Source: Leptolyngbya sp. KIOST-1 (GTDB lineage: Bacteria; Cyanobacteriota; Cyanobacteriia; Phormidesmidales; Phormidesmidaceae). From it: 64,000 bases of DNA. Below the pieces are notes generated by a model. It did no database searches and had not been told where the DNA came from. It saw only the letters and a list, made by a program, of their open reading frames with translations. The stretch is taken from positions 682,001 to 746,000 of the forward strand of contig NZ_JQFA01000002.1 of assembly GCF_000763385.1 (NCBI RefSeq). The letters are read 5' to 3'. The position numbers were made by a program, and so were the translations under genes. Positions 1 through 64,000 of this stretch are shown here, in pieces. Position 1 is the first letter of the stretch; each line of letters starts with the position of its first letter.

Positions 1-156
1 GGGCCTGTCCCGTAGGCGAAGCCTGTCCTCGCTAAGCCGGTCATACCCTCGCTGTGGGCAGGCTGGTGCAGTGGTCAAAGCGCCAATTCTTTTTACAATG
101 GTGGCCGTGGCTTTGCAAACCACCCATTCCTACACCTTACCGGGAGATTCAGAAGC

Positions 157-462
157 ATGGGCAGCGTCGTCGGCACCGAGGGCTCTACCGCTAGTGGCTA
201 CGTGGGGGCGGCGATTGTGGGCAGCAGCATTACGCTATCGCTCAGAGATTTTGTCACCGCCGCTGAGGGCGACCGGCTGGAAGCATTTTTGACCATTAAC
301 GGAAATATGGCCAAGCGCTCCATTGCTTTGGGGCCGCTGCCACAGATCAGCGGTGCCTTCGACCTGTCGGTACCGGAGGGCACCGATATCAGTCTGTTTA
401 ATACGCTGGTGATTCGGTCGGTGGGCAGCGAAACCCCTGTGGCTACGGCCTCTGTACCCTAG
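157..462 (+). CDS. Small protein resembling a DM13 domain, possibly frameshifted
   Basis: A 101-residue product. The second half carries a LGPL segment, a Ser-Gly, a VPEGTDIS segment and a hydrophobic strand near the end, an order that resembles the DM13 domain of secreted redox or adhesion proteins. The match is by eye and weak. An ATG at 157 follows GGGAG by about ten bases. The neighbouring frame (71-175) begins with a GTG codon and encodes a hydrophobic signal-peptide-like stretch (ILFTMVAVAL) that does not join this frame. The gene may therefore be a secreted protein broken by a single frameshift, or the upstream stretch may be chance. No operon partner is visible. Confidence 0.4.
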   Translation: MGSVVGTEGSTASGYVGAAIVGSSITLSLRDFVTAAEGDRLEAFLTINGNMAKRSIALGPLPQISGAFDLSVPEGTDISLFNTLVIRSVGSETPVATASVP

Positions 463-754
463 GCTGGGCTGTCTATTTGATCGAGAATGCTCAAACCGCT
501 GGTCCAGCCAGGGACCTGTCTGCCCGTCAGGCTTGCTCCCCTACCTACCGGACAGCCGCGAGGGCTAATCCCCACAAAACCTTCCCCACCGTCTCCTGAG
601 ACCTGTGAGACCAACTTTTTGAGGAAGAAGACTAAAAATCGTATCGATGGCAACACTATTCTGGATTTGCCTCGGATAATGAAGGCAGCGGGGACCGTCT
701 CTGCTGCTGTTTAAAATTCAGCATTTTGTCGAAAACCAGCCGGGAGTAGTCGCT
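463..754. other. Intergenic stretch without recognised genes
   Basis: No ORF here has convincing coding character on either strand. The last bases (745-753) contain a GGGAG that serves the next gene. Nothing else is recognised. Confidence 0.4.
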
Positions 755-976
755 ATGACTAACCAGGACAACCAGGCTCGCGAACGCCTGGCCCAACAGC
801 GCCAGCACAGTGACCACAGCCAGGACACCCTGCGCGAGCGCAGTGAAGAAGAGCTGCACCAGCCTTCGGCCCCGACCGTGGATGAAAAAGCCCGGCAGGC
901 GATGGCCCACCAGCGCCAGCATAGTGAGCACAGCCAAGAGGCCTTGCGGGAGCGCAGCGACGAGGAGTTGCACTAG
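755..976 (+). CDS. Small hydrophilic protein made of two tandem repeats
   Basis: A 73-residue, highly charged protein with no hydrophobic core. Two copies of a roughly 28-residue unit fill most of it: residues 8-35 begin ARERLAQQRQHSDHSQ and residues 46-73 begin ARQAMAHQRQHSEHSQ. Both end in LRERS(E/D)EELH. Differences are conservative (D/E, S/T), so the protein sequence appears to be under selection. GGGAG lies about eight bases before the ATG. The composition (Gln, His, Arg, Glu) suggests a helical or disordered small protein. I do not recognise a family and assign no function. Confidence 0.65.
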   Translation: MTNQDNQARERLAQQRQHSDHSQDTLRERSEEELHQPSAPTVDEKARQAMAHQRQHSEHSQEALRERSDEELH

Positions 977-1010
977 GGCTCAGGCAATCTGACTATGATG
1001 GAAGACGGTT

Positions 1011-1071
1011 GTTTACGGTTTACGGTGCAGGGTACACGGTACAAGGGCCGCCGTGAACCGTAAACCGTGAG
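1011..1071. repeat. Dispersed imperfect palindromic repeat, copy A
   Basis: This stretch is built from ACGG(T)TTACGG-type and CCGTAAACCGT-type words. The 11-mer at 1015-1025 is the reverse complement of 1058-1068, so it can fold. The 19 bases at 1022-1040 are the exact reverse complement of 50384-50402, which makes this a repeat family found in both flanks of the window. It lies between the convergent ends of the 755-976 gene and the acyl-CoA synthetase gene. Confidence 0.7.
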
Positions 1072-1153
1072 CCCTGCTGACCGACCACTTTGGCTGGCCA
1101 GTCTACTCATAGACTGTGAAGTTGCGAAATTCAAAAGCTCACACCCCAACGAG

Positions 1154-3853
1154 TCAGTCCAGGTCCAGGCTGGCCGAGACAATGCCGGGTTCTGTCGTGG
1201 GCCTGAGCTCAAAGCCCAGTCGTCTACAGAGGTGTCGCATGCCGTTGTTTTCGGCCAAAACTTCGCCGCTGAGGCGCTTTAGCCCTTCGGTGCGGGCCAC
1301 TTCGATCAGGCGGTTCAGCAGCTCGGTGCCAAACCCCTGACCCTGGTGGGCGTCGGCCACCAGCATGGCAAACTCCGCCTCGGGCAAGCCGTGCTTTTTG
1401 GTCAGGCGGCACACCCCCAGAATGGTGGGGTCAGGATCGCTGACTTCCGCCACCAGGGCAATCTCGCGATCGTAGTCGTTGAAACAGATGCGGGCCAGGC
1501 GATCGTGGGAGATGCGGGCGCTCTCCTTCATGGCGTGGAAGTAGCGCAGGTAGGCGCTGTGCTCCGACACCCCCCGGTGGAAGGCGATGATCAGCGGCTC
1601 GTCCTCGGGGCGGATAGGGCGGATGGTGATGCCGTCCCGCCAGGGCCAGGTGTACTGGGTGGGGTAGGGGCGGATGGCAAGGCGGGGTGACGGGGTGGCG
1701 GGGTCGCGCAGGATCACCCGGGCATCCAGGGCAAGCAGGCCATTGGGGGAGGCCAGCAGCGGGTTGATGTCGATGGAAGCGATATCAGGCTGCTCCGCCA
1801 CCAGCTGGCTAAAGCGCACCAGGATCTGTTCCAGGGCGTCGAGGTCCACCGCCGCCCGCCCGCGCACCCCCTGGAGGGCGTGGTAAATCCGGGTCTGCTC
1901 CATCAGGCGGCGGGCTAGGGTGCTGGTCAGGGGCGGCAGGGCGATCGCGCTATCCTGAAACACCTCCACCAGTTGGCCGCCAGTGCCAAACAGCAGCACC
2001 GGGCCAAACTGCGGGTCCTGGCTGCTGCCCAGGATGAGTTCGTAGCCATCGACCCGGATCATCGGCTGCACGGTGACGCCCTGGAAGTGCTCGGCCCCGG
2101 CCTTTTCAGCCACGCTGGTGGCGATGCGGTCAAAGGCGCGGCGCACGGCGTGGTCGCTGTCCAGGTTGAGCTGTACCCCGCCCACGTCGGTCTTGTGGGT
2201 GAGGGTGCGAGAGTAGAGCTTGAGCACCACGGGGTAGCCGATGGCATCGGCGGCGGCGATCGCCTCCTCCACGGTGCTGGCAATTCGGGTTTCCACCACC
2301 GGAATACCGTAGGCCGCCAGCAGCGCCTTAGAGTCGGCCTCGGTGAGCAGGTTCTCACCCCGGACCTGGGCGGTTTGCAAAAGATTGGCCACCGCCGCCC
2401 GGTCCACCCCGTGGTTGAGGGTGAGGGCGGGGGTTTCGTAGAGGGCCTTGAGGGCGTAGCTGTGCCGCCAAAGCAGGCCAAACAGCCGCGCCCCCTGGTC
2501 GGGGTAGCGGTAGGTGGGAATGCCCGCCTGGTTGAGGATGGTCTCCCCTTCGTCCACCTCGGCCCCGCCCATCCAGCTGGCCAACAAGGGTTGGGCATTG
2601 CCTCTGGCCCGCCAGGTGTCCACCACCGCCTGGGCGGTAGCGGTGGGGTCGGTCATGGCCTGGGGGGTGAGCACCAGCAGACAGCCATCGGAGCCGGGAT
2701 CGGCCAGGGTGGTGCCAAGGGCCTGGGCAAAGCGATCGGGTTCGGCATCCCCCAGAATGTCGATGGGGTTGCCGTGGCTCCAGTGGGTGGGCAGAGCCCC
2801 GTTCAGGGCCTCCAGGCTGTCGGCAGACACCTCCGCCAGGCTGCCGCCAGCCCGGATCAGGGCGTCGGTGGCCAGCACCCCCGGCCCGCCCGCATTGGTG
2901 ATAATGCTCAGGCGCGGCCCCCGGGGGCGGGGCTGCTTGGCCAGCACCTCGGCGGCGTCGAACAGGTCTTCGATGTGATCCACCCGCAGCACGCCGCAGC
3001 GGCGAAAGGCGGCATCCAGCACCGCGTCGCTGCCGGTGAGCGACCCGGTGTGGGAGGCCGCCGCCTGGGCCGCCGCCTCGGTGCGACCGGCCTTAATTAC
3101 GATGATTGGCTTGCTTAGGGCTACCTCCCGCGCCGCTGAGAGGAACGCCCGGGCATCGCCGATCGACTCCATGTAAATCACGATGCTGTGGGTGTGGGGG
3201 TCGTCGCCCAGGTAGTCGATCAGGTCGCCCCAGCCCACATCCAGCATCGAGCCCAGGGAAATAAAGGCGCTAAAGCCCACATTCTCCCGCAGGCTCCAGT
3301 CGAGGATGGAGGTACACAGGGCCCCGCTCTGACTGATGAAGCCCACGTTGCCCCGGCGGGCCATCTGGCTGGCAAAGGTGGCGTTGAGCCCGGTGAGGGG
3401 GTTTTGAATGCCCAGGCAGTTGGGGCCAATCAACCGCAGGTGGCCGTCGGCGATCGCCTGAATCTGCCGCTCTAGCTCAATGCCCTCGACCCCAATTTCC
3501 TTGAAACCTGCCGAAAGAATGATCGCCCCCTTCACTCCGACATCGACGCACTCCTGCACTACGGCGGGCACGCCAGGGGCGGGGATGGCGATGATGGCCA
3601 GATCGGGGGCTTCGGGCAGGGCGGAGAGGCGATCGTATGCCTGAATGCCCAGCACATTGTGCCGCTTGGGGTTGATGGGATAGACGGTGCCGCCAAAGGG
3701 ATGGCTGATCAGGTTCCACAACACCGTGCGACCGACACTGCCGGGGCGCTCCGTGGCTCCCACGACGGCGACAGAGCGGGGCGAAAAGATCGGATCGAGG
3801 GGATGACTTCCGGTTTTCCAAACATCCATCACCGGATCGGGGTAGGTCAGCAT
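1154..3853 (-). CDS. NDP-forming acyl/acetyl-CoA synthetase fused to a GNAT acetyltransferase
   Basis: An 899-residue multidomain protein. In order: a CoA-binding Rossmann domain (about 15-110, beginning [20 protein letters not shown]), succinyl-CoA-ligase-like domains (about 130-440), an ATP-grasp domain (about 480-690) and a C-terminal GNAT domain (about 725-890, with the acetyl-CoA loop GQGFGTELL). His268 in ASHTGSL matches the phosphorylated His of ADP-forming acetyl-CoA synthetases. This suggests the ligase half is active rather than purely regulatory, as in Pat/PatZ acetyltransferases. The start at 3853 is chosen because GAGGA precedes it by seven bases; the frame is open upstream but carries no better signal. 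It is co-directional with adhE and pflBA, though a toxin-antitoxin operon intervenes. Likely role: acetate and ATP formation from acetyl-CoA, and/or protein lysine acetylation. Confidence 0.85.
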
Positions 3854-3956
3854 GGTTAAGTCCTCAGAGGGGCAGGTATGGTTGGCCAATTTCGGATTGG
3901 TGATTTGTTTTTTGGATCCCACTTGTAGGGGAAGTAGGAGTCTGTATTCTGTGCGT

Positions 3957-4355
3957 TCAAGGCTGAAAGCGCAAATGCTGAAGAGAACGAACTTGCGCAA
4001 TGGTTTGAAAGTCGCGATCGCAGTGAATCAGGAGCAAGTTGTTTTCTAGGGCCGCCTGGGCAATGCAGCAGTCAATTGGACTGCGGACGGTAAGTCCCTG
4101 GCGACGCAGATCGTAATAAATTCGGGCGGCTTCTTGCCAAGAAGAAGGCTTTAGCTCAAGGTAATCTTGCGATTCCAGGTATGTTGAAAGGGTGGTCCAT
4201 TCTTGCTCGTTAAGACTGCCCTGAAGCAGCTCAAGCTGAGTGAATCGAGTCAGTAAAATTCGGCGTTCTGCTATCAGTTCTTCAAGCTGGTGGCGAAGCT
4301 GGCCACTGCGATCGCGCAAGACATTCACCCAAACCGATGTGTCAATCAGCAGCAT
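3957..4355 (-). CDS. vapC: PIN-domain toxin, VapC-like
   Basis: A 132-residue PIN-domain ribonuclease. The acidic metal-binding residues are visible: Asp5 in LLIDTSVWV, a Glu in the TQLELLQG helix, Asp in SPIDCCIAQ and Asp in IHCDRDF. The start at 4355 (ATG in MLLIDTS) is preferred over upstream in-frame codons because PIN proteins begin directly with this strand. It overlaps the antitoxin gene by 14 bases, the usual VapBC arrangement. The toxin would cleave RNA (often initiator tRNA) when the labile antitoxin is lost. Confidence 0.85.
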
Positions 4356-4554
4356 GGCCCATTTCACGCAGAGCTTTGTGGTCAAAGTCTGGCGAAAACT
4401 GAATCTTCCCCGCCAGTTCAAGCAAATTTTTCTTCTGCCGCGACTTGACCAGCTCTTGCAAGGCCAGATTCAGCAACTCTTCTTGGGTGCTCAGGTTGGT
4501 TAGTCTCAGAGCTTCGTTGATCAAATTATCGTCAAGATCGAGGGTAATTTGCAT
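4342..4554 (-). CDS. vapB: VapB-type antitoxin
   Basis: A 70-residue protein beginning MQITLDLDDNL, the short beta strand of ribbon-helix-helix VapB antitoxins, followed by a helix-rich dimerisation segment and a charged tail that would wrap the toxin. The start at 4554 lies seven bases after an AGGTAAG-like site and four bases after the stop of the preceding gene. It sits directly upstream of, and overlaps, the PIN toxin. It probably also represses its own promoter, as VapB proteins do. Confidence 0.8.
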   Translation of the reverse strand: MQITLDLDDNLINEALRLTNLSTQEELLNLALQELVKSRQKKNLLELAGKIQFSPDFDHKALREMGHAAD

Positions 4555-4558
4555 CGAC

Positions 4559-4783
4559 TTACCTATTGGAAACATCATTCAATGACTTGAGTTCACCGGC
4601 TGTAATTTTCTGTCGGGCCATCTTAGCCATGCGATCCCATTGATCGTCCGTTGTAGACTCAAATTGAGCTTTCCATACCTGTTCATCCTCAAGTTCTGCC
4701 AAAATTATGGCTGCGATCGCATCCTGTTCCTCAGCAGGTAGATTTTTAACTTGTGCGATCGCTTTCTCCAGCAACTCAGTCAT
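4559..4783 (-). CDS. Small acidic helical protein, antitoxin-like, first gene of the vapBC operon
   Basis: A 74-residue protein beginning MTELLEKAIAQVKNLP with a run EEQDAIAAIILAELEDE. This pattern is common in short cyanobacterial proteins found beside type II toxins and annotated as antitoxin-like. It ends four bases before the VapB start, so the three genes are probably one transcript. It has no toxin of its own here. It may be an orphan antitoxin or a third component. Function is inferred from context only. Confidence 0.6.
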   Translation of the reverse strand: MTELLEKAIAQVKNLPAEEQDAIAAIILAELEDEQVWKAQFESTTDDQWDRMAKMARQKITAGELKSLNDVSNR

Positions 4784-4847
4784 CCCTACCTCGCTAAACC
4801 ATTCAATACATACTTTGCCTATTATCAGTTCTTTTCCCCCTACGGCT

Positions 4848-4869
4848 CCCCTCTCCCTGGGGAGAGGGG
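4848..4869. terminator. Perfect 9-bp hairpin downstream of adhE
   Basis: CCCCTCTCC at 4848-4856 pairs with GGAGAGGGG at 4861-4869 around a four-base loop. It lies 13 bases past the adhE stop codon and upstream of the toxin-antitoxin operon. No strong T-run follows on the minus strand. The sequence matches a GGGGAGAGGGG motif often scattered in cyanobacterial intergenic DNA, so it may be a repeat acting as a terminator or mRNA stabiliser. Confidence 0.55.
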
Positions 4870-4881
4870 TTGGGGTGAGGG

Positions 4882-7524
4882 TTACACTAGGGTCAACTCA
4901 GGGGCCATGTCCGGCTGGTGGTACAGGCTGGCATCCACCCGGCAGCCGCCGTAGGCCAGGGTGTACAGCTCCTTCATATCGCGGATCAGCGGGTAGCGGG
5001 GGTTGGCCCCAGTGCACTGGTCATCGAAGGCCTGCTCCGACATCAGCTCCAGGTGGTCGTAGAAATCCTGCTCCGGCGCATTCAGGGTTTCGCGAATGGT
5101 CAGCGGGATTTCCACCTGGCGCTTCAGCTCCTCGATCGCATCCACCAGCCGCATCACCTTCTCGTCGTCGGTGGTGCCGCCCAGGCCCAGGTGATCGGCA
5201 ATCTGGGCGTAGCGGTGCTTGGCATTGGGGTAGCGGTACTGCGGGAAGATCGCCTGCTTGAAGGGCGCATCGGTGGCGTTGTAGCGGATCACGTGGCTGA
5301 TCATCAGCGCGTTGGCCAGACCGTGGGGCACGTGGAAGGTAGACCCCAGCTTGTGGGCCAGCGAGTGGCACACCCCCAGGAAGGCATTGGCAAAGGCCAT
5401 ACCCGCGATCGTGGCGGCGTAGTGCACTTTTTCCCGCGCCTCGGGGTCTGCCGCACCGTTTTTGTAGGCCCGAGGCAGGTACTCCATCAGCAGCTTGATC
5501 GCTTGCAGCGCCAGCCCGTCGGTAAAGTCGCTGGCCATAATCGATACGTAGGACTCCAGGGCGTGGGTGAGCGCGTCGATGCCGCCAAAGGCCGTCAGGC
5601 TGCGGGGCATGTGCAGGGTCAGGGCTGGGTCCACGATCGCCACATTGGGCGTTAGCGCATAGTCCGCCAGGGGGTACTTGATGCCGACGCGATCGTCGGT
5701 CACCACCGCAAAGGGGGTCACCTCCGAGCCGGTGCCCGAGGTGGTGGGCACGCAGATCAGCTGCGCCTTCTGGCCCAGGGCGGGCAGCTCGTACACTCGC
5801 TTGCGGATGTCCATAAACCGCATCGCCAGCCCCTCAAACTCGATCTGGGGCTGCTCGTACATCAGCCACATTACCTTGGCCGCATCCATGGGCGAGCCGC
5901 CGCCCACGGCGATCAGCACGTCGGGCTCAAACTTGCGCAGCTGGGCAAGACCTTGATTGACATTGCTCAGGGTGGGGTCGGGCTCCACATCGTGGAACAC
6001 ATCCCAGGCCACCCCCACCTCGTCGAGCACCTGGGTGATGGGCTGCAGCATGCCCAGGTCAAACAGCGGTTTGTCGGTAATCAAAAAGGCCCGCTGCTTG
6101 CCCGCCAGTTCCCGTAGGGCCACCGGCAGACAGCCCGACTTGAAGTAGATCTTGGGCGGCACCCGGAACCACAGCATGTTTTCCCGCCGCTGGGTGACGG
6201 TCTTGATGTTCAGCAGGTGGTGGGGGCCGACGTTCTCAGACACCGAGTTGCCGCCCCAGGTGCCGCAGCCCAGGGTCAGCGAGGGGTCAAGCTTGAAGTT
6301 GTACAGGTCACCGATCGCCCCCTGGGACGAGGGCGTGTTGATCAGCACCCGGGCCGTTTGCAGGGCGTTCTCAAAGTAGGCGATGTCGTCGCGGTTGGCG
6401 GGGTCGGTGTAGAGCACCGAGGTGTGGCCCATGCCGCCAAAGCGAATCAGCGCCGCCGCCGTCTCCACCGCCGCCGCGAAATCCTTGGCCCGGTAGAAGC
6501 CCAGGATCGGGCACAGCTTCTCGTAGGAGAAGGGTTCGTCGGTGCCCACGGCTTCCACTTCGCCCATCAGCACCTTGGCCCCCACAGGGACGGTGATGCC
6601 CGCCAGGGCAGCGATCGCCTCCACCGACTGCCCCACAATGCCCGCATTCAGCCGACCGTCCTTGAGGATGATCTGCCGCACCGCAGCAGTTTCCTCAGGG
6701 CTCATCACGTAAGCCCCGCGAGTTTCAAACTCGGCCTTGGCCTGCTCGTAGATGCTATCCACCACCACCACCGACTGCTCGGAGGCGCAGATCATGCCGT
6801 TGTCGAAGGTTTTGCTGAGCAGAATCGAGCTGACCGCCATGGGCAGGTCGGCGCTGGCGTCGATCACCGCCGGGGTGTTGCCCGCCCCCACCCCCAGGGA
6901 GGGGTTGCCGGAGGAGTAGGCCGCCTTCACCATGCCAGGGCCGCCCGTGGCCAAAATCAGCTTGATGTCGGGGTGCTGCATCAGCGACTGGGAGAGGTCC
7001 ACGGTGGGTTCGTCAATCCAGCCGATCAGCCCGGCGGGGGCCCCGGCGGCTTCGGCGGCATCGCGCACAATTTTGGCAGCGGCGATGCTGCACTGCTTGG
7101 CCCTAGGGTGGGGGGAAAAAATGATGGCGTTGCGGGTTTTGAGGGCGATCAACGCCTTGAAGATAGCCGTGGAGGTGGGGTTGGTGGTGGGCACGACACC
7201 CGCCAGAATCCCCACCGGTTCAGCAATTTTTTCAATGCCAAAGCCCTCGTCTTTTTCGAGGGTGCCGCAGGTCTTTTCCTGCTTGTACTTGTTGTAGATG
7301 TATTCAGAAGCAAAGTGATTTTTGATTACCTTGTCTTCAACTACGCCCATACCGGTTTCGGCCACGGCCATTTTGGCCAGGGGAATGCGCTCGTTGTTGG
7401 CGGCCATAGCGGCGGCACGAAAGATGCGATCGACCTGTTCTTGGGTGAAGGTGGCGTACTGCGCCTGGGCAGCTTTGACCTGTTGAATCAGGGTTTCGAG
7501 TTCGGTCAGATTGGTTACGGACAT
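4882..7524 (-). CDS. adhE: Bifunctional acetaldehyde-CoA/alcohol dehydrogenase
   Basis: An 880-residue AdhE, the normal length. The N-terminal aldehyde dehydrogenase half (1-450) carries the catalytic Cys in NGMICASEQS. The C-terminal iron-dependent alcohol dehydrogenase half (about 455-870) carries GGGSPMDAAK for nucleotide binding and the metal-ligand region (GVCHSLAHKLG, VPHGLANAL). It reduces acetyl-CoA to ethanol with two NADH and forms spirosomes in other bacteria. AGGAGGA lies four bases before the ATG, a strong ribosome site. It follows the OsmC-like gene after about 205 bases, enough for its own promoter. With pflB/pflA it completes a mixed-acid type fermentation set. Confidence 0.95.
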   Translation of the reverse strand: MSVTNLTELETLIQQVKAAQAQYATFTQEQVDRIFRAAAMAANNERIPLAKMAVAETGMGVVEDKVIKNHFASEYIYNKYKQEKTCGTLEKDEGFGIEKIAEPVGILAGVVPTTNPTSTAIFKALIALKTRNAIIFSPHPRAKQCSIAAAKIVRDAAEAAGAPAGLIGWIDEPTVDLSQSLMQHPDIKLILATGGPGMVKAAYSSGNPSLGVGAGNTPAVIDASADLPMAVSSILLSKTFDNGMICASEQSVVVVDSIYEQAKAEFETRGAYVMSPEETAAVRQIILKDGRLNAGIVGQSVEAIAALAGITVPVGAKVLMGEVEAVGTDEPFSYEKLCPILGFYRAKDFAAAVETAAALIRFGGMGHTSVLYTDPANRDDIAYFENALQTARVLINTPSSQGAIGDLYNFKLDPSLTLGCGTWGGNSVSENVGPHHLLNIKTVTQRRENMLWFRVPPKIYFKSGCLPVALRELAGKQRAFLITDKPLFDLGMLQPITQVLDEVGVAWDVFHDVEPDPTLSNVNQGLAQLRKFEPDVLIAVGGGSPMDAAKVMWLMYEQPQIEFEGLAMRFMDIRKRVYELPALGQKAQLICVPTTSGTGSEVTPFAVVTDDRVGIKYPLADYALTPNVAIVDPALTLHMPRSLTAFGGIDALTHALESYVSIMASDFTDGLALQAIKLLMEYLPRAYKNGAADPEAREKVHYAATIAGMAFANAFLGVCHSLAHKLGSTFHVPHGLANALMISHVIRYNATDAPFKQAIFPQYRYPNAKHRYAQIADHLGLGGTTDDEKVMRLVDAIEELKRQVEIPLTIRETLNAPEQDFYDHLELMSEQAFDDQCTGANPRYPLIRDMKELYTLAYGGCRVDASLYHQPDMAPELTLV

Positions 7525-7729
7525 TATGTCCTCCTGGGATGGGCGGTCGATGGAACTTCAAAATTCAAAAAGCAAAATTCAAACAAATCCTACGTTAGGG
7601 TGCATAGCGCTAAAGCGCGGCTTCGCTTATACAGTTGACCCATCATAGTGAAACCACCGAAAGCTTTTGCCAAAGCTGCAATGCACGATCGCGAGACTTC
7701 CTATTACAGACAATCATTTACATCACAAC

Positions 7730-8137
7730 TCACCCCGCGATCGCAGGCATGAGAATCTCCGTTGTCATCGTTGGCGGGTGGGTGAGGGTATTGTGAATAA
7801 TGCAAGCATCCACGGCTCGTTCTAGTCCTTTTTGATGGCGCGACTCCAGAGGAACCGAAGTCTTAACTTGAATGTGGATATGGTCGATGCGCAGGGGATC
7901 GGTAGTCTTGTCGGCGGTGACAGCAATATCCAGTCCACTGGTGGCTAGATGGCGAGCTTCAAGATATTTCACTGCGTAAAATCCAACACAGGCTCCCAGG
8001 GAGGCCAGAAACCACTCTGGGGGAGTCATTCCCTGATCTTGACCGTAGTTATTTAAGGGTTGATCGCTCAGGATGGTGTGCCCTCGGCAACTGGCTTGAA
8101 ACTTGACACCGTCTTGGTAAGTTACGTGAACGTCCAT
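7730..8137 (-). CDS. OsmC/Ohr family protein in the pfl cluster
   Basis: A 135-residue OsmC-like protein. The family's redox cysteines are present: one in the helix LGACVGFYA (about residue 50) and one in DACIIHNTL (about residue 111). An ideal AGGAGG lies before the ATG. It starts 32 bases after the pflA stop and is likely co-transcribed with pflBA. OsmC proteins reduce organic or fatty-acid hydroperoxides. Next to an oxygen-sensitive glycyl radical enzyme this could be a protective role, but that is inference. Confidence 0.8.
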   Translation of the reverse strand: MDVHVTYQDGVKFQASCRGHTILSDQPLNNYGQDQGMTPPEWFLASLGACVGFYAVKYLEARHLATSGLDIAVTADKTTDPLRIDHIHIQVKTSVPLESRHQKGLERAVDACIIHNTLTHPPTMTTEILMPAIAG

Positions 8138-8169
8138 AGAAGCCTCCTGAGGGGAGCAGAGGAAAAATC

Positions 8170-8916
8170 TTAAACAGCGGTTAAGCCCTGACTTCGAAAT
8201 ATCTGAATGACGTGCTCAACCAGTGCGGGTGTCGGTGGCTGTGTGTTGCCCAGCGTGTAGGGAAGTCCAAGTTGCTGCCATTTGTATTCTCCCATTTTGT
8301 GAAAGGGCAGTACTTCTACCCTTTCCACATTATCTAGGGTGCCCACAAATTTGGCTAAACCCACCACATTTTCTTCAGGATCAGTGAGGCCAGGAACTAA
8401 CACAAACCGTATCCAGGTGGGCTTATTAATCTCTGCTAAATAACGGGCGAAGTTCAGCGTCGGTTCGATAGAAACACTAGTCACTTTATGGAACAAATCC
8501 GCATTGTAAGATTTGATATCTAATAAAACTAAATCGGTATTGTCCAATACGGGTTCCGCCGCTTCGATGTGGACGTAGCCCGAGGTATCCAGGGCCGTGT
8601 GGAGCCCCATCTCGTGGCAACGACGAAAAATTGCGGCGACAAATTCGGGCTGCATCAACGGCTCACCGCCGCTGACGGTGACACCGCCTTTGCGCAGGTA
8701 GGTTTTAGTGTGGTCAATCTGCGCCATGATCTCGTCCACCGTCATCACCGTGCCGCCGTGGATCTCCTGGCAGTCGGGGTTGTGGCAGTAGAGGCAGCGT
8801 AGAGGGCAGCCCTGGGTGAAGACCACGAAGCGAATGCCGGGACCATCGACGGTGCCGCAGGTTTCGAGGGAGTGGATGCGACCCGTTTGGGTGCGGGTGG
8901 GGACAGAGGGGGACAT
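8170..8916 (-). CDS. pflA: Pyruvate formate-lyase activating enzyme
   Basis: A 248-residue radical SAM enzyme. The cluster motif CPLRCLYC (Cys-x3-Cys-x2-Cys) lies near residues 36-43, after GTVDGPGIRF. The SAM-binding GGEP-type motif follows in VTVSGGEPLM. It installs the glycyl radical on PflB. The gene lies downstream of pflB in the same direction. The ATG at 8916 has no Shine-Dalgarno. It is directly preceded on the coding strand by an ATCCACCC-type octamer repeat, so translation may depend on coupling or an unstructured leader. Confidence 0.92.
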   Translation of the reverse strand: MSPSVPTRTQTGRIHSLETCGTVDGPGIRFVVFTQGCPLRCLYCHNPDCQEIHGGTVMTVDEIMAQIDHTKTYLRKGGVTVSGGEPLMQPEFVAAIFRRCHEMGLHTALDTSGYVHIEAAEPVLDNTDLVLLDIKSYNADLFHKVTSVSIEPTLNFARYLAEINKPTWIRFVLVPGLTDPEENVVGLAKFVGTLDNVERVEVLPFHKMGEYKWQQLGLPYTLGNTQPPTPALVEHVIQIFRSQGLTAV

Positions 8917-8921
8917 GGGGT

Positions 8922-8937
8922 GGATGGGTGGATGGGT
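8922..8937. repeat. Two octamer units abutting the pflA start
   Basis: Two copies of GGATGGGT (8922-8929 and 8930-8937), with related G-rich words on both sides and again near 8964. They are the same unit as in the 19-copy array at 53023-53174. They lie within six bases of the pflA start codon. Confidence 0.7.
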
Positions 8938-8939
8938 AG

Positions 8940-8959
8940 GGGCGCACTGCTGTGCGCCC
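8940..8959. repeat. Perfect 8-bp hairpin between pflB and pflA
   Basis: GGGCGCAC at 8940-8947 pairs with GTGCGCCC at 8952-8959 around a TGCT loop. A CGTACGGTG word follows it and recurs at 9010-9020. It resembles common cyanobacterial interspersed palindromes. It may stabilise or process the pflB-pflA message. Confidence 0.6.
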
Positions 8960-9068
8960 GTACGGTGGATGGGTGGGAGATGTGAGGGAGAAACCGATTT
9001 TTTTGGGTGCCCGTACGGTGAATAGGGTAGAGATGAGAGAGAAACCCGGTTTCTGGCCCCCAGTAGTA

Positions 9069-9098
9069 AGCCCCTCTCGGCGAGGGCTGAGAGGGGCT
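9069..9098. terminator. 10-bp hairpin just after pflB
   Basis: AGCCCCTCTC at 9069-9078 is the exact complement of 9089-9098, with a ten-base loop. It begins seven bases past the pflB stop. No T-run follows on the minus strand, so it may attenuate rather than end transcription. That would lower pflA relative to pflB expression. Confidence 0.55.
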
Positions 9099-9104
9099 AG
9101 GGGG

Positions 9105-11402
9105 TTAGCAGCGTTCGTGGAAGGTGCGGTTGATCACATCGAGCTGCTGTTCTCGGGTGAGTTTGATGAAGTTCACCGCGTAGCCCGAGACCCGAATGGT
9201 GAGCTGCGGGTACAACTCCGGGTGGTCCATGGCATCGAGCAGCGTCTCGCGGTTAAACACGTTGACGTTGAGGTGGAAGCCGCCGTCGCGCACGTAGCCG
9301 TCGAGCAGGGCGGCCAGGTTGCTGATGCGATCGCCCTCCGTCCGGCCCAGCGCCCCCGGCACAATCGAAAACGTGTTCGAGATCCCGTCCTGGGCGTCGG
9401 CGTAGGGCAGCTTGGCCACCGAGGCCAGGGAGGCCACGGCCCCATTGCTGTCGCGCCCGTGCATGGGGTTGGCCCCGGGGGCAAAGGGCTCGCCGTCACG
9501 ACGACCGTCGGGAGTATTGCCGGTCTTCTTGCCATAGACCACGTTGGAGGTGATGGTGAGGATGGACTGGGTCGGCACGGCGTTGCGGTAGGTGGAGTGC
9601 TTGCGCAGCTCGGCCATGAAGGTCTGGACGAGTTGGACCGCAATGCTGTCTACCCGGTCGTCGTTGTTGCCGTATTTCGGGAAGTCGCCATCGACGATGT
9701 AGTCCACCGCCAGGCCCCGCTCATCGCGCACCACCCGCACCCGAGCGTGCTGGATCGCCGAGAGGCTATCGGCCACCACCGACAGGCCCGCCATACCGTA
9801 GGCCATAGTACGCAGCACGTCGCGATCGTGGAGGGCCATCTCCAGCCGCTCGTAGCAGTACTTATCGTGCATGTAGTGGATGACGTTCATGGTGTTGGCG
9901 TAGGTCTTCGCTAGCCAGGCCATCATCTGCACAAAGCGGGGCCACACCTCGGCGTAGTCGAGCACGTCGGCGGTAATCGGGGCGTAGGCCGGGGCGATCT
10001 GGTCGCCGGAGTGCTCGTCTTTGCCGCCGTTGATGGCGTAGAGCAGGCACTTAGCCATGTTCACCCGGGCCCCAAAGAACTGCATCTGCTTGCCGATGCG
10101 CATGGCGGAGACGCAGCAGGCGATGCCGTAGTCGTCGCCCCAGTAGGGCCGCATCAGGTCGTCGTTTTCGTACTGGATGGAGCTGGTCTGGATCGACACT
10201 TCGGCGCAGTAGCGCTTGAAGGCCTCGGGTAGCCGCTCGGACCACAGCACCGTCAGGTTGGGCTCGGGGGCGGGGCCGAGGTTGATCAGGGTGTGCAGCA
10301 TCCTAAAGCTGGTCTTGGTCACCAGGGGCCGACCGTCTACGCCCACGCCGCCGATGCACTCGGTCACCCAGGTGGGGTCGCCGCTGAACAACTGGTTGTA
10401 GTCGGGGGTGCGCAGGAACCGCACCAGGCGCAGCTTCATCACAAAGTGGTCGATAATCTCCTGGGCCTCGGCCTCGGTGAGCCGCCCAGCCGCCAGATCC
10501 CGCTCGAAGTAGATGTCGAGGAAGGTGGACACCCGGCCCAAGGACATGGCCGCCCCGTTCTGCTCTTTGACCGCCCCCAGGTAGCCCATGTAGAGCCACT
10601 GCACCGCTTCCTGGGCGGTGGCGGCGGGGCGGGCCAGGTCGAGGCCGTAGGCGGTGCCCAGTTCCTTCAGCTCTTGCAGGGCTTTGATCTGCTCAGAGAT
10701 TTCTTCCCGCAGGCGAATGGTGGCCTCATCCAGGGTGTCTAGCTCCAGGCTGGTCTTTTGGGCCTGCTTGTCGGCGATCAGGCGATCGCAGCCGTACAGC
10801 GCCACCCGCCGGTAGTCACCGATGATTCGCCCCCGCCCGTAGGCATCGGGCAAGCCGGTGATGATGCCCGACTTGCGGCAGCGGCGCATCTCGGCGGTGT
10901 AGACGTCGAACACGCCGTCGTTGTGGGTCTTGCGGTAGCGAGTGAAGGTTTCTTTAGTCCCAGCATCTAGCTCGTAGCCGTAGGCGTTCAGCGCTCCCTC
11001 CACCACGCGAATGCCGCCAAAGGGCATGATGGCCCGCTTCAGGGGCTGGTCAGTCTGCAAACCGACGATCTGCTCCAGGTCGGCGTCAATGTAGCCGGGG
11101 GCGTGGCTGGTGATGCCCGAGGGCACAGCGGTATCGGCATCGATCACGCCCTTTTCGCGCTCGATCGCCATCAGGTCTTTGACCTTGTTCCAGAGGGCCG
11201 TGGTGCGATCGGTGGCGGCGGCGAGGAAGGTGCCATCCCCGCGGTAGGGGGTGTAGTGGCGCTGAATAAAATCACGCACATCGATCGCAGATTGCCAAGC
11301 GCCTGGCCCAAAATCGCTGTTAGTACCTGAGCTTACATAATTAGAATCAGTAACGTTATCAGCGCTACTTTTTTGCGGTATGGATAAATTTCTGACAACC
11401 AT
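9105..11402 (-). CDS. pflB: Formate C-acetyltransferase (pyruvate formate-lyase)
   Basis: A 765-residue glycyl radical enzyme. The adjacent catalytic cysteines lie in the segment [11 protein letters not shown]. The radical-bearing glycine is Gly740 in RVSGYAV, close to the C-terminus as in all PFLs. It converts pyruvate and CoA to acetyl-CoA and formate without producing NAD(P)H. AGGAGGAA lies five bases before the ATG. It is the first gene of a pflB-pflA-osmC-like set and is divergent from the sensor kinase gene at 12179. A short inverted repeat lies about 40 bases upstream of the start. PFL is found only in some cyanobacteria and implies dark anaerobic fermentation. Confidence 0.95.
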
Positions 11403-12178
11403 TATTCTTCCTCCTGGTTGAAAATTTAATTCTGTCGAGCCATTGAAACTCTCAATGGTTTAAGCGATATAGGGCCAACAAGCGCAAAGAATGGAGAGTA
11501 CAGCCCTAGGCTGAAAAAGTTGGCCTGTGGAGAACCCCTGAACGTAGCTCTGATGGGCGTCTATGCTTGTAATTTAAGGAGCAGCAGCCATTGAGGCTAT
11601 CCTATTGAGGTCAATCTATTAACGGTTTTGGCCGACGATTTGGACCTGGTTTTAGCAACGTTTTAGTTTCTTTTGTATCTGGCCTCTGTGCCGAAACAAT
11701 GCCAATCGGCCTGATGTGAGATGTTATTGAACGCTTCACCCCTGATCTTAGTAGACTATTTTTTGGCGCTAGAGTTTTGTGGGAAAAACTTAAACTTATG
11801 GGCAATTCCTGAGTCAAAACCTCTCCTTTAAAGATTTAATTCTCAGGTTTTAATTACTTTGTAACAATAACGGCTGGAGCCAGGGTTTAGAGCTGACTGG
11901 GCCTCAGGGCCGGCCTGCGCTTCCAACTAGAGGCGACGGCAGTGGGTCAGGGGAGAAGTTTCTGAGCGGGCGTGTGACGGCGGTGATTTTTTAGGGGATT
12001 AGGCTGAGTCTGGGCGATCGCAAGTGTCTTTCGCCTTGGAAATGGGTATGTTGCTAGTAGGTCAAACGTCAGGCTCCCCGGCCCTGTCGCCTCAACCCCT
12101 GTCGCCTCAACTTATAGACACAGCGGGTTTGCATTCTCTCCCTCTGTCAGCGCTCTTCACTCTCGGCGGTCAACAGCT
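11403..12178. other. Long divergent intergenic region between pflB and the sensor kinase
   Basis: About 775 bases with no convincing gene. A 68-codon minus-strand ORF (11611-11817) has no ribosome site or recognisable features and is probably chance. The region must hold the pflB promoter and the promoter of the 12179 gene. Apart from the dyad at 11440-11458, I see no clear element. Confidence 0.5.
11440..11458. promoter_or_regulatory. Inverted repeat upstream of pflB, candidate operator
   Basis: CCATTGA at 11440-11446 and TCAATGG at 11452-11458 form a perfect 7-bp dyad with a five-base spacer, about 38 bases before the pflB start. The TTGA/TCAA half-sites are loosely reminiscent of CRP/FNR-type operators, but the spacing is not canonical. 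It could instead be a leader hairpin. Confidence 0.4.
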
Positions 12179-15100
12179 ATGGCCCAAGTTCAAACCGCAG
12201 ATTTTGACCCCAGCCATAGGTCAGGGGCGCTTTGGCTTTTAGGCACAGCACCAGTAACAGTCCCCCCAACCACCTCCCTGGTGGAGGTGATAGCTAATCT
12301 GGGAGACAGCTCAATTCCAGGCCACCGCTGCGTTTTGGTCGTAGACGAGCAGCGGTTGGTGGGGGTGGCCACAGACCGCGACGCGGTTCGGCTGATGATC
12401 AGCGGTTTGGATCTGACTACCCCCGTCGGTGAGACGACGCCCGACGTGTCGACGGTGATATCAATAGATGACACCCTCAAACCCCTTGAGGTTGTGGATC
12501 TGATGCGCCAGCGGCAAATTGATCATCTGCCCGTGGTTGACGGCGATGGGCAGCCGGTACGTCTGATTACGACGACCTCCCTGCAGCAGGTGCTGCTGCC
12601 GCCCCACGTGCTCAAACTGCAGCGGGCGCAGTCCCGCATGACCACCGATCTCGTCACCGTCCACCCAACCGATTCAGCCCTTGCCGTTGCCAGCCTGTTG
12701 GTGGACTATCAGCTCAGCTGTGTCACGGTGGTTGAACCCCAAGACGGCACCCTGCTGGGGCAGGTGCTGCGGCAAGATGTGCTGCGGTTTAAGGCTCGTC
12801 AGCTGGATCTAGCGCACCTGCCAGTGCAGGCAATGATGCGCGATGTAGCGTTTCGCCTGCGCCCCGACGACTCGCTCTGGCTGGCCTACCAGGAGATGAG
12901 CCAGCGCTGTTTGCCCTGCCTGATTGTAGTGGGCGAGGCAGAGCAGCCGTTGGGGATTGTGCGCCAGACCGACCTGCTCTACGGTCCCGATCTGCGAGGC
13001 TGGCAGGCCTCGTTTAGCCACCTCTGGCAAACCTTAAAACAGTCGGATAACGAGCAGGTTGAGCTGTGGAAAAGCCACAGCTCAGAGCTGGAGCGCTTGG
13101 TGCAGGGTCGCACCGAACAGCTTGAGGAGCAAGCCAAGTGCGATCGCCTGCTGACCACGCTCACCCAGCGCATCCATGAATCCCTGGATGCCCAAGAAAT
13201 TCTCGCCACCACAGTGAGGGAGGTGCGGCAGCTCCTCCAGGCCGATCGCGCGCTGGTCTATCGGTTCGAAACGACCTCTCGCGGCACCATAGTTGTAGAA
13301 GCGGTGGTGCCCCCGTGGCAGTCGCTGCTGGGGCGGACCATTGAAGACACCTGCTTTGAAACGCTCTGGGCTGAGGTCTACAAGGCTGGGCATGTTCAAG
13401 TGGTAGAAAACGTTCAGCAGGCGGGGTTCAAGCCGTGCCACAGTGCGATGCTCACAGCCCTCCAGATCAGGGCTAACCTGGTGGTTCCCATCGTCTGCCA
13501 CCACAAGCTCTGGGGCCTGCTGGTCATCAACCAGTGTGGCGCAGCTCGCCGCTGGCGCGATTGGGAAGTACGTCTGGTTGAGCAACTGGCGCGATCGGTG
13601 GCCATTGCCATTCACCAATCGGAGTTGTACCGACAGCTGCAGGAGGATCTAGAGGCCCGCAAACAGTACGAAGTCCACCTGCAACAGCTCAACGACCAGC
13701 TCGAACAGCGGGTGGAGGAGCGGACGGTTTCCCTGCGGCAGGTGGCCGAACAGCTGCGTCAGGAGGTGGACCAGCGCCGCAAGACCGAAAAAAACCTGGC
13801 CCAGCTGAATCAGCAGCTCCAGGCGGTGCTGAATGCCGTACCGGCCATGGTGTCCTGGGTCAGTGGGGAGGGCCTGTACCTGGGCTGTAACCACCGTTTG
13901 GCCGCCTACTTCAACCTCAGCCCCGCTGACTTCATTGGTCAGCCGCTGGGATTTTTAAATGCCATGTCACCCTTCTGCTCCTTTGCACGGGAGTTTCTGG
14001 CGGGTTGTGAAAACCTGACCAGCCGGGAGATGCAGGTTTCTATCCACGGCGCGACCAGTCACTGGCTCCTGGTGGCCCAAAAGTACGATCAGGGCAGCGC
14101 GGCGGTATTTGTCGGGCTGGATATTAGCGATCGCGAGCAGGCCAAAGCGGCGCTGAAAGCGAGCGAAGTCAAATTTCGTAGCCTGGTCGAACAAACCAAC
14201 GACTGGGTGTGGGAAATCGACCAACGGTTTTACTTTAGCTACATCAACCCCCGCGCCACCGAAATCCTGGACTGCCCAGCCGATGATATTCTGGGCCATC
14301 GCTTTACCGACTTTATGGCCGCCGATGAAGCGGTGCGGTTTAACACCATTCTGGACCTCCTGATGGGGCAACGCCAGCCCTTCACCCAGATTGAAGCCAC
14401 CTGCCTGCGCCCCAGCGGTGAGGCCGTCATTCTAGAAATTAGCGGTTCCCCCATTTTCACGCCCGAGGGGGAATTTATGGGCTATCGGGGGATCACCCGC
14501 GACATTACCGAGCGCAAGCAAATTGAGGTCGACATTCGTAAGGCACTAACCCGCGAAAAAGAACTCAACGATCTCAAAACTCGCTTTATCTCAATGGCGT
14601 CCCACGAGTTCCGCACCCCCCTGACCACTATTCTGGCCTCGGCCGAAACCCTGGAGCGCTACAGCCACAAGTTCACTCCCGAAAAGCAGCAGTCGGTGCT
14701 TCAGCGCATTCAAACCTCAGTGCACCACGTGATTGGCCTGCTCAACGATGTGCTCACGGTGGGCAAAGCCGACTCGGATAAGCTAGATTGCACCCTGGCC
14801 CCCATTGATGTGCAACAGGTTTGCCGCGACCTGGTGGAGGAAGTGCAACTAGCCCAAACCGCCAGCGCCAGCCCCATCGAGTTTGTCGCCGTTGGGGAAC
14901 TGTTTCAGGTGCTGGCCGATGAGAAGCTGCTGCGGCATATTTTGCTCAATTTGCTCTCCAACGCGATCAAATACTCCCCTGAACTGACGCCCGTTTCGTT
15001 TACCCTGACCTGTGGGGGTGAGCAGATTGTGATGCAGGTGCGCGATCGCGGCATTGGCATTCCCGCTACCGACCATGACCAATTGTTCAGTGCCTTTCAT

Positions 15101-15313
15101 CGGGCCAAAAACGTGGGCAATATCTCGGGCACGGGCCTGGGGTTGGTGATTGCCAAGCGGGCCGCCGAAGCTCACCACGGGCAAATTTCGTTTACTAGCG
15201 AGGTGGGCAAGGGCACCACCTTCACGGTTGTCCTGCCGCTGATGCCCTGGAATGACTCCCATCGCCCGGATGCAGGGCCGGATGACACCGAGACGGTCTT
15301 GCCCTGGGGATAG
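12179..15313 (+). CDS. CBS-GAF-PAS sensor histidine kinase with a DXCF cyanobacteriochrome-type GAF
   Basis: A 1044-residue kinase. Order: two CBS pairs (about 20-265), a coiled-coil linker, a GAF domain (about 335-485), a second coiled coil (490-545), two PAS domains (about 548-650 and 665-780), a HisKA with His809 in SMASHEFRTP, and an ATPase domain with GTGLGL. It has no receiver. The GAF has D390-T-C392-F and the canonical chromophore pair C420-H421, followed by IRANLVVPI. The 28-residue spacing of the two cysteines matches DXCF cyanobacteriochromes such as TePixJ. It may therefore bind a bilin and sense blue/green light, while the CBS pairs may bind adenylates. The ribosome site is weak. 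It is divergent from pflB, and a receiver protein follows downstream. Confidence 0.85.
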   Translation: MAQVQTADFDPSHRSGALWLLGTAPVTVPPTTSLVEVIANLGDSSIPGHRCVLVVDEQRLVGVATDRDAVRLMISGLDLTTPVGETTPDVSTVISIDDTLKPLEVVDLMRQRQIDHLPVVDGDGQPVRLITTTSLQQVLLPPHVLKLQRAQSRMTTDLVTVHPTDSALAVASLLVDYQLSCVTVVEPQDGTLLGQVLRQDVLRFKARQLDLAHLPVQAMMRDVAFRLRPDDSLWLAYQEMSQRCLPCLIVVGEAEQPLGIVRQTDLLYGPDLRGWQASFSHLWQTLKQSDNEQVELWKSHSSELERLVQGRTEQLEEQAKCDRLLTTLTQRIHESLDAQEILATTVREVRQLLQADRALVYRFETTSRGTIVVEAVVPPWQSLLGRTIEDTCFETLWAEVYKAGHVQVVENVQQAGFKPCHSAMLTALQIRANLVVPIVCHHKLWGLLVINQCGAARRWRDWEVRLVEQLARSVAIAIHQSELYRQLQEDLEARKQYEVHLQQLNDQLEQRVEERTVSLRQVAEQLRQEVDQRRKTEKNLAQLNQQLQAVLNAVPAMVSWVSGEGLYLGCNHRLAAYFNLSPADFIGQPLGFLNAMSPFCSFAREFLAGCENLTSREMQVSIHGATSHWLLVAQKYDQGSAAVFVGLDISDREQAKAALKASEVKFRSLVEQTNDWVWEIDQRFYFSYINPRATEILDCPADDILGHRFTDFMAADEAVRFNTILDLLMGQRQPFTQIEATCLRPSGEAVILEISGSPIFTPEGEFMGYRGITRDITERKQIEVDIRKALTREKELNDLKTRFISMASHEFRTPLTTILASAETLERYSHKFTPEKQQSVLQRIQTSVHHVIGLLNDVLTVGKADSDKLDCTLAPIDVQQVCRDLVEEVQLAQTASASPIEFVAVGELFQVLADEKLLRHILLNLLSNAIKYSPELTPVSFTLTCGGEQIVMQVRDRGIGIPATDHDQLFSAFHRAKNVGNISGTGLGLVIAKRAAEAHHGQISFTSEVGKGTTFTVVLPLMPWNDSHRPDAGPDDTETVLPWG

Positions 15314-15701
15314 ATCGCCCTGGGGCTTTCAGACCGCTAACTTTGGCGTCAATTTATCGACTCCCCCAACGGCCTGGGTACTCTTTTAAAGACTACCCCC
15401 CCGCTGTCTGGCGCTGGCCGGGCGAGCTGTTGCCAACCCGCTTCACGCCCTGGACCCAGGACCCCGTCTCACCCAAACAGTCTGACGTCTCAATGCCCCA
15501 CCCCGCCACCGCCCGCTCGGTACCCCTGCCGCCGCGGGGGGCAAAACGCTCCGGCTGAAAACCTTGCTTGGCAAAGGGCCGATTGCCTGACCCACGATAG
15601 GCAATTTTCCGGTGTTAACGAGGTGAGCGTAGGCGCTACGTTTACATTGTCTTGCCCCTAGCAAATATCCCTTAAGTATCCCTAATGAAGTGGAGTGACT
15701 G
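15314..15701. other. Intergenic region between kinase and response regulator
   Basis: About 390 bases without a convincing gene. ORFs on either strand lack ribosome sites. The length suggests the downstream response-regulator gene has its own promoter. Confidence 0.4.
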
Positions 15702-16787
15702 ATGGCTAAAATTTTGGTGATCGAAGATGAAACTGGGGTGCGCGACAGCATCATCGATATTCTCAATGCCGAAGACTTTATTGTCGACAGCGCCACCAAC
15801 GGGGAAGAGGGGCTCCGCCAAATTTACGAATTCCAGCCTGATATGGTGATTTGCGATGTGATGATGCCGGTGCTCGATGGCTTTGGCGTGCTACAGCAGG
15901 TGCGCCAAAATCCTGACCTGGCCACCCTGCCCTTTGTGTTTCTGACGGCCAAGGCTGAGCGCAACGACTTTCGCAGCGGCATGGACCTGGGTGCTGACGA
16001 CTACCTCACCAAGCCCTTCACCCACGACGACCTGCTGCGAATGATCCGCACTCGCCTGGAGGCCCAGGGGGCGGTCAAAGAAGAAACTCAGCAGCGGCTC
16101 AATGCCCTGCGAAGCAGCATCAGTACATCCCTGCCCCGGGAGCTAGGTGCTCCCATGCGGGAGATTCTCAGCCTGGCAACGACGCTGATCGAGCAGGCCG
16201 ACTCCATGGCAACGGAGGAAGTGGTTACCCTGGCCAAGGCTATTCACCGCAACGCCCAGCGCACCACCCGCCTAACCCAGAACGTCATGCTGTTTGCCAA
16301 ACTAGAGCGGCTCAGCGCCAGTTCAAGGGCGGCCGATACCTTTCAGCGGCAGCACACCGACAGTGCCGATCAGGTGATTACCGAGATGGCCCAACTCGTC
16401 GCCGCCGACTACCTGCGCGACGATGACCTGGAGATCTCCCTGGAACCGATCTCGGCCCCCATGTCTGAAGTACAGCTGCGCAAGGTCTGCGAGGAGCTGA
16501 TCGACAATGCCTTTAAGTTTTCTGCCGCAGGTACCCCAGTCAAGGTGTTTGGTTCCCACAGCGATGGAGTCACGACGTTTTACATTATTGACTATGGCCA
16601 GGGGATGACCCCAGACCAGATTGCGCACCTGGGGGCTTACCTTCAGTTTGAACCCGAAGCAGAGACGACGGGCACCGGTCTCGGCCTCACTATCGCTCAG
16701 CGACTGGTCGAACTACAAGGGGGGGAAGTGCTGATTGAGAGTATTCCTGGCAAGCAGACCATCGTGCGAGTTGCCCTGCCCAACTGA
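15702..16787 (+). CDS. Receiver domain fused to a histidine-kinase ATPase domain lacking the H-box histidine
   Basis: A 361-residue protein. The receiver (1-122) has the acidic pocket IEDE, phospho-acceptor Asp52 in CDVMMPVLDG and Lys104 in YLTKPF. A HisKA-like helical segment (about 130-190) follows, then an ATPase domain (about 230-361) with N-box EELIDNAFKF, G1 DYGQGM and G2 GTGLGL. The H-box reads SLPRELGAPM: the position normally His is Arg146, encoded by CGG at 16137-16139. It is probably an output or scaffold protein of the upstream kinase, able to bind ATP but unable to autophosphorylate in the usual way. Confidence 0.85.
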   Translation: MAKILVIEDETGVRDSIIDILNAEDFIVDSATNGEEGLRQIYEFQPDMVICDVMMPVLDGFGVLQQVRQNPDLATLPFVFLTAKAERNDFRSGMDLGADDYLTKPFTHDDLLRMIRTRLEAQGAVKEETQQRLNALRSSISTSLPRELGAPMREILSLATTLIEQADSMATEEVVTLAKAIHRNAQRTTRLTQNVMLFAKLERLSASSRAADTFQRQHTDSADQVITEMAQLVAADYLRDDDLEISLEPISAPMSEVQLRKVCEELIDNAFKFSAAGTPVKVFGSHSDGVTTFYIIDYGQGMTPDQIAHLGAYLQFEPEAETTGTGLGLTIAQRLVELQGGEVLIESIPGKQTIVRVALPN

Positions 16788-16925
16788 ACTAAGCCTCGCA
16801 GGGCCTGATCCGCTATTGCCGTCTCTAGCACGACGGCATAGTCAGGATAGCGTGCCTCCACCCTGGGTTTTCGATTCTAGCCACGGCTTGACTTCGCCGC
16901 TACGATAGTGAGTGCTCCCTAGGAC

Positions 16926-17603
16926 ATGGCCATGCGAGTCAAGCACGTTATCAACCTCCACAAGGGCACTACCGCCATCTACGTCGCGGCTTTGATGGTG
17001 GCCTACCAGAATTTTGGTCTGGGGCCGTGGGTCTACCTGGCGCTCCACAGCACCTACGGCCTACTGTGGCTGCTGAAAGATCGGCTGTACCCCGATAAGC
17101 AGTGGGAGCAGCCCATCGCCCTGGGAGCCGCTGTTTTTACCTTTGGGTTTATTGGCCTGTACTGGGTAGCACCCTTTTTGCTGATCAGTCGGGGGGTAGA
17201 GCCGCCGCTGCCGCTGGTGGCCGGAGCGATCGCCCTCAACATTCTGGGGGTTTTTCTGCACTATGCCAGCGATGCCCAGAAGTACTTCACCCTCAAGTAC
17301 CAGCCGGGGCTGATTACCGAAGGGTTCTTTGCCCGCTGCCGCAATACCAACTACCTGGGCGAGATTTTGATCTATCTCTCCTTTGCCCTGCTGGCGATGC
17401 ACTGGCTGCCCTTTGCCATTGTGGGGTTGGTGGCAGCCCTGGTATTTGTGCCCAACATGCGCAAAAAGGACGAGTCGCTCTCGCGCTATCCAGAGTTTGC
17501 CGACTACAGGGCGCGATCGGGGCTGCTGTTGCCACGGTTGTTCGGAGGCGTTGGCGCTGGTGCTCAGGTATCTTCCACTGCGCAACCGCAGTTGGAAGAT
17601 TAA
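16926..17603 (+). CDS. Integral membrane protein, isoprenylcysteine methyltransferase/DUF1295-like
   Basis: A 225-residue protein with about five to six hydrophobic segments. The C-terminal half has LITEGFFARCRNTNYLGE, matching the cofactor-binding signature (GLF.. RNPNY.GE) shared by ICMT-like methyltransferases and steroid-reductase-like DUF1295 proteins. A conserved tail (KKDESLSRYPEFADYRARS) follows. The substrate is unknown. The neighbours do not suggest a pathway. An alternative ATG lies two codons downstream (ATGGCCATG). Confidence 0.75.
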   Translation: MAMRVKHVINLHKGTTAIYVAALMVAYQNFGLGPWVYLALHSTYGLLWLLKDRLYPDKQWEQPIALGAAVFTFGFIGLYWVAPFLLISRGVEPPLPLVAGAIALNILGVFLHYASDAQKYFTLKYQPGLITEGFFARCRNTNYLGEILIYLSFALLAMHWLPFAIVGLVAALVFVPNMRKKDESLSRYPEFADYRARSGLLLPRLFGGVGAGAQVSSTAQPQLED

Positions 17604-17609
17604 TCGACC

Positions 17610-17927
17610 TTAGGCGCTTTGCAGCAAAGCCTGCTGGTTTTGCAAAATTTGTCTGGCGAAAGCGAGCTTGGCCTGCAGGTCGGCATCGGCGATCGCCTCT
17701 AAAAAGCGCATAAATTCCACCTGCTGCTCCAGGTTCCGAAACGGGAAAGCCTTGATAGCTAGCTCTGGCAGATTAGCGCTTACTCTCAAAAGCTCAACTC
17801 CAACCACCCGCTCATCGGCATCATAGTCGTATATCACATCGGGGGCTATTGAGTCAGACTCGACAATTTCACCCTCAGCTAAGCGGAGGTAAAGAGCATC
17901 AACGTCGGGATCGTATTCAATATTCAT
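17610..17927 (-). CDS. DUF2283 protein, likely antitoxin-like partner
   Basis: A 105-residue protein. Residues 1-50 (MNIEYDPDVDALYLRLAEGE, then YDADERVVGVELL) are the DUF2283 signature. The C-terminal half is a helical, charged extension. It overlaps the stop of the upstream DUF4258 gene by four bases (ATGA), so the two are translationally coupled. DUF2283/DUF4258 pairs are widespread in cyanobacteria and behave like toxin-antitoxin modules by genomic pattern, but activity here is unproven. Confidence 0.8.
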   Translation of the reverse strand: MNIEYDPDVDALYLRLAEGEIVESDSIAPDVIYDYDADERVVGVELLRVSANLPELAIKAFPFRNLEQQVEFMRFLEAIADADLQAKLAFARQILQNQQALLQSA

Positions 17928-18190
17928 AGCCTGCCACGCATTCGCCTGTCGAAGTGGATCGTCACTATATGCCAGGGATCGGTAGTCCTATTGTAAACAA
18001 CCTTCAAGACCCGCCTGTCGGCCTCTGGTATTGCCCGATAAGCACATTGGCAGGTGGGGTCTTCTGGGTGGGGCTCAGTCAGAGCTGGCTCTGCAAGTGT
18101 AAGAGTAACCCAAGCCCATTCAATTTTGCGCTCAGCTAGTCTCAGCTGAGCATGGTGGCTCAAGCTGTAGGAGATTTTGTCATTAGCCAT
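17924..18190 (-). CDS. DUF4258 protein, likely toxin-like partner
   Basis: An 88-residue protein from the ATG at 18190 (MANDKISYSLSHHAQ). A longer frame begins at 18235. The family pattern is visible: SHHAQLRLAERKI at the start, then a central Cys-containing turn and strands VLKVVYNR and HIVTIHFDRR. The fold is RelE/BrnT-like in related families. It is paired by a four-base overlap with the DUF2283 gene. Confidence 0.7.
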   Translation of the reverse strand: MANDKISYSLSHHAQLRLAERKIEWAWVTLTLAEPALTEPHPEDPTCQCAYRAIPEADRRVLKVVYNRTTDPWHIVTIHFDRRMRGRL

Positions 18191-18262
18191 TAGGGCTAGG
18201 TGGGAATGCACAACTGCCGACTTCCCCGCCAGCATACCCTAGGGTCTATGATCTAAGGGTTC

Positions 18263-20206
18263 ATGACCCGGCTGCCCATGACTCTGTTTACTCTGCGCTC
18301 CGCTACCAAAGACTTTGGCATCAAAGAAATTCTCCGCGATGCCAGCTTTAGCCTGGATGAGGGCGACAAGGTGGGGCTGATTGGCACCAACGGCTCCGGC
18401 AAATCGACCCTGCTGAAGATGATTGCGGGGCTAGAGCCCTTCGACGGCGGCGAGTTTTGGGTCAACCCTGGGGCCAAGGTGGTCTACCTGCCCCAGCAGC
18501 CCGACTTTGAGGCCGATCGCACCGTACTGGAGCAGGTGTTTGCCGATGCGGGCGAGCAGATGGCGCTGATTCGCGAGTACGAAGACCTCTCCCACCACCT
18601 GGCCCAGGGCACGGGCAATGCCGATGCGCTGATGGCTCGCCTCTCGGCAGTAACCGAGAAAATTGCTGCGGCTGACGCCTGGGATCTGGAGACCAACGCC
18701 AAGGTGATTCTCAGCAAGCTGGGCATTGACGACTTTGACGCCAAAGTGGGCGATCTGTCGGGGGGATACCGAAAGCGGGTGGCGATCGCCGCTGCCCTGC
18801 TGGCCGACCCCGACGCCCTGCTGATGGACGAGCCCACCAACCACCTGGATGCCGAATCGGTGGAGTGGCTCCAGAGCTACCTGGCAGGTTTCCGCGGCGC
18901 ACTGCTGCTGATCACCCACGATCGCTATTTTCTGGACCAGGTGACCAACCGCATTCTGGAGATCGATCGCGGCGACCTCTACAGCTACGCGGGCAACTAC
19001 GCCTACTACCTGGAGAAAAAGGCCCTGGCCGAGGCCGCGGAGGCAAGTTCGCAAAAGAAACACGCCGGGGTGCTGCGCCGCGAGTTGGAATGGCTGAAGC
19101 GCGGCCCTAAGGCCCGCAGCACCAAGCAAAAGGCCCGCATCGATCGCATCGGCGACATGCAGGCCAAGGAATTTAAGCAGACCCTGGGCCGGGTGGACAT
19201 TTCCACTGCCGGTCGCCGCATCGGCAAAAAGGTGATCGAGCTGGAGGATGTCTCCAAATGCTACGAAGACCGGGTTTTGTTCAAAGACTTCACCTACGCC
19301 TTTGCCCCGGACGATCGCATCGGCATCATCGGCCCCAACGGCGTCGGCAAATCGACCCTGATGAACGTGATCACCGGACGGCTGGAGCCCGATAGCGGCA
19401 CCGTCGACATCGGCACGACCATCCACGTGGGCTACTTCGACCAGCACTCCGAGGACCTGTTTGCCAACCCCAGCCAGCGGGTGATCGAGTACCTGAAGGA
19501 AACCGCCGAACTGGTGACTACGGCAGACGGCAGCGTGATTACCGCCTCGCAAATGCTGGAGCGGTTTTTGTTTACCTCCAACCAGCAGTACGCCCCGCTC
19601 GAAAAGCTCTCCGGCGGCGAGCGGCGGCGGCTGTTTTTGCTGCGGGTGCTGCTGTCGGCCCCCAACCTGCTGATTCTCGACGAGCCCACCAACGACCTCG
19701 ACGTACAGACCCTGGGCGTGCTGGAGGAGTACCTGGAGGAGTTCAACGGCTGCGTGATTGTGGTCTCCCACGATCGCTACTTTCTCGATCGCACCGTCAA
19801 CACCATCTTTGCCTTTGAGGGCGACGGCATTCTGCGCCAGTATCCCGGCAACTACTCGGTGTATTTAGACTACAAAAAAGCCGATTTAGCCGCCGAAAGA
19901 GAAACCGAACCGCTGGCTGCCAGTAAAACCTCTGCTGCATCAACCCAGCCGGCAGCCAAGCCCGATGCAACCGCTGAGGCCAAACCCAAAAAGCTTTCCT
20001 ACAAAGAAAAGCGCGAATACGAGCAGCTAGAGGCCCAAATTCCTGCCCTGGAAGCTGAAAAAGAAGCGCTGGAGAAACAGCTCTACGGCAACCCGCCCAG
20101 CGACTACGCTGAGGTCGCCAAGCTGTCTGAGCGCCTGGGCGAACTCACCACCACCATCGACACCTCCACCGAGCGCTGGCTGGAACTCGCCGAACGGATG
20201 GAGTAG
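18263..20206 (+). CDS. uup: ABC-F ATPase, Uup type
   Basis: A 647-residue soluble protein with two ABC ATPase domains. Walker A GTNGSGKST and signature LSGGYRKR lie in the first, and GPNGVGKST and LSGGERRR in the second. Both have LMDEPTNHLD/LDEPTNDLD Walker B motifs. An ABC-F linker with arginine- and lysine-rich helices separates them. The C-terminus (about 580-647) is the charged coiled coil of Uup, so it is not a transporter. Uup acts on ribosomes and affects branched DNA and transposon excision. AAGG precedes the ATG at 18263; a second ATG lies five codons later. Confidence 0.88.
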   Translation: MTRLPMTLFTLRSATKDFGIKEILRDASFSLDEGDKVGLIGTNGSGKSTLLKMIAGLEPFDGGEFWVNPGAKVVYLPQQPDFEADRTVLEQVFADAGEQMALIREYEDLSHHLAQGTGNADALMARLSAVTEKIAAADAWDLETNAKVILSKLGIDDFDAKVGDLSGGYRKRVAIAAALLADPDALLMDEPTNHLDAESVEWLQSYLAGFRGALLLITHDRYFLDQVTNRILEIDRGDLYSYAGNYAYYLEKKALAEAAEASSQKKHAGVLRRELEWLKRGPKARSTKQKARIDRIGDMQAKEFKQTLGRVDISTAGRRIGKKVIELEDVSKCYEDRVLFKDFTYAFAPDDRIGIIGPNGVGKSTLMNVITGRLEPDSGTVDIGTTIHVGYFDQHSEDLFANPSQRVIEYLKETAELVTTADGSVITASQMLERFLFTSNQQYAPLEKLSGGERRRLFLLRVLLSAPNLLILDEPTNDLDVQTLGVLEEYLEEFNGCVIVVSHDRYFLDRTVNTIFAFEGDGILRQYPGNYSVYLDYKKADLAAERETEPLAASKTSAASTQPAAKPDATAEAKPKKLSYKEKREYEQLEAQIPALEAEKEALEKQLYGNPPSDYAEVAKLSERLGELTTTIDTSTERWLELAERME

Positions 20207-20396
20207 CTTACGGTTTCAGGCGGTTGGGGTGCTGCCCAAGGTTTATGCCAAATCCGAATCCCATAACCCCGATTCCAAACGAGAGACTTGCTTAGGAGCA
20301 CAGGCGAGGCCCAGCCAGCGCCTGTGCGGTGATTGCCCAACCTGACTGGGCTATCCAAGACAGCTTCAGTATCGACAGTCTTGCCCAGCCGCTACA

Positions 20397-20435
20397 ACGG
20401 CAAAAGCGACGGCAGATTGCCGTCGCTTTTGCCGT
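20397..20435. terminator. Perfect 18-bp hairpin, bidirectional terminator
   Basis: Bases 20397-20414 are the exact complement of 20418-20435 around a GAT loop. The stem includes AAAA before the GC core and TTTT after it, so on either strand the core GCGACGGCA/TGCCGTCGC is followed by a T-run. It lies between the convergent uup and the repeat-protein gene and would terminate both. Confidence 0.8.
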
Positions 20436-20571
20436 CTGGGGAAGTTCCCCTGAAGGAGCAAACCCAGCAGCATGGCTGCGTTCTGCCCCACGCTACCCAG
20501 CCGACGGGAACCCTGATCTTAGCGTGGCAGTTGGGTTGAGTAGCGATCGCTCCCCAGATTAGAGAGGTCAA

Positions 20572-21297
20572 CTATTGGCCGGGAACGGCACGGTTGCCAG
20601 GGCCTTGGTCATTGGGCGCTACTACCCCAGGCAGAGTCGTATCCTGACCCGGCTGGTTCATCATTGGCTGCTGCTGCATCGGCTGTTGCTGAGTACCCTG
20701 ACCGGGGACAACGCGATTGCCAGGCCCTTGGTCATTGGGAGCCACTATCCCAGGCAGAGTCGTATCCTGGCCCGGCTGGTTCATCATCGGCTGCTGCTGG
20801 GTAGGCTGCTGCTGGGTGGGTTCCTGATCGGGGAAAGCCCGGTTCTCAGGCCCGGCATCGTTGGGTGCCACTACCCCAGGCAGGTTGGTATCCTGACCCT
20901 GTTGTTGGGTGGGACGCTGCTGCTGCTGGGTAGGCTGCTGCTGAGTGGGTTCCTGATCGGGGAAAGCCCGGTTCTCAGGGCCGGCGTCGTTGGGCGCTAC
21001 TACCCCAGGCAGGCTGGTATCTTGAGGCTGGGCAGTGCGCTCGCCCGAGGCGCGGTTTTCGGCACCGTAGGCATCGAACTCAGCCATATCCGCAAGCGGA
21101 ACAGCGCGGTTGTTAGGCCCTCTGTCGGTGGGAGAAAGAATCCCTCGGGTCAGGCTGTTGCTGCGGTATTCAAACCGGCTGGCAATGCCGTTTCGAGAGC
21201 CATTGGCCTCAGGTTGGAAGGTTTCTTGAGCCTGGACAGCCGTCCCAGCGGCCAGGGCCAAAGTGGCAGACAAAGAACCTAAAATAAAGCGTTTCAT
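20572..21297 (-). CDS. Secreted Gln/Pro-rich repeat protein
   Basis: A 241-residue protein with a clear signal peptide (MKRFILGSLSATLALAAGTA, cleavage near AVQAQ). The mature part has five copies of a unit based on LPGVVAPND(A/Q)GP(E/G)NRA(F/V)P. The first copy is degenerate (RGILSPTDRGPNNRAVP). The others are separated by TQQQPTQQQ and PMMNQPGQDT spacers. AAGGAGA precedes the ATG at 21297; an in-frame codon seven residues upstream is less likely. No enzyme motif is visible. Periplasmic or outer-surface location is inferred. The near-identical DNA of the last units suggests recent duplication. Confidence 0.75.
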   Translation of the reverse strand: MKRFILGSLSATLALAAGTAVQAQETFQPEANGSRNGIASRFEYRSNSLTRGILSPTDRGPNNRAVPLADMAEFDAYGAENRASGERTAQPQDTSLPGVVAPNDAGPENRAFPDQEPTQQQPTQQQQRPTQQQGQDTNLPGVVAPNDAGPENRAFPDQEPTQQQPTQQQPMMNQPGQDTTLPGIVAPNDQGPGNRVVPGQGTQQQPMQQQPMMNQPGQDTTLPGVVAPNDQGPGNRAVPGQ

Positions 21298-21714
21298 TAC
21301 GTCTCCTTTCGTGGTCATCTCACTTGAGTGCTGGCGGCAAATTTATACCTCCAAGGAAACCCAGTTCTAAATTTGATTTCTTCTCACCCCAGAGTGGTGG
21401 AGTGCCCATCAAAATCAATTCAGTCCGGGTTTTGCCGCTTTTACTTAACTTAACGATGAATTTTACGTAGCCTATCGGTTGATAGTTGTAGATTTCTCGT
21501 GCGCAAAACGCGCCGTATGGTAGATAGAAAAGTTCCCTTGTTTTGCCCCCCAGAGCGGCGCGATCAGCTTTTTTGCTCCAGTTGTCCAGGCCAAATGCAG
21601 CGCGATAATGACGCATAAATACCTGAAGTGTTTCCCGCCTAGGCAAATAGTTTGACAGGGCCGTAGGGTGGGTCCAGCCCACCAGCACAGAATTGTCGAA
21701 GGACTGAAGGGCTT
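21298..21714. other. Intergenic region upstream of the repeat protein
   Basis: This stretch is less GC-rich than its neighbours. A 122-codon minus ORF (21320-21688) fills most of it, but it has no ribosome site or recognisable motif. It begins in a GTGGGCTGGACCCACC word, an interspersed palindromic type. I do not support it as a gene. Confidence 0.4.
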
Positions 21715-22032
21715 TTGAACCGCAGTAGAACTTGCGTTCCTTGGACCCGGCTGGTAGATGGGGTAGTATCGGCAGTAACGTTAGCCGTTGGGAGGGTTGG
21801 TGCCTTGTTCCATCTCTATTTTGGGGCCTTTGATATTGTCCTCTATCTGGGGGGCACCTACGCGGCGATCGCCCTCTCCAAGGCCATTTGTGACCAAATG
21901 GACGCTGCTGAAGTCGCCCAGACCACTGACACCACTGAGGTTACCCTCGCCCCCATGCAGCCCATTGCGCCCCAGTTCGTCGCCCCGGTTACAAAGCGGG
22001 AAGACGTGAGCGTCCGAGTTTCCGTCAACTAA
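21715..22032 (+). CDS. Hypothetical small protein with one hydrophobic segment
   Basis: A 105-codon frame with a TTG start (21715) and an AAGG nearby. It shows one hydrophobic stretch (about 25-60) and a Thr/Pro/Val-rich hydrophilic tail. No family is recognised and the start is uncertain. It could be a small membrane protein or chance. Confidence 0.35.
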   Translation: MNRSRTCVPWTRLVDGVVSAVTLAVGRVGALFHLYFGAFDIVLYLGGTYAAIALSKAICDQMDAAEVAQTTDTTEVTLAPMQPIAPQFVAPVTKREDVSVRVSVN

Positions 22033-22509
22033 AGCTCCCAACGCACCGATGGGCCTGAGCGGGGTGCATCCGGTTGGAGGATGAAGCCCTCTACGAGAGT
22101 TGAGACGCTCCACGTATTGCTGCCGGAGTGCGCGGATTGATGCGGCCCCAGCGCAACCTCAGGCCGACGGACTGGCCCTGGGTGTACCCCTTGTCAGCCC
22201 ATCGTGCCGTGAACCTGCACCTCCGCTCTCTCCATACCGGAGGGCCCTGCGGCCTAGCGGGGGAAAGCGGGGGCTAAAACTGGCCTAAATGTTTGCCGAT
22301 AACGGCAGGGTAGTGGGACAAGGGGTAAGTGTGGGGGAGGCGCTAGGCCGTTGTGCCAGCGCTAGCGCAACGGCCCTCGCTATATTGAATCTAGAGGGGG
22401 CGATCGCCCCAGTACGAGCCAATTTTGTCTTCTGGTGCTCTACTTTTTGTGTTTTATGCCAATGTAGGTTGCTGGCAAAGCACACTAGGGAGCAAACAGG
22501 GTCGATAGA
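22033..22509. other. Intergenic region with an inverted repeat
   Basis: About 475 bases without a supported gene. GGCCGTTG near 22347 and CAACGGCC near 22367 form an inverted repeat around a GCGCTAGCGC-rich loop, upstream of the BrkB family gene. It is either an interspersed palindrome or a leader structure. Confidence 0.4.
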
Positions 22510-23532
22510 ATGAGGAAACAATTGGTGCGGTTTGGGCATTGGCGACGCGCATGGGCAATGGCACACCACTGGATTAACAACGGGGCTATGCTCGATTTCT
22601 TCAAATATCGAGTGGGGCAGTCGGCATGGACCAAGCTGATTGGCCGCACCCTGATCAAATGGCAGCAGGATGACTGCCTGGAAATGGGGGCTGCTCTGGC
22701 CTACTACGCCCTGTTTTCCATGTTTCCGATGATTCTGGTATCGCTGAGCGTGGTTGGCTTCCTGATTGGCCCCAACACGGTCGCCTACAATGCCGTGCTC
22801 AACTTTGCCCAGGAGACCCTACCGCCTGACGCCTTCCCCATTGTGCAGACGACGCTGATTCAGTTTCACACCGGCAGCACCAGCGCCAGCATCGTGGGCT
22901 TTGGCATTCTGCTGTTTACCTCCAGCGGCTTCTTTGGAGCGCTCAGCCGCTCTTTCGACAAAATTTGGCACACCAAGCCTCGCCACCACCGCTTCGACGG
23001 GGTGGGGGAAGTGGCGTTTATCTTTTTGTGGCGGCGGTTTCTGGCGTTTTTGCTGGTGATGGGGGCCACCAGCCTTATCTTTGTGTCGCTAATCTCCAAT
23101 ATTGCGATCGATACCGTTACCAAAATTCTGGAAGGGGTCCATCAGTGGGTAGTGGTGATCGGCATTGACCAGGTGCAGCTGCTGTCGTGGCTGCGGGTGG
23201 GCGTTTCCTTTGTCACGCTCACCCTGGTGGTCATGGTGCTCTACAAAACCCTGCCCAGCACCCGCGTGGGCTGGCGCGATGTGTGGCTGGGGGCGCTGTT
23301 TACCGCTGTGCTGTGGCTGATTTTGCAGCAGCTGATCAGCAATAGCGTAATTAGCCTGGGCAGCCAGTTTCGCTCCTACGGCGTGGTGGGCGGGGTGATG
23401 GTGCTGATGCTGTGGATTTACCTCACCAGCCAAATTTTCTTTCTGGGCGGCGAGCTGACCTATGTCTACGCCCATCTGTTTGGCAGCCGCAAGGGTCACA
23501 AAAAGCTGGCGGCCAAAGTAGGGAGCCGGTAG
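22510..23532 (+). CDS. YihY/BrkB family membrane protein
   Basis: A 340-residue protein with about six transmembrane segments from residue 70 onward. The family signature is visible: DDCLEMGAALAYYALFSMFPM at the first helix, SGFFGALSRSFDKIW in the middle and LWIYLTSQIFFLGGELTYVYA near the end. The molecular activity of this family is unknown; it is not an RNase despite old annotations. AGGG lies about eight bases before the ATG. The nearest downstream gene is cysC, separated by about 170 bases. Confidence 0.85.
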   Translation: MRKQLVRFGHWRRAWAMAHHWINNGAMLDFFKYRVGQSAWTKLIGRTLIKWQQDDCLEMGAALAYYALFSMFPMILVSLSVVGFLIGPNTVAYNAVLNFAQETLPPDAFPIVQTTLIQFHTGSTSASIVGFGILLFTSSGFFGALSRSFDKIWHTKPRHHRFDGVGEVAFIFLWRRFLAFLLVMGATSLIFVSLISNIAIDTVTKILEGVHQWVVVIGIDQVQLLSWLRVGVSFVTLTLVVMVLYKTLPSTRVGWRDVWLGALFTAVLWLILQQLISNSVISLGSQFRSYGVVGGVMVLMLWIYLTSQIFFLGGELTYVYAHLFGSRKGHKKLAAKVGSR

Positions 23533-23703
23533 GGGCAGTTGTCCAGTTGTCATTTGACCAATGGATACCCCCAAAATCAGAGGTTACGGCCCCTGGCCTG
23601 GTGGGGGATGGGTGTTGCCCCGCCGAGGGGACAAGGGTGGTCACCAGAATGGATGACACGCCCTCCGTGGTTTAATTTATAGAGCAGATACGGAGTTGAT
23701 GGC

Positions 23704-24255
23704 ATGGCTACAGCGCAGCGTGGGGTAACAATCTGGTTTACAGGGCTGAGCGGGTCGGGTAAATCGACCATTGCTCGGGCTCTGGAGGCCGAACTGCGTC
23801 AGCGGGGCTGCCAGCTGGAGGTGCTCGACGGCGACATCGTGCGCACCAACCTGACCAAAGGCCTGGGCTTTAGTAAAGAGGACCGGGATGAGAACATTCG
23901 CCGGATTGGCTTTGTCTCTCACCTGCTGACCCGCAACGGCGTGGTGGTGCTGGTATCGGCGATTTCCCCCTATCGGGAGGCGCGGGATCAGGTGCGCGAT
24001 CGCATCGACGATTTTGTTGAAGTCTTTGTCGATGCCCCCCTGGCCGTGTGCGAAGACCGCGACGTCAAAGGCCTCTACAAAAAAGCCAGGGCTGGCGAAA
24101 TCAAGCAGTTCACCGGCATTGACGACCCCTACGAGCCTCCCCTCAACCCGGAGGTGCACTGCCACACTGACCAGCAAAGCGTTGAGGATAGCGTGGCCCA
24201 GGTCATCGCCAAGCTCGAAGCAATGGGTTACCTGGCAGCGGCAGCGGTAGCCTAG
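23704..24255 (+). CDS. cysC: Adenylyl-sulfate kinase
   Basis: A 183-residue APS kinase. Walker A is GLSGSGKST at residues 14-22. Next come LDGDIVR and the substrate-binding region ENIRRIGFV, then the lid-region sequence [25 protein letters not shown]. It phosphorylates APS to PAPS for sulfate assimilation or sulfation. GGAG precedes the ATG by eight bases. It stands alone, without sulfate adenylyltransferase nearby. Confidence 0.93.
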
Positions 24256-24364
24256 AGGGCGCATCTAAAGAGGGCGCATCTAATATAGAGCAGTGGGCGT
24301 CGCTGAATGCAGGTATGTTATGCCCCCCCAGCCCCCCCATCCTGATACTGCATCCTGATACTGC
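24254..24364. repeat. Two short tandem duplications after cysC
   Basis: The 15-mer starting AGAGGGCGCATC occurs twice back to back (24254-24268, 24269-24283), the first overlapping the cysC stop. A second unit, ATCCTGATACTGC, is duplicated at 24339-24351 and 24352-24364. Both look like slippage products. Confidence 0.7.
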
Positions 24365-24453
24365 TAGCGAAATATTTCGCAATCCAACTTCCCTGTCCTG
24401 GCTCCTAAGATACAAGGGGGCGATGAATCCGGGTTATACGATGATGACACGTC

Positions 24454-27237
24454 CTACCCCCCCGCTTCCCCCCGCCGTCGGGCATGTTTCCCAAACAGGT
24501 GGGCGGGGGCCTCGCGGCGGGCGTAGCTAACCAGGTAGTCATGTACCAGCTGATAGCGATCGATGGGGATGTCGGGTAGCAAAAACACCAGGCCCGACCC
24601 CACCAGAATGTAAAGCACCAGGTCCATCTGGTCTTCCCGGTAGTCGGCCCCGCGCAGGTCGAGTTCTTCCTCCAGGTCTTCGCGGCTTTTTTGGGGGCGG
24701 TAGGGGCGGCCCTCGCGATCGATGTCGGTCAGCAGGTAGAGCACCAGTTGGGCCAGGCCAGCGTTTTCAGGGCCGCAGTCGTGGACGACGGTGCCCAGGA
24801 AGTTTTGCACCAGGGTTTCTTTGGGGTGGTTGCCCAGGGCTAGATAGGCGGCCAGGGTGGTGATTGCCTGGCGCTGGAGCTGCGCGCCCACCACCTGTAG
24901 CTCGATCGGGCGCACCTCACCAATGGCGTCGGCCAGGTCGGCCACCAGGCGATCGATCAGGGCGGTTTCGAGGTAGAAGTGGGCGTCGTCGGTGAGGCGA
25001 CGAATTAGAAACTTGGCGTCGGTGGCTCTGAAGTTGCCCAGGTAGTAGCGGTAGTCGCGACTGAGAATGTCGTTGTTGAGGATGTCGAGGTCAAAGCCGC
25101 GCTCAATTTCGAGCAAGTAGTGGAGATAGTCCTCCCGCAGGGCCAGCACCACCTTCAGATAGGGGGCATTGAGACAGTCAATTAAAAAGGCGTAAAAGTC
25201 TCGCCGCTGAAATAGCTCCCCGGCCTCGACAAAAAACTCCTCAAACTGGTCAAAAATCAGCACAATCTGGCGATAGCTACGCTCGGTGAGGGCTTTAAGG
25301 CGCGCGATCAAGTCATTGGGGCCGATGGGGGCAGCCGGGGGAATGCCGTCGCCATCGGCCTCGCTCTGCTGCTGTAGGGCGCGGGCCAGGGCCTGGTTGA
25401 CCTCGTCGGGCCAGTCGCGGTAGCCCCTGACCAGCACGGCTAGGGTCGATCGCCCCTCCGGGAACGATCGGTCGAGGGCGGGCATTAGTCCAGCGTAGAG
25501 AATGGAGCTTTTGCCCACCCCCGAAGGGCCATGGATGACAATCAGCGGATAGCGGGCCTGCTCCAGGCGGTAGGTGAGGGTTTCAACATCCACCAGGCGA
25601 CCGGAGGCCTGAATTTCGGTCGCCATTGTAGCCTGGGGCGATGGCGCTGGTATGGCCGGGGAGTAGGCCTGGGGCTGAATTTCGCCCGCTCCAATGAAGG
25701 CCCGCAGCCGAAACTGGGTATCGACCCGGCGCAGTTTAAGCGTGACGCCAAAGGCCGCCCGGTAGTCTTTTTGTTGGTAATACTGCTGTTGCAGAGTTTG
25801 CAGAATGCTGCGGTAGAGGGGCAGATCGCTGTTGGGATCGGTGTGGGTAGCGGCGTCTTCGAGCAGGGCGATCGCCCGCTGAGGCTCGTCCTGGGCTATG
25901 TGTACGCGCCCCAGCAGATAGAAGTACCAGCCCCGCTGGTACTGGTTGGCCACCGCCAGGTCGGTGTTGGCGGCTGTCAACGCCGAGGGCAACGTCGGGG
26001 TCAACGACTCGGGAATGACCTCGGACAGGGCGGCATCGCCGTGGACAGCCCCCGCGATCGCCAGAATTTGCAGGGCCCGCTCCGCCTGGGTTTGGGCGGT
26101 GGTGGCATCGCCCCGGGCCAGGGCCACCTCCGCCAGGTAGCCGTGGTTGCGGGCCAGGCGAATGGGGTCCTGGCGGTGCAGGGTCAGCCCCTCCTCGGCG
26201 GTGCGGGCCAGGGCGGCCCAGGCCCCCAGCTTTTGCTGCACCTCCGCCAGGGCATGGATAAACTTACCCACCAACTCCGACTGCTCCAGGTGGCGAAAAA
26301 TGCGCAGACAGGCCGAAAAGTGGCCCTCGGCCTTGTGCAGCATGCGATCGTACACGACCCGCTGCAGCACCGCCTGACTGCGGCAGGTCACCCCCAGGTA
26401 GAACAGCAGGACGGCCTGTTTTTGGCGGGGGGTGGGGGGTGAGGGGGTGAGGGGATGGGACGGTGGGGGGGCGTGGGTCGCTTTTTGCCAGTAGGTCAGG
26501 CTTTGCTCAAAGTGGTAGCGGGCCACGTCCAGGTCGCTGCGGCTCAAGGCGTCGCGGCCCTTGAGAAAGTCTAGGCTGGCCTTGAGTTCGCCGTCAAGGC
26601 TGGCCTGGGTTTGGGCAATATCGGCCAGGGCAAACTCCAGTTCGGTGCGCAGGGCCGACCCCTGGCTATAGTTGGAGGCCTCCCTGTGGTGGGGGCTGTC
26701 ATCCCCCAGGGCCAGCATGGTGGCAAACAGATCGTTGGCGTTGACGTGCAGGGAGTGAATCAGTTCCCCCGGCGGATACTCGAAGGGAATGGGGGCGGCG
26801 GCAAAGCTCTTGAAGTCGGGGGCGTGGCGGGTGAGGCTGGCCAGGGTGCGATCGCTGACCCACAGCACCACCGGAAAGGGCAGCGCCTGGGGAAAGGCGT
26901 TGCGGCCGAGGTTGGCCGCTTTAAACACGGCGGCCAGGTTTTGCACCTGGTCCAGCCCGGTCACCATCAGGGCAAAGGAGGGATTGCCCAGGGGCTCGGC
27001 GGTCAGCGCCTGCAGCAGGGTGACAATCTGCTCGGGCAGCGATCGCTCGACCACCGGGGCGACTGTGTACAGGTGGTCCACCACCAGTCGCCGCAGGCGC
27101 GAGTAGTTGCACCGCACCAGCACCAGCGAAAAGCGGTTGGGCCGCAGGGTGATAGCCCGCTGAAGCTCCGCCAGGGCAGCCTGGTTGTGGGCCAAAATCT
27201 CGGTGGGGCTGGCGCTGCCCGGGCTGGTGCTGCTCAC
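24454..27237 (-). CDS. TPR-containing STAND ATPase with an N-terminal degenerate NTPase-like region
   Basis: A 927-residue protein. Residues 1-160 resemble a P-loop-type domain that has lost its Walker A (RFSLVLVRCNYSRL, then FPVVLWVSD). Residues 200-510 are helical TPR-like repeats, broken at 254-272 by a Pro/Ser/Thr linker. Residues 530-750 form an nSTAND1-like ATPase with Walker A HGPSGVGKSS (569-578) and Walker B IVLIFDQFEEFF (658-669). A helical C-terminal region ends with a winged-helix-like QLVHDYLVSYAR. The start overlaps the upstream ATPase gene by four bases (ATGA). STAND proteins switch between monomer and oligomer and often serve in defence or signalling. No separate effector domain is obvious. 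Confidence 0.75.
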   Translation of the reverse strand: MSSTSPGSASPTEILAHNQAALAELQRAITLRPNRFSLVLVRCNYSRLRRLVVDHLYTVAPVVERSLPEQIVTLLQALTAEPLGNPSFALMVTGLDQVQNLAAVFKAANLGRNAFPQALPFPVVLWVSDRTLASLTRHAPDFKSFAAAPIPFEYPPGELIHSLHVNANDLFATMLALGDDSPHHREASNYSQGSALRTELEFALADIAQTQASLDGELKASLDFLKGRDALSRSDLDVARYHFEQSLTYWQKATHAPPPSHPLTPSPPTPRQKQAVLLFYLGVTCRSQAVLQRVVYDRMLHKAEGHFSACLRIFRHLEQSELVGKFIHALAEVQQKLGAWAALARTAEEGLTLHRQDPIRLARNHGYLAEVALARGDATTAQTQAERALQILAIAGAVHGDAALSEVIPESLTPTLPSALTAANTDLAVANQYQRGWYFYLLGRVHIAQDEPQRAIALLEDAATHTDPNSDLPLYRSILQTLQQQYYQQKDYRAAFGVTLKLRRVDTQFRLRAFIGAGEIQPQAYSPAIPAPSPQATMATEIQASGRLVDVETLTYRLEQARYPLIVIHGPSGVGKSSILYAGLMPALDRSFPEGRSTLAVLVRGYRDWPDEVNQALARALQQQSEADGDGIPPAAPIGPNDLIARLKALTERSYRQIVLIFDQFEEFFVEAGELFQRRDFYAFLIDCLNAPYLKVVLALREDYLHYLLEIERGFDLDILNNDILSRDYRYYLGNFRATDAKFLIRRLTDDAHFYLETALIDRLVADLADAIGEVRPIELQVVGAQLQRQAITTLAAYLALGNHPKETLVQNFLGTVVHDCGPENAGLAQLVLYLLTDIDREGRPYRPQKSREDLEEELDLRGADYREDQMDLVLYILVGSGLVFLLPDIPIDRYQLVHDYLVSYARREAPAHLFGKHARRRGEAGG

Positions 27238-28541
27238 GGCCGGGGTTGCTGGGCCTGCCAGCTGCGGTAGCGATCGGTTTCGGCCAGCAGCGGATTGAGG
27301 CCAAACCAGCGCCCCTGGTTGTCGCGGTACTCGTACAAAAACAGGCTGCGCACCAGAATGTTGTAGTCCTCATCGCCCTGCACATCCTGACGAGAGACCG
27401 CTTGCAGGAGCAGATCCCACTCCTGCTCGCTGACCAGGCCCATCAGGCTGTCGCGCTCGTTGCGAATCACCGCCTCCAGGGTGGCGCGCAAAAAGGGCGG
27501 GTCCTGCTTACGCAGGCAGCCATCCAGCAGCCGAATCAGGTTGCGCATGTGGCCGCCGCTGACCTGACAGAGGCGATCGAGGGTGGCCATTTCGTCGAAG
27601 ACCTCGCCCACCGCATCGATGCGCTGGTTCACATTGAGGTCGGGAAAGGCGCGAATCAGCACCATCTGCCGCAGCAGGGCCATGCCGGCATCGTCGGAAC
27701 TGCCGCTGCGATCGCGCACGGGCACCATGGGCAGCACCAGGGGATTGGTGCCAAACCGATTTGACAACCGCACCAGATCGTTGGAAAACATCAGCTCCAG
27801 CGGAATGGTGTAGACCAGGTGGCAGTCGAGCTGCCTCAGCTGCTCCCCGCGATCGACAAAAATGTACTCCGACTGCAGCCGCCCCTGGGACCGCAGGGTG
27901 CTGTCGATGCGATCGAGGTTGTCCATGATCACCACCAGACGGTTTTTACCCTGCTGCTGGAGGCGATCGTTGGCCGGAGTCAGCAGTTCGTCGTTAATGG
28001 CGGTAATGATGCTGCGGGTGCGCGGCTCCAGGTACTGGCGCAGCTGGCTGCGCATGTCGGGGCTCTGCTTGGCCGAGGCGGTAATGCTGGCAATGCCCGC
28101 CGAAAAACTCACGTCGGAAATCTCCATCGGCGTCCGCAGAGTGTTGGCCAGGTTCTGAAACAGACTTTGCAGGTAGGTGGGCCTGGTGACAATGCCAATC
28201 CGGTCGAGGTGTTCGCTAATGTTGTGGGCAATGCTGAGCAAAATGTCCGAAATTTCTACATCGGCCATCTCCAAATCGCGGTCTGACTCAAAGTAGACCA
28301 CCTCATAGCTGCGCTGGGCCAGCCGATCCTGCAGGCGAAACAGCTCCGTCGATTTGCCACAGCCAATGTGGCCGGTAAATAGCTGCGTGGTGGGTCGATT
28401 GCGGGCCAGACGGGCGATCTTGCGCTCCAGCTCCTGCACAATGTCGCCACCGCGCACGGTCGAAAAATCAATGTAGTAGCGCTTGCCCCGCAGCGGCTGG
28501 GTGGGGTCGCAGGCATCGTAAAACTGCTGTAGATCCAGCAT
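27234..28541 (-). CDS. P-loop (AAA-like) ATPase paired with the STAND protein
   Basis: A 435-residue ATPase. Walker A is TGHIGCGKST (56-65) and Walker B LVVIMDNLDRID (202-213). A sensor-like helical region follows, with GGHMRNLIRLLDG near 330. The C-terminal part (about 360-430) looks like a winged-helix domain. The overall pattern resembles AAA/Orc-like or KAP-like ATPases used as switch modules. It is translationally coupled to the downstream STAND gene, so the two probably form one complex. No Shine-Dalgarno is seen before the ATG. Confidence 0.75.
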   Translation of the reverse strand: MLDLQQFYDACDPTQPLRGKRYYIDFSTVRGGDIVQELERKIARLARNRPTTQLFTGHIGCGKSTELFRLQDRLAQRSYEVVYFESDRDLEMADVEISDILLSIAHNISEHLDRIGIVTRPTYLQSLFQNLANTLRTPMEISDVSFSAGIASITASAKQSPDMRSQLRQYLEPRTRSIITAINDELLTPANDRLQQQGKNRLVVIMDNLDRIDSTLRSQGRLQSEYIFVDRGEQLRQLDCHLVYTIPLELMFSNDLVRLSNRFGTNPLVLPMVPVRDRSGSSDDAGMALLRQMVLIRAFPDLNVNQRIDAVGEVFDEMATLDRLCQVSGGHMRNLIRLLDGCLRKQDPPFLRATLEAVIRNERDSLMGLVSEQEWDLLLQAVSRQDVQGDEDYNILVRSLFLYEYRDNQGRWFGLNPLLAETDRYRSWQAQQPRP

Positions 28542-28676
28542 GGGCTATTGGGCTATGGCCGTAGGGTTGCCTTCAGGGTATCGCACCGACGGCGCGGAGA
28601 AACCAACACCGAGGCCAGGATACGATTTCACAGCCCCCATCTTGCTAAATCGCTGACTTTGCCTAAGCCCCAAGCC

Positions 28677-29357
28677 TCAGGCAGCGGCCAACAGATTCAC
28701 TAAATCGGCTTTCTTCAGCTTGGAAAGCCCTTCAATATCGCGTTTTTTGGCCATCGCCTTAAGCTGTTGCGTGTTGAGTGATTCCAGTAGGGCGCGATCG
28801 GTTATGACCTCAGGCATCGGTTCTGGAGTTAGGTAAAAAAGCTGCTCCAGGGCTTTAAGCTTTTTGCCAGCGGTGATGCGACAGCCCAGCTTAGTGATCG
28901 GTTGTAAGTTTTTCCAGTATCGACGGGGGGCATCGTCTAACCGAGCTATCAGTGAGGCCTGATTTATGCCCTTAAGAGGACTGTCTATTTGGCTAGTTAG
29001 GTAGGCGATCGCCGCAGATATTTCCTCTCGACTAGCGGTAGAAAGGTTAGTTTTAGGTGGGATTTCTTGAGCCAAAGCCCTGGTAATGCTCACTGTCTCG
29101 GGCTTATCGTCAGCAATAACACACCAGACTTCGCTTAATCCAGCCTCAGCCGCGACGGCATAGATAAATGCATTGCCAATCACCTGGTACTGATCGGGGG
29201 CTATTTCTTTAACGACTAATGGAACCCAGTTACGGCCTTCTGACCCTAGCTGACTCGCCGCAAACTGAATCAAATACTCGTGGGCTTCAGTGGGTTCACC
29301 CGGTTCGATTTCATCAAAGGGCAAACACATTAAATTGCCAATGTCTGAGCGACTCAT
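28677..29357 (-). CDS. ParB/Srx-like domain protein with a C-terminal Rho_N/SAP-like domain
   Basis: A 226-residue protein. Residues 30-85 (NWVPLVVKEIAPDQYQVIGN, then an Ala-rich helix and SEVWCVIADD) follow the ParB/Srx N-terminal pattern: a basic site, a strand, a G-x-R-like turn, a helix and a strand. The turn has lost the usual Arg. Residues 188-224 (LNTQQLKAMAKKRDIEGLSKL, then KKADLVNLL) match the Rho termination factor N-terminal/SAP-type helical DNA- or RNA-binding domain. The start codon shares one base with the stop of the upstream ParA-like gene (TAATG). It probably acts as the partner of that ATPase. Confidence 0.7.
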   Translation of the reverse strand: MSRSDIGNLMCLPFDEIEPGEPTEAHEYLIQFAASQLGSEGRNWVPLVVKEIAPDQYQVIGNAFIYAVAAEAGLSEVWCVIADDKPETVSITRALAQEIPPKTNLSTASREEISAAIAYLTSQIDSPLKGINQASLIARLDDAPRRYWKNLQPITKLGCRITAGKKLKALEQLFYLTPEPMPEVITDRALLESLNTQQLKAMAKKRDIEGLSKLKKADLVNLLAAA

Positions 29358-30697
29358 TAGAGAAAATACTCCTTCACAAGGTTTAGATATTGCTCTCGAG
29401 CGGGCTTGAAAGCAAACGCCGCTGGCATATGCATAAAGTCAGCCCTAGATATATAGGCCATATAGGGAATAGTAATCATTCGCAGATCTTTGTGGCCTTT
29501 GCGGAACTTTGGGTAGAAGTAGGGTGTCAAATCAAACTTATTGGCATTAGCTTTGCCCTCTTTAATGATTTTGGCAACAGCTTGATGCATAAGTTGGAGT
29601 TGAGCATCAGACACTCTAAAAGCATTGTTCATGAATATGGGCAGTGCCGTTGGACCGGCATCTCCAAAACGTTGCCTTTCCGCTTGCATTTCAGGAATAA
29701 ACCGAGTGATGGCCATCCCCGCATTTTGGAGAGAATGCAAGTTATCGTGCCTGGCAGGTATTAAAACAACATCTGCGGCATATATAGCTTTCTGAGCAAA
29801 CACTCGCCAGTTAGGTGGCGCATCAATAAGAACATAATCATATTTACTTTGAACAGATTCTAATGCTCGGCGCAAAGCATGAAGCTTGACCTGCTGTTTT
29901 AATTTTGCTTCGTCTACGTCGCCAATTAAGTCCTCGTCTGCCAAAATTATGTCAAAGCCCAAAGGCTCCGTAAGTTTTGGGTGCTCAAACTTATAGGGAG
30001 TTATAATGTCTCCAATATTAGATTCTTTATTTTTAAGAATATCTAGAACTTTGCCTTTCAATGGTCGCAGATTAAGGGCATCGCCTAAATCGCTTTGATT
30101 TGGATCAAAATCAACAATAAGCACTCGCTTTTTGAGTAAAGCCAGTGTAGCTGCCAAATTCAAAGTTGTGGTAGTTTTGCCAACGCCACCTTTGTTGTTA
30201 TAAACCGCTATCGTTAATGCTCGGCTAGGAGTTTCCAAACGTTGTTTGAGATCTTTAACTATACGTTTAACGTCCCCATCTAGGGGCAGACATGGTGTTA
30301 CAGGGTGTACCACCTTACCGTGCTTTCGGAATAACTGCACGTGAAGTGAATTAGTTAATAATCCCCACTTAACAGATTTGGAGGCTGAATCTAGTAAATA
30401 ATGCTTAAGTTGTAGGGCTGCTCGGCAATAATTGGGATGGGACTGGTCCCCTAAATTTTCCGATCTTCCCTTAACCTCCATATAGAGATGAGGGCTCCTA
30501 AGGCTTTCCAGAAAAATGTCTTCGCCTGTATTTTTGCGAACAGCGTGGTCAACAGCACGATTCCCGACCGGGAATTGAGGAACCATTTCTAAGTCCTCAA
30601 ACCCCAATGCCTTAAGAAATGGCTGAGAAAACTTGAGTTCTACAATCGCCTCAGAGGCATCAGTAGGAAGGAACTGTAGCGTTTGCTCTAGGCTCAT
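29357..30697 (-). CDS. HsdR_N-like nuclease domain fused to a ParA-type ATPase
   Basis: A 446-residue fusion. Residues 15-150 resemble the restriction-endonuclease-like domain of type I HsdR N-termini: Asp50 in NRAVDHAV, the ExK pair Glu74-Val-Lys76 in YMEVKG, and the typical strand WGLLTNSLHVQLFR. Residues 160-446 form a ParA/MinD ATPase with the deviant Walker A NNKGGVGKTTT (167-177), DFDPNQSDLG as switch I and VLIDAPP as Walker B. ParA proteins normally lack a nuclease domain. The gene is AT-richer than most of the window. It may be a defence or selfish maintenance module rather than chromosome partition. Confidence 0.75.
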   Translation of the reverse strand: MSLEQTLQFLPTDASEAIVELKFSQPFLKALGFEDLEMVPQFPVGNRAVDHAVRKNTGEDIFLESLRSPHLYMEVKGRSENLGDQSHPNYCRAALQLKHYLLDSASKSVKWGLLTNSLHVQLFRKHGKVVHPVTPCLPLDGDVKRIVKDLKQRLETPSRALTIAVYNNKGGVGKTTTTLNLAATLALLKKRVLIVDFDPNQSDLGDALNLRPLKGKVLDILKNKESNIGDIITPYKFEHPKLTEPLGFDIILADEDLIGDVDEAKLKQQVKLHALRRALESVQSKYDYVLIDAPPNWRVFAQKAIYAADVVLIPARHDNLHSLQNAGMAITRFIPEMQAERQRFGDAGPTALPIFMNNAFRVSDAQLQLMHQAVAKIIKEGKANANKFDLTPYFYPKFRKGHKDLRMITIPYMAYISRADFMHMPAAFAFKPAREQYLNLVKEYFL

Positions 30698-31037
30698 GGG
30701 CTTTCTGAGTGGCTTTACTCTAGTCGTACTGAAGAGGCTTAGCTACAACCGTATAGTTTGGATGGAATTCATGGAAGTTTCATATCCATGCAAAGAACCC
30801 TTACCCTCTCATTAAGGGCGAGGGTTCTCTACTACATCCGTGTATTGCTAGGGCATCCTAGTTGAGTGTGGTCAGCTAAGGCAGCTATCCCACATCATTA
30901 AATGCTTGATTCTAAACGGGTGCCAACTTCACTGACTTAACGTACCCAGAAAGTGAAAATTTCTATCACATCGGTAATCCCACTTCAATAGCCCAGTGCG
31001 ATAAGATGAGCCAGGTCAGTTACTCCCTACCAACGTC
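30698..31037. other. Intergenic region, AT-richer
   Basis: About 340 bases between divergent genes. No supported gene, hairpin or repeat is evident. It must contain the promoter of the ParA-like operon. Confidence 0.4.
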
Positions 31038-31259
31038 ATGTCTATTTCCAAAACCGAGGCCAAGCAGCTGCTGGAGCGGATGATCTTTGACGCCACCGAC
31101 CCGCAGGATTGGGTGCAGGACGTGTGGGGATTGAGCCCCCTGATGGGCGACAGCGCCGCCAAGCTCCTAGAAGCGTTCTATATTCTGATTGACTGCTGCC
31201 CCGACGAGCAGCTTGACAACCTGATCAAGGGGCTTTACCGCGACCAGCTAGAGTTTTAG
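31038..31259 (+). CDS. Small conserved-looking hypothetical protein
   Basis: A 73-residue acidic, helical protein (MSISKTEAKQLLERMIFDAT; tail LIKGLYRDQLEF). Codon use is GC-rich like the host genome, unlike its AT-rich neighbours on both sides, which argues it is native. No Shine-Dalgarno is clear. It ends eight bases before the stop of the convergent glycosyltransferase gene. Function unknown. Confidence 0.55.
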   Translation: MSISKTEAKQLLERMIFDATDPQDWVQDVWGLSPLMGDSAAKLLEAFYILIDCCPDEQLDNLIKGLYRDQLEF

Positions 31260-31266
31260 CTAACGC

Positions 31267-32553
31267 TCACTTGCGGGGCAAAACCGGTTCGGACTCAGCG
31301 ACCACCGGAGTGCGATGAACAACTTCCCGTTTGTAGGTGTTAATGTCCGGAGTTTTTCTACAAATCTTTTGGACAACACTTTCTACCTGGGCTTGCCAAC
31401 TCCTGGAATACGAGAAAAACTGCTTTCTGAGAGCCATAGCATTTCTTTGCTTTAGCTCATAAAAGTCTTTATCTGTCGCCAGCTTCAAAATAGCCTTTAA
31501 GTATTCTTCTACATCGTCGGGAGGAACTTCCACTGCAGCACTTTTAACCATAGAGAGCGCTGGACAAACACCAGAAGTGACAATTGGCCTGCCTACGATT
31601 ACGCCCTCAGCCACAACCTTGTTGAATCCTTCAACAAAGTCTTTTGTGGTGGGCACCACTACAACGTGAGATGTTTCGTACATTTTGCGGAGCTGCTCTC
31701 GCTTGCAGTGACCATGCACGACAAACTGCTTTGCGATACCAGCTTTCAGTGCGGCCGCCTTGAGATTTTCAACTTCACCACCCGTACCGCAAACGTTAAA
31801 AATACAGTTAGGTTTGATAGCTATAAACTTTTTCGCGACTTCAAGAAGCAGATAAACACCCTTACTCGCTTCCACCCTGCCGGCATACAAAATACTAAAC
31901 GCTTCAGCTTCGCTACGATACTTTTGGACTTTTATATCTTTGAGAAAGTCTTCCCTATAGGTAGGAACGAACGTTCGGATGGGACGACTTTTGCCGTCGG
32001 TTATCTTAATAATCTGATCTCTGATATCGTCAGAAACCACACAAATTTCTTCGCAACCGTACCGAAAAAACCAGCCATTAAGTTTCTGAATAATTCGCTG
32101 AACGGTAGTTGGTTGTTTGTACTTGGGCCAAAGAGTGCAGTGAATGGTGGGAACAATCTTGACGCCAAGCAGAGGGAGAATGCCCAGGAGGAAAAAGAAC
32201 GTTCTGTCCTGGGTAACGATCAAGATGTCGGCTTTGAACAGAAGAGTTGAAAAAATTAGCCTTAGACCCGACCAAAACTGCCCGGCAAAGTACGCGATGC
32301 TATTTCTATAATGGTGCTTCAGAGATCTAAACTCAATTCTAAAGTCTTCATCTTTTACGAGACCTTTTTTGTCCCTTGCCGAAATTAGCCAGGTTTTTGC
32401 TTTCAACCTACTGGCAAGTTCATAGAAGTGCTGTGCATAGGTAATTGCAAAATGAGCCGGATCGTCCTGCCCGAGAACCCAGTGCATGTAAACGCTTGTA
32501 GCATCTACCGGACCTGTGGAATATAGTATTCTCAACTGTTTTGTAGAATTCAT
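31267..32553 (-). CDS. Glycosyltransferase, GT4-like
   Basis: A 428-residue GT-B protein. The C-terminal half has ILYAGRVEASKGVYLLLEVA, the GT4 phosphate-binding strand. FVVHGHC follows, and then VVVPTTKDFVEGFNKVVAEG, where the second Glu occupies the EX7E position. It would transfer a sugar from a nucleotide donor to a surface or lipid acceptor. Codon use is clearly AT-richer than in the flanking genes, suggesting transfer. No other polysaccharide genes are adjacent. No Shine-Dalgarno is seen before the ATG at 32553. Confidence 0.8.
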   Translation of the reverse strand: MNSTKQLRILYSTGPVDATSVYMHWVLGQDDPAHFAITYAQHFYELASRLKAKTWLISARDKKGLVKDEDFRIEFRSLKHHYRNSIAYFAGQFWSGLRLIFSTLLFKADILIVTQDRTFFFLLGILPLLGVKIVPTIHCTLWPKYKQPTTVQRIIQKLNGWFFRYGCEEICVVSDDIRDQIIKITDGKSRPIRTFVPTYREDFLKDIKVQKYRSEAEAFSILYAGRVEASKGVYLLLEVAKKFIAIKPNCIFNVCGTGGEVENLKAAALKAGIAKQFVVHGHCKREQLRKMYETSHVVVVPTTKDFVEGFNKVVAEGVIVGRPIVTSGVCPALSMVKSAAVEVPPDDVEEYLKAILKLATDKDFYELKQRNAMALRKQFFSYSRSWQAQVESVVQKICRKTPDINTYKREVVHRTPVVAESEPVLPRK

Positions 32554-33458
32554 GGGGGCAATGATGCACGAGTGCTACAGAGGACTTAATGCTACTACTC
32601 ACATCAACTTTAGAGGGTCAACTACACAACATTTTGGTTGGTAGCAGACTACAGACTAGCAGCATCTTGAGAAAGTTGGTGTGCGTAAAAGATAAATCAG
32701 AAAAACGTTTTGTTGATCAGACCAAGCTCCAAAGCAAAAAGGTATGGCTAAGAATACGGCCTACCGTGTTTCATAGTATACAAGGCTTAAAAATATTCCA
32801 TGTACCTTTAGATAGACCCCTGAAGTTGCAGTATGCCTATTGATACTTTTCAAGGTCTGTCATTAAAACGCCTTTGAGCATCCCAAAAACAGCGGTCAAG
32901 GTCTTTAGCCCAACTTGACTTTGGGCTGGCACCGCTGGTAGTAAAACGTTTTTGGCCAGAATTGATAACTTGCCCTGGGGCCAGATCGAGAGCGTTTTAG
33001 TTACTACAGTGGTGAACTGGGGCATTCAAATCAAATCGTGGTTATATCGGACTTCTGACTTCCGATTATTAGAGTCAGAAGCCACAGAGCAGATGACCAC
33101 TGCTGAAGGATGAAGGTTAGCCAACAGCAATCACTTTACAATATCTTTAATTTGAAGTAAACATTCAATGAATATTGCGGTACCAACGACTCCCGCAAAG
33201 TCCGTTGCGTCCACACACTATCCCTTGACACCGCTTTCTCACATGGTTTTTCTGCCAGTTACAGGTCTCTCCTGCGGGTTCTAGCGATCGCTACAGCTGT
33301 CCGAATCCAGATGACAGGCAGATCTCACTGTGGTGTCAGTGGCTGAGGATCGGCCTTCAAGCACAATAGCGACTGACACCGCAGAAATGACCGTGCTGCG
33401 GAGGGAAAGTACTCCGGGCTAGAAGCCCAGGCTACCCACAGCCCCCCGCGCTTTGGGC
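32554..33458. other. Long intergenic region, probably a decayed insertion site
   Basis: About 900 bases with only short, unconvincing ORFs on either strand. The first half shares the low GC of the glycosyltransferase gene. The boundary back to GC-rich DNA falls near 33.2-33.4 kb. No inverted repeats or transposase remnants could be identified. Confidence 0.4.
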
Positions 33459-34835
33459 TTAGGGTTGAGCCGTACCCCTGACTACCTGCTGCCGAATGAG
33501 CTCAAACACGGCCCGGATCCCCATTGCCTCACCGCCCTCCGGGCGACCGGGTAGGGTGCGGACGTTCCAGGCCATCAGGTCGAGGTGCACCCAGGGCACC
33601 TCCGGGCGAACAAACTCCTGCAAGAACAAGGCAGCGGTAATGGCCCCCCCAAAGGAACTGTTAGAGATATTCGAGAGGTCGGCGACAGAGCTATCGAGCA
33701 TGTTTCGGTAGGGCTGGTGCAGGGGCAGCTGCCACAGGGGGTCGTCTACGGCCAACCCACAGGTCAGTAGAGCCTGGGCCAGTTCGGGCTGGTTGCTAAA
33801 GCAGGCCGGTAGCTCGGTGCCCAGAGCAACGCGGGCAGCCCCGGTGAGGGTGGCAAAGTCGATCACGAGCTGGGGGCCGGGTTCTTCGCAAACGGCTTCC
33901 CAGAGGGCATCGGCTAGCACCAGGCGGCCTTCGGCGTCGGTGTTGCCCACCTCGACGGTGAGCCCCCGGCGCGAGGGCACCACATCCAGGGGGTGAAGCG
34001 CATTGCCGGCAATGCTGTTTTCTACAGCGGGGATCAGCACCCGGAGTCGCACGGGCAGCTGCAGGCCCATGATCATTTCGGCCAGGCCCAGCGCGTTGGC
34101 GGCACCGCCCATGTCTTTTTTCATCAGCTTCATACCCGTAGCGGGCTTGATATCAAGCCCGCCCGTGTCGAAGCAGACGCCTTTGCCCACCAGCGTTACC
34201 TTTGGCGCGCCGGGATCACCCCAGGTGATGTCGAGCAGGCGGGGGGCCTGGGTGTAGGCACGGCCAACGGCGTGGATCAGGGGGTAGTTTTGGGTCAGCA
34301 GATCGTCGCCGACCGTGATGCTGAGGTTGGCGTTGTGGCGATCGCAGAGGGTTTGAGCCGCCGCCGCCAGCTGTTCTGGCCCCATGTCGCCAGCTGGGGT
34401 GGTGATCAGATCCCGAACCAGGGTAATCGCAGCAACGGTGGTGTGCACGTAGGCTGCATCCGCCCCCGCTGGAGGCACCAGGTCGGCCAGGGGCGGGGTG
34501 GCCTGACGCTTGTACTGAGCAAAGCTATAGCGACCCAGGCTCCAGCCCAGCCAGAGCCTGGTGGCCAGGTCGGCGGGCCACTCGTCCGCTAGGGTGTAAG
34601 TGTGGGGCGGCAGCGCCTTGGGCAAATGGCCCAGGGCCCAGGTGTCGACGGGGTCGGGCTTGCCGACCAGCACTTTGGCGATGCTCCCATCGGTACCCGG
34701 TACCAGGCAAACGGCGTTGGGGTCGGCCTTGAACCCGGTGGCCTGGGCCCAGGGTTGGCTATCGGCGTGGTCTTTGGCGAGGTCAGTCTGGTTTACCAGG
34801 TAAATGGGAACTGGTGTGGGGTTCGGCGTTGACAA
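33459..34835 (-). CDS. Leucyl aminopeptidase family protein (M17)
   Basis: A 458-residue metallopeptidase. Metal and catalytic motifs of M17 are present: GKGVCFDTGGLDIKP, KKDMGGAA and the hallmark NTDAEGRLVLADAL. The N-terminal domain is divergent, so it is PepB-like rather than the standard PepA. It removes N-terminal residues from peptides and may also handle Cys-Gly. The start is TTG at 34835, chosen because GGAGG lies seven bases upstream. It follows an M20 hydrolase gene in the same direction with an 85-base gap. Confidence 0.88.
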   Translation of the reverse strand: MSTPNPTPVPIYLVNQTDLAKDHADSQPWAQATGFKADPNAVCLVPGTDGSIAKVLVGKPDPVDTWALGHLPKALPPHTYTLADEWPADLATRLWLGWSLGRYSFAQYKRQATPPLADLVPPAGADAAYVHTTVAAITLVRDLITTPAGDMGPEQLAAAAQTLCDRHNANLSITVGDDLLTQNYPLIHAVGRAYTQAPRLLDITWGDPGAPKVTLVGKGVCFDTGGLDIKPATGMKLMKKDMGGAANALGLAEMIMGLQLPVRLRVLIPAVENSIAGNALHPLDVVPSRRGLTVEVGNTDAEGRLVLADALWEAVCEEPGPQLVIDFATLTGAARVALGTELPACFSNQPELAQALLTCGLAVDDPLWQLPLHQPYRNMLDSSVADLSNISNSSFGGAITAALFLQEFVRPEVPWVHLDLMAWNVRTLPGRPEGGEAMGIRAVFELIRQQVVRGTAQP

Positions 34836-34920
34836 CGGTTATCCTCCGGGAGTGGCACCCAAGTCAATCAGTCTATCGGAGTTTTGGTCCGGGGGTAAGC
34901 CCAAACTAACAGCTTCTGGC

Positions 34921-36105
34921 TCAGGGTTTGGGCAGCTGCCAGTAGCGGTAGCTGGCGTAGGCCATGGTCAGCACTCCGGCGGCGATCGCCGACTCATCCA
35001 CCTCAAACTTAGGGTGGTGCAGCGGGTAGTTGACGGGGCGATCGGTAAAGCCCACCCCCAGGCGAAACATGGTGCCCGGCGCGTGCTCCAGATACAGCGA
35101 GAAGTCCTCGGCCCCCAGGGAAGGTTCATGAATGATGTGCAGGTACTCATTGCCCAGAGCTTCGCTGGCGCAGCGGGCAGTGAGTTCGGTCAGGGTGGGG
35201 TCGTTGAGCACCGAGGGCACCCCCCGACGGTAGTGGATTTCATACTTGGCCCCATAGGGCTGGCAGACCCCCGCCACAACCGACTCGATCCACTGGGGCA
35301 GGTGGTTGCGGGTGTCGGGATGGAGCGATCGCACGGTGCCCAGCAGCTTTACCGTATCGGCAATCACGTTGGGGGCGCGCCCGCCCTGAATTTGCCCAAT
35401 GGTGAGCACAATTGGGTGCAGCGGGTTTTGGGTGCGGCTGATAGCCTGCTGTAGGGTCGCAACCACCTGGGAGGCAATCCAGATCGCATCGATCGCCTCG
35501 TGGGGCCGGGCTCCATGACCGGACTCCCCCACGATCACAATTTCTAAGTCATCGGCGGCGGCGGTCAGGGCCCCGTAGCGAATGCCAATAGCGCGGGCAG
35601 GCACCGAGGGGTAGGCGTGCAGCCCCAGCACCGCTGATACCCCGGTCATCACGCCGTCTTCAATCATCCAGCGGGCCCCCTGGGCGGTTTCCTCCGCTGG
35701 CTGAAACAAAAACCGCGTGGTGCCCGGCAGGGGCAGGCTCAGCTGGGCCAGCACCATAGCCGTACCCAGCCCCACGGTGGTGTGTACGTCGTGGCCACAG
35801 GCATGCATAATGCCCGTCTGATTAGAGGCAAAGGGCAACTCTACCCGCTCGGCAATGGGCAGTCCGTCCATATCGGCTCGAATGGCCAAAATCCTGTCGT
35901 CGCGCCCCCCAGGTAGCTCAGCCACTACCCCGGTTTTGCCCACCAGCTCCTGCACCCGCAGGCCGCAAGACGACAGCACCCCAGCTACGTAGGCCGCCGT
36001 TTTGTACTCCTGGCCGCTGAGTTCAGGGTGGCTGTGCAGGTGACGGCGAATTTCGATTAACCGGGGGGATATCGCCTCAACAATCGATCGGATCTGACTC
36101 AGCAT
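34921..36105 (-). CDS. M20-family amidohydrolase
   Basis: A 394-residue hydrolase of the M20D type (IAA-amino acid or N-acyl amino acid hydrolases). Visible motifs: RRHLHSHPELSGQE, RADMDGLPI, the metal-binding MHACGHDVH with its Cys and His, QPAEETAQGA and GHGARPHEAID. It releases an amino acid from an N-acyl or similar conjugate. It is co-directional with the downstream M17 peptidase gene, so the pair may be co-transcribed for peptide or amide salvage. Confidence 0.88.
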   Translation of the reverse strand: MLSQIRSIVEAISPRLIEIRRHLHSHPELSGQEYKTAAYVAGVLSSCGLRVQELVGKTGVVAELPGGRDDRILAIRADMDGLPIAERVELPFASNQTGIMHACGHDVHTTVGLGTAMVLAQLSLPLPGTTRFLFQPAEETAQGARWMIEDGVMTGVSAVLGLHAYPSVPARAIGIRYGALTAAADDLEIVIVGESGHGARPHEAIDAIWIASQVVATLQQAISRTQNPLHPIVLTIGQIQGGRAPNVIADTVKLLGTVRSLHPDTRNHLPQWIESVVAGVCQPYGAKYEIHYRRGVPSVLNDPTLTELTARCASEALGNEYLHIIHEPSLGAEDFSLYLEHAPGTMFRLGVGFTDRPVNYPLHHPKFEVDESAIAAGVLTMAYASYRYWQLPKP

Positions 36106-36242
36106 GGGTTAGCAGTGGGGGTAGTGGCCATGTCTAGCCTAAAGTAGACCACGATTGATGTATAACACCACACCAACCTGCTCGGCCAGCCGTCCCCTGG
36201 CTCGGACTATTTACGCAAATGCTAACCCAGATCGGCCTGTCC

Positions 36243-37829
36243 CTACTTGTCGGGCGGAATAAACGGTGGGGGCTCAATCGGAGGAGGCGAGGCGGGAGGG
36301 TTACCCGGTACATCACCACTAGACGGCGGGTTGGTATTACCAGGACCGCCAGGGTTGGCTGGGCCACCAGGGTTTGGATTAGCTGGGCCACCAGGGTTTG
36401 GATTAGCTGGACCACCAGGATTCGGGTTGGCTGGACCACCAGGATTCGGGTTGGCTGGGCCACCAGGATTCGGGTTAGCCGGGCCACCAGGGTTTGGATT
36501 AGCTGGACCACCAGGATTCGGGTTAGCCGGGCCACCAGGATTCGGGTTGGCTGGGCCACCAGGATTCGGGTTAGCCGGGCCACCAGGATTCGGGTTGGCT
36601 GGGCCACCAGGATTCGGGTTAGCCGGGCCACCAGGATTCGGGTTGGCTGGACCACCAGGATTCGGGTTAGCCGGGCCACCAGGGTTTGGATTAGCTGGAC
36701 CACCAGGATTCGGGTTAGCCGGACCACCAGGATTCGGGTTGGCTGGGCCACCAGGATTCGGGTTGGCCGGGCCACCAGGGTTCGGATTAGCTGGATTTCC
36801 AGGGTTCGGATTAGCTGGATTCCCAGGGTTCGGAGTGGCTGGCGCAGGGTTACTACCACCCGACACCGGGGGCTGAACCGGCTGCGATCCGACTGGATTG
36901 ATGGGGGCGGTGGTACCCAGACCCTCGCCGGGAGTGAGCACTCCCCTCAAAGTAGAGACAGGGGAAACGCCAGAGCTGGCTGGGGAGAGGAGCCAGGGCT
37001 CCGCCGCAACGTTGGCACTGCTGTCTAGGCCAATGAGGGAGGGATCCAGGATGACGGCATCAGTGAAGGGGGTCTGGTCTTGCAGCGCTTCCAGGGTTTC
37101 TTCCCGCACCTGTTCCAGGACTGGACCCAGGGGAGATTCGGCGTCGGGGTTATCCAACTCCAGCCCTTCCACCAGGGGACTGGTCTGGTAGAACATGGGC
37201 AGGTCGAACTCGACCACCTGCACCTGATTGTTCTGAATCAGGGCCATCTGCCCGCCGTAGAGGGAGTATTCGGTAGCGGCACAGACTGCGGTGTCGGCGC
37301 AGCCACTGGCAGTAATGGTCATGGGCCCGCTAGGGTTGTTGGTGAGGGCCATGACAACGGTCAGGTCGTTTTCTGGAACGTAGCGCACGACCACTGCCGA
37401 GCCCTGAATGCCGGTAACGGCGCTGGGGGTCTGGATAGTGGTGCGGCCGCGCCCAGGGGGAATCAACAGCAGCACGGTGCCGTTGTTGAGCCGGAAGTTG
37501 CGGGTGTTGGGGACAAAGCGAAAGGTGGCTCGCTCACCCACTCGGGCCAGGGACCCATCGTTGAAGCGCAGGTCGGCCTGGGAGGCGGCGGCGGTCCGCA
37601 GGGCATCGCCAACAGCCAGAAAATCTGACATTCTGGCCGACCTGGGCTGGCGACCGCGGGGAATAAACTCAACGCGGTTGCGCAGTGCCTCCACATCGGC
37701 CCGAGTTAGGGTCACACTCGCCTGGGCGGGCAACCCGACCAGAACCAGCGCCACGAGGGAAACTAGCCCGGTCACCTGGGGGGCAAGGTGACGTGGACCT
37801 AGTCGGACGAGTTTGCCGATGTTCAGCAT
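36243..37829 (-). CDS. FecR-domain secreted protein with a long Pro/Asn/Gly octapeptide repeat tail
   Basis: A 528-residue protein. A signal peptide (about 15-40, ending VGLPAQA) precedes a FecR-like domain (about 60-200; [19 protein letters not shown] and [14 protein letters not shown]). The C-terminal third consists of about twenty tandem octapeptides of the GGPANPNP type, the first copies being GNPANPNP, ending in a Pro-rich tail. There is no sigma-factor partner, so it is unlikely to be a classical FecR anti-sigma regulator. The repeat tail would be extended and may span or attach to the cell wall. Confidence 0.8.
36351..36840. repeat. 24-bp tandem array inside the FecR gene
   Basis: About twenty copies of a 24-bp unit. 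Units alternate between forms such as CCAGGATTCGGGTTAGC and CCAGGGTTTGGATTAGC, with GGG/GGA and TTGGC/TTAGC variants. The interleaved variants suggest unequal recombination. Each unit preserves the reading frame. Confidence 0.85.
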
Positions 37830-38200
37830 GACACAACCGCAGTAACAGCTTTTTAGGTTCTCAGCCCTGGTCGCTGGGGCCGTCGCAACGGGCGATCGCA
37901 GCGAAGCAAACAGGATGCATGGAGACCATTAGCAACACACCCCAATCGGCAGCCCACAGGGAACCTGCGTAGATCTACCAATGTCGTAATAACAGATCCG
38001 TAAGAATGTCATAAAGTTAACAAGAAACATTTTACTTCATCTTCACATTCATACTGCTCAGTAGTTGTATGTAAATATTTACACCGAACCCGCCGAGCAG
38101 TTCCGTAGGTCTGAGTCGGGTTGGCTAAGCTGAGCTGATTTGGGCAGAGAGGTTGGCTGCCTTGAACGGTGCTAGCCCAGGTCGGCAGGGGCGGGGTGGT
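37830..38200. other. Intergenic region upstream of the FecR gene
   Basis: About 370 bases without a gene. The middle part (37980-38090) is AT-rich and could hold the FecR gene promoter. No specific element is recognised. Confidence 0.4.
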
Positions 38201-38941
38201 TCAGACCGATAGCTCGCCCTGAAAGGCGCTGCTGGCGGGGGCAGAGAGCGGTTCGATGCAGGCGGGTGAGTCGTGCTGGGGGCTGTTGACCACTGTCGAA
38301 ACCGGGTGACGAGCCATGGTGTCAGCATCGTGGGGCCGCAGCATGGCCTGAAGATTGTGGGGTTGGGAATAGTCGGGGTCTACCCAGGCCGCGTAGTCTT
38401 CCGGGTATAAAATGACCGGCATGCGGTTGTGAATCGGCTCCATTAGAGAATTGGGCTCGGTGGTTAAGATGGTACAAGTTTGCAATTCGCCGCCGCCAAT
38501 GGGGTCGCTCCAGTGCTCCCAGAGGCCGGCAAAGGCGAAGGGCCGGTGATCCGTCAGAAAAATGTAGTGGGGTCGCTTGGGCTGGCGCTTGCCCTTGGCG
38601 GTACTTTGTCCCTGGGGCTGCTGCCACTCATAAAAGCCATCGGCCAGCACCAGGCACCGCCGCCGCTTAAACGCCGCCCGAAAGGAGGGCTTTTCTGCCA
38701 CGGTTTCGGCCCGAGCATTGATCAGCCGACTGCCGATCGCCGGATCTTTAGCCCAGCTCGGAACCAGGCCCCACTGCAAAATAGTCACCTGGGGCTCTGG
38801 CTGCTCTGGGGTGGCCAGCAGGGTGGCTACGGGCTGGGTTGGGGCTATATTGTAGCGGGGCGCAAGGGGGGGAACAGTCTTGAGGTGAAAGGCCGCCGCC
38901 AGGTCTTCCCCCGTTTGAATCAGGCTAAACCGTCCACACAT
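38201..38941 (-). CDS. yedK: SRAP (HMCES/YedK) abasic-site crosslinking protein
   Basis: A 246-residue SOS response-associated protein. The mature N-terminus is catalytic Cys2 in MCGRFSL. Conserved motifs follow: RYNIAPTQPV, WGLVPSWAKD, NARAETV, CLVLADGFYEW, then FAGLWEHW and MPVIL. It forms a covalent adduct with abasic sites in single-stranded DNA to shield forks. GGAG lies about ten bases before the ATG. It is divergent from the SDR gene by about 80 bases. Confidence 0.92.
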   Translation of the reverse strand: MCGRFSLIQTGEDLAAAFHLKTVPPLAPRYNIAPTQPVATLLATPEQPEPQVTILQWGLVPSWAKDPAIGSRLINARAETVAEKPSFRAAFKRRRCLVLADGFYEWQQPQGQSTAKGKRQPKRPHYIFLTDHRPFAFAGLWEHWSDPIGGGELQTCTILTTEPNSLMEPIHNRMPVILYPEDYAAWVDPDYSQPHNLQAMLRPHDADTMARHPVSTVVNSPQHDSPACIEPLSAPASSAFQGELSV

Positions 38942-39024
38942 CGGCTTTTCTCTCCACAGCCCCTGACTATCCCTTTACCATCAAAGTGTAGCAACCACAC
39001 CCAAAACCCACCTGGGAGTTCACC

Positions 39025-40014
39025 TTGAGAAACCAGCTAGAGCAACCACTAAGGGGCACCGTGGCCCTGGTCACCGGAGCAACTCGGGGCCTGGGAAAAG
39101 GAATAGCCATTGGCCTGGGGGAAGCCGGGGCCACCGTTTACCTGACGGGGCGCACCACAGCGGCCACGGCGGAGGGGGTGGGGTCGCTGGAGGAAACTGC
39201 GGCGGCGGTCACCGAGGCGGGGGGAGTGGCCCTGCCGGTGCCGGTTGACCACGGCGACGACGCCCAGGTGCAGGCCCTATTTGAGCGCATTGACAGCGAG
39301 CAGGCCGGGCGGCTGGATCTGCTGGTCAACAACGCCTACGCCGGGGTATCAGCCCTCAAAGCGGCCTACGGTAAACCCTTTTGGGAGTCAGAGCCCGACT
39401 TTTGGGACGCCTGCAACAGCGTGGGGCTGCGCAGCCACTACGTCGCCAGTGTCTACGGCGCACGCCTGATGGTGCCCCGGCGGCGGGGGCTAATCTGCAC
39501 GCTGTCGTCCTGGGGCGGGCTGTCGTACATTTTTGGAGTGCCCTATGGCGTGGGCAAGGCCGCCTGCGATCGCATGGCCGCCGACATGGCCGTGGAGCTG
39601 AAAAAACACCGGGTCACCTCGCTGTCGATCTGGCCGGGCATTGTCGGTACCGAACTGATGACTCAGTTTGCCGCCGAGATGGGCCTGGGCGGCACCGCCG
39701 GAGGCAGCGCCGCCGACTCCATCCAGGCCCAGTACAACTGGGAGACGCCCCTGCTGACCGGCCGCGCGATCGCTGCCCTGGCGGCCGATCCTGAGGTTTT
39801 GCGCCGCAGCGGGCAGGTGCAGATTGTGGCCGAACTGGCCCGCGAGTACGGGGTGGTAGACGCCGACGGGCAGCGGCCCGCATCGCTGCGATCGCTGCGG
39901 TTTGTGCTGCCTGCGGCGGTGCCGGGGCTGCAACCCTACGCCGACTGGGTACCCGATCTGGAGCTGCCCTGGCCGTTTTTGCTGCTGGGCCCCCTGGGCT
40001 CCCCCAAGGCTTGA
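39025..40014 (+). CDS. Short-chain dehydrogenase/reductase
   Basis: A 329-residue SDR. The nucleotide-binding TGATRGLGKG lies near residue 18, with LVNNAYAG, catalytic Ser in TLSSWGGLSY and the YGVGKAACDR Tyr/Lys pair. The length and C-terminal extension resemble DHRS1-like SDRs. The start is TTG at 39025 with GGGAG about eight bases upstream. The substrate is unknown. It converges with the large hybrid kinase gene, whose stop is 23 bases away. Confidence 0.85.
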   Translation: MRNQLEQPLRGTVALVTGATRGLGKGIAIGLGEAGATVYLTGRTTAATAEGVGSLEETAAAVTEAGGVALPVPVDHGDDAQVQALFERIDSEQAGRLDLLVNNAYAGVSALKAAYGKPFWESEPDFWDACNSVGLRSHYVASVYGARLMVPRRRGLICTLSSWGGLSYIFGVPYGVGKAACDRMAADMAVELKKHRVTSLSIWPGIVGTELMTQFAAEMGLGGTAGGSAADSIQAQYNWETPLLTGRAIAALAADPEVLRRSGQVQIVAELAREYGVVDADGQRPASLRSLRFVLPAAVPGLQPYADWVPDLELPWPFLLLGPLGSPKA

Positions 40015-40037
40015 TCGGCGGACTGCTGGGACGGGGT

Positions 40038-43000
40038 TCAAACGGGGTGACCGGCCTGGAGCAACTCCACCAGCGCCTGAACCAGCGCGGCGGGCTGCAC
40101 CGGCTTGGGGATGTGCCGCTGAAACCCGGCGGTCAGGGCCTGCTCCTGATCGGTCTCGCGGGCGTAGGCGGTGAGGGCGATCGCCGGTACCTGGCCGCCC
40201 TGGTCTGGGGGTAGCGCCCGAATCTGCCGCATCAGCATGTAGCCGTCCACCTCGGGCATGCCAACATCGCTGATCAGCACCTGGGGCGGCGACTGCTTGA
40301 GAGCCGCCAAAGCGGCATCGGCGGAGGCGGCCGAGACCACAGTAGCTCCGGCCTGCTCCAGCAGGAAGACGATGAAATTGCGGGTGTCGGCTTCGTCGTC
40401 GACCACCAAAAGGCGGGTGCCGCTCAGGTTGAGTCCGCATTCAGGGGGGCCGGGGCCGGGGTCGGCATCGGGCTGGCGAGCCAGAGTCGGCAGGGTGACG
40501 GTAAAGGTCGCCCCCTGGCCTTCGCCGGGGCTGTCGGCGCAAATGGTGCCGCCGTGCAGTTCGACCAGGTGCCGCACGATCGCAAGCCCCAGGCCCAGCC
40601 CGCCAAACTGCCGGGTGGTGGCGCTGTCGGCCTGGCGAAAGTAGTCAAACATGAGGGGCAAAAAATCTTGCGCAATGCCCTTGCCGGTGTCAGAGACGGT
40701 GATCACAGCCTGGTTGTCGTCAGCCCTGGCCAACCCCACCGTCACCTGTCCGCCGGTCGGGGTAAACTTCACTGCGTTGGACAGCAGATTCCACACCACC
40801 TGCTGGAGGCGCGTGGAATCCCCTGAAACCAGGCCAGAAGAGTTATCCAGGTGAACGTCAAGGGCGATTGACTTGGCCTCCGCCGCCAGCCGCACGGTTT
40901 CGACAGCGGCGCGAATGGTGGCCGCCAGGTTGACCGCAGTGGCGTTGATCTCAAGCTTGCCCCGCAGCATCCGCGACACGTCGAGCAGGTCGTCGATCAG
41001 CTCGGTTTGCAGTCTGGCGTTGCGCTCGATCACTGCCAGGGCCTGCCTGGTTTTGGCGTCGCTCAGGGTGCCGGTTTGCAGCAGGGTAGCCCAGCCCAAA
41101 ATTGGGTTCAGCGGCGACCTGAGTTCGTGGGAGACCACCGCCAAAAACTCATCTTTGGTGCGGCTGGCGGCTTCAGCGGCGGCGCGAGCGGCCCGTTCCT
41201 GGCGCAGGAGCTGGCTGCGCTGCTGTTCGAGCTGTTTTTGGTCTTCGATATCGGTGGCGGTGCCAAACCACTTGAGCACCCGTCCCTCAGGGTCTTTCAT
41301 GGGTACCGCCTGGTGCAGGTGCCAGCGGTAGACCCCATCGGCCCGGCGCATGCGGCCCTCGGCCTGGTAGTTGGTGCCCTGCTGCTGGGCGATCGCCCAG
41401 TTCTGGGCCAGGGTAGGCACATCCTCGGGGTACACCACCGTCTGCCAACCCTCAGCTTGGACCTGCTCAAGGCTGAGCCCGGTGAAGCTCAGCCAGCGCT
41501 GGTTGGTGTCGACAATCATTCCCTCGGGGTTGGCCGTCCACACCAGCTGGGGAATCGACTCGACCAGGTAGCGGTAGCGCTCCTCGCTCTGGCTGAGGGC
41601 GATTTCAGCCTGCTTGCGATCGCTGAGGTCGGTGATTAGCGCCACAAACCCTTCTACCCGGCCCTGGTCACTGAATCGGGGCACGTAGGTGGCGGTCAGG
41701 TAGCGAATGCGGCCGTTTTGAAACTCGACGGAGCGCTCAAAGGTTACCTGCTGCCCGGCCAGCACCTGCTCCACGTAGGGGCGAACCCGTTCGTAAGCCT
41801 CCTGTCCCATCACCTCCCAGAGGGGTTTGCCGTAGATTTCGGCGGCGGACTGGCCAAACCAGTTTTCGTAGCCCTGGTTGTTGAAGCGGTAGCGCTGCTC
41901 GGCATCGACAAAGGCAATCAGGGCGGGCACGGCGTTGGTCACCAGCCGCAGTTCGGTTTCGCGCTGCCGCAGGGTTTCTTCAGCCTGCTTGCGATTGTGA
42001 ATATCAAAACACGATCCGATGTAGCCCAAAAAGCTACCGTCGGATGAAAAGCGAGGTTCGCCCACATCAAAAACCCAGCGATACTCACCGCTGGCGTGGC
42101 GGAGCCGGTACTCCATTTGAAATGGGGTGCGGGCGTTAAAAGCATGGGTGTAGATGCCCAGGCAGAATTCAGCATCATCGGGGTGGATGCCTTCGGTCCA
42201 GCCCAGGCCAGTCTCCTGCTCCAGGGTTCGGCCCGTAAAGGCCAGCCACGACTGGTTGAAGTAAATACAGCGCTGGTCAGGTTCTGCCAGCCAGACCATC
42301 ATGGGGGCTGCATCGGTCATTTGCCGAAAGCGAGTCTCACTCTCGCGCAGGTTAGACTCAGTGCGCTTGAGGTCCGTGATGTCAATGGCAGCGGCATAAA
42401 TTAGCTGCTCGGTTGGGTAGGGCTGAGCGTTCCAGAGAAACCAGCGGTAGGAACCGTCTTTGTGGCGGTAGCGATTTTCAAAGGAGAGGAGGTCCTGGCT
42501 GACTCGAAACAGGTTGGCATCTTGTTTCAGGGTCCTGTCAAGGTCGTCGGGGTGGATAAATTCAACCCAGGGACGGGCGGTCATCTCCTCAGGAGTCCAA
42601 CCCAGCAGTCGCTCCAGGGTGGGGCTGACCCACTTGAAGTAGCCGTCGCTGCCGCTGATCACCTGTAGGTCTGAACCCACTGCCAAAAACCGCTCCCGCT
42701 CGCGCTCCGCTCTGCGGCGATCGGTAATATCAGTAAACAAAATCGCAAACCTGCGATTCTGAGGGTCTTTGAGCGCAAAGGCGCTGACGCTAAACCAGCG
42801 GCCCAGGGGCACCGAGGCATGCTCAAACCGGCAGGGTTCGCCAGTTGCCAGCATGCGACTATAGGTCTCAACCCAGATGTCTTCCAGGTCGGGGACCAGT
42901 TCTTTCGCTGTTTTGCCTGCCATCTGCGGTATGCCGCTGAGGATTTCAAAGGCCGGGTTGATTTCCAAAAAGCGGTAGTCAATCGGTGCACCGCTGGCAT

Positions 43001-45317
43001 CGAACAGCATTTCGCAGATACCAAAGCCCTCTTCCATCGCCTCGAACAGGGTGCGATAGCGCTCCTCGCTGCGCTGTAGCACGGCCTTGGCCTCCTGCCG
43101 CATCTGGGCCAGCTTCAGGGTGGCCTCCACCCGCGCCAGCAGTTCGCGGGCCGAAAACGGTTTGGTCAAGTAGTCGTCGGCTCCCGCCGCCAGGCCTTCC
43201 AGCCGCGCCGCCTCCCCGGCCCGCGCCGACAGCAAAATAATCGGCAGTTCCTGGGTTTGGGGGTCGGCCCGCAGCTGACGCAGCAGCTCAAACCCGTCCA
43301 GTTCCGGCATCATCACGTCGCTGAGTACCAGGTCCGGGGGCTGCCGTCGAATCGCTGCCAGCGCCGCCTGACCGTGCCGCACGGTTTCGACCTGGTACTG
43401 CGGGCCCAGTAGCCGCGAGACGTAGTCGAGCATGTCGCCGTTGTCGTCGGCCAGCAGCAGGCGGGGTAGGGCGAGGGCGGTTGGGGCCGGGGCGGGCGGG
43501 TTGGGAGCCGGGAGCCAGGTGATCGCTTCCTCCAGGTAGGGGGTGGGGCCGATCGCGGTGGAGGCCTGGGTGCGGGGAGTGCCGATGCGATCGCCGGGCA
43601 GGTGAGCCAACCCCAGGGGCAGCGTAACCGCAAACCGGGTGCCCTGCCCCACCGCGCTGGTGACCTCCATGTGGCCGCCGTGCAGGGTGACCAACTCCTG
43701 TACCAAAGACAGGCCTATCCCCGAGCCTTCGTGGGTGCGGCCCCTGGCCCCCGGCACCCGATGAAATCGCTCAAAGATGTGGGGCAGTTCCTGGGCGGGA
43801 ATGCCGATGCCGGTGTCGCTCACCTCCAGCCGAACCTGGTTCTGCTCAGTTGTGGGGCGCAGGGCCACCTCGATCGCGCCCTCAAAGGTGAACTTAAACG
43901 CATTGGAGAGCAGGTTGAGGACAATTTTTTCCCACATCTCCCGATCGACGTAGACGGGTTCGGGCAGGGGCGGGCAGTCGACCCCCAGCCGCAGTCCGGC
44001 CTGCTCGATCGCGGCGCGGAACACCCCGGCCAGGTCGGTGGTCAGCCGGGACAGGTCGGTGGGTTCGTAGACAGCCTCAATCCGCCCCGCCTCCAGGCGA
44101 GAAAAATCCAGCAGGGTGTTGACCAGCTTTTGCAACCGCAGGGCGTTGCGCTGCACCATCGCCAGGCGATCGCGCTGGTCGGGGTCCTGGGTGTGCTGTA
44201 GGGCGTCTTCCACCGGCCCCAACATCAGGGCCAGGGGGGTGCGAAACTCGTGGCTGACGTTGGAGAAAAAGACCGTCTTGGCGCGATCGATCTCGGCCAG
44301 TTGCTCCGCCCGTCGCCGCTCCTCCTCGTAGGCGCGGGCATTGGCGATCGACAGGGCCAACTGGGCCGCGATCTGCTTGAAGAAATCGCGGTAGTTGTCA
44401 TCTAGTCGACGGCGAGGACTGGCCACCGCCACCAGTACCGCCGCCGCCTGGGCTTGCCCCGGCACCACCACCGGCAGCACCATCGCCTGCTGGGGGGGCT
44501 CGGGCCAGGGGCTACCGGGCAGATCCCCAAAGCGATCGGGCAGATCCTCCAAGGTTTGCGGCTGGGCAGACTGGGTGACGGCGGCGATCGGCCAGCCGCC
44601 GGGGGCATCCCCAGCGTTGAGGCTGACCTGGGCCGGAGCCTGGTTTGCCGCGACCGCCTCCGCTGGCGGACAGAGAGAGGCCACTCCCTCTGCATTTACC
44701 CCGTAGAGTAGCGCCAGGGGAACGTCAGCCCGACCTGAACCCAGAATCTCGGTGGTCAGCGCGCAGGCTTCTTCCAGGGTTTTGGCCCGGGCGGTTTTGG
44801 AGGCCAGTTCCCGCAGCAGCTGGGCGCGGCGATCGCTCAGCACCCGGTAGGTGGTCTCGCTCACCACATTGAGAATCCCTTCCACCCGGCCACTTTCCCC
44901 CTGAATAGGGTTGAAGGTGTAGTCGAAGAAACACTCTTCGGTGTAGCCGTACCGATGCATGGCCAGCAGCTCGTCGCTGTGGAAAATGCCCTCCCCGGTG
45001 GCCAGGACATGGGCAAACTCCGGCCCAATCTCAGCCCAAATTTCGGGCCAGACCTCCTGGGCGGGCCGCCCCACCGACCAGGGGTGCTTGTCGCCCACGA
45101 TTGGTCGCCAGGCATCGTTGTAGAGCAGCAGGCCCTCTGGCCCCCAGTAGATGGCCATGGGAAAGCGGGAGTGCAGGCAAATGCTCAACGCCGATCGCAG
45201 GCTCTGGGGCCACTGCTCAGGCGGGCCAAAGGGCGTTTTTGACCAATCGTAGGTGCGCAGCAGCGCCCCCATTTCACCGCCCCCGGCAAACAACTGGTCA
45301 GTCGCCTGCTGCCTCAT
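40038..45317 (-). CDS. Very large hybrid sensor kinase with two kinase-receiver modules
   Basis: A 1759-residue protein containing two complete modules. Module one: a PAS-like N-terminus (20-155), a GAF-like domain (165-330), HisKA with His356 in FFSNVSHEFRTP, an ATPase (450-570) and a receiver with Asp667 (about 618-740). Five PAS domains follow (about 750-1370). Module two: HisKA with His1397 in FLAVVSHELRSP, an ATPase, and a receiver with Asp1684 (about 1635-1755). GGAGG lies about ten bases before the ATG. No transmembrane segment is obvious, so it is cytoplasmic. Two kinases and two receivers in one chain suggest an internal phosphorelay. The input is unknown. Confidence 0.9.
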   Translation of the reverse strand: MRQQATDQLFAGGGEMGALLRTYDWSKTPFGPPEQWPQSLRSALSICLHSRFPMAIYWGPEGLLLYNDAWRPIVGDKHPWSVGRPAQEVWPEIWAEIGPEFAHVLATGEGIFHSDELLAMHRYGYTEECFFDYTFNPIQGESGRVEGILNVVSETTYRVLSDRRAQLLRELASKTARAKTLEEACALTTEILGSGRADVPLALLYGVNAEGVASLCPPAEAVAANQAPAQVSLNAGDAPGGWPIAAVTQSAQPQTLEDLPDRFGDLPGSPWPEPPQQAMVLPVVVPGQAQAAAVLVAVASPRRRLDDNYRDFFKQIAAQLALSIANARAYEEERRRAEQLAEIDRAKTVFFSNVSHEFRTPLALMLGPVEDALQHTQDPDQRDRLAMVQRNALRLQKLVNTLLDFSRLEAGRIEAVYEPTDLSRLTTDLAGVFRAAIEQAGLRLGVDCPPLPEPVYVDREMWEKIVLNLLSNAFKFTFEGAIEVALRPTTEQNQVRLEVSDTGIGIPAQELPHIFERFHRVPGARGRTHEGSGIGLSLVQELVTLHGGHMEVTSAVGQGTRFAVTLPLGLAHLPGDRIGTPRTQASTAIGPTPYLEEAITWLPAPNPPAPAPTALALPRLLLADDNGDMLDYVSRLLGPQYQVETVRHGQAALAAIRRQPPDLVLSDVMMPELDGFELLRQLRADPQTQELPIILLSARAGEAARLEGLAAGADDYLTKPFSARELLARVEATLKLAQMRQEAKAVLQRSEERYRTLFEAMEEGFGICEMLFDASGAPIDYRFLEINPAFEILSGIPQMAGKTAKELVPDLEDIWVETYSRMLATGEPCRFEHASVPLGRWFSVSAFALKDPQNRRFAILFTDITDRRRAERERERFLAVGSDLQVISGSDGYFKWVSPTLERLLGWTPEEMTARPWVEFIHPDDLDRTLKQDANLFRVSQDLLSFENRYRHKDGSYRWFLWNAQPYPTEQLIYAAAIDITDLKRTESNLRESETRFRQMTDAAPMMVWLAEPDQRCIYFNQSWLAFTGRTLEQETGLGWTEGIHPDDAEFCLGIYTHAFNARTPFQMEYRLRHASGEYRWVFDVGEPRFSSDGSFLGYIGSCFDIHNRKQAEETLRQRETELRLVTNAVPALIAFVDAEQRYRFNNQGYENWFGQSAAEIYGKPLWEVMGQEAYERVRPYVEQVLAGQQVTFERSVEFQNGRIRYLTATYVPRFSDQGRVEGFVALITDLSDRKQAEIALSQSEERYRYLVESIPQLVWTANPEGMIVDTNQRWLSFTGLSLEQVQAEGWQTVVYPEDVPTLAQNWAIAQQQGTNYQAEGRMRRADGVYRWHLHQAVPMKDPEGRVLKWFGTATDIEDQKQLEQQRSQLLRQERAARAAAEAASRTKDEFLAVVSHELRSPLNPILGWATLLQTGTLSDAKTRQALAVIERNARLQTELIDDLLDVSRMLRGKLEINATAVNLAATIRAAVETVRLAAEAKSIALDVHLDNSSGLVSGDSTRLQQVVWNLLSNAVKFTPTGGQVTVGLARADDNQAVITVSDTGKGIAQDFLPLMFDYFRQADSATTRQFGGLGLGLAIVRHLVELHGGTICADSPGEGQGATFTVTLPTLARQPDADPGPGPPECGLNLSGTRLLVVDDEADTRNFIVFLLEQAGATVVSAASADAALAALKQSPPQVLISDVGMPEVDGYMLMRQIRALPPDQGGQVPAIALTAYARETDQEQALTAGFQRHIPKPVQPAALVQALVELLQAGHPV

Positions 45318-45898
45318 CTACTGTGCTCCTCCCCCTGCTGTAATCCACCCGCTTACCGTTGACATGACGTCTTCCTAGGTTTTGAGGTTTTTCCCAGCTA
45401 AAGGGCAGCCCCAGCCGCTGCCCTGTCCTTTGTTCCTTAACCTAGGGTCGCTACTGGCATAGCCCGATTGGATTGACCCGATTGGCCCGCTTGAATTGAA
45501 TTAAAACTATCGCCTCGTCTGGTCGTCCATAACCCTGGGACCTGGGTTGCAGGGGGCCGTTCAGCAATATGGGGCAATGGGACGTCCGAACTTCATCGGT
45601 TTTAATCCTCAAATGCCCGATCGCAAAAGCTGACCCAATCCCGCTCTTCTCGCCCCTGGCAAACGGAAGTGGTAATTATACTCACCAATTCTTATGGCAA
45701 TTGCAGAAACGGGAATCTGCCCAGGGAGAGATAATTAAACCGCCGACCCGCCGTAGCCTGAGCACTTTTTGGGGAGACTTAGCAGCTTCCAAACGTTGAC
45801 CTGGCACGGGTTGCCCCGACGGGATCTATAATCCCGACAATTACCCATCCCGACCATCACCCGACCAGCAGTAGTGCAGGCACAGCAGGAGCAGGCCC
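45318..45898. other. Divergent intergenic region between hybrid kinase and ABC exporter
   Basis: About 580 bases. A 76-codon plus ORF (45569-45799) has no ribosome site or family features and is not supported. No hairpin or repeat stands out. Confidence 0.4.
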
Positions 45899-47698
45899 GT
45901 GGCGCAGTCTCAGTCTCAGGAAACGTCGTCGCTGCGGCAGCTGCAGCGGGTGCTGGGCAGTCTGTGGCGCTACCCCTGGCTGACCCTGGGGGCACTGGTC
46001 AGCGCGCTGCTGCTGGTGGCGGCCTACGCGGTGACGCCGCAGCTGTTTCGCTGGGCGATTGACGATGGCATTGCCCAAAACAACCTGACCGTGGTGCTCC
46101 AGAGCGGCGTGGGGCTGCTGATTGCGGCCCTGGCCCGGGGGCTGTTCAACTTTGGCCAGAGCTTCTGCGCCGAGGCCATGTCCCAGAGCGTGGTCTACGA
46201 CCTGCGCAACCGCATTTTTAGCAAAATACAAATCCTCAGCTTTAGCTACCACGACCAGGCCCAGACCTCGCAGTTGCTCACCCGCGTCACCAGCGATACT
46301 GAGCAGGTGCGCACGTTTCTCAGCACCAGCCTGGTGCAGGTGATTAGCGGCGTGGTTACTCTGGCGGCGATCGCGGTCATTCTGCTGGTGATGAACTGGC
46401 GGCTGGCGCTGATCAGCCTGCTGGTGGTGCCCCTAGCGGGGTGGCTGATGGCGCGATTCTTCAGCCGCAACAACCTGCTGTTTCGCCAGGTGCAGGAGCA
46501 GCTCAGCGACCTGAACGCCGTTTTGCAGGAGAACTTGATTGGGGTGCGGGTGGTCAAGGCCTTTGTGCGGGAGGAGGTGGAGCGCGATCGCTACACCCAG
46601 CTCAACCGTGGCCTGGTGGCCGCCAACATGAAGACCATCCTGGCAATTCGCAACACCTTTCCCTTTATCTTTCTGGTCAGCAACCTGGTGATCGTGGCGG
46701 TGGTGGGGTACGGCGGCGTGGCGGTGATCGACGGTCAGTTTTCGGTGGGGCAGCTGGTGGCGTTTAACACCTACCTGCTGCTGATTTTGCAGCCGATTTT
46801 GCTGATTGGCTTTGCCGCCCCGGCGATCGCCCAGGCGGCCTCCTCGGCGGAGCGGGTCTACGAGGTGCTCGACGCCCCCGTTGAGATCCGCGATCGCCCC
46901 AGCGCCGTGCCCTTCACCACCTGCGGCGGCCGCGTCACCTTTGAAAACGTCTCCTTTCGCTACCCTGGGGCCACCACGCCCGCCCTGTGCGATATCTCCT
47001 TTGAGACCAAACCCAACGAGCTGATCGCCATTCTGGGCATGACCGGCTCGGGCAAAAGCACCGTCACCAACCTGATCCCCCGCTTTTACGATGTCACCGC
47101 CGGGTCCATCCGCATCGATGGCCGCGACGTGCGCGACTTTACCCTGGAAAGCCTGCGATCGCGCATCAGCACCGTATTTCAGGAGACCACCCTGTTCTCC
47201 GGCACCATTTTCTCCAACATCACCTACGCCAAATCCGAGGCCAGTCTGGACCAGGTGGTGGAGGCGGCCAAAGCGGCTCAGATCCACGACTTTGTGATGG
47301 GCTTGCCGGAGGGCTACGACACCGTGGTCGGCGAGCGCGGCGTGGGCCTGTCCGGGGGGCAAAAGCAGCGGATTGCGATCGCCCGCACCCTGCTCACCGA
47401 CTACAACATTTTGATTCTCGACGACAGCACCTCCGCTGTCGATGCCCAAACCGCCGCCCAAATTCAGGCCGCCCTGGATGACCTGATGCGCCGCCGCACC
47501 TGCACCGCCTTTGTGGTCGCCCAGCGGATCAGTACCGTCCGCACCGCCGATCGCATTTTGCTGATGGACAGGGGTCGCCTGGTGGCCCAGGGCACCCACG
47601 AACAGCTGATGGCCACCAGCCCCCTCTACGGCGTCATTCTGGAGTCTCAGGTGGGCTCGTCCCCCGCCCTAGGCCAGGGGCTGAAGACCAGAACCTGA
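45899..47698 (+). CDS. ABC exporter half-transporter with a degenerate ATP site
   Basis: A 599-residue fused membrane-ATPase protein of the MsbA/MDR type: six helices in 1-320, ATPase in 340-590. Walker A is GMTGSGKST (380-388) and the signature LSGGQKQR (484-491). Two catalytic residues are altered: the Walker B glutamate is Asp509 (LILDDSTSAVD) and the H-loop His is Gln542 (VVAQRIST). These changes mark the degenerate subunit of heterodimeric exporters such as TM287/288. No partner half lies nearby. The GTG start has AGGAG seven bases upstream. The substrate is unknown. Confidence 0.88.
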   Translation: MAQSQSQETSSLRQLQRVLGSLWRYPWLTLGALVSALLLVAAYAVTPQLFRWAIDDGIAQNNLTVVLQSGVGLLIAALARGLFNFGQSFCAEAMSQSVVYDLRNRIFSKIQILSFSYHDQAQTSQLLTRVTSDTEQVRTFLSTSLVQVISGVVTLAAIAVILLVMNWRLALISLLVVPLAGWLMARFFSRNNLLFRQVQEQLSDLNAVLQENLIGVRVVKAFVREEVERDRYTQLNRGLVAANMKTILAIRNTFPFIFLVSNLVIVAVVGYGGVAVIDGQFSVGQLVAFNTYLLLILQPILLIGFAAPAIAQAASSAERVYEVLDAPVEIRDRPSAVPFTTCGGRVTFENVSFRYPGATTPALCDISFETKPNELIAILGMTGSGKSTVTNLIPRFYDVTAGSIRIDGRDVRDFTLESLRSRISTVFQETTLFSGTIFSNITYAKSEASLDQVVEAAKAAQIHDFVMGLPEGYDTVVGERGVGLSGGQKQRIAIARTLLTDYNILILDDSTSAVDAQTAAQIQAALDDLMRRRTCTAFVVAQRISTVRTADRILLMDRGRLVAQGTHEQLMATSPLYGVILESQVGSSPALGQGLKTRT

Positions 47699-47796
47699 AA
47701 CCATTTCTAAACGCTGCTCGCGATCGATCTGTGCATCAACCTAAGCAAATGAACCCCTGAGCAGACGGTTGCTGCGGCCTCACAGCCAGAAGAGTC

Positions 47797-48210
47797 TTAC
47801 CATTTTTTATGAAACTCATCTTGATCGACAGGCCAAAAATCCAGGCAGTCTTTTGCGTCTATTTTACTGGCTATCTTGGGATGAACAGTGCATTTAATAT
47901 AGGGATTTTTGTTGAAGAAGCGGCACTTTGAGCAAGGCGTTGAATAGCGAAAATTAGGCATACTACCTAAGCCATTTCTAGCTTTTTCGGACTTCTGGAG
48001 ACGCCTGATCATGAGAAAAGCTAGCGCAAAGGCCGATAAACCCAGGGCCGTGAATAGTCCGCCGGGGCCACTGTCTGGGGTGGGCGACTGAACCTGTGTT
48101 TCTGCGGTGCCTCGGACAGGGACCTGAACCAGAAGGTTCTCGTGAGAGCTTTGATTGTCAAAATATCCTGTCAAATGAGCGGAATAGGAAAACGTCTGTT
48201 GGGCTTTCAT
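47797..48210 (-). CDS. Membrane-anchored hypothetical with a C-terminal Cys/His cluster
   Basis: A 137-residue protein. The N-terminal 50 residues are polar. A transmembrane helix follows (about 51-67, FTALGLSAFALAFLMI). The C-terminus has PCSKCRFFNKNPYIKC, then H and DCLDFWP, giving a Cys-x2-Cys-x8-Cys pattern with a later His and Cys that could bind zinc or iron. I recognise the arrangement only as a type seen in cyanobacterial small proteins. No operon partner. The ribosome site is weak. Confidence 0.6.
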   Translation of the reverse strand: MKAQQTFSYSAHLTGYFDNQSSHENLLVQVPVRGTAETQVQSPTPDSGPGGLFTALGLSAFALAFLMIRRLQKSEKARNGLGSMPNFRYSTPCSKCRFFNKNPYIKCTVHPKIASKIDAKDCLDFWPVDQDEFHKKW

Positions 48211-48804
48211 GGGGCTTGCTTAGTTCATCAAAACTGGGTTCTAACGGCTAAATCTACGTCTGGAGAAAGGGATTGGTTAGCCCAGCCTGGGTCGCTTACT
48301 CCACCCGATTGCGATCTCCCCGATTGCGATTTTGTCGCTGACACTTCAGTGCGGCCTGTCAATACTCCTTAGTCATAGCGTGGAGCAATGGGGCTACCGA
48401 TGAGTCCCCTCTTGGGGACAGATTAGGCTGCAATCCTCTCTTCCCTTTGCAGGAGATGAGGCGTAGCAAAGGTCCTCCCATAGCGTTGGCCAGTTCGCTT
48501 GGGACAGTATTGATTGTCAATTGCTAGATTGGGACTGCAATCTGGCGTATAGTCGTCGCCAGTCACCGATGAAACCGTCCTAACCTTCAGGGCGTCGGCG
48601 ATAGCTTTAAGTGTCGTACTAACCTTAACGAGGCCAGAAATTAAGGTCAGCCGTGCACTGGCACAGTTGCCCCTGGAGGCCGATGTGGAGTAGAAGTCGA
48701 ATTGATTAGGTTGTGATCAATCCATACAGGCCAAGGGGCAACATTCCCGCCCTGGGCAGCAGCTGTGCGGTATGACTTTTTGCAGTAGGTAGTAGGGATT
48801 GATT
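48211..48804. other. Intergenic region upstream of the aldo/keto reductase
   Basis: About 590 bases without a supported gene. No tRNA, strong hairpin or repeat array was seen. The region contains the promoter of the aldo/keto reductase. Confidence 0.4.
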
Positions 48805-49764
48805 ATGAAATATCGACAGCTTGGCGACAGCGACCTGACCGTTTCAGAAATTGCCCTGGGCTCCTGGCTCACCTATGGCGGCGGGGTCGAGCGGCAGCAG
48901 GCCGAAGCCTGCGTCCACACGGCGCTCGATGTTGGCATCAACTTCATCGACACCGCCAATGTCTACGGGCGCGGTGCCGCCGAGTCGTTCCTGGGGGAGG
49001 TGCTGCGGGACATCGATCGCAGCTCCTACGTGCTGGCCACCAAGGTGTTTTTTCCCATGTCGCCGGAGGACCAGGGCCTATCGGCGGCGCAGATCCATAA
49101 GCAGATCGACGCCTCCCTCCAGCGCCTGAATACCGACTACGTGGACCTCTACCAGTGCCACCGCTACGACAGCAACACCCCCTTGGAGGAAACCATGGCG
49201 GCCCTCACCGACGTGGTGCAGCAGGGCAAGGTGCGCTACATCGGCTTCAGCGAGTGGAGCCCGACCCAGATTCGAGCGGCGCTTGAGCTGCCCAATGTGG
49301 CCAAGTTTGTCTCCAGCCAGCCCCAGTATTCCATGCTGTGGCGGCAGCCCGAGGCCGAGGTGTTTCCCCTCTGCGCCGACCACGGCATTGGCCAGATCGT
49401 CTGGTCGCCCCTGGCCCAGGGGGTGCTGACCGGCAAGTACAAGCCCGGGGCCGCGCCCCCCGCCGACTCCCGTGCCGCCAACGACAAAATGAACGGCTTT
49501 ATGCAGGACATCAGGAGCGATCGCGTGCTCAGCGCCGTCCAAAATCTGCAGCCTTTGGCCGACCAGCTCAACATTTCGATGGCGCAGCTGGCCCTGGCCT
49601 GGATCTTGCGCGACCCCAGGGTGAGCGCCGCGATCGTGGGGGCCAGTCGCCCCGACCAGGTGGCCGACAATGCCGCCGCTTCGGGCATCCCCCTCGACGA
49701 TGCCATGCTGCGCGAAATCGACATGGTGCTGGGGCCAGCCCAACACCAGATGGCGGCCCGGTAA
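48805..49764 (+). CDS. Aldo/keto reductase
   Basis: A 319-residue AKR of the voltage-gated potassium channel beta/YghZ type. Catalytic residues are visible: Asp in FIDTANVYG (with its Tyr), Lys in LATKVFF, and His in YQCHRYD. The NADPH-binding C-terminal strand contains IVGASRPDQV. The ATG at 48805 is preferred over a TTG two codons upstream. The substrate is probably a small aldehyde. The TspO-like gene follows after 65 bases in the same direction. Confidence 0.9.
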   Translation: MKYRQLGDSDLTVSEIALGSWLTYGGGVERQQAEACVHTALDVGINFIDTANVYGRGAAESFLGEVLRDIDRSSYVLATKVFFPMSPEDQGLSAAQIHKQIDASLQRLNTDYVDLYQCHRYDSNTPLEETMAALTDVVQQGKVRYIGFSEWSPTQIRAALELPNVAKFVSSQPQYSMLWRQPEAEVFPLCADHGIGQIVWSPLAQGVLTGKYKPGAAPPADSRAANDKMNGFMQDIRSDRVLSAVQNLQPLADQLNISMAQLALAWILRDPRVSAAIVGASRPDQVADNAAASGIPLDDAMLREIDMVLGPAQHQMAAR

Positions 49765-49829
49765 TCGGGTGCGAACCTGTATTGGCGGAGCCTGTACCGC
49801 CCACGGCTGAGCGTTTTGGGAGTAGAGCA

Positions 49830-50303
49830 ATGTTCAACAGCTGGATGATCATTGGCGGCGTCACCTTTTTGGTGGCCCTGGGGGGCAGCCTGATTCGGCC
49901 CCGCGATGTCTCCTGGGGGCTGCGGCTCGATCGCCCCCGCTGGCTGTTCTTTGAACCCGCCATTCCCGTCATCTGGACGGTGATTTTTGCCTGTGGCGCC
50001 ATCTCGGCCACCCTGGTCTGGCAGGCCGAACCCGGTAGCCCCAAAACCTGGCTGCTAATGGGCTTCTACCTGCTGGTGGAGCTGATCACCGTGGCCTACA
50101 TTCCCCTTACCCTGCGGCTCAGAAGCCTCAAGGTGGGCACCGTGCTGGGCGGCATTGGGGTACTTTTGGGCTTTGTGCTGGCGCTGACAGTGCTGCCCAG
50201 CTCGGGACTGGCGACGCTGCTGCTGGTGCCCTACGCCATCTGGAGCCCCATTGGCACCTACACCACCGGACAAATGATCGAGCTAAACCCCGATGCAGGC
50301 TAG
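49830..50303 (+). CDS. TspO/MBR-like membrane protein
   Basis: A 157-residue protein with five hydrophobic segments. RPRWLFFEPAIPVIWTVIFA matches the Trp/Pro-rich first-second helix signature of TspO/MBR proteins, which bind tetrapyrroles. Later helices are less typical, so it is a divergent member. The ATG at 49830 has GGGAG eight bases upstream. It may share a transcript with the aldo/keto reductase. A role in tetrapyrrole or stress signalling is family knowledge, not shown here. Confidence 0.65.
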   Translation: MFNSWMIIGGVTFLVALGGSLIRPRDVSWGLRLDRPRWLFFEPAIPVIWTVIFACGAISATLVWQAEPGSPKTWLLMGFYLLVELITVAYIPLTLRLRSLKVGTVLGGIGVLLGFVLALTVLPSSGLATLLLVPYAIWSPIGTYTTGQMIELNPDAG

Positions 50304-50340
50304 TAGTCTGCCAAGCCAAAGATGACAGGTTGGTGGGGCT

Positions 50341-50402
50341 CACGGTGCACGGTGTACGGTTCACGGCAGTCCTTAAACCGTACACCGTGTACCCTGCACC
50401 GT
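50341..50402. repeat. Dispersed imperfect palindromic repeat, copy B
   Basis: Bases 50384-50402 are the exact reverse complement of 1022-1040. The element itself folds: the CACGGTGCACGGTGTACGGT part is nearly complementary to ACCGTACACCGTGTACCCTG. It lies after the TspO-like gene. Confidence 0.7.
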
Positions 50403-50473
50403 TAGACGGTTGGAGCCTGTCACAATCAGGTTGGTCAAGTACTAGTATCTGCGGCAGAAATCAGTCAATTGTT

Positions 50474-50501
50474 CCTGACACCTGACACCTGATACCTGAC
50501 A
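50474..50501. repeat. Heptamer tandem repeat
   Basis: Four contiguous copies of CCTGACA (third copy CCTGATA). Seven-base tandem repeats of this kind (STRRs) are known in cyanobacterial intergenic DNA. Confidence 0.75.
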
Positions 50502-50629
50502 CCCCCAGCAAGGGTTGCTCTATTTCTGCAGTCTAAATGAGGCGTTGTTGAATGGAGGCATGACTGCTTGTAAGGGCACTCGGTCGTTTGCTCCTACAAG
50601 AGGCGTTGGAATATGGCTGCATGGTCCCC

Positions 50630-50842
50630 CTACGGGACGCGCGGGGCGGTCGTCTGGGCAGGGGCAACCTGGTCAACCAGACGCTCCAGGGCATCGGCCT
50701 GGCGTTGCAGCTGTTCGGTTTGTTTGTGCATTTCGTCAATTTGCCGCGTCTGCGACAGCGCCCGACTGGTGTCGGGGGTAAACACCTCGCACCCCGTCAA
50801 CAACAGACAGAACAACAGCCCTAGGGTAAATAAAATCCGCAT
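50630..50842 (-). CDS. Small lipoprotein with a coiled-coil tail
   Basis: A 70-residue protein. The N-terminus is a lipoprotein signal (MRILFTLGLLFCLLLTGC) with the lipobox LLTGC, so acylation at Cys18 is expected. The mature 53 residues form a polar coiled coil (QTRQIDEMHKQTEQLQRQ). It is too short for an enzyme and resembles small envelope lipoproteins. The ribosome site is weak. A function is not assigned. Confidence 0.6.
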   Translation of the reverse strand: MRILFTLGLLFCLLLTGCEVFTPDTSRALSQTRQIDEMHKQTEQLQRQADALERLVDQVAPAQTTAPRVP

Positions 50843-51013
50843 GCCGATATCGTTTTGATTTATTCCCAGGATGCGGCAGCCTGGCCCAGCTGAAACCTAT
50901 CTTTGGGTCAGACCTGGAACGCGATCGCCCCTCCCACAGCGGGGAAGATTAATATGCCCTCCCTGAGAGATCGCCTCTAAAGCCCTATCCCTGACTTCAG
51001 TAACAAGTGACCT

Positions 51014-52948
51014 TCACCTCAGCAATCGCAGGCCGTTCAGCGTCACCAGCAGGGTCGATCCTTCATGGCCAATAACCCCAGCGGGTAAGGTGAGTTCGCC
51101 CAGAAAATTGGCCACCATTAGCAGGGCAACAGAGGTCAGGGCCAGGGCGATGTTTTGGCGAATAATGCGCTGGGATTTTTGCCCAATCACAATCGCCTGC
51201 TCCAGCTGGTCGAGGCGATCGCCCATCAACACAATGTCCGCCGTTTCCAGCGCCACATCTGTGCCAGCGCCCCCCATGGCAATACCCACCGACGCCTGGG
51301 CCAGGGCCGGGGCGTCGTTGATGCCATCGCCGACCATGGCTACCGTGTGGTACTGCTGCTGCAGGCGCTTAACCACGTCTACTTTATCTTCGGGCAGGAG
51401 GTTGGCGTAGACCTCACTCACCCCCACCCCCAGGGCAATGGTCTCAGCGGTGGCGGCGTTGTCACCGGTCAGCATCACCGTGGTCGGAATGCCCCTTTGC
51501 CTGAGGTTCTGCAAAAGCTGAGCCGCCTGGGGGCGAACCCGATCCGCCACCGCCAGGAGCCCGAGGATTTGGTCCTGCCGCCGTACCCAAATGACGCTTT
51601 TGCCTTCGCCCTCCAGCCGTTGGCTGGCCTGGAGCAGGACGGGATCTACAGGGGTAGCCAGGCCAGCACTAACGTAAGCCAGCTTGCCCACCTGCACGGG
51701 CACACCCTCGACCTGGCCGTGGATACCCTGGCCCGCCTCAGCCTGCACCGAGGAGACAGGCTGGGTGAGAATGCCCCGCTGGTGAGCGGTGGCCACAATC
51801 GCTTCGGCGGCGGGGTGTTCTGAGTAGGCTTCTACGGAGGCCGCCACTTGCAGCACCTGCTCAGCCTCAACGGTGGGGGCCGGGACCAGGTCGCTGACGG
51901 TGAGCACCCCGGTGGTGAGGGTGCCGGTTTTGTCGAAGGCGATCGCCCGCACCCGCCCGATGGTTTCCAACTGAGCCCCATCCTTGAACAGAATCCCCTG
52001 CCGTGCCCCTCGGGCGATGCCCGACAGCAGGGTGGGCATAATCGAAGCCATCAGGGCGCAGGGCGAGGCCACCACCAGAAAAATCAGCGCCCGATAAATC
52101 GTGGTTTCCCAGGTCCACCCCAGCAGGAGCGGCGGCAGCAGGGCCAGCAACAGCCCCGCCCCCACAATGAGGCGGGCATAGCCCCGCTCAAACTGTTCTA
52201 AAAATTGTTGGGAGGGGGGCTGGCTGGTCTTGGCCTGCTCCACCAAGCGAATCACGCGCTGAATCAGGCTGCTGGCTGGGGGTTTGTGCAATGCCACGGT
52301 GAGCGCGCCATGGCCATTGATGGTGCCCGCAAAGACCTCGTCGCCCACCCCCTTTTCCACCGGAATCGACTCGCCCGTGATTGGAGCCTGGTTGACGGTG
52401 CTACTGCCCCCCTGCACCAGGCCATCGGTGGGGATCAGGTCGCCGGGCTTGATCAAAATGCGATCGCCCACCCCCAACGTTTCCGTAGCGACGAGCCGCT
52501 CCTGGCCCCCAACCAGCTTACGAGCTGTGTCCGGGGCCAACTGCATCAAGCTGCGAATATTGCGCTCGGTGCGGTGCAGGGCGATCGTCTCCAAGGCTCC
52601 ACTGACCGCAAAAATCAAAATCAGCACCGCCCCATCCACCAGCAGGTAGTACTGCCGCTGCCACAGCCCCAGCGCCGCCGCCCCCAGCGCCGCCACGATC
52701 ATCAACAAATCCACATCCAGCTCCCGCTCCTGCCAGAGGGTGGTCAACCCCTCCTTGGCGCTGGCATAGCCACCGATGACGTAGCCCGTGAGCAACAGCC
52801 CCACCCCAAGACCCACTTGCCCCCCCTGCAACCCCAGCCACCCCACCAGCGCCAGCAGCGCACAGGCCCCCGCCGCCACCGCATCAGGGTAGGTGTGCAT
52901 CCAGATTCGCAGGCCCTTGGGCATTGTGCCCGGAAAAGTCGAAGTCAT
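51014..52948 (-). CDS. coaT: P1B-4-type metal efflux ATPase, cobalt exporter CoaT
   Basis: A 644-residue P-type ATPase without N-terminal metal-binding domain. The transmembrane motif is SPC (VASPCALMAS) rather than CPC, and the last helix has HEGSTLL, the P1B-4 pair. The phosphorylation site is FDKTGT, the actuator has TGES and the hinge is GDGINDAPAL. P1B-4 ATPases export Co(II), and in some species Fe(II) or Zn(II). The gene is divergent from a CoaR-type regulator, as coaT is from coaR in Synechocystis. The start is uncertain: ATG at 52948 or TTG at 52957. Confidence 0.88.
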   Translation of the reverse strand: MTSTFPGTMPKGLRIWMHTYPDAVAAGACALLALVGWLGLQGGQVGLGVGLLLTGYVIGGYASAKEGLTTLWQERELDVDLLMIVAALGAAALGLWQRQYYLLVDGAVLILIFAVSGALETIALHRTERNIRSLMQLAPDTARKLVGGQERLVATETLGVGDRILIKPGDLIPTDGLVQGGSSTVNQAPITGESIPVEKGVGDEVFAGTINGHGALTVALHKPPASSLIQRVIRLVEQAKTSQPPSQQFLEQFERGYARLIVGAGLLLALLPPLLLGWTWETTIYRALIFLVVASPCALMASIMPTLLSGIARGARQGILFKDGAQLETIGRVRAIAFDKTGTLTTGVLTVSDLVPAPTVEAEQVLQVAASVEAYSEHPAAEAIVATAHQRGILTQPVSSVQAEAGQGIHGQVEGVPVQVGKLAYVSAGLATPVDPVLLQASQRLEGEGKSVIWVRRQDQILGLLAVADRVRPQAAQLLQNLRQRGIPTTVMLTGDNAATAETIALGVGVSEVYANLLPEDKVDVVKRLQQQYHTVAMVGDGINDAPALAQASVGIAMGGAGTDVALETADIVLMGDRLDQLEQAIVIGQKSQRIIRQNIALALTSVALLMVANFLGELTLPAGVIGHEGSTLLVTLNGLRLLR

Positions 52949-52978
52949 CGGGGTCAAGCCCTACGTCAGAACCTCTAC

Positions 52979-53010
52979 AGGGTAAAGGTTGACATTGATG
53001 TTAGGGTCAA
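52979..53010 (-). promoter_or_regulatory. coaT promoter with 20-bp spacer and MerR-type dyad
   Basis: On the minus strand TTGACC (53010-53005) and TACCCT (52984-52979) stand as -35 and -10 with a 20-bp spacer, longer than normal. TTGAC-N12-GTCAA (52989-53010) forms an inverted repeat overlapping the -35 and most of the spacer. Over-long spacers containing a dyad are diagnostic of MerR-family activation, so this is the likely CoaR site. Confidence 0.6.
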
Positions 53011-53022
53011 GGGGTATTGGGT

Positions 53023-53174
53023 GGATGGGTGGATGGGTAGGTGGGTAGGTGGGTAGGTGGGTAGGTGGGTAGGTGGGTAGGTGGGTAGGCGGGTAGGTGG
53101 GTAGGTGGGTGGATGGGTGGATGGGTGGATGGGTGGATGGGTAGGTGGGTAGGCGGGTAGGTGGGTAGGTGGGT
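53023..53174. repeat. 19-copy octanucleotide array between coaT and coaR
   Basis: Nineteen contiguous 8-bp units: two GGATGGGT, then nine of the AGGTGGGT type (one AGGCGGGT), four GGATGGGT and four AGGTGGGT-type (one AGGCGGGT). It starts 13 bases upstream of the predicted coaT -35. The plus strand has a GGG and GG run in every unit, so G-quadruplex formation is possible. The same unit is found twice before pflA (8922-8937). Confidence 0.92.
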
Positions 53175-53311
53175 TGGCAGGTTAGGGGGAGTGTTCAGAA
53201 AATCACGCTTGACAGGGCTGAACCCTTGATTTTTCGTTCTCGAAACAGGGATTTACACAAAATTCTGATCCCTCCCGGTTAGGTTTTTCTATTTCACTGA
53301 TTTTGGCTCCG

Positions 53312-53383
53312 TCCACTCATCCACTCCTCCACTCCTCCACTCCTCCACTCTCCCACTCATCCACTCCTCCACCCTCCCACTCC
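53312..53383. repeat. Nine-copy octanucleotide array abutting the coaR start
   Basis: Nine contiguous 8-bp units based on TCCACTCC, with variants such as TCCACTCA and CCCACTCC. It ends three bases before the coaR ATG. The reading frame of coaR stays open through the array back to a TTG at 53303, and there is no Shine-Dalgarno between array and ATG. Confidence 0.9.
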
Positions 53384-53386
53384 CCC

Positions 53387-54484
53387 ATGCTCACCATCAA
53401 ACAACTTACCCAAACCGTTGGCCATGGCATTACGCCCCGGATGGTGCGGCACTACCATCAGATTGGGCTGTTGCCTCAGCCGGTGCGATCGCAGGGCAAC
53501 TATCGTCTGTATGACCAGCCTGATGTCGAGCGGTTGCGGCGGATTGTGGCGCTGAAGCAGCAGGGGTTTCAGCTGGCCCACATTAAGCAAATGCTGGAGG
53601 TGGATTCGCCTTCCCTGCAAACGGAGCCCCTGCTGGAGCAGTTGCAAGGCGAATACCAGGGGGTGCTGCGGCAGTTGATTCGCCTGCGGCAGACGGCAAT
53701 GGCGCTGGAGGGGATCCTGGGACGCGATCGCGCCTGTCAAGACATGCAGGCCGAGGCTCTGGCCCAGTTGCGCCTGCTGGAGGTGGAAACCCAGACCGCC
53801 CAAGCCCTGACCGAGTCGCTGTGGCAGCACTTAGATGCCGCTGCGGCGGATCACCCCGAGGACTTTCAGCAGGCCCTGCGGCGACTCTTGCCCGACCTAT
53901 CCCAACGACCAGAAATTGAGGTAGACGTGTTGTCGCACCTAGTTTTGGCCTGTGGGGATGTGGGGTTGGCGGCCTTTGTGCGGTTTAGCCAGGATGCGAT
54001 CAAGGCGGCGCGGGAAGCCCTGGCGACCGGGTGCACGGTGGTGGGAGATGTGCCAGCGGTGGTCGCCAGCCTGGATCAGGCGCGCCTGACCCATTTGGGC
54101 TGCCAGTGGCGGACGCTGATTGACAATCCCCATCTGGACAGTGCCGCCGACGCGGAGCGACAGTTCTGGCAGGATGACCACTGGCCCCAGTGGTTTCAGG
54201 CCTGGGGAGAGGGCAGCATTTGGGTGGTAGGCTATGCCCCCTCGGTGCTAATGCGGCTGTGCGATGCGATCGCCCACCAATCCCTGCGTCCGGCCCTGGT
54301 AATTGGCTTGCCCATCGGCTTTAGCCATGCCCCTGCTGCCAAGCGCCGGCTGATGCAGCTCGATGTCCCCTACATCACCACGGAGGGATCCCTTGGCGGC
54401 GGTTTACTGGCGGCGGTGGTCCTAAATCGACTGGCAGCTTCCCTAATCGAGAAGCCCGATTGTCACTGTTATTTGAAAGGATAA
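53387..54484 (+). CDS. coaR: MerR-family cobalt regulator with a CobH-like domain, CoaR
   Basis: A 366-residue regulator. Residues 1-75 are the MerR winged helix (GITPRMVRHYHQIGLLP, then YRLYDQPDVERLRRI). A dimerisation coiled coil follows. Residues 170-350 resemble precorrin-8X methylmutase (CobH), notably LVIGLPIGFSHAPAAKRRL and the Gly-rich GSLGGGLLAAVV. The C-terminus ends in Cys-His-Cys (PDCHCYLKG), the motif needed for cobalt sensing in Synechocystis CoaR. It should repress or activate coaT through promoter distortion. The ATG at 53387 is chosen because the MerR domain begins there. Confidence 0.9.
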   Translation: MLTIKQLTQTVGHGITPRMVRHYHQIGLLPQPVRSQGNYRLYDQPDVERLRRIVALKQQGFQLAHIKQMLEVDSPSLQTEPLLEQLQGEYQGVLRQLIRLRQTAMALEGILGRDRACQDMQAEALAQLRLLEVETQTAQALTESLWQHLDAAAADHPEDFQQALRRLLPDLSQRPEIEVDVLSHLVLACGDVGLAAFVRFSQDAIKAAREALATGCTVVGDVPAVVASLDQARLTHLGCQWRTLIDNPHLDSAADAERQFWQDDHWPQWFQAWGEGSIWVVGYAPSVLMRLCDAIAHQSLRPALVIGLPIGFSHAPAAKRRLMQLDVPYITTEGSLGGGLLAAVVLNRLAASLIEKPDCHCYLKG

Positions 54485-54826
54485 GAGCGGGGGGGAGTCG
54501 GGTATTGGGTTTTAGGCGCTACTTCAAGCCGTTATCTTGCTCGAAACGCAATGGCATCGTTCCGCCAAGCCGCCGAATACCGCTATTTCAACCTTAACCG
54601 CCTGTAGATAGGGAGGCGTAGTGTGCGCTTGTCAGCATCCATGGGCGGTGGATGGTGAAGGTATCGTCATGATTTGGATGAAATGCCTGAACTTTTCCCC
54701 GATCGGTATGGGCAAGCTAAGAAGACTTAAAAAACTTAGCTTTCATAGTGATGGGGTGTGTGGCTAGCACGGCGTCTGAATAGCTGGGTTATAGCCACAG
54801 ACCGGCGGAACGATGGAGAAACTGGC
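54485..54826. other. Intergenic region before the AddB-like gene
   Basis: About 340 bases. An 18-codon ORF near 54551 (starting MASFRQAAEYRYFN) is too short to support. The last bases carry GGAG for the next gene. No terminator hairpin is evident. Confidence 0.4.
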
Positions 54827-57706
54827 ATGGCGAGATTTGTTTTAACCCCCAGCAATAGCTATGCCACTGCCCTGGACTGGTCAACGCGGCCTGGCTACCA
54901 AATTGTGACCCCATCGCGGCTGGCGGCTAGGGCCTTGGCCAAACCCCATGAGCCTCTGCATCGATTGGCGATCAAAGCCCTGGAGCCTGGGGGCAAGAAG
55001 ATTGCTCCGGACCTGACCGCCCAACGGCTGTTTCGCCAGGTGGTGCAAGACATTGTGCAGCCGGTGGATGGGCTGGGTACCGCTAGAGCCTGGTTGCCGG
55101 GGGTGCGATCGCTCCTCCAAAGTAGCCCCAATCTCTCGACAGTAACCGCCGCCTCTGAGCGCACCGCCCAGCTTTTCGCCGTAGCCAGAGCCTACCAAAC
55201 CGCCCTGGATGAACAAGGGTTGATCGACGGAGCATACCTCCACTGGCGGGCTGCCGAGGGCCAGGTGAACCCCCAGCCGGTACTCGTCTACGGCTACTTT
55301 CAGCCCCGCCCCGATGAATTGGCCTGGATCAACGCTCTGGCCGCTGAGGAAAGTGTGCTGTTTTTGCCGATCGCCGATTCACCGCTGTTTGCCGACAGCC
55401 AGGCATCCGTGGATTGGCTAGTAGCCCAAGGTTGGCAGGTCATTGGGGAGCCCAGATCCCTGGGTTCTAGCGAGGGGACCAGAACCCAGGGTTCTAGCAG
55501 GGATCAGGCTGCAACCACTAACTCTAGGCAGAACCCTGGGTTCTTTCCAGCTGAGCAGAACCCTGGGATCTTTGCGATCGGGGAATCACTCAGCCAAGTT
55601 TTTTGTGGAGACAGATCCCAGGGTTCTAGCGGGGGTGAGGACATAGCCGTTAAGTCTGAACAGAACCCTGGGATCGCTTCACCGGGCCAGACCCCTGCGA
55701 TCGCCTACGCCTACAGCACTTTAGACGCCGAGGTGCGGGGCACGCTCGCCCAAGTCAAAGCTCTGCTCAACGACGGCATCCTGGCCCGAGACATCGCCAT
55801 TGTCGCCAGGGACGAAGTCGCCTATGGCCCCAAGCTGATCGACATCGCTTGGGAGTACGGCGTACCCCTGCGGGCGCTCTACCAAACCCCGCTGCTGAGC
55901 ACCCGTCTGGGAACCTGGCTAAACCTGCTAGTGGACGTGCTCGATGCCAAATTTCCCTTCGAGGGCACAGCGCGGCTCCTCAGCCACGCCCTGGCCAGCA
56001 ACCCTGATCGCGATTTTTGGGCCACCGCCCGCCGCCAGCATCCCCAGGGCTTTGCCGCCTGGAAAACCCTGGCTCAAGAGCACCTCGACTTGGATCTCGA
56101 CCTCCTGGCCCAGATCAACCAGGCCCGCCGCCGCGATACCTGGGTAGACCTGTGGCAACGCATTTTGGGTCGATTTGACCTGCGCCGCCGCTGCGCCCGC
56201 TGGGCCAGGGAGAGCCTGGCCTTCAACACCTTCCGCAGTGCTTTGGGGGAACTGGCCGAACCTGAAGAGGAAATTCTCAGCTGGGGTGACTTTCGCCAGG
56301 AGCTGCGGGACTTACTGGATAGCTTGACTGTCCCCGCCCAGCCGGGTCGCGGTGGAGTCGAGCTGCACAGCCCTCGGTCGGTAGTCGGGGCAAGGTATGC
56401 CCATATATTCGTCATTGGCATGGCCGAGGGCGTGCTGCCCGCCCCCATTGGCAATGACCCGCTGCTGGATTTCTTTGAGCGGCAGCAGCTCCGCCCCCAG
56501 GGGGTGATGCTGCCCAGCGCCGCCGAAATGGCGCGGCGAGAGGCGCTGAATGTCTACTTTTTGCTGCAAACGGTGACCACCGCCGTGGTCTTTTCCTATC
56601 CTCAGTTGGAGGGGCGCAAAGAACTCTTGCCCAGCCCTTACCTGGCACAATTGGGGCTAAAACCCAGTGAACCGCCAATGGGGGCGATGGTCTCCGACCG
56701 GCCCTTGGCCATCGCCAGTCCCGAAGAGCATCGCCGCACTGTTCTGCGCCACACATCCCTAATCCCAGATGCCGAAGACCCGGTGCTCCTGGCCGCCCGC
56801 CACGCCTATGAAATCGAGCAGGGCCGCGAAAGCAGCAATGCCGCCAACGAGTACGACGGCGTCATCGGCATTCCCTTCGACTATAGCGACTGGCCCTTTA
56901 GCGTGTCGCAGTTGCGGAACCTGGGCCAGTGCCCGTTCAAGTGGTTTGCCCAAAAGCTGCTGAAGCTTGGCCCCCCAGAGGAAATCAACGACGACCTGGA
57001 CCCCAGCCAGATTGGCCAGCTCTACCACCGGGTGCTGGAACTGGTGCTGGCCGAGTGGAAGGAAGCTTCAGAGCAAGCGTTGAGCGATCCAGACTTCTTT
57101 TCGGATACCCTCAACGCCGCCTTTGCCCAGGCCGAGCGCGATATTCTCCCCCCCAACCTACCCGCCTGGACCCTGCGCCGAGAAGAACACCTGCGGGTTC
57201 TGGCCCTGGCCCTGCAAGACCCCAGCTTTTTGCCCACCGGGGCAGAGCCAGTTTTGCTAGAAGGCGATTTTGAGGGGGAATGGCACGGCATGAAAGTACG
57301 GGGCCGCATCGACCGGATCGATCGCACCGACGTAGGGCTGGTGCTGATCGACTACAAAACCGGCAAGAGCCGCCCCACCGGCATCAAAGACCAAACCGGC
57401 AAAGCCTGCATTGACCTCCAGCTCCCGCTCTACCGGGAGGCCGCTGGCCCAGCCCGGTTTGATGAACCCGTTGCCGATGCCTACTACTACTCCATTCGCG
57501 GCAGAGCAAAAATCGCGCTCTCGTCGAAGGCACCCCAGCACGAATTGCCCGAGGCTATTGAGCGCTGCAAAGCCCATTTAGAAGCTGGCCACTATCCGGT
57601 GCAGCCCGACACCGAGCGCAAAGCCTGCGCCTACTGCGATTTTGATGCCCTGTGTCGCCAGGGCGACCGCCTCAGCCGTAAGGAGATGACCCATGGGACT
57701 GACTGA
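54827..57706 (+). CDS. AddB-like PD-(D/E)XK nuclease/helicase-fold protein with inserted palindromic repeats
   Basis: A 959-residue protein from ATG 54827 (GGAG eight bases upstream). The middle shows helicase-fold features (SPRSVVGARYAHIFVIGMAEG, as in AddB/RecB-like proteins) but lacks a Walker A. The C-terminal nuclease has RGRIDRID and LIDYKTGK as the D/ExK residues. Cys in QCPFKWFAQ and the later CAYCDFDALC suggest an AddB-type 4Fe-4S cluster. Residues about 210-285 are a low-complexity insertion encoded by six palindromic repeats. The stop overlaps the start of the helicase gene by 14 bases, so both act together in double-strand end resection. Confidence 0.82.
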   Translation: MARFVLTPSNSYATALDWSTRPGYQIVTPSRLAARALAKPHEPLHRLAIKALEPGGKKIAPDLTAQRLFRQVVQDIVQPVDGLGTARAWLPGVRSLLQSSPNLSTVTAASERTAQLFAVARAYQTALDEQGLIDGAYLHWRAAEGQVNPQPVLVYGYFQPRPDELAWINALAAEESVLFLPIADSPLFADSQASVDWLVAQGWQVIGEPRSLGSSEGTRTQGSSRDQAATTNSRQNPGFFPAEQNPGIFAIGESLSQVFCGDRSQGSSGGEDIAVKSEQNPGIASPGQTPAIAYAYSTLDAEVRGTLAQVKALLNDGILARDIAIVARDEVAYGPKLIDIAWEYGVPLRALYQTPLLSTRLGTWLNLLVDVLDAKFPFEGTARLLSHALASNPDRDFWATARRQHPQGFAAWKTLAQEHLDLDLDLLAQINQARRRDTWVDLWQRILGRFDLRRRCARWARESLAFNTFRSALGELAEPEEEILSWGDFRQELRDLLDSLTVPAQPGRGGVELHSPRSVVGARYAHIFVIGMAEGVLPAPIGNDPLLDFFERQQLRPQGVMLPSAAEMARREALNVYFLLQTVTTAVVFSYPQLEGRKELLPSPYLAQLGLKPSEPPMGAMVSDRPLAIASPEEHRRTVLRHTSLIPDAEDPVLLAARHAYEIEQGRESSNAANEYDGVIGIPFDYSDWPFSVSQLRNLGQCPFKWFAQKLLKLGPPEEINDDLDPSQIGQLYHRVLELVLAEWKEASEQALSDPDFFSDTLNAAFAQAERDILPPNLPAWTLRREEHLRVLALALQDPSFLPTGAEPVLLEGDFEGEWHGMKVRGRIDRIDRTDVGLVLIDYKTGKSRPTGIKDQTGKACIDLQLPLYREAAGPARFDEPVADAYYYSIRGRAKIALSSKAPQHELPEAIERCKAHLEAGHYPVQPDTERKACAYCDFDALCRQGDRLSRKEMTHGTD
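55454..55676. repeat. Six copies of a 15-bp palindrome within the AddB-like gene
   Basis: Copies of the consensus AGAACCC(T/A)GGGTTCT start at 55454, 55481, 55530, 55557, 55613 and 55662. Variants change arms to AGATC or GGATC. They occupy a 223-bp span that stays in frame and encodes words such as EQNPGI and RSQGSS. The span separates two well-conserved regions of the protein. Confidence 0.85.
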
Positions 57707-60700
57707 ACAGCAAGAACGCGCCGCCTACAGTCCTAAGAGTGTGGCGGTCACGGCAGGGGCAGGCACCGGCAAAACCCACATGCTCTCCGAGCGCTATCGG
57801 TACTTTTTGCAGCAGGGATTTTCGCCTCTACAAATTGTGGCGGTTACCTTTACTGAGAAAGCGGCGGCAGAACTGCGATCGCGCATCCGCTCCACTATCG
57901 CAGCATCCATGGGCGATCGCCCCGACCTGCTGGCCGAGCTAGAAGCCGCCCAAATCAGCACCTTCCACGCCCTGGCCGCCCGCATCTGCCGCGAGCATTC
58001 CAACATCGCCAACGTGCCCCCCGACTTTGCCGTGCAGGATGAGCTGGAAAGCCCCATCTGGCAGGCCGATGTCTTTGCCGATGCCCTGGCGCAACTGCCC
58101 AGTCACTTCTACCTGGGCATTCCCTACTCGCTGATGCGGGACGTGTTGCAGGCGTTACTGGCTGATCCGCTCACCGCCGAGCAAGCGCTGGAGAAATGTC
58201 GCGATAATTGGTTGCCGCAGGTAGAACAGATACGAAACCAGGAATTAGACAGATTTCTGTCAAACCCGGACTGGCTGAGCAGCAAGCACACCCTGCAAGC
58301 CTACGCCGCCCCCGGCGACAGACTGGAGGAGCATCGGTTGGCAGCACTGGAGGCGATCGCCCTCTTTGAAAAACGCGATGCTGCCCAGGCATTGGACATG
58401 CTCGACAGCTTGAAAATCAACGTCGGTAGCCCAAGGAACTGGGGCGGCAAAGAGGCTATGGCGGCGGTGAAAGATGCCATCAAAACCCTAAGGACATTGG
58501 CCCAAGAAGCGATCAAAACCGGATTGATCACCCTGGAACCCAACGCCTACGACGACCAGACCGATGCCCTGCTGCCCAACCTGCGCGGAGCCTTTGCCTG
58601 GGTGCGCGACTTTCTGCAAAAAGCCAAGTACCAGCAGCGGGTTTTGGACTTCAACGACCTGGAAGTTCACGCCCTGCAAGCCCTGGCCGACCCGGCGGTG
58701 CAGCACTATTACGCCCAGCGCTGGCAGGTCTTCCTGATCGACGAATTTCAAGACACCAACCCCATCCAGGGGCAGCTGCTAAAAACGCTCACCGCCAACG
58801 CTACCCTCACCATCGTCGGCGATGTCAAACAGTCTATCTACAGCTTTCGGCGGGCAGATGTGCGGGTGTTTGAGGCATGGCAGAGCCGCATTCACCCCAA
58901 CAATGACCCCGTCGAACTCAGCCTCAGCTTCCGCACCCACCAGGCCCTGATCGCCCAAATTAACCAGGTATTTGCCCCCGTGCTGGCCGACCTCTACCAG
59001 CCCCTGGCCGCCCACCGCCAGGAAATCCTGGAGCCCACCCCACAGATCCAGCTTTTCACCGTGACGGTGGATGAGGAACACCAGAAAGACAAGGCCATCG
59101 ACACCAATGCCGATGCCTGCCGCCGAGTGGAAGCGCAGAAGATTGCCGACCTGGTGGAGGAAATGCTGTCGGCCAAATTGCCAGTCCACGACAAAGCCAG
59201 CGGCCAGTTGCGGCAGATTCAACCCAAAGACATCGCCATTTTGTCGCGCACCTGGGGGCCGCTGGAGCTGTACGGGAAGGCGATCGCCGCTCGCGACATC
59301 CCCATCTTGCAGGCCGGGGGCGGCAACCTGCTCGCCACCCGCGAAGCCAAGGATGCCGGGGCGCTGCTGCGGTTTTTGGCTGACCCGACGGATAGTTTGG
59401 CCCTGGCGGCGGTGCTGCGCAGTCCTTTCTTTGCGGTGAGCGATCGCACCCTCTACACTTTTGCCCAAACCCTACCCGAGAAAACCGGCTGGTGGAAGCA
59501 CCTCCGCACCAGCACCGACTTCGACCTGAGCCGCGCCAGAGGAACCCTGGGCGAGTTGCTGATTGCCCGCCGCACTGAAGCGCCCACCCGGTTGCTGCAA
59601 CTGGGCGATCGCCTGACGGGTTACACCGCCGTCATCGCCAACCTTCCCGGTGCCGATCGCCGCCTGGCCGACTGGCAGGGCTTTGGGGAACTGGTGCGAT
59701 CGCTGGAAGCAGGCAGCTTCGACGTGCTGGCCGTTGTCCGTCGCCTCCAGCGGTTGCAGGCCGCCGGGGTGGAGGTGCCCCGCCCCGCCCTGGCTGGGGG
59801 CAATGCCGTCAGCCTGATGACGATCCACGGTTCCAAGGGGCTGGAGTGGCCGGTGGTGATCGTGCCCGATCTGGCCCGCCAATCCCCCGCCGACTCGCCC
59901 CTGGTGCGCTTCGACCCGGATCTGGGGGTGGCCCTCAAGCTGGAGGATGAGGAGGGCGATCGGCAAAAGTCGGCCCTCTACATTCTGCTGGAGCAGCGCA
60001 AAAAAGCCGCCGACAGCGAGGAAAGCAAGCGGGTGCTCTATGTGGCCCTGACTCGGGCTCGCGATCGCCTTATCCTCACCGCTGCCAAACCCTCCGGCGG
60101 CGGCCTGGACGTGTTGCAGCCTGGGCTAGACGGTCTCATTACCCCAGCACCTATACCCTTTGCGCCCCACCTGGCTCAGCCCGTGGCCCCGGTGGCCCCC
60201 AACCTGCCGCCCCTGCCCGAGCAGATCATGCTCTACCCCGCCAGGGCAGGCTTTGCCGAACTCCCCGTCACCGCCCTCAGCGACTACGCCCTCTGCCCCC
60301 TGCGGTTTAAGTTTCGCCATGTGGATGGCCACCCCGGCTACACCAGTGGCAACGGCACCGCCAACCCGGGGATGGAGTTGGGCAAACTCACCCACAAAGC
60401 CCTGGAACTGGGCCTTGACCAGGCCGAAACCCTAGCTACCTATGCCCCCCACCTGCCGCTCACGGCAGTGGCAGAAGCCCTCACCCTGGCCCAGGTGTTC
60501 CGCCAATCGCCAGTCTACGAAGCCCATCGAGCCAGCGCGACCCACTGGGAACACTCCGTTTCCCTCACCGTGGGCGGCCTCATCCTCAACGGCATGGTGG
60601 ATTTGGTAGGCGAAGACTTTGTGCTCGATTTCAAGACTGACCAGGCCATGCACCCAGAGCACCACCAGTTTCAACTCTGGGCCTACAGCCGCGCCACGGG

Positions 60701-60908
60701 CAAGCCCAACGCCCACCTGGCCTACCTACGCCACGATCGCCTGTATTCCTTTGATGACGCTAACCTACAAATCGTTAACCAGCAAGCTAATGCCCTGGTA
60801 GAACGCCTAATGAGCGCCGATTTTGCTCCCAAAGCCACCCACCACGCCTGCGGAATTTGCCCCTATGAGAAAATTTGTGGTGATGCAATGACGATCGGTG
60901 TGGAATAA
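57693..60908 (+). CDS. AddA-like UvrD-family helicase-nuclease
   Basis: A 1071-residue superfamily 1A helicase. Walker A is TAGAGTGKTHML (about 21-32), motif II is FLIDEFQDTNPIQ, and later motifs include VKQSIYSFRRAD and VTLMTIH-like SLMTIHGSKGLEWP. The C-terminal nuclease has GMVDLVGEDFVLDFKTD. A Cys in DYALCPLRF and the CGICPYEKIC cluster suggest a second Fe-S-type fold. It overlaps the AddB-like gene by 14 bases. Together they would form an AddAB/RecBCD-type end-processing complex for recombination or phage DNA degradation. Confidence 0.88.
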   Translation: MGLTEQQERAAYSPKSVAVTAGAGTGKTHMLSERYRYFLQQGFSPLQIVAVTFTEKAAAELRSRIRSTIAASMGDRPDLLAELEAAQISTFHALAARICREHSNIANVPPDFAVQDELESPIWQADVFADALAQLPSHFYLGIPYSLMRDVLQALLADPLTAEQALEKCRDNWLPQVEQIRNQELDRFLSNPDWLSSKHTLQAYAAPGDRLEEHRLAALEAIALFEKRDAAQALDMLDSLKINVGSPRNWGGKEAMAAVKDAIKTLRTLAQEAIKTGLITLEPNAYDDQTDALLPNLRGAFAWVRDFLQKAKYQQRVLDFNDLEVHALQALADPAVQHYYAQRWQVFLIDEFQDTNPIQGQLLKTLTANATLTIVGDVKQSIYSFRRADVRVFEAWQSRIHPNNDPVELSLSFRTHQALIAQINQVFAPVLADLYQPLAAHRQEILEPTPQIQLFTVTVDEEHQKDKAIDTNADACRRVEAQKIADLVEEMLSAKLPVHDKASGQLRQIQPKDIAILSRTWGPLELYGKAIAARDIPILQAGGGNLLATREAKDAGALLRFLADPTDSLALAAVLRSPFFAVSDRTLYTFAQTLPEKTGWWKHLRTSTDFDLSRARGTLGELLIARRTEAPTRLLQLGDRLTGYTAVIANLPGADRRLADWQGFGELVRSLEAGSFDVLAVVRRLQRLQAAGVEVPRPALAGGNAVSLMTIHGSKGLEWPVVIVPDLARQSPADSPLVRFDPDLGVALKLEDEEGDRQKSALYILLEQRKKAADSEESKRVLYVALTRARDRLILTAAKPSGGGLDVLQPGLDGLITPAPIPFAPHLAQPVAPVAPNLPPLPEQIMLYPARAGFAELPVTALSDYALCPLRFKFRHVDGHPGYTSGNGTANPGMELGKLTHKALELGLDQAETLATYAPHLPLTAVAEALTLAQVFRQSPVYEAHRASATHWEHSVSLTVGGLILNGMVDLVGEDFVLDFKTDQAMHPEHHQFQLWAYSRATGKPNAHLAYLRHDRLYSFDDANLQIVNQQANALVERLMSADFAPKATHHACGICPYEKICGDAMTIGVE

Positions 60909-61248
60909 ATGTTGTACTGACTGACCAATTCAGCGCTAGTCTTTTGGCCTCGAATCGCTATCACAGTCCAGTCCATAGGTCGCTTCATGCTCGCCTACAC
61001 TCGTTATCCCGATTCATACAACGGTAACAATTCTTACTTGTAACCAGGGCGTGATTGGGCTAAGTTTCTGAGCTAAGGCTGTGTGCGTGCAGTCTGAGCT
61101 TCCCAAAATTTGGTCAAGCGCCACTGGGTGGTCAGTGTTCTAGCAACAGTCTGTATTGGCATTGGTCTGCGCAAGTCTCACCACCCCATTTGCGGTGCTG
61201 CCAGGGCTGGCGATCATGCGCTGGTCGGCGGCCCAAGCTGCCTCGTCA
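60909..61248. other. Intergenic region between the helicase gene and the selO remnant
   Basis: About 340 bases with no supported gene or clear hairpin. The selO fragment on the minus strand ends at 61249. Confidence 0.4.
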
Positions 61249-61394
61249 TCAAGACGAACAGCTATAGTGCGACACGCCACCAACGTTAGAAAACGCCTTG
61301 GGTTTTAGACGATAGTATTTATCTTCTACTGCTTGGGATTGCTCATCATAGGGATAGCTCAGAACTTCTTGCAACTCTTTAACTAACGTGTAGT
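61249..61394 (-). pseudogene. selO: 3-prime fragment of selO, cut off by the insertion
   Basis: Read on the minus strand, this fragment continues exactly where the selO frame at 63215 is broken. After removal of the element and one target copy the codons run GGT GAC TAC ACG TTA GTT AAA. The encoded end (about 47 residues) includes [16 protein letters not shown] and finishes in Cys-Ser-Ser before TGA at 61251-61249. A Cys-Ser-Ser ending is typical of SelO. This fragment has no start of its own. Confidence 0.88.
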
Positions 61395-61456
61395 CCTAGT
61401 TCCCCCCGAGTTTGTGTCGAGTAAAATAGAGGGAAAGCGCTCAGGAGGCCAACCCG

Positions 61457-61504
61457 ATGGCCAAGCAACGACGGAAGCGTGGAACCGCAGGCGATAAAGT
61501 GACT
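61457..61504 (+). pseudogene. 5-prime remnant of an apparent transposase gene
   Basis: AGGAGG at 61443-61448 precedes an ATG at 61457 by eight bases. The reading frame begins MAKQRRKRGTAGDKVT, a basic N-terminus, and then runs into the reversed DUF3987 sequence and a stop about 14 codons later. Its position just inside the left terminal repeat, with a strong ribosome site, is that of a transposase start. Confidence 0.6.
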
Positions 61505-61505
61505 C

Positions 61506-62964
61506 CTTATCATTACCTCGGCCATTGCGGTACTGGTTCTGCCCCTTGAACAAGCCCGCCAGCTCATCCGGCGTTACCAAAATGCCCCGCTCCGGCTGTT
61601 GGGCTTGGATGCGGGCGATCGCCTCCCGTGTCGCATCCGAGGTGTGATACTCCCGTGGCATCGGCTTCCTGGGGCGAATGCCCCTCTCCTCAGCTCGGGT
61701 CTGCTCCCAATCGCGCAGATCAACCTCATACTCCGAAGCGGCATACTCATACTCCTGATCCGCCTCCGCCTGGAGCAGTGAGAGCGGCCCCAAAATCTGC
61801 CGCTGAATTGGGCTCTTCTTGCTGCCTGAGGGGGCCACCAGTCCCGTGAACACTATCGGCGGCACTGAGAACCCCATCCCAGTATCAATTTCCAGCTCTG
61901 TACCCACCCGCAGCAATGACGCCGCCACCGGCAGCAGCGTCACCAGCATCGCCGCTGGCGTCGCCCCAATCCAGTCAGCGATCTGCTCCAAGGGTTCCGC
62001 CAGATCAGCGTGAAGATACTCCCCCAGACACAGCTGGTAGTCGCCAATTTTCAGCAGCTGGTGAATCTCAGCCCGGCGATCATCCCGTTCCTCGGTTTGC
62101 TCCAGCTCCGCCTGCACCAGAGTGACCAGGTTACCAATATCCCTGGCCGATAGCCCCGTCTCCTGGTGCCATTGCACTACCTGCGCAGCGAGGGCCAGTT
62201 CGGTGGGGCTAGTGCCAAGGTAGGTGCGAATCTGGTCTTGCAAGGCCTGCACCGACAATCGCTCGGGGCCTTGGGTAGCGCTGACCATCTGCCGCCGGTC
62301 TTGCACCGCCGCTCTGATCTGCTCAGCTGTGGCCCCATCGTGAATCCAATCCACCACATCCAGCCCGCCATGCTTCGGCAGGTTTTGCCAGCGCAGACTG
62401 TCAGGGTAGGGGTAGCACCACTGGGCCGAGGGAAAGTCCTGGGCAACTTCTCCCATATGGGCAACTCCAACCTGGTCGCGATCTGGGCACAGCACCAACT
62501 GGGCCGCTTGCAAATCCTCAGCGTAATCGCCATAGCTGCGGTACTTCTTCGAGCCCCCCAAAGTAGTGGTCGCGGGAATGCCAATTCCCCACAAGGCATC
62601 CGCGCAGCCTTCTCCCTCCACCATCCAGATGGGTTGACCCATAGCGATCGCATTCTGGACATCCCGGTAGCGGTAAATCGGCACCTGGGCTCTAATCTCA
62701 GGGGTTAACCCCTTGATCCACTGCTGCCCGTTCCAGTGGTACTGCACAAAAAACTTCGCGCCGTTGCCCCGATCTACCCGCGTCACCTTTACCAGAGGCT
62801 GTCCGGTTCGGCTGGGATAGAAATAATCCTGCCGCTGCTGGGGTCGAACGGGCTTCTCAGGGGAGGCGGTGGCTGCAAAGTATTGCCCCCACATGCCATC
62901 GGCTGTTGCGCCCCGGTAGACGTAGCCGTCTACCGCCCCATCCTGGTCTACATGGCACCTTATA
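61506..62964 (-). pseudogene. Fragment of a Toprim-DUF3987 primase/helicase-like gene inside the element
   Basis: On the minus strand the frame is open from 63047 to 61383, but recognisable protein covers about this span. A Toprim-like domain appears first (WMVEGEGCADALWGIG, then LCPDRDQVG). DUF3987 follows, with a P-loop-like APSGSKKSP and the segment TPDELAGLFKGQNQY. Both ends are cut: the N-terminal zinc-finger or earlier part is missing and the sequence stops shortly after GRGNDKE. Such proteins occur on cyanobacterial plasmids and mobile elements. The boundaries are estimates. Confidence 0.65.
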
Positions 62965-63202
62965 TGCCATGCAAAATTTCCACGGGAAATGGGGCTCCGC
63001 CGAGCAATCCAGTCGAGCCATGGCATTACTCTGGAACTTTCATCCATTTTGTCGCAAAACTCGGACAGCGATGGATGGCTGCTTATGCCCCTTTGAACAA
63101 CTCAACGGTTTCCGCTATCACAATAACTGGGTGCGCAATCTGCTGATTGCCTCATCGTTGAATGGCAGAAGGCCGTTGCCCAAGAAAGCTGACACAAAAT
63201 AA
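62965..63202 (+). pseudogene. 3-prime remnant of an apparent transposase gene
   Basis: The plus frame reads KWGSAEQSSRAMALLWNFHP and later PFEQLNGFRYHNNWVRNLL before TAA at 63200-63202, inside the right terminal repeat. The pattern LLWNF...LNGFRYH-NW-NLLIASS resembles C-termini of cyanobacterial transposases I recall, but the family is not certain. No start belongs to it. The upstream boundary is approximate. Confidence 0.5.
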
Positions 63203-63209
63203 GTTGGAA

Positions 63210-64000
63210 CTAGGTGTAGTCACCCTGCATGGCTTGTTGATAGGCAGGGACAATCAACCACTCTCGCCATGCGTATTTTGGGTTAGTCTGTTTCATCTTT
63301 GTTGATATCTCAGTCGAATTACCGGCGTTAATCACCAGGTCACGCCAGCTTTTTAGCCAAGATTGCCATTGTTCATCGAGTTGTTGTGACGTTTTACTAT
63401 AAAAGCTCTTTTTCAAGACTGAGATATCGTCTGGTATATGGGATAACTCTCGGAAGAAAATGGTGTAATCTACCTCTGATTGGGTGATTAGCTGCATTAA
63501 TTCCTTAAATAGCTCTGGGTTAAATTCAGGCAAGCCAAGTTTGGCCGCCCACATGGTTTGAATTTGTCCCTGCATTGCCTCTGCAAAGCCATGGCATACT
63601 TGGTCGAAATGTTCTAACGATTCAGCATCTTCTGCAAGTAACGGTCTCACAGATTGCCAAAACATATGATAATTCGCTTCGGCTGCAACGGGCTGATTGA
63701 AGAATGAAAAGTGTTTGCCGCCGCCAGTCCAGGGTTGAAACCAGGGGTCAAAAATTTCACAAAATCCAAATGGCCCATAGTCGAGGGTAAAGCCACCAGC
63801 GGCGCAGTTGTCACTATTAAAATTACCCTGACAGTAACCAACCCGTAGCCAATTGGCCACCAGGGTCGTAAGACGCTGGCGAAATAGCTTAGCTAACTCA
63901 ACCAATTGATCTGCAAAACTCAGGGTTTGATCAATGTCGCTTTTGTATTCTCGCTCAATTAAATGCGACACTATCATGCGCAACTCTTCTAATGCTCGGG
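63210..64000 (-). pseudogene. selO: SelO protein adenylyltransferase, interrupted near its C-terminus, partial at window edge
   Basis: The frame stays open to the right edge, so the N-terminus lies outside. Catalytic-region motifs of the SelO pseudokinase-like AMPylator are visible: VGYCQGNFNSDN with the metal-binding Asn and Asp, then DYGPFGF and a YAWREWLIVPAYQQA C-terminal segment. SelO transfers AMP from ATP to Ser, Thr or Tyr of redox proteins. The insertion element places a TAG inside its own terminal repeat directly after TAC ACC. The product loses about 47 residues including the terminal Cys-Ser-Ser. The catalytic core is retained, so partial activity is possible. Confidence 0.85.

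Follow-up and report, generated by a model that had tools for sequence, protein, structure and literature searches.

A nuclease-like domain fused to a ParA ATPase, and its ParB-like partner: a patchily distributed two-gene unit of cyanobacteria

What might a bacterium do with a ParA-type ATPase that carries a putative DNA-cutting domain at its N terminus? The question is raised by one reading frame in the window, by which we mean the whole 64,000-nucleotide stretch of Leptolyngbya sp. KIOST-1 DNA that was analysed. A first-pass annotation of the letters had described a nuclease of the HsdR_N type joined to a full ParA ATPase, had proposed a defence or selfish role, and had taken the gene, here gene A, as a system on its own. 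It missed the adjoining partner, gene B; the conserved unit is a two-gene operon.

The fusion protein and its partner

The genes and the domains of gene A lie as follows.

28677..29357, minus strand: gene B, ParB-like partner, 226 aa, overlapping gene A by 1 nt (ORF list, Pfam, Foldseek)
29357..30697, minus strand: gene A, nuclease-ParA fusion, 446 aa (ORF list, Pfam AAA_31, AlphaFold2, alignment)
30224..30697, minus strand: putative PD-(D/E)XK (HsdR_N-like) domain of gene A, residues 1-158 (HSDR_N_2, residue counts, secondary structure)
29357..30223, minus strand: ParA/Soj ATPase domain of gene A, residues 159-446, with a deviant Walker A motif at 167-177 that includes K169 and K174 (Pfam, fold search, alignment)

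The first-pass annotation had the ends of gene A exactly right but overlooked its strand; the plus strand of 29357-30697 is interrupted by many stops. The residues it had singled out, D50, E74-V-K76 and NNKGGVGKTTT (167-177), are all present in the protein, and the fusion is confirmed. Its ParA half is complete, as had been claimed: gene A reaches 114.5 bits against Pfam AAA_31 (cut-off 27), the best matches of this half among solved structures are Soj/ParA proteins (Helicobacter Soj, Z 28.4 over 253 residues, rmsd 2.9), and the deviant Walker A motif is intact, K169 and K174 each being kept in 112/112 distinct full-length proteins. The NCBIfam equivalog ParA_partition is not reached (81.7 bits, cut-off 180).

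The N-terminal half is the more diverged, and here the evidence comes from residue conservation and from a predicted structure. The alignment of 112 distinct full-length proteins, which includes the window protein and otherwise consists mostly of sequences 24-88% identical to it, keeps E16 in 112, D50 in 110, E74 in 112, K76 in 111 and Q96 in 107, with Q96xxxY100 in 95; such conservation lies far beyond chance. The AlphaFold2 model (pLDDT 92.9, pTM 0.92) gives residues 1-155 a helix at 16-30, strands at 38-44, 47-53 and 71-75, a helix at 88-101 and strands at 111-132. D50 sits within the second of these strands, E74 ends the third, and Q96 and Y100 lie in the helix 88-101. The core topology of PD-(D/E)XK enzymes sets where their active-site residues are expected, and we take E16, D50, E74/K76 and Q96 to occupy these places. 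A predicted structure lacking such a core had been named at first pass as a refuting outcome, and the model does not show it: its core is PD-(D/E)XK-like, and the active site is conserved.

Profile searches gave a mixed picture. At E<=1, Pfam finds HSDR_N_2 (PF13588) in 27 of 32 members and HSDR_N in 15 of 32, the best HSDR_N_2 match being 1.1e-7; the N domain of the window protein alone (residues 1-158) matches no Pfam family. A profile of the nuclease alignment run against PDB sequences gave a single weak match, to an excisionase (E 0.29), which we left unused. Fold searches with the whole of gene A were filled by ParA-type chains, so that the lack of nuclease structures among their results is uninformative. 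On conservation and modelling together, the domain is probably a DNA-cutting domain of the HsdR/RecB type. Its best named matches are in Nodosilinea and other filamentous cyanobacteria, at 75% and below. The window genome (6.3 Mb) has one full-length copy of gene A, and seven further matches span ParA-type stretches only.

Gene B resembles ParB in the predicted fold of its N-terminal part. Against Pfam ParB_N it stays below threshold (13.2 bits, cut-off 26.3), its C terminus carries a Rho_N/SAP-like domain (Rho_N 27.8 bits, cut-off 24.9), and the Pfam scan reported no HTH family. Foldseek searches with its structure model (pLDDT 91.9) matched Noc, ParB, KorB, PadC and sulfiredoxin. The first 50 rows have TM-scores of 0.25-0.38 when these are taken by query length, and rmsd is often above 10 for multi-domain alignments; these values are such that only an N-terminal ParB/Srx-type fold can be taken as supported by the model. 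Normalised to its own length, one sulfiredoxin attains a TM-score of 0.67 over 89 columns. ParB binds CTP through its GERR motif; at this place gene B reads G-N-(S/H)-F, the commonest residues at positions 62-64 being N, S/H and F, and no arginine occurs there among the residues listed (32, 30 and 31 of 32 rows). The main text of a 2025 survey of the ParB-CTPase fold (PMC12704722), searched by term, names GERR motif boxes of that fold and contains no word starting with Rho.

That A and B belong together is evident from a survey of 128 loci and the window, in which 127 ORFs with the nuclease domain were found; some genomes occur twice in it, as they do among the 122 modules compared for alleles (ten pairs at 100%). 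An automatic rule, requiring the ParA motif and a gene B within -60 to +400 bases, was passed by 109 of the 127, with gene B downstream of A. The two genes overlap in 84 of these 109, by four bases in 60. Eight of the 18 failing ORFs lie within 700 bases of a sequence end. In five loci a gene B is present but the A in front of it is broken, variant or separated (L096, L127, L145, L151, L165), and in five A has no adjoining B (L054, L057, L059, L060, L073). Four of the latter come from a single family with genomes of 2.5-3.3 Mb, and a gene B search of these four small genomes gave a single weak match, in one genome (E 2.3e-7); L057, L059 and L060, of the same family, adjoin one common gene, presumably a ribosomal protein gene as recognised by eye. 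Across the surveyed loci, B is the only neighbour that keeps a fixed position in more than small groups of loci. The A-B pair is a conserved unit in cyanobacteria.

Distribution, sites and neighbours

Gene A has a match in 46 of 386 cyanobacterial genomes and in 36 of 143 genera, counting one genome (G087) whose copy is of a second class described below and one (G385) with broken fragments only. The gene B profile alone finds 97 of the 386 genomes at E<=0.001, partners of the second class included. Among 84,980 species genomes of bacteria and archaea, a scan that rested on one peptide pattern, and may have missed relatives elsewhere, gave 114 relatives; the 80 loci kept from it are all cyanobacterial by title. 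The family does not look mainly phage-borne in searches where gene A was matched by one of 50,697 phage records, over the ParA part only, by one relative among the 2.9 million contigs of IMG/VR, carrying A and B, and in a viral fold library at best by a 456-aa phage ParA with a TM-score of 0.42.

Copies on plasmids bring up the first alternative to consider, that A and B are a partition or compatibility system which positions DNA, be it a plasmid or one that has become integrated. The nuclease fold would then serve to bind DNA, to resolve tangled copies or for autoregulation, and divergent alleles would keep related replicons from interfering. The ParA fold of A and the ParB-like fold of B count in its favour. 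Four plasmid records carry gene A at a coverage of at least 80%, two from Nostoc sp. UHCC 0870 (44-45%) and two, more diverged, in Pseudanabaena (24-25%); one of the diverged copies sits on a 12.6-kb plasmid that has no other annotated partition gene. The two Nostoc plasmids have eight flanking genes in common, with a median of 96% in the compared stretches, and their modules differ at 52/53% for A and 59% for B. Incompatibility or mutual exclusion would call for just such a difference between the modules of sister plasmids in one strain. Both of these plasmids, however, also bear ParM/StbA genes, and 22 of the 46 genomes carry the gene A match on a contig of 1.7-6.8 Mb, many of the others having it on short contigs. 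Homologues found always at partition loci had been named at first pass as an outcome that would tell against a defence or selfish role; many homologues lie instead on contigs of chromosome size. Of the 158 Pfam families in module neighbours, the 25 listed include no plasmid gene. The missing HTH family match and GERR arginines of B, together with a nuclease site intact in nearly all of the 112 proteins, also speak against partition, which we consider unlikely, although it is the best placed of the alternatives. As for partition sites, a parS search of two stretches of the window found no repeat family of at least three copies of at least 10 nt, and the aligned upstream DNA of nine relatives showed no shared site, these sequences being too diverged to reveal one.

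In the window the module occupies a site that is empty in two genomes of the same genus. The site is delimited by the following features.

27234..28541, minus strand: nSTAND-type NTPase gene (Pfam match below cut-off), left border, outside the module
28589..30990, no strand: stretch absent at the same site in two genomes of the same genus (approximate, with borders at 28588-28593 and 30990-30998; blastn)
31038..31259, plus strand: small flanking gene, right border, outside the module (flank comparison)

Both genomes of the same genus (G407 and G408) have the two border genes, with proteins 94-99% identical; without A-B, the interval separating these genes is only some 290 bases in G407 and 160 in G408. 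Both carry A-B at other places. Within the family, A is present in 23 of 63 genomes and the nSTAND-like gene in 53 of 63. Empty sites beside filled ones, and different sites within one genus, suit a second alternative, a selfish toxin-like or drive module whose nuclease punishes loss of the module or copies it into alleles that lack it, as restriction and homing genes do. Such a module could also account for replacement bounded by gene A (see below) and for loci in which the nuclease-ParA gene is broken and B intact (L127, L145, L165, L257). A nonetheless persists without an adjoining B in five loci, so B is not an obligatory antitoxin; the blastn alignments of the empty sites (L228 and L229) to the window show no apparent target-site duplication, and no modification gene stands beside A-B among the window ORFs. 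We regard a selfish module of this kind as improbable, more so than partition.

The defence-island neighbourhood expected at first pass was examined with 139 neighbour proteins from 20 loci and 139 control proteins from 20 regions about 180-210 kb off on the same contigs; each set was chosen as 140 proteins less one ORF of more than 2,200 aa, and genes were called roughly, by longest ORF. PADLOC families at E<=1e-10, counted as families and not as proteins, number 32 in the module neighbours and 100 in the controls. Among the matches listed (25 per set), the controls include type I-D CRISPR genes, and the module neighbours include two proteins that match a type IV (Mrr) model as well as a type II restriction enzyme and methyltransferase. 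The Pfam families listed for each set (25 each) are mostly ordinary cell functions. There is no enrichment, and the comparison lends no support to a defence-island location of the module. In PADLOC 2023 no component is matched over its full length: A matches PDC-M28B and mad8 at the P-loop region only, and B matches none.

Replacement of alleles in two classes

In several strain groups one member of the module has changed sharply at a site whose neighbouring genes stayed constant. The clearest case is the pair of sister genomes G416 and G417, which carry the module at the same site. Their flanking genes have a dS of 0.12-0.22 and their gene B a dS of 0.26 with a dN of 0.004, and gene A shows a pS of 0.72-0.75, with a dN of 0.29 in the nuclease and 0.17 in the ParA half. 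In steps of 100 columns, DNA identity is 87-100% outside gene A and 58-78% inside, and the breaks fall at the start codon of A and at the A/B junction. The gene A of G417 is nearer to that of another locus, L094 (84/93%), than to that of its sister (57/73%).

The same pattern recurs in a comparison of 86 non-independent locus pairs that share at least two flanking genes and have a flank median of 85-99.5%. The nuclease half is less alike than the flanks in 83 pairs, the ParA half in 83 and B in 43; relative to B, the nuclease half is lower in 81 and the ParA half in 80. Contrary pairs occur: the A genes resemble each other more closely than the B genes do in L142/L159, L133/L137 and L161/L144, and in L138/L156 the two are about equal. 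L155, from Microcystis wesenbergii, has flanks 98% like those of G095, a member of a Microcystis-like genus that we take on this ground to be Microcystis. In class I, as we call these units, the whole of A has been exchanged and B kept constant. This order of things weighs further against a partition system, whose specificity should reside in ParB and its centromere, since the conserved member is the ParB-like one.

A third alternative would hold the module to be a chromosomal accessory of DNA repair or segregation in polyploid cyanobacteria, its variability being due to weak constraint. Retention in 10 of the 12 genomes of the Microcystis-like genus (one copy with an internal stop) accords with this, as do dN/dS values below 1: by parsimony counts in the Microcystis group, 0.54 for A (119 silent, 229 replacement changes) and 0.15 for B (42 and 22; Fisher p 5e-6). 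Amino-acid changes are not significantly in excess in any 20-codon window of this group (smallest P 0.088), and given the dN/dS of 0.54 for the whole gene, positive selection is without support and allele replacement stands. In the pair L079/L084 the ParA half has a pN of 0.061 and a pS of 0.07, from few changes. Saturated synonymous differences in A next to near-identical flanks imply allele replacement, beyond mere relaxed constraint. With the patchy presence of the module and its kept catalytic residues, this makes a housekeeping accessory about as doubtful as a selfish module.

The gene B profile also led to class II, a second, diverged pair consisting of a nuclease-ParA protein of 449-458 aa and a ParB-like protein. 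The A protein of L066, the only one aligned, is 27-28% identical to that of the window; three class II A proteins score 21.5-23.2 bits against HSDR_N_2 (cut-off 25), and the ParB-like proteins reach 35.4 bits against ParB_N in one case (cut-off 26.3) and 26.1 in another. The pairing was checked in ten loci (L066, L298, L299 and L312-L318), L319-L323 being left out. At E<=0.001 the class II nuclease domain has matches in 71 of 386 genomes, a few of the faintest falling on class I places; 47 of these genomes match at E<1e-30. Both classes occur together in 16 genomes, with G087 set aside.

Here the exchanged part is a different one. In four comparisons of unlike class II alleles from Microcystis, the nuclease half is 95-97% and the upstream flank 96-97% identical, the ParA half 81-89%, the N-terminal part of B 62-66% and the remainder of B 69-84%. 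The downstream flank is unconserved as well (46-74% in 9/9 pairs), and so the exchanged block may extend past B. Counts of dN/dS in class II come to 0.23 in A and 0.42 in B. In class II, then, the putative targeting part (the ParA half and B) has been exchanged and the putative cutter kept constant.

A proposed role, and known systems

The reading that we favour over partition, a selfish module and a housekeeping accessory is that A-B is a partition-derived conflict module directed against competing or incoming DNA; we put it forward tentatively, at close to an even chance. A and B would derive from a positioning pair of the ParA/ParB type that has been armed with a putative nuclease. By analogy with its family, A may dimerise with ATP and coat DNA as ParA does; B, with its ParB fold and SAP-like tail, could meet A on particular DNA and switch its ATPase cycle; and the PD-(D/E)XK domain might then cut where the two meet. 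The target would be plasmids, phages or rival replicons, and it would depend on the variable alleles which DNA comes under attack or which inhibitor is evaded. DNA coating, contact between B and A, and cleavage are here borrowed from what is known of the families; the conflict role and its target we infer from the evolutionary pattern.

That pattern comprises the conserved operon with its domain make-up and catalytic residues, the patchy occurrence as a solitary cassette with empty sites, allele replacement, and the divergent modules of the Nostoc plasmids. Against the conflict reading stand the lack of defence enrichment among the neighbours, the confinement of PADLOC matches to the P-loop of A and its surroundings, the 20-codon windows without a significant excess of amino-acid changes, the contrary locus pairs and the five loci with A but no adjoining B; allele replacement, moreover, would also fit partition specificity or hitch-hiking. 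Of the first-pass proposal, the architecture of an HsdR_N-type nuclease with a full ParA has thus been borne out, and a defence or selfish role fits patchiness, empty sites, replacement and the Nostoc modules indirectly; the link to defence islands was not found. A more specific version, which we think improbable, would make the fusion a decoy ParA that attaches, by way of its own ParB or that of its target, to the partition complexes of plasmids that arrive or compete, and cuts these plasmids, the diversity of ParA and ParB alleles tracking plasmid partition types. If the conflict proposal holds, machinery of DNA segregation has been turned into a device that tells self from non-self, which would tie plasmid incompatibility to restriction. 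The question lends itself to direct test, since alleles have been replaced at fixed sites on the chromosome next to a partner that stayed the same.

The components are of known kinds, and their combination, a nuclease-ParA protein with a ParB-like partner, appears undescribed in the literature searched: the titles and abstract openings covered, which leave out many subscription papers and preprints, give no description of a ParA-nuclease fusion. In the N-terminal nuclease of HsdR in type I restriction (HSDR_N/HSDR_N_2), E, D, ExK and QxxxY follow one another as they do in A, whose predicted core topology also agrees, the QxxxY motif being described for HsdR and RecB nucleases in passages of PMC4454674. 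In HsdR, however, the nuclease is joined to an SF2 motor and in A to a ParA ATPase, and the window protein falls below profile detection. With the partition ATPases ParA/Soj and with McdA, A has in common the full ParA fold and the deviant Walker A motif; unlike them it has an N-terminal nuclease-like domain and a partner without a match to a ParB HTH family. The likeness of B to ParB, Noc and PadC lies in the predicted N-terminal ParB-CTPase fold, from which it departs in its replaced GERR arginines and its Rho_N/SAP-like tail. The PADLOC candidate PDC-M28B has a ParA-type P-loop after an N-terminal extension, to judge from the position of its match, which is confined to about 44-111 residues of A around the P-loop. 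A 2020 survey of conflict systems describes, in passages of PMC7159879, MinD/ParA-like domains, predicted inactive, among the effectors of other systems. A precedent is SGI1, which, according to the abstract of PMC10954446, hijacks the parABS system of IncC, so that parts of a partition system are used to expel a rival plasmid; unlike A-B, it does so with parS-like sites and a small protein.

STAND-type NTPase genes beside the module

The two-gene module of nuclease-ParA fusion (A) and ParB-like partner (B) is adjoined in the window by the following genes:

24454-28541: two STAND-type NTPase genes, side by side

The first is nSTAND5-like, with a score under the Pfam cut-off, and is present in 53 of the 63 genomes surveyed in the family of the source organism; the second encodes an nSTAND1 domain with TPR. 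At two loci carrying the diverged class II pair, which has the same architecture (L298 and L299), the pair adjoins a further ParA-like gene of about 300 aa with divergent transcription.

Copies that are incomplete or lie on a contig from a viral collection

Four genomes of one family (L054, L057, L059 and L060) keep A with no B beside it, and in three of them A adjoins one common gene; these genomes may be able to do without B or may have something else in its place. Two further loci hold reduced remains:

L069, 8968-9718: class I copy (the window's type), reduced by apparent internal loss
L297, 4505-4984: orphan B fragment in genome G030, which lacks a class I A

What is left at L069 is the nuclease domain, the start of the P-loop and the tail of B, and the L297 fragment is likely a relic. 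Both A and B are also found on a 58-kb contig from a viral collection (L168), which may be a virus or a plasmid. Some genes near them resemble, by eye, HTH-antitoxin and ImmA-type genes.

A ParA/ParB-like pair lacking the nuclease

The source genome itself carries a related locus:

G000:C2:2960500-2967500 (L296): ParA, ParB-like and GmrSD-type genes

Its ParA, of 285 aa, has no nuclease domain; on visual inspection, an ORF upstream of it appears PIN-like. The ParB-like gene comes next, followed by a convergent GmrSD restriction-type gene. We regard this locus as a cousin of the module minus the nuclease, in conflict-like surroundings.
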